In this document: positions 1 to 11,595 of the stretch, piece by piece
Layout: every line of letters begins with the position of its first letter
Position numbering within the stretch: position 1 is the stretch's first letter
Source: Chloroflexota bacterium
GTDB lineage: Bacteria; Chloroflexota; Dehalococcoidia; SM23-28-2; RBG-16-64-32
Direction of reading: 5' to 3'
Length of the DNA: 11,595 nt
Assembly: GCA_022560365.1 (NCBI GenBank)
Contig: JADFTG010000014.1
Span: forward strand, 1-11,595
Program-made: the position numbers and the translations under genes
Notes under the pieces: generated by a model
Told to the model about the DNA's origin: nothing
Database searches by the model: none
The model's input: the letters and a program-made list of their open reading frames with translations, nothing else

Positions 1-854
1 AGGACGGCGGCCGTGCCGGCAGCGATGCCCAGGCGCAGCGCATCCTCCATCGGGTCGCCGCGGCTGAGCGTGAGGACAACGCCGGCAACGAAGGCGTCGC
101 CGGAGCCGACTGCGCTGACAGCGCGCACACGGGGCGCGATGCCGCGCCAGATACTGCCTCGCGAGACCGCGATCGCGCCGTGGCGCCCGCGCGTCGCGAG
201 GACCGTCGGGATGCCGCTGTCGTGCACGTCCCAGGCGGCACTGAGCGTCGACTCCTCATCGTCCAGCGGCCGGGCCACCAGGCGCTCGAACTCGCGCCGG
301 TTGCCCTTCACGATCTCCGGGTGCGCCGCGGTGCCTTCGGCCAGGGGGCCGCGGTCGGCGTCGAGCACGGTGTGTACGCCCGCGTCGCTGGCCTCCTGGA
401 TGATCTCGTTGTAGCAGTGGCCGGAGAGCGGCGGCGGAATGCTGCCGGCCAGCACCAGCCAATCGCCGGGCTGCAGACGCGTGCGAAGGCGGCCCCGCAG
501 CTCTTCGACCGCCGCGGGGTTCGTGTCCGGCCCTGGCGCGCTGAGAATCGTCGTCCCGTGGCGCGCCTCGTCGAGGATCGCAATATTCGTGCGCGTCTCA
601 CCCTCCGTGTGCACGAAGTCCGTCTCGATACCGGCCTTCTCGAGCTCCTGCTCGATATAGCGGCCGAGTCCGCCGGGCGCAAAGCCCATCGCGATGCTCT
701 CACCGCCCAGCTCCCGGATGACGCGCGAGACGTTGATCCCTTTGCCACCCGGGTCGAAGCGGCTGGATTTGACGCGCAGAGTATCCCCCGCCACGAACTT
801 CTGCAGCACCAGGGTCTGATCGACGGCCGGGTTCATTGTGACGGTGACGATCAT
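1..854 (-). CDS. PfkB-family sugar-phosphate kinase, 1-phosphofructokinase / tagatose-6-phosphate kinase type (partial, 3' end outside window)
   Basis: An ATG at 854 opens a frame that stays open to the left edge (284 codons seen). The protein begins MIVTVTMNPAVDQT and has the PfkB family signature 1 (PGGKGINV, residues 35-42). Near the truncated end it has signature 2 (VGSGDAFVAG, 249-258), with the expected catalytic base Asp253 inside GSGD. The NPAVD start and the TRTNI stretch fit FruK/LacC-type kinases, which phosphorylate fructose 1-phosphate or tagatose 6-phosphate with ATP in the cytoplasm. Family members are about 300-320 residues, so only some 25-35 residues are missing. The start overlaps the hpf stop as ATGA. 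A GGAGGA lies about 15 nt upstream, rather far, so translation is probably coupled to hpf. The substrate cannot be fixed from sequence alone; E. coli Pfk-2-type 6-phosphofructokinase activity is also possible. Confidence 0.88.
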   Translation of the reverse strand, partial: MIVTVTMNPAVDQTLVLQKFVAGDTLRVKSSRFDPGGKGINVSRVIRELGGESIAMGFAPGGLGRYIEQELEKAGIETDFVHTEGETRTNIAILDEARHGTTILSAPGPDTNPAAVEELRGRLRTRLQPGDWLVLAGSIPPPLSGHCYNEIIQEASDAGVHTVLDADRGPLAEGTAAHPEIVKGNRREFERLVARPLDDEESTLSAAWDVHDSGIPTVLATRGRHGAIAVSRGSIWRGIAPRVRAVSAVGSGDAFVAGVVLTLSRGDPMEDALRLGIAAGTAAV

Positions 855-1435
855 GCCGGTTCCAGGTTTTCCTCCAGGATCAGACCGAAGTCGCCGTCGG
901 CGCGCTGGTAGACCAACGCTAGCTGCTCGCGGTCGGCGTCGCGGAAGAGGAAGAACGTATGGCCCAGCATCTCCATCTGTTCGATCGCCTCGGCCTCCGT
1001 CATCGGCTTCATCGTGAAGTGCTTGATGCGCACGACGCGGCCGGCGACGATCTCGGTGTCGGGCGGCAACCGCTCGTCCTCGACCTCGGGCGGACCGGTG
1101 TCGGGCAGACGATCTTCCTTGCTCACGCGGCGCTGGCTACGCAGGATTTTACGCTCCTTGAACCGCTTGGCCTGCCGGTCGAGCACGTCGGCAACGGCGT
1201 CGACGGCGGTCTCCATATCGTGGTTGCGTTCTTCTGCGCGGAGGTAGCTGCCGTCTGCGTCGATCGTCACCTGCACGACGAAACGGCCCTCGCCACTCTT
1301 CGCCTCACGACGCACGTCGACGATGGCGTGATCGGCCATCGGCAGGTGCCGCCCGACGCGGGCCAGGTGTTCGGTCGCGTACTCACGGAAGCGTTCGCTG
1401 ATCGTCAGGTGTTGTCCGCGGAAGATGACGTCCAT
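851..1435 (-). CDS. hpf: Ribosome hibernation promoting factor, long form
   Basis: This 194-residue protein matches the two-domain long HPF of most non-enteric bacteria. Residues 1 to about 100 are the RaiA/YfiA-type domain that occupies the decoding centre of idle ribosomes (MDVIFRGQHLTISERFREYA, DMETAVDAVADVLDRQ). A charged, proline-containing linker covers about 105-128. Residues about 129-190 form the dimerisation domain (VVRIKHFTMKPMTEAEAIEQ, then HTFFLF and the ending DFGLI). The long form alone pairs 70S ribosomes into 100S dimers in stationary or starved cells. The ATG at 1435 follows a purine-rich AGGTAGAAGGGAAG stretch. Its own promoter sits in the 82-nt gap after comF. A comF-hpf neighbourhood is also known from Bacillus. 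The stop overlaps the start of the downstream kinase gene by 4 nt. Confidence 0.96.
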   Translation of the reverse strand: MDVIFRGQHLTISERFREYATEHLARVGRHLPMADHAIVDVRREAKSGEGRFVVQVTIDADGSYLRAEERNHDMETAVDAVADVLDRQAKRFKERKILRSQRRVSKEDRLPDTGPPEVEDERLPPDTEIVAGRVVRIKHFTMKPMTEAEAIEQMEMLGHTFFLFRDADREQLALVYQRADGDFGLILEENLEPA

Positions 1436-1469
1436 CCAGGCTACTTCCCTTCTACCTCTTTTGCCATCG

Positions 1470-1499
1470 ATTGTATGCCGCTTGTGAATCCCGTCTCAA
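1470..1499 (-). promoter_or_regulatory. Sigma70-type promoter for hpf
   Basis: Read on the minus strand, TTGAGA (1499-1494) is followed after 18 nt by TACAAT (1475-1470). Each hexamer differs from consensus by one base or two. Transcription would start about 27-30 nt before the hpf ATG, leaving room for the purine-rich ribosome site. It allows hpf and the kinase gene to be expressed without the upstream lyase and comF genes. Confidence 0.7.
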
Positions 1500-1517
1500 C
1501 CAGCCGTTCGGCAGGGC

Positions 1518-2231
1518 TTAGCTCTCTCGCGCAAACGTGAGACCGTAGACTCGATCCGCGCCCGCACTCCTGAGGACGCGCGCGCAGGCGTCGAGCGTTG
1601 CACCGGTCGTCATCGTGTCATCGACGAGCAGGACGCGATCGCCGACAGGCTCGCGCCCGGCCGCGAAGGCGTCTTTGACGTTGGCGCGCCGCGCCGCCTC
1701 GTCCGGCTGCTCCACCTGGGACGGACCTGCCAGGCGTACGAGCACTCTCCCGGCGACCGGAATGCCGGTGGAACGGCCGATCTCCCGCGCCAGGAGCTCC
1801 GACTGGTTGTAGCCGCGCCGACGCTGACGAGAGCCCCCCATCGGTACCGGCACGATCGTTGAGACGCCCGGTCCCCAGTCCAGCAGCAGGCTCGCCATAT
1901 CTTCGCCCATCAGCGGCGCAACGGCGGAGAGACCGCTGTACTTGAGCGCGTGGATCAGGTCTCGCACCGGGCCACCGAAGGCGAAGACGGAACGGACGGC
2001 GGTGAAGGCCGGCTGTTCGTGGCGGCAGTGCTGGCAACGGCTATCAGCGCTCGGCTGCCAGCAGACGCCGCAGCGCGGACGCTCAGCCCGCACCATCTGC
2101 GCCGAGCAGTCGCCACAAACGAACCGGCTGAAGGCACAACAGGAGACGCAGCGCGGCGGAAAGACCGCGTCAACTGCGTGTGACCAGATGCGGGAGGCAA
2201 GCGACCGCCGAGGGACGAGCGCCGGGGTCAC
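1518..2231 (-). CDS. comF: ComF family protein (amidophosphoribosyltransferase-like DNA-uptake protein)
   Basis: This 237-residue protein has the ComF layout. The N-terminal zinc-binding part has cysteine pairs C28-x2-C31, C39-x2-C42, C54-x2-C57 and C66-x2-C69. A type I phosphoribosyltransferase fold follows, with the PRPP-binding loop VLLVDDTMTTGAT at 200-212. ComF proteins act in the cytoplasm during natural transformation, in handling incoming single-stranded DNA; their enzymatic activity is not well established. The frame is open far upstream, but that part is antisense-like sequence inside the preceding gene. The GTG at 2231 is chosen because it overlaps the upstream stop as GTGA and the ComF homology starts just after it. 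It is the only competence gene here, so it is not proof of transformability. Confidence 0.9.
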   Translation of the reverse strand: MTPALVPRRSLASRIWSHAVDAVFPPRCVSCCAFSRFVCGDCSAQMVRAERPRCGVCWQPSADSRCQHCRHEQPAFTAVRSVFAFGGPVRDLIHALKYSGLSAVAPLMGEDMASLLLDWGPGVSTIVPVPMGGSRQRRRGYNQSELLAREIGRSTGIPVAGRVLVRLAGPSQVEQPDEAARRANVKDAFAAGREPVGDRVLLVDDTMTTGATLDACARVLRSAGADRVYGLTFARES

Positions 2232-3547
2232 TTCGCCTCTTCCCGCTCCCGGGTGAGGCCGTCGATGAAGTCGATGATCACTTTGCGCACCATGCCCCGG
2301 TCCTGCAGTCCCACGACCGAGCCGTAGACGCCGGCGCCTGTGGACTCGCCACCCTTCTCGCGCACGTCGTCGACGGCCTCGCGCAACGTCGTCAGGAAGT
2401 CGTCGACGATGGCAGCGTGCGCGGGCGTCACCATGAAGTGCAGGCTCGGCGGCAGCTGCTGGCGGTCCGGGAACCAGCCGCGCGCGTTGAGCGCCTCGGA
2501 CAATACGTAGATGTCGAACTCGTCGGAGCCGACGGCGAAGAGGCTGACGTCCGGGTCGCCGAGGATCTTGAGGCCGGGCGTCGCGCGGACACCCTCCTGT
2601 AGCCGCTTCGTCGCCCCGACGATCTTCTCGGCGAGCCGCTTGTAGCCGGCCTCGCCAAGGTAGTTCATGCAGGCCCAGGCCGCGGCGATCGCACCGCCGG
2701 GGCGGCTGCCGGTCATCGTCGGCGAGCCGTAGAGGCCGCCGGGCCAGTCCGTGACGGCGAAGAACTGGTAGCGCCGGTAGGCCGGATCGCGGTACATGAT
2801 CGTCGAGGCGCCACGGGCAGCGTAGCCGTACTTGTGGCAGTCCGCCGAGATGGAGCTGACGCCCGGCACGCGGAAGTCCCACGGCCGGACCTTGTTGCCC
2901 AACCGTTCCCAGAACGGGAGCAGGAAGCCGCCGACGCAGGCGTCGACGTGGCAGGGGATGCCGCGCTCGGAGGCCGCGGCGGCGATCTCCGGGATCGGGT
3001 CGATCGTGCCGAACGGGAAGTTGGGCGCCGAGCCGACCATGAGGACTGTGTTCGGAGTGATCGCCTCCTGCATCGCCGAAACGTCGGCGCGCAGGTCGTC
3101 GCCCAACGGAGCGTGGACAGCCTTGACGCCGAGGTACTGCGCCGACTTGTCGAACGCCGGGTGAGCGCTGAGCGGAATCACCATCTCCGGCTCGGTGATC
3201 CCCTTCTCTTCGCGGGCCCGGTCGCGGGCCGTTTTCACGGCCATCAGGATGCTCTCCGTGCCGCCGGAGGTCATGTTGCCGATGGCCTCGGGCTCGCCGA
3301 GCAGACCCGCGGTCATGGCGACGACCTCAGACTCGAACTTCTTGAGGCTCTTGAAGGCGTCGGGGCCGAGGCCGTTCGTGAAGATCGCCTTGCTGTAGGC
3401 GTCGCGGAGGACGTCTGCTACGTCGTCGCCGGCGTAGTAGACGAGGCTCCAGATACGGCCGCCCATCCAGTCGGCGTCTCGGGTTAGGGCGTCGTCTAGC
3501 TCTGCGTTGACCTGGTCACGGGACTTGCCGTCGGGGGGAAGGTTCAT
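2228..3547 (-). CDS. PLP-dependent group II decarboxylase family enzyme, sphingosine-1-phosphate-lyase-like
   Basis: The protein has 439 residues when started at the ATG at 3547, which has a perfect AGGAGG 6 nt upstream; an in-frame ATG 60 nt earlier lacks such a site. Motifs of the aspartate-aminotransferase fold group II decarboxylases run in order: KFESEVVAMTAGLLG (70-84), phosphate-binding GGTES (95-99), the cofactor-stacking His129 (AHPAFDKSAQYLG), Asp202 (HVDACVGGFLLPF) for the pyridine nitrogen, and the Schiff-base Lys239 in ISADCHKYGYA. The later DWPGGLYGSPTMTGSRPGG (267-285) is typical of sphingosine-1-phosphate lyases, which cleave phosphorylated sphingoid bases to a long-chain aldehyde and phosphoethanolamine. 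There is no membrane segment at the N-terminus, as in known bacterial lyases. A glutamate- or tyrosine-decarboxylase-like activity remains possible. The stop overlaps comF by 4 nt. Confidence 0.82.
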   Translation of the reverse strand: MNLPPDGKSRDQVNAELDDALTRDADWMGGRIWSLVYYAGDDVADVLRDAYSKAIFTNGLGPDAFKSLKKFESEVVAMTAGLLGEPEAIGNMTSGGTESILMAVKTARDRAREEKGITEPEMVIPLSAHPAFDKSAQYLGVKAVHAPLGDDLRADVSAMQEAITPNTVLMVGSAPNFPFGTIDPIPEIAAAASERGIPCHVDACVGGFLLPFWERLGNKVRPWDFRVPGVSSISADCHKYGYAARGASTIMYRDPAYRRYQFFAVTDWPGGLYGSPTMTGSRPGGAIAAAWACMNYLGEAGYKRLAEKIVGATKRLQEGVRATPGLKILGDPDVSLFAVGSDEFDIYVLSEALNARGWFPDRQQLPPSLHFMVTPAHAAIVDDFLTTLREAVDDVREKGGESTGAGVYGSVVGLQDRGMVRKVIIDFIDGLTREREEAK

Positions 3548-3575
3548 CGGACGCCTCCTGGGCGAAGATAGCGCC

Positions 3576-3604
3576 ATCCTAGCAGGGAACGATGGAACTG
3601 GGAA
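3576..3604 (-). promoter_or_regulatory. Extended -10 promoter for the PLP enzyme gene
   Basis: On the minus strand the -10 element TAGGAT (3581-3576) is preceded by TGC, giving an extended -10 (TGCTAGGAT). A -35-like TTCCCA (3604-3599, 4 of 6 consensus bases) lies 17 nt upstream. The start codon is 28 nt downstream of the -10. The P450 promoter at 4357-4365 shares the same TGCTAG-AT form. Confidence 0.55.
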
Positions 3605-3629
3605 CATGGAAGAAGGTCGTGAACCGGAA

Positions 3630-3635
3630 TAGACT
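3630..3635 (+). promoter_or_regulatory. Putative -10 element for moaDE, almost leaderless
   Basis: TAGACT ends 9 nt before the moaD ATG, so transcription from it would give a leader of only a few bases. No strong ribosome site precedes moaD. The surrounding sequence GAACCGG..TAGACTGGACG resembles the sequence before the NUDIX gene (GAACCGGTACAATCGGACG), which supports it as a real element. No convincing -35 is visible. Confidence 0.35.
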
Positions 3636-3644
3636 GGACGAGTT

Positions 3645-3905
3645 ATGGGTACAGCGAGGGTGCGCTTGTTCGCGCGGCTGGCGGACCTCGCCGGGACACG
3701 CGAGGCGGCAGTGGAGCTGGGCGAGGGGTTGACGGCGGCCGGAGTATTCGGCGTCCTGGTGCAGCGCTACCCCTCGCTCACGGGCTTCGATGCGTTCGTC
3801 CGGTTCGCCGTGAACTCGGAGTACGTCCCGGCGTCTCACCCGGTGCGCGACGGCGACGAAGTGGCGCTGATCCCGCCCGTCAGTGGAGGCTCTCGTGCTC
3901 TTTGA
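3645..3905 (+). CDS. moaD: Molybdopterin synthase sulfur-carrier subunit MoaD, with residues beyond the diglycine
   Basis: This 86-residue beta-grasp protein matches MoaD in length and pattern: VRLFARLADLAGTRE at the start, FAVNSEYV in the middle, and DGDEVALIPPVSGG before the end. In molybdopterin synthase the C-terminal glycine is adenylated, turned into a thiocarboxylate, and placed in the MoaE active site to donate sulfur to precursor Z (cyclic pyranopterin monophosphate). Here the diglycine is at residues 81-82 and four more residues (SRAL) follow, whereas most MoaD proteins end at the second glycine. The gene overlaps moaE. The GGA GGC codons of the diglycine also form the Shine-Dalgarno sequence of moaE. 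Identity as MoaD is firm; maturation of its end is open. Confidence 0.9.
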   Translation: MGTARVRLFARLADLAGTREAAVELGEGLTAAGVFGVLVQRYPSLTGFDAFVRFAVNSEYVPASHPVRDGDEVALIPPVSGGSRAL

Positions 3906-4323
3906 GGTGACGGCGGACCAGCTCGACCCAGACCGCGTCGTCAAGCATGTGCGGCGGGACGATGCGGGCGCCGTCGCGCTCTTCTACGGAGTTGTGCGAG
4001 ACCACAACCGCGGCCGCAAGGTGATGCACCTGGAGTACGACGCCTACCCGGAGATGGCGACGAAGGTAATGCACCAGATCGCGGCGGAGGTGAAGGAGCG
4101 CTTCGGCGTGGCGGAGATCGCGATCCAGCACCGCACCGGCCGCCTGGAGATCGGGGAGACGTCGCTCCTCGTGGCCGTGTCTTCCGCGCACCGCAGCGAG
4201 GCGTTCGAGGCGTGCCACGCGCTGGTCGACCGCTTCAAGGAGGCGGTGCCGATCTGGAAGAAGGAGGTCTTCGAGGGCGGCGAAGAGTGGATCGAGGGCG
4301 ACCTTTCACCACCGGACGCCTAG
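3895..4323 (+). CDS. moaE: Molybdopterin synthase catalytic subunit MoaE
   Basis: The protein has 142 residues from the GTG at 3895, which has GGAGG (3885-3889) 5 nt upstream; GTG codons at 3883 and 3907 are alternatives. MoaE signatures are AVALFYGVVRDHNRGR (26-41), LEYDAYPEM (46-54), QHRTGRLEIGE (78-88), SSAHRSEAFEACH (96-108) and FKEAVPIWKKE (114-124). Lys115 and Lys122 align with the active-site lysines of E. coli MoaE (119 and 126). The enzyme transfers two sulfurs from MoaD thiocarboxylates to cyclic pyranopterin monophosphate, giving molybdopterin in the cytoplasm. It shares an operon with moaD, with an 11-nt overlap of frames. No other molybdenum-cofactor gene is in the window. Confidence 0.93.
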   Translation: MLFEVTADQLDPDRVVKHVRRDDAGAVALFYGVVRDHNRGRKVMHLEYDAYPEMATKVMHQIAAEVKERFGVAEIAIQHRTGRLEIGETSLLVAVSSAHRSEAFEACHALVDRFKEAVPIWKKEVFEGGEEWIEGDLSPPDA

Positions 4324-4337
4324 CGCGAACGAGCGCT
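4322..4337 (+). repeat. Small inverted repeat at the moaE stop
   Basis: AGCGC (4322-4326) and GCGCT (4333-4337) can form a 5-bp stem with a 6-nt loop directly after the moaE stop codon. No T-run follows, so it is at best a weak transcription pause or mRNA end structure. It also abuts the putative -35 region of the P450 gene. Confidence 0.25.
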
Positions 4338-4365
4338 GGTAACAAATTTGAGCATCTGCTAGAAT
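4337..4365 (+). promoter_or_regulatory. Extended -10 promoter for the P450-ferredoxin pair
   Basis: TAGAAT (4360-4365) is preceded by TGC, giving an extended -10 element (TGCTAGAAT). The -35 position, TGGTAA at 4337-4342, is poor, as is common with extended -10 promoters. The P450 ATG is about 60 nt downstream. This separates the P450 genes from the moaDE transcript. Confidence 0.55.
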
Positions 4366-4426
4366 AAGCGCGCCTGAAACCTTAGCGAAATCATTGGGCA
4401 TCCCATCTCGGGAGAGGAATCCAAAC

Positions 4427-5668
4427 ATGACTACCGAACCAGCGAAGACACATACCGAGCCCGTAAAGGACTGGACAACCGACTACGACATCTTCGACCC
4501 AGGCTACATCAGGGACCCCTTCCCCACCTGGGACGACCTCCGCGAGAAGTGCCCGGTGGCGCACACCGAACGCTGGGGCGGCTCCTGGATGCCGACCACG
4601 TACGAAGACCTGCGCAAAATCGCCGCTGACATCGAGATATTCTCCTCCCGCAACCCGCTCGTCGCTAACGTCGGCGAGCCGACCGAAGAGGTTATGGCAG
4701 ACCTGGAGAACCAGTTTTCGGTCGGCGCACCCCCCATCTCCTCAGACCCGCCGGTCCACACCTGGTCACGCGCCCTCCTCCTGCCGAAGTTCTCGATCAA
4801 GGAGGTCGCCCGCTACGAAGAGGAGACGCGGGAGCTCTGCCGTTCGCTGATCGACCGCTTTATCGACAAGGGCCGCGCCGACGCCGCCGTTGACTACGCG
4901 CAGCAGATCCCGTCGCGCGTCATCGCCAGCATGCTCGGCATCCCGCAGGAACGCGCCGGCGAGTTCACCGAATGGGTCCGCGGCTTCCTGGAGTACGGCC
5001 TGACGAACGTTGACCTGCGCAGCGGCGCGGCGATGCAGATCTTCTCGTTCCTCAACGAGCAGGTGCAGGAGCGCAAAGCTAACCCCGGCGACGACCTGAT
5101 CAGCTACCTGCTCCAGGCGAAGGCCGAGGGCGCGCCCGACCCGATCCCGGAGCCGCACGTGCTTGGCACCTGTTTCCTGCTCCTCGTAGCTGGCATCGAC
5201 ACGACCTGGAGCTCGATCGGCTCGGCGATGTGGCACCTGGCGCAGAACCCCGACGATTGCAAGCGCCTGATCGACGAGCCCGAGCTGATCACGCCGGCCG
5301 TCGAAGAGCTGCTGCGCGCCTACTCGCCGGTGACGATGGCGCGCGAAGTGACGAGGGACGCGCAGTACAACGGCTGCCAGATGAAGGAAAACGACAAGAT
5401 CCTGATGAACTTCCCGGCCGCCAACCGCGACCCGAAGAAGTTCGAGAATCCGGACCAAGTGATTCTGGACCGCGAGGTCAACCCGCACATCGCCTTCGGC
5501 GTCGGCATCCACCGCTGCGCCGGCTCCAACCTCGCCAGGATGGAGATGCGGGTGGCGATCGAAGAGTGGCTGAAGCGCATCCCGGAGTTCCGCCTGGAGG
5601 ACCCCGAGGCGGTTACCTGGGCCGGCGGTCAGGTGCGCGGGCCACGCAAGTGCGCTGTGGTGTTCTAG
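4427..5668 (+). CDS. Cytochrome P450 (soluble bacterial monooxygenase)
   Basis: The protein has 413 residues from the ATG at 4427, which has GGAGAGGA (4411-4418) upstream; an in-frame TTG 33 nt earlier lacks a ribosome site. All P450 hallmarks are present: the I-helix oxygen-activation motif AGIDTT (255-260), the K-helix E294-x2-R297 within EELLR, and the haem-binding loop FGVGIHRCAGSNLAR with the proximal thiolate at Cys364. There is no N-terminal membrane anchor, so it is a class I soluble enzyme fed by a ferredoxin; that ferredoxin follows 2 bp downstream. Such enzymes hydroxylate small lipophilic or terpenoid/steroid substrates, but the substrate cannot be read from the sequence. No ferredoxin reductase lies in the window, so electrons must come from one encoded elsewhere. 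Confidence 0.96.
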   Translation: MTTEPAKTHTEPVKDWTTDYDIFDPGYIRDPFPTWDDLREKCPVAHTERWGGSWMPTTYEDLRKIAADIEIFSSRNPLVANVGEPTEEVMADLENQFSVGAPPISSDPPVHTWSRALLLPKFSIKEVARYEEETRELCRSLIDRFIDKGRADAAVDYAQQIPSRVIASMLGIPQERAGEFTEWVRGFLEYGLTNVDLRSGAAMQIFSFLNEQVQERKANPGDDLISYLLQAKAEGAPDPIPEPHVLGTCFLLLVAGIDTTWSSIGSAMWHLAQNPDDCKRLIDEPELITPAVEELLRAYSPVTMAREVTRDAQYNGCQMKENDKILMNFPAANRDPKKFENPDQVILDREVNPHIAFGVGIHRCAGSNLARMEMRVAIEEWLKRIPEFRLEDPEAVTWAGGQVRGPRKCAVVF

Positions 5669-5670
5669 CG

Positions 5671-5871
5671 ATGCGAATCAAGGTCGATACCGAAAAGTGC
5701 GAGGGACACAACCGCTGTTTCGTAGTCGCCGCTGAGCTGTTCGAGCTCGACGACTCCGGCTACGCCCACGAGGTCGGCGACGGCAAAGTGCCGGCCGGCC
5801 TGGAGGAGAAGGCGCGCCTGGCGGTCACGAACTGCCCCGAGCAGGCGATCTCCATCGACGAAGACAAGTAG
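5671..5871 (+). CDS. Single-cluster ferredoxin, P450 redox partner
   Basis: A 66-residue acidic protein begins 2 bp after the P450 stop. The cluster-binding pattern is C10-x2-H13-x2-C16 with a distant C55-P56 (KCEGHNRC and NCPEQA), so His13 occupies the place of the second cysteine of a classical 4Fe-4S motif. Ferredoxins of this size next to actinobacterial P450s carry a 3Fe-4S or histidine-variant 4Fe-4S cluster and pass single electrons to the P450. The tight spacing argues for co-transcription and a dedicated partnership. There is no second cluster motif. The cluster type is inferred, not seen. Confidence 0.93.
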   Translation: MRIKVDTEKCEGHNRCFVVAAELFELDDSGYAHEVGDGKVPAGLEEKARLAVTNCPEQAISIDEDK

Positions 5872-5905
5872 CCGCGTCCCGCGTCGGCGGAAGGCGGCGA
5901 ACCGG

Positions 5906-5911
5906 TACAAT
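5906..5911 (+). promoter_or_regulatory. Putative -10 element for the NUDIX gene, almost leaderless
   Basis: TACAAT (5 of 6 consensus bases) ends 7 nt before the NUDIX GTG, which would place transcription start at or next to the start codon. No Shine-Dalgarno sequence is visible before this GTG. The context GAACCGG before and CGGACG after resembles the context of the moaD -10. There is no good -35. Confidence 0.4.
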
Positions 5912-5918
5912 CGGACGC

Positions 5919-6470
5919 GTGCCTGAAGAACTAAAGCACGCCGGCGGCGAGAACCTCCAGTACTGCGCCCGCTGCGGCGCCCCCCTCATCGTCCGCCTGA
6001 TCGAGACTGAGGACCGGCCGCGCCTGATGTGCGACCGCGGCCACATCCATTACGTCAACCCGGTGCTGGTCGTCGGCGTCATACCGGAGCGGCGCGGACA
6101 CATCCTGCTGCTGCGCCGCGCGATCGAGCCCCGCCTCGGCACGTGGACGTTCCCCGGCGGCTTCATGGAGATCGACGAGACCGTAGAGGAAGCCGCCGCG
6201 CGCGAGGCGCACGAAGAGGTCGGCCTGCACGTGCGCGTGCTCGACCTGATCGGCGTCTACACGAAGCCTGGCCCGGCGCCGGGGCCCGGCATCGTCTCGA
6301 TCGTCTTCCGCGGTACGGTGGCAACGGGCCGCCCCGAGGCCGGGCGCGAGGCGCTGGAAGTGCGCTGGTTCAAGCCGGAAGACATCCCCTGGGAAGACCT
6401 GGCCTACGAGACGACGGGCTGGGCGCTCAGCGCCTGGCTCGAGGACAGACGCCGCGCCGGCCGTCGCTAG
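5919..6470 (+). CDS. NUDIX hydrolase with N-terminal zinc ribbon
   Basis: This 183-residue protein begins at a GTG. An N-terminal zinc-ribbon-like segment has C16-x2-C19 (YCARCGAP) and C38. At the fourth ligand position the usual Cys is replaced (CDRGHIHYVNP), leaving His42 or His44 as a possible ligand. The catalytic NUDIX box follows the form G81-x5-E87-x7-R95-E96-x2-E99-E100-x-G102, with GGFMEIDETVEEAAAREAHE visible. NUDIX enzymes hydrolyse nucleoside diphosphates linked to another group. The zinc-ribbon arrangement with the HYVNP stretch is seen in NADH/ADP-ribose pyrophosphatase-like members. The C-terminus (RRRAGRR) is basic. It is 47 bp downstream of the ferredoxin gene, possibly with its own promoter. 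The substrate is unknown. Confidence 0.9.
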   Translation: MPEELKHAGGENLQYCARCGAPLIVRLIETEDRPRLMCDRGHIHYVNPVLVVGVIPERRGHILLLRRAIEPRLGTWTFPGGFMEIDETVEEAAAREAHEEVGLHVRVLDLIGVYTKPGPAPGPGIVSIVFRGTVATGRPEAGREALEVRWFKPEDIPWEDLAYETTGWALSAWLEDRRRAGRR

Positions 6471-6527
6471 GCGGTCCAACTCAAGGGCGCGTGCCAACGG
6501 CCGGCGTGACGAAACCCTCCGGGCCGC

Positions 6528-7925
6528 TCAGCGGCTGCGGGGGCGGCCGCGCTTCGGGCGCTCCGGCGCCTGCTTGCCCCAGAAGTCAAAGCGGCCCATC
6601 AGGAGGATCGTGCTCACTTGCGGGTCTGTCAGGCGCGAGGCGAGGCGTCCGTCCAAGTCGCGGACGGTGAGGTTCGTGGTGATTACGGTGGGCAGGCAGG
6701 CGTTGTAGCGATGGTTGAGGAGCTGGAAGAGCTTCTCGTCGGCCCAGGCAGTGCCGCTTTGAGAGCCGAGGTCGTCGAGGATCAGGAGCGGGACGTTGCG
6801 CACCTGGTCGAACATCTCGTCAAAGGCGCGAGGGTTGGCGGGGTTGTAGGCGGCCCGCAGCCGGTCCAGCAGATCCGGCACGACGACGAACATCGCCGGG
6901 CGGCTGGCTTCCCGGCAGTAGTTACCGATGGCGGCAGCGAGCCTGGTCTTGCCGTGCCCGGTGGCGCCCGCGATGACCAGCCAGTCCTTGGGCTCCTCCG
7001 CGAACTTCATCCCCTGCCGGTAGGCGTTCTGCACCTCTTTGAGCTCGTCCGAGTCGCTCGCGAGCAGGCGTGAGTCGAACGTCTTGAACGTCATGCCGCG
7101 CAGGAGCGGCAAATCCAGAGAGTCCAGTCCGGAGAGGCCTGAGTCCGTGCCTGACTCCAGGTAGTGCACCTGCGACAGAGCGACGTCCGTGAGGCGCGTC
7201 TGGATGCGGGCGTCGAAGGCCGCCGGGTCGAGGTTCGTCGTGATGACGGTAGGCGTCTGGGCGCTGTAGCGGTGGTTGATCAGCTGGAAGAGCTTCTCCT
7301 CCGCCCACGGCGTGGCGCTCTGCACGCCAAGATCGTCCAGCACCAGCACCGGCGCGTTGCGCACCATCTCGAACAGCTCGTCGTAGCTGACCTCGCTGCC
7401 GGGCTGGTAGGCCGCCCGCAGGTGATCGAGCAGGTCGGGCACAACCATGAAGAGCGCCGCCTGCCCGTTGGCGATGCAGCCACCAGCGATCGCCGCCGAG
7501 AGGTGCGTCTTGCCGCAGCCGCTGGGCCCCGTGAGGACGAGCCAGCCGGACGGCGTCTCGACGAATGCGTGCGCCGCCGCGACCGCCTTGGCGAACGCTT
7601 CCTGGTGCGCCGGGCTGGGGCTGCGGCCGCGCGGGCTCAGCTCTTCGAACGTGAGCCGGGAGAGCGCGCCGAGGCCGCTGTAGCGCAGCAGCCGCGCCGT
7701 CTTCTCGTCGTCCCGTTCGTCCTCGGTGCAGACGCAGGGCAGCGCCTTGCCGAAGTCGGGATGGCCGAGGTGTACGCGCAAGCGGACGTAGCCGGCGCCG
7801 CCGCAGTGCTGACAAGCGTTTTCGTCTTCCGTCGCGTCAGGAACGGCTCCCGGAGGGGCGTCGCTTGCCCTCTCTGAAACGCCGCTCAAGCCACTCGATT
7901 TGAGGATCTCGCTCAGACTTTTCAT
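6528..7925 (-). CDS. DnaC/DnaI-type helicase loader with two tandem AAA+ modules
   Basis: This 465-residue protein is about twice the length of the AAA+ part of ordinary loaders. Residues 38-66 hold a zinc-finger pattern (C38-x2-C41, C64-x-C66). Module 1 has Walker A GPSGCGKT (133-140), Walker B VLVLDDLG (193-200), sensor-1 TTN (229-231) and TRLTD (243-247). Module 2 repeats these at exactly +187: GATGHGKT (320-327), LLILDDLG (380-387), TTN (416-418), SRLTD (430-434). Aligned by hand without gaps, 64 of 105 residues agree (127-231 against 314-418). Both ATP sites look intact. The C-terminus is basic ([10 protein letters not shown]). Such proteins load the DnaB ring onto single-stranded DNA. 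The genes upstream in the operon are dnaB and a dnaD-like gene, which supports this role. The ATG at 7925 has GGAAGGG about 8 nt upstream and lies inside the previous gene. Confidence 0.9.
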
Positions 7926-8589
7926 AGCTCGGCCCTTCCGTCTCCCAGCGCCGCAGAATGCTCGCCACGTAGCGCCAACTCCGCTTGTTCAACTCAACCG
8001 CCTCACGCACCGCCTCGCGCACCCATTCGGCCGGGTATCGCTCCTCGGCGTCCTTCAGTTCGTCGGCGATCAACGGCGTGATGCTGCCGATGTTCTCCTC
8101 GTAGAGCGTGAAGATGTCCGGAGCAGCCTCGCCCGGCGCCGGTGGCAGAGGCTCCTGCAGGCGGACCTCGGGCAGCGACTCCAGCGCCCGGTAGTTCGAC
8201 GGGTTGTTGACTGCGTAGACCTCTCCTGCGGATCCGTCGGAAGCCTCGCCGCTGAGCGCCCGGATCAGCGTGCCGCGCTTCACCGCCAGGTCGAGTCCGC
8301 GGCTCATGGCCTGATGGTCCGTTCCGTCCGCGGTGTCCATCGGACCTGTCAGGTTCGCCAGCGCCCGGACGAGCGCGCGGTCGGCGGCCAGCTCTTCGCG
8401 GCTGACATAGTGCGGCCGGCGCTTGTGGAGCTGCGCCGCGAAGAAGAAGTACGCTGAAACGACCAGCTCCGCCGGGTCGCTGATCTCCGGCATGACGCGC
8501 GAGAAGAAGAGATTGGGCACGGCCGTCGCCAGCCCCGAGTCCGGAAACCCAGTGAACCCCGCGGAGCCGTCTACGGCAGCCCCGGTCAC
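7837..8589 (-). CDS. DnaD-domain replication initiation protein
   Basis: This 250-residue protein starts at a GTG that overlaps the dnaB stop as GTGA. Residues about 25-135 form an N-terminal region with a winged-helix-like character (FFSRVMPEISDPAELVVSAY, VSREELAADRALVRALANL). Residues about 158-217 are a DnaD C-terminal domain (FTLYEENIGSITPLIADEL, then WVREAVREAVELNKRSWRYV and ASILRRW). In Bacillus the DnaD/DnaB(Bsu) proteins with this domain bind DNA and help deliver the replicative helicase at origins and stalled forks. Its place between dnaB and a DnaI-type loader fits that role. Its last 29 codons overlap the start of the loader gene in another frame. It is not called dnaD because orthology to the Bacillus gene cannot be shown here. 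Confidence 0.85.
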   Translation of the reverse strand: MTGAAVDGSAGFTGFPDSGLATAVPNLFFSRVMPEISDPAELVVSAYFFFAAQLHKRRPHYVSREELAADRALVRALANLTGPMDTADGTDHQAMSRGLDLAVKRGTLIRALSGEASDGSAGEVYAVNNPSNYRALESLPEVRLQEPLPPAPGEAAPDIFTLYEENIGSITPLIADELKDAEERYPAEWVREAVREAVELNKRSWRYVASILRRWETEGPSYEKSERDPQIEWLERRFREGKRRPSGSRS

Positions 8590-10022
8590 TCCTGGCCCTC
8601 CCACTCTGTCTCTGCCGGCGGCTCGGGCTCGCGCATCAACAGGTCCTCGAAGCGGGCGATCTTCTCGCGGAAGCGGAGGTGGATCGTGCCGGTGGCGCCG
8701 TTGCGGTGCTTGGCGACGATCAGCTGCGTGATCCCCGCGGGGTACTCGCGCCGGCGCTCGTCGCCGGAGTGGTCGCGGTCCCACTGCTCCCGGCTCACGT
8801 ACTTGTCCTCGCGGTAGATGAACATGACGACGTCGGCGTCCTGCTCGATGCTGCCGGACTCGCGGAGATCGCTGAGCATCGGGATGTTGTTGGCACGGTG
8901 CTCGGAGGCGCGGGAAAGCTGCGAGCAGGCGACCACCGGGACGTCGAGGTCACGCGCCAGCTGTTTGAGGGCGCGCGAAATGTAGCTCACTTCTTGCACG
9001 CGGTTCTCGTTGCGCGCGCCGGAGCTCATCAGCTGCAGGTAGTCGACGACGATCAGGTCGAGCCCGCGCTCCAGTTGCAGACGCCGCGCCTTGGCCCGCA
9101 TCTCAGCGACGGTCAGCGTCGCGGCGTCGTCGAAGTAGAGCGGCAGTTCGCTGAGCACGCCCAGCGCCTGCATGATCTTTCCTTCTTCGCGTTCCGAGTA
9201 GGTGCCGAGGACGAGGCGCGTCGAGTCGACGCCCGCTTCCATCGCGACCGTACGCTGCACGAGCTGATCGGCCGCCATCTCGACGGAGAAGAAGCCGACC
9301 ACGGCGTTGTGCCGGAGCGCGGCGTTGCGGGCGAAGTTGAGGACGAGCGACGTCTTGCCGAGGCTGGGCCGCGCCGCGACGATGATCAGGTCGCCGCGCT
9401 TGAGGCCCGGCGCGAGCATCGTGTCGAGGTCCGCGTAACCGGAGGTGACAGCGCGCGACTGAGCGGCGACGGCCGCAGTGCCGGTCTCAAGTTGCTCCAT
9501 GTAACCGGAGAGCAGGTCGCGGATGTGCTGGAAGTCGCGCAGGGACTCGCCCTGACGCACGCCGGCGATCAGCGTCTCGGCCTGGCCGAGGGCGTCACCA
9601 ACGTCCGCACCGCCCCGGTAGGCGATCTGGGCGATCTGCCCGGCGGCCGTGATCATCTTGCGGTAGGTGGCGTCGCGCTGGACGATGCCCGCGTAGTTCT
9701 CGACGCCGACGGACGTTGGCAGGTCAGTGACGAGGCGGCTCAGGTAGGCGAGGCCGCCGACGTCTTCCAGGCGACCGCTTCGATCGAGTTCATGGGCAAC
9801 GGTGATCTGGTTGATCGCCTCGTTACGGTCCCAGAGGGCGCGGCAGGCGTCGTAGATCCAGCCGTTCTTTTCGCGGAAGAAGTCGTCGCCCTTGAGCCGA
9901 GGCGCAACTTTGAAGATCGCTTCGGGGTCGACGAGAAGCGAAGCGACGACCGCTTCTTCGGCCTCGTTGTCGTGGGGCGGCAGCTTCTCGCCGCCCCTGG
10001 CGGGTCCGGATTCTACAACCAT
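8586..10022 (-). CDS. dnaB: Replicative DNA helicase DnaB
   Basis: This 478-residue protein is of normal DnaB length. The N-terminal domain begins KLPPHDNEAEEAVVASLL (13-30) and includes GGLAYLSRL. After the linker helix the RecA-like motor has Walker A ARPSLGKT (217-224), Walker B LDLIVVDYLQLM (321-332), VACSQLSR (364-371) and DLRESGSIEQDAD (385-397). DnaB forms the hexameric 5'-3' helicase ring that unwinds the fork and contacts primase. No intein interrupts the usual insertion sites. The ATG at 10022 lacks a clear Shine-Dalgarno sequence, so translation may depend on the preceding gene rplI, 71 bp upstream. The rplI-dnaB order is widely conserved. The stop overlaps the start of the DnaD-domain gene by 4 nt. 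Confidence 0.98.
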   Translation of the reverse strand: MVVESGPARGGEKLPPHDNEAEEAVVASLLVDPEAIFKVAPRLKGDDFFREKNGWIYDACRALWDRNEAINQITVAHELDRSGRLEDVGGLAYLSRLVTDLPTSVGVENYAGIVQRDATYRKMITAAGQIAQIAYRGGADVGDALGQAETLIAGVRQGESLRDFQHIRDLLSGYMEQLETGTAAVAAQSRAVTSGYADLDTMLAPGLKRGDLIIVAARPSLGKTSLVLNFARNAALRHNAVVGFFSVEMAADQLVQRTVAMEAGVDSTRLVLGTYSEREEGKIMQALGVLSELPLYFDDAATLTVAEMRAKARRLQLERGLDLIVVDYLQLMSSGARNENRVQEVSYISRALKQLARDLDVPVVACSQLSRASEHRANNIPMLSDLRESGSIEQDADVVMFIYREDKYVSREQWDRDHSGDERRREYPAGITQLIVAKHRNGATGTIHLRFREKIARFEDLLMREPEPPAETEWEGQE

Positions 10023-10065
10023 AGTCTGTGCTGTAAGGAGTGGCCGGACCCGAACCAGAATTCAC

Positions 10066-10079
10066 CCGCCGAAAGGCGG
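10066..10079 (-). repeat. Hairpin between rplI and dnaB
   Basis: CCGCC (10066-10070) and GGCGG (10075-10079) form a perfect 5-bp GC stem with a 4-nt loop in the 71-nt gap between rplI and dnaB. No U-run follows in the direction of transcription. It could be a partial terminator, a processing site or an element that tunes dnaB relative to rplI. A second GC-rich GGCTCCGGCTCC stretch lies just before it. Confidence 0.35.
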
Positions 10080-10093
10080 AGCCGGAGCCGGCG

Positions 10094-10888
10094 TTAGGAG
10101 CCGTCCTGGCTGGCGTTCCCCTTCTCTGGTTCTTCCGTCGCCTCAGGCGCGGAAGACGTCTCGGTAGTGGTTTCTTCTTCTGCAACCGGGGCCGCTTCCT
10201 CGGCCGGTGTTTCGTCCGCGGAGGCTTCGGCGGCGGCCGGCTTCTCCTCAGCGGTCTCGTCCTCGATGGCGGCTTCAGTGGTCTCATCCTCACTCGCGGC
10301 TTCGGTGGTCTCGACCTCCGCAGCGGTCTCGGTGGCGGCTTCGGTCGTGGCTTCGGTGGTCTCACCCTCGGTGGCGGCTTCAGGCGCCTCTGTCTCCTCG
10401 GGCGCCTCGGGCGCCTCGGGCTCGGGCTCCGGCATGCCGCCTTCGGGGTGGACGTTGACGGTAATTTTGGCGATCACGTTGCGGGTGAGCTTGACCGACA
10501 CCTCGTGGGTGCCGATCTCGCGGATCGGCTGATTGAGGGCGACCTGCCTGTGTTCCAGCTCGACGCCGGTGTCCGCCTGCAGTCGCTCGGCGATGTCGCG
10601 CGAGGTGACGGAGCCGAACAGCTTGCCCTGCTCGCCAACAAGGACCTCGATCGTCATCTCCTGGCCTTCGACGAGGGGGAGCAGGCGCTCACGGGCCTCT
10701 TCGTCCACGCGGTCCTGGCGCTTTGCTTCCTTCGTCGCTTTCTGCTCGGCGATGGCGATGTAGTGCTTCGTCGCCGGGGCAGCGAGCTTGCGCGGGAGGA
10801 GGTAGTTGCGCGCGAAGCCATCAGCGACGTTCTTGACGTCGCCGGTGCGCGCGGTGCCTTCAACCTCTTCGAGGAATACGACCTTCAT
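10094..10888 (-). CDS. rplI: 50S ribosomal protein L9 with long acidic C-terminal tail
   Basis: The protein has 264 residues where L9 normally has about 150. Residues 1-150 are ordinary L9: MKVVFLEEVEGTARTGDVKN, the YLLPRKLA signature (29-36), a long charged connecting helix, and the C-terminal domain with GKLFGSVTSRDIAE (88-101). L9 binds 23S rRNA at the base of the L1 stalk and helps hold the reading frame. Residues 152-264 are a low-complexity tail built from Glu, Thr, Ala and Pro, with 35 Glu, 4 Asp, 2 Lys and no Arg. The ATG at 10888 has AAGGAG 7 nt upstream; the in-frame extension to 10978 is leader sequence. The gene has its own promoter and leads the replication operon. Confidence 0.95.
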   Translation of the reverse strand: MKVVFLEEVEGTARTGDVKNVADGFARNYLLPRKLAAPATKHYIAIAEQKATKEAKRQDRVDEEARERLLPLVEGQEMTIEVLVGEQGKLFGSVTSRDIAERLQADTGVELEHRQVALNQPIREIGTHEVSVKLTRNVIAKITVNVHPEGGMPEPEPEAPEAPEETEAPEAATEGETTEATTEAATETAAEVETTEAASEDETTEAAIEDETAEEKPAAAEASADETPAEEAAPVAEEETTTETSSAPEATEEPEKGNASQDGS

Positions 10889-10915
10889 GGGTTTCTCCTT
10901 CTGAATCCTACGGAC

Positions 10916-10955
10916 TGCCCGCCATGAGCGGGCAATGGGCTTATCACCAAGATAA
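10916..10955 (-). promoter_or_regulatory. Two adjacent hairpins in the rplI leader
   Basis: The roughly 100-nt rplI leader contains two inverted repeats. TGCCCGC/GCGGGCA (10916-10922 and 10928-10934) gives a 7-bp stem with a 5-nt loop. TTATC/GATAA (10941-10945 and 10951-10955) gives a 5-bp stem with a 5-nt loop. The stronger hairpin ends about 28 nt before the start codon, outside the ribosome site, and has no U-run. This could be an autoregulatory or stability element; no named RNA family is recognised. Confidence 0.4.
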
Positions 10956-10993
10956 TCGACATTCTCTTCACAGGCCACATTCCACTGGCGTAC

Positions 10994-11023
10994 ATGTTAG
11001 AACGTGTGTGCTAAGCAGGTCAA
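10994..11023 (-). promoter_or_regulatory. Sigma70-type promoter for the rplI-dnaB operon
   Basis: On the minus strand TTGACC (11023-11018) and TAACAT (10999-10994) are separated by 18 nt. The -35 differs from consensus at one base and the -10 at two. Transcription would start near 10987, giving a leader of about 100 nt before rplI. Confidence 0.6.
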
Positions 11024-11116
11024 CGCGCATAGGCCCTTTCCTGCCGGGGCGCGGGCGTTCAGGGTTGTGCCCAAATGAGCCGCATCACGAGCATCGAGAT
11101 GGGTTCATCTCATTGA
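11024..11116. other. Intergenic stretch with one inverted repeat, no gene seen
   Basis: No coding signal is recognised here on either strand. A perfect 6-bp inverted repeat GAGATG-GGTT-CATCTC lies at 11096-11111, just before the RDD-like remnant. It could be an operator half-site pair or a hairpin. Together with the rplI leader and promoter, the region from 10889 to 11116 holds only regulatory sequence as far as can be seen. Confidence 0.4.
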
Positions 11117-11224
11117 AGCGCGTGTATTCTTCTGGGCATTGGTTACCTCATGATCGCCTTCAGGAAGGACAAGCGCGGCCTCCACGACCTCATGGCCGGG
11201 ACGGTGGTCGTCCAGAAGGGTTAA
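11117..11224 (+). pseudogene. C-terminal remnant of an RDD-family membrane protein
   Basis: A short open frame between two stops (TGA at 11114 and TAA at 11222) encodes about 35 residues ending in KRGLHDLMAGTVVVQKG. The hydrophobic ILLGIGYLMIAF followed by K-RGLHD-(hydrophobic)-AGT-VV is the characteristic end of RDD-family proteins, small integral membrane proteins with three transmembrane segments. The first two segments and the Arg-Asp-Asp region are absent, and the sequence upstream is unrelated. An ATG at 11150 with no ribosome site could only give about 24 residues. It is therefore called a remnant. Confidence 0.6.
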
Positions 11225-11310
11225 GCACCGTCTTCTGACGCTGACCGGCCGGCCGCACACCCCCGGAGACGCCGCCGCCGGCCCGACTGGATTCGCGTTT
11301 CGGCGCGCCG

Positions 11311-11403
11311 CTAGAACTGGAGGAGCTGGATGAGGTTGCCCTCCGGGTCCTTGAACGTGGCGATCTGCGGGCCGTCGGCACCCGGCCGGTTCGGCTCTTC
11401 TTG
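11311..11403 (-). pseudogene. C-terminal remnant of a VOC/glyoxalase-family protein
   Basis: Read on the minus strand, a frame ending in TAG (11313-11311) encodes about 30 residues ending in ATFKDPEGNLIQLLQF. This is the standard last strand of vicinal oxygen chelate proteins (glyoxalase, dioxygenase and relatives), in which the glutamate of DPEGN is a metal ligand. Upstream of about 11403 the same frame gives no further VOC-like sequence. Instead, a different frame carries a cysteine-desulfurase-like sequence up to that point. The rest of the VOC gene is absent. Confidence 0.65.
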
Positions 11404-11595
11404 GGATGAATCGTCTCCACGCCATCGGCTGCGAGTACCTCGAGCAACTCCCGCACGGCCGAATGCTCCACTTCACTCGTCACCACGACTCGCTTCTCGG
11501 GAGCGGATCCGAGAGCCGAGCGGATCGCCGCGTTGACCGATTCGCTCCCGCCGGAAGTGAAGACGATCTCGTCCGGCTCGGCCCCGATCAGGGAG
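11404..11595 (-). pseudogene. N-terminal part of a NifS/IscS-type cysteine desulfurase, interrupted at about 11404
   Basis: A minus-strand frame enters from the right edge. It reads LIGAEPDEIVFTSGGSESVN, then VVVTSEVEHSAVRELLEVL and GVETIH. The GAEPDEIVFTSGGSES block is the PLP phosphate-binding region of class V aminotransferases, and the TS-VEH-AV block contains the histidine that stacks on the cofactor. These enzymes take sulfur from cysteine for Fe-S clusters or thiolation. After about 11404 the homology stops and VOC-like sequence continues in another frame. The cofactor lysine and the active cysteine are therefore not encoded in this window. The start lies outside the window, so whether any product is made is unknown. 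Confidence 0.7.

Follow-up and report, generated by a model that had tools for sequence, protein, structure and literature searches.

A probable tandem-AAA+ helicase loader of the DnaC/DnaI type, widespread in the class Dehalococcoidia and likely older than the class

Introduction

Most sampled members of the class Dehalococcoidia (phylum Chloroflexota) carry a tandem helicase loader, which is a real and ancient variant of the DnaC/DnaI loader. In its chain, a single four-cysteine (Cys4) region precedes two AAA+ modules of the DnaC/DnaI type, which have diverged from each other and, in the protein described here, are spaced by 187 residues. We describe it from a stretch of 11,595 nucleotides of a Chloroflexota bacterium (GenBank assembly GCA_022560365.1, contig JADFTG010000014.1, positions 1 to 11,595), referred to here as the window; "the class" and "the phylum" are those named above.

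The number of loader chains and ATP sites that it takes to open a DnaB ring has so far been debated with E. coli DnaC (6:6) and the Bacillus DnaI trimer of dimers as the examples. Six DnaC protomers are described as a cracked hexamer with composite ATP sites, in which the AAA+ fold binds ssDNA and the helicase-binding domains (HBDs) hold DnaB (PMC8213410). B. subtilis DnaI is described as binding DnaB as a trimer of dimers, the two members of which contact DnaB differently (PMC3791466). The picture of loaders as rings of one-module subunits would need revision for this class, which includes the chlorinated-solvent breather Dehalococcoides. Two linked ATPase modules have been kept over most of the class and undone in at least three families, with the C-type module retained each time. 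The tandem form, the one-module revertant and the canonical one-module relatives thus offer a natural series for the study of stoichiometry and ATP-site roles, and the cultured Dehalococcoides mccartyi is a member. Brezellec et al. (2016; PMC5109545) reported one domestication of dna[CI] in Chloroflexi; the string "duplic" is absent from the main text of that paper, and a search of open-licence PubMed Central by titles and the beginnings of abstracts found no description of a tandem loader.

Results

The loader is encoded by an open reading frame of 465 aa with an ATG start at 6528-7925 on the minus strand, the strand of all the features given below unless stated. The protein matched the Pfam AAA+ domain of DnaC/DnaI, PF01695 (AAA-CI; IstB_IS21), in two stretches with 124.3 bits against 24.1, and NCBIfam PRK08116 with 216 bits against a cut-off of 189, which supports its earlier identification as a DnaC/DnaI-type protein. 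Near the N-terminus lies a motif of four cysteines (C38, C41, C64 and C66; 7728-7814) that likely binds zinc and may be the counterpart of the DnaI helicase-binding domain. These columns are Cys in 376, 377, 407 and 404 of 410 tandem sequences, a biased set that includes repeats and in which 120 are kin of the window and 120 kin of D. mccartyi; the remainder are mostly gaps. The motif also bears out that there is a single Cys4 region for two modules. The N module (residues 83-257; 7155-7679) is joined to the C module (residues 272-446; 6588-7112) by a linker (residues 258-271; 7113-7154) with low pLDDT at 259-264. An AF2 prediction of the loader gave a pTM of 0.52 and does not fix the relative placement of the two modules. 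The basic C-terminal tail is not special to tandem loaders, since a median of 6 of the last 20 residues are R/K in tandem and single-module proteins alike.

Each module has its own Walker A motif, GPSGCGKT with K139 in the N module (7506-7529) and GATGHGKT with K326 in the C module (6945-6968). Both halves also carry the arginine coupler and arginine finger four residues apart that PMC8213410 defines as a DnaC/DnaI trait, R240/R244 (7194-7208) and R427/R431 (6633-6647), named after DnaC R216/R220 by spacing and alignment position. The sequence-only reading had called both modules complete. Two AAA+ modules are indeed present, but the canonical sensor pair is only half there in the window protein: sensor-1 Asn is found in both halves and sensor-2 Arg in neither, the column being Ser in one and Trp in the other.

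The motif pairs are all spaced by 187 residues (Walker A at 133/320, LDDLG at 196/383, TTN at 229/416 and [ST]RLTD at 243/430). Self-alignment at this offset gave 64 identities of 105 (residues 127-231), or 81 of 174 over residues 83-256, without a gap. The best self-match over residues 101-450 was 77, also at offset 187, as compared with a maximum of 36 in 500 shuffles. At the DNA level, AGCTGGAAGAGCTTCTC is present at 6721 and 7282, within repeat copies of 230 nt in the N module (7230-7459) and the C module (6669-6898) that are 74% identical at a spacing of 561. Recomputation thus confirmed the doubled Walker A, Walker B, sensor-1 and SR/TRLTD motifs and the 561-bp repeat reported previously. 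Third codon positions of the copies match at 58%, as compared with a mean of 43% and a maximum of 57% at control offsets, GC3 being 0.89, and the same codon is used at 46 of the 71 residues shared by both halves. The DNA likeness of the halves mostly reflects conservation at the protein level. We therefore rejected the DNA repeat as a functional repeat, since it mostly tracks the conserved protein sequence and the high GC3.

A close DNA match at 561 bp would also be expected of an assembly artefact or a recent local duplication, and the spread of the tandem form bears on this. The class survey covered 147 genomes: 146 with a completeness of 90% or more, and that of the window, which is 76% complete and contains one match to the loader. 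At E <= 1e-20, 143 of the 147 matched. The tandem form is present in 135 (114 called by one match spanning both modules and 21 by parsing the locus), six have a one-module form (G043, G056, G459, G464, G475 and G481), two loaders are interrupted at contig ends (G447, G474), and G454, G485, G492 and G510 gave no match at this threshold and weak matches or none in a further search. In another search, nothing was matched in G060 (71% complete), and the matches in G033, G035, G039 and G045 were weak. All 80 named loci compared, the best 80 of a longer list, are tandem, 16 of them carrying the same loader as an unnamed locus. A query from G037, a single-contig genome, returned an ATP-binding protein of 470 aa from Dehalococcoides mccartyi, 98% identical, in which both modules are present. 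These results show that the 187-residue duplication, whose spread had been proposed as a check, is old and widespread in the class.

Across the phylum, a threshold of E <= 1e-12 gave matches in 274 of 399 genomes, including 75 of the class. Among 49 parsed loci from outside the class, which were chosen by hand rather than drawn at random, 33 are tandem and 16 single. The viral relatives found are all single-module (13/13). One tandem loader, L219 in G327, carries about 30 extra residues between Walker A and Walker B of its N module; we rejected a third module there, as this insert splits the N-module match into two pieces. In G008 (L244), a genome of the window's family that is 78% complete, the modules lie in two overlapping frames and the Walker A motif is GPSGCDKT; we read this copy as broken or misassembled.

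We placed the modules on three trees. A mixture-model tree of 53 rows (24 of 111 parsed loci plus six further f24 loci) separated the N and C modules of the class with support 90/97. In a wider tree, built from 49 of the 111 loci and six of the 13 viral rows, the class N modules cluster together (81/72), as do most C modules, drawn from several classes (93/80). The viral outgroup of this tree is not set apart by any one branch, L024_C and L071_C stray from the C cluster, and N modules from outside the class are not united in a single group. In the widest, quick tree (70 of the 111 loci), L113_C and L107_C are neighbours of N modules and L112_N is a neighbour of C modules, in a region of long branches. 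L033, L040, L042 and L056 were dropped as duplicates of genomes fetched again. Because the N and C modules of the class fall apart on the trees, the duplication likely predates the class.

Taken together, the DNA likeness that is mostly protein-level and the module trees indicate that the duplication is not recent. An artefact or recent duplication, to which the frame break between the modules in G008 could also be credited, is almost certainly the wrong explanation: 135 of 147 class genomes are tandem, single-contig genomes among them, the named loci are uniformly so, and the N and C modules diverged long ago. The assembly collapse that the sequence-only reading had named as its refuter is thereby excluded by spread, trees and codon comparison. 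The tandem is, with very little doubt, an ancient duplication with unequal halves.

All seven one-module class loaders on the tree (families f24, f37 and f62) sit among C modules, so that repeated loss of the N module is likely; the best tree has four such losses, and starred branches require at least two. Tandem and one-module forms coexist in family f24. By eye, the Cys4 region of the short f24 loaders is joined directly to the second linker and the C module, with one repeat unit gone. Natural one-module forms of this kind (Cys4 region, second linker, C module) are L097 and L210-L213 (f24), L098 and L099.

In the window, the loader follows rplI-dnaB-dnaD. The rplI gene (bL9; 10094-10888; Pfam Ribosomal_L9_N 63.9 and Ribosomal_L9_C 87.1 bits) is upstream of dnaB, the replicative helicase gene (8586-10022; NCBIfam TIGR00665, 482.8 bits against 385). 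After dnaB comes a dnaD-domain gene (7837-8589; Pfam DnaB_2, 38.3 bits against 22; NCBIfam DnaD_dom, 46.3 against 24.95), with a candidate GTG start at 8589. The Pfam match of the window's bL9 stops at residue 147 of 264, and a low-complexity tail of more than 100 residues, rich in E/T/A, follows; rplI-like open frames adjoin dnaB in many of the relatives' loci and range from about 150 to 410 aa. Elsewhere in the window, a cytochrome P450 gene (4394-5871, plus strand; Pfam p450, 91 bits) overlaps at its end a small 4Fe-4S ferredoxin gene (Fer4_15, 60.9 bits).

The proposed dnaB-dnaD-loader synteny is kept among relatives. Tandem loci with at least 2.3 kb upstream have dnaD upstream in 94 of 100 cases and dnaB in 94 of 100, or 81 of 86 for each gene after removal of 16 duplicate records; for single-module loci the counts are 15 of 17 and 12 of 17. 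The one-module f71 loci L092 and L101-L104 have dnaD adjacent and no dnaB within 3.5 kb upstream (5/5 loci with room). A natural fusion of a DnaD domain and a tandem loader, the 671-aa P0193, was the sole fusion among the proteins looked at; DnaD fusions in L226-L228 were rejected, as the upstream part of these long open frames is not DnaD-like.

DciA, whose role is taken from PMC5109545, is presumed to do the same job in other families of the phylum. Of 201 phylum genomes, 71 carry it, all of them outside the class, as do 17 of 20 listed genomes without the loader. It was found in none of 99 loader-positive genomes from outside the class (numbered up to G256), and neither in the window's genome (0 matches) nor in 19 further genomes checked, which include class one-module forms and class genomes without a loader match. 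Loader and DciA occur together in no genome of the lists compared. Seven genomes, all at least 90% complete, have no confident loader of this family and no DciA: G454, G485, G492 and G510 of the class, and G065, G076 and G093 of family f67, scored loader-negative at E <= 1e-12. Its place behind rplI-dnaB-dnaD and the lack of co-occurrence with DciA in the lists compared suggest that the tandem protein is very probably the organism's resident DnaB loader.

Alternatively, the protein could be an IstB- or DnaA-like ATPase merely sited beside dnaB, since its best Pfam name is IstB_IS21, Bac_DnaA matches as well, and the top fold match is DnaA. This is very improbable in view of the neighbourhood, the exclusion of DciA in the lists compared, the natural DnaD fusion, the DnaA C-terminal domain not being among the Pfam matches, and the spacing of four residues between coupler and finger; for the coupler, IstB has no clear counterpart according to PMC8213410.

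We then compared the residues of the two halves in the same biased set of 410 tandem sequences, in which the 16 repeated loaders of the 80 named loci are counted. Nearly invariant in both halves are the Walker A Lys (N 409/410, C 410/410), the first Walker B Asp (410 and 409), the Trp at the position of DnaC Tyr179, an ssDNA contact (410 and 410), and the finger Arg (399 and 404). The coupler Arg is eroded in the C half only (N 399/410, C 284/410) and sensor-1 Asn in both (N 188/410, C 136/410). By class, in 92 tandem and 19 single proteins, sensor-1 Asn is kept in N 21/59 and C 16/59 of class tandems, N 32/33 and C 10/33 of tandems outside the class, and 16/16 of outside-class singles. Sensor-2 Arg is present in C 34/59 of class tandems, where the N pattern was found in 3/59, in N 23/33 and C 18/33 of outside tandems, and in 16/16 of outside singles. 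In E. coli DnaC, PMC8213410 reports that the sensor-1 mutant is most compromised in loading, that sensor-2 and Walker A mutants load like wild type, and that the coupler restrains ATP turnover until ssDNA binds. Because the parts that bind ATP and reach the neighbour are fixed and those that tune hydrolysis differ by half, we infer a division of labour between the halves. The unequal erosion of sensors and coupler supports the previous idea that the halves differ.

These patterns bear on a reading in which C modules alone build the loader ring, while the N module binds ATP but builds no ring and serves as an appendage for regulation or for holding DNA. Class N modules mostly lack sensor-2 Arg and often sensor-1 Asn, and class one-module forms lack the N module altogether. 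However, the N module keeps its Walker A Lys, finger and coupler, a finger would be jobless without a neighbour, and outside the class sensor 1 is better kept in N than in C. We consider this reading unlikely.

The coupler offers a way to compare layouts, since in an alternating ring it would face the other half's pocket and in like-with-like tiers that of its own kind. In direct-coupling analysis, the C coupler coupled most strongly with C sensor-1 (z 11.4, rank 4 of 99,235) and with C P-loop position 322 (z 10.2, rank 5); its coupling with N sensor-1 was z 2.8 (rank 1211), and N P-loop positions ranked 11,796 or lower. Raw mutual information with the C coupler was nearly the same for N sensor-1 (0.54 bits) as for C sensor-1 (0.60 bits). 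Arg at C sensor-1 goes with a non-Arg coupler in 85 of 107 tabulated rows; many tandem C modules show this combination, as, by eye, do the one-module L099 and L210. A tree-controlled test used independent pairs on starred branches, with 10 of 180 representatives left out. For Arg at C sensor-1 the trend persisted, but on only seven pairs, too few for adequate power: the coupler was opposite in 4.4, same in 0.1 and unchanged in 2.5, with a median p of 0.125. Asn at C sensor-1 showed no trend (0.7 same, 1.1 opposite of 12), and Asn at N sensor-1 gave 1.0 same, 0.4 opposite and 3.7 unchanged of five. The N side of this comparison is powerless because the N coupler is almost invariant. Effects inside a single module, or a loss that the members of a clade share, could produce this coupling between coupler and sensor.

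Pocket-finger block means were -0.26 and -0.05 across modules and 0.29 and 0.28 within; random within-module blocks exceed cross-module ones by 0.17 z, so that part of the within-module excess is baseline. Covariation was also used to map N-C contacts, after two of 412 sequences had been removed for poor coverage; the strongest cross-module pair was A114-T413 (z 7.4), and no coherent interface emerged.

Discussion

We lean, at slightly less than an even chance, to modules that pack like-with-like as two tiers of six chains rather than alternating in one ring. The Cys4 region would hold DnaB, as in DnaI, and ATP between neighbouring modules would keep an open spiral around ssDNA. The C module may be the core motor, because it is the one that survived shrinkage of the gene; the N module may be an added tier that would lengthen the ssDNA grip or stiffen the open ring. 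Six chains would then supply six DnaB contacts and twelve modules. Taken further, six tandem chains might form two stacked AAA+ spirals under DnaB, an N tier and a C tier both gripping ssDNA; within the DnaC/DnaA (initiator) clade, this would be the first machine with two tiers, pared to a single C tier in several lineages. This fuller picture we offer tentatively, as a possibility rather than an expectation.

The sequence-only reading had suggested that covalent pairs could form a three-chain ring. In such a layout the paired modules would lie in one plane, three chains would serve each DnaB hexamer, and N and C modules would alternate in a six-module spiral, each finger serving the other half's site. 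Such a ring would keep six modules on six DnaB subunits, recalls the B. subtilis DnaI trimer of dimers (PMC3791466), accounts for the retention of both fingers and both Walker A sites, and agrees with raw mutual information that is almost equal for the two sensors. However, the C coupler couples directly with the C pocket and not the N pocket, and pocket-finger blocks are lower across modules than within, a gap that is partly baseline. A near-invariant N coupler Arg would, moreover, face C sensor-1 once this had become Arg, and loss of the N module would at once force a new C-C contact, yet that loss is seen in three families. Loss of N alone fits two tiers because no new contact is needed if C already packs on C. 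The alternating ring is therefore slightly disfavoured and to us rather doubtful; covariation and N-only loss fit like-with-like tiers somewhat better, without settling the matter.

The analogy for two tiers would be the type II AAA+ proteins p97 and Rix7, which likewise have two AAA+ modules in one chain and form stacked rings; they belong to another AAA+ clade. Overlay of both modules on type II AAA+ was poor (rmsd 7-9.5 A, TM about 0.2-0.33), and Foldseek p97 matches across both modules were rejected as a guide to the arrangement for their low TM. The window loader is under the cut-off for IS21 IstB (NF038214, 152 against 200 bits) and for DnaA (TIGR00362, 79 against 344 bits), whose C-terminal DNA-binding domain is not among the 23 Pfam matches; DciA is another family, PF05258 not being among the matches of the window protein.

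In the phage loaders (13 viral contigs), the module is alignable and most matches reach into the Cys region, but all 13 have one module. The single-module loaders of other phylum families (f71, f73, f102, f105, f76 and f68) have an alignable Cys region and a similar neighbourhood (dnaD in 12 and dnaB in 9 of 14 loci with at least 2.3 kb upstream, the five without dnaB all f71). They differ in having one module with canonical sensors, Asn at sensor 1 and Arg at sensor 2 in 16 of 16.

Unlike Bacillus DnaI and E. coli DnaC, the tandem loader has two AAA+ modules per chain, and the sensor-1 Asn and sensor-2 Arg of tandem loaders are eroded half by half. The window loader falls below the cut-offs of the DnaI/DnaC equivalogs (PRK08939, 121.5 against 228; PRK07952, 111.3 against 357) and above that of the subfamily PRK08116. 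Because it has two modules, not one, per putative helicase-binding domain, we file it as a duplicated derivative of the DnaC/DnaI loaders rather than an ordinary member.
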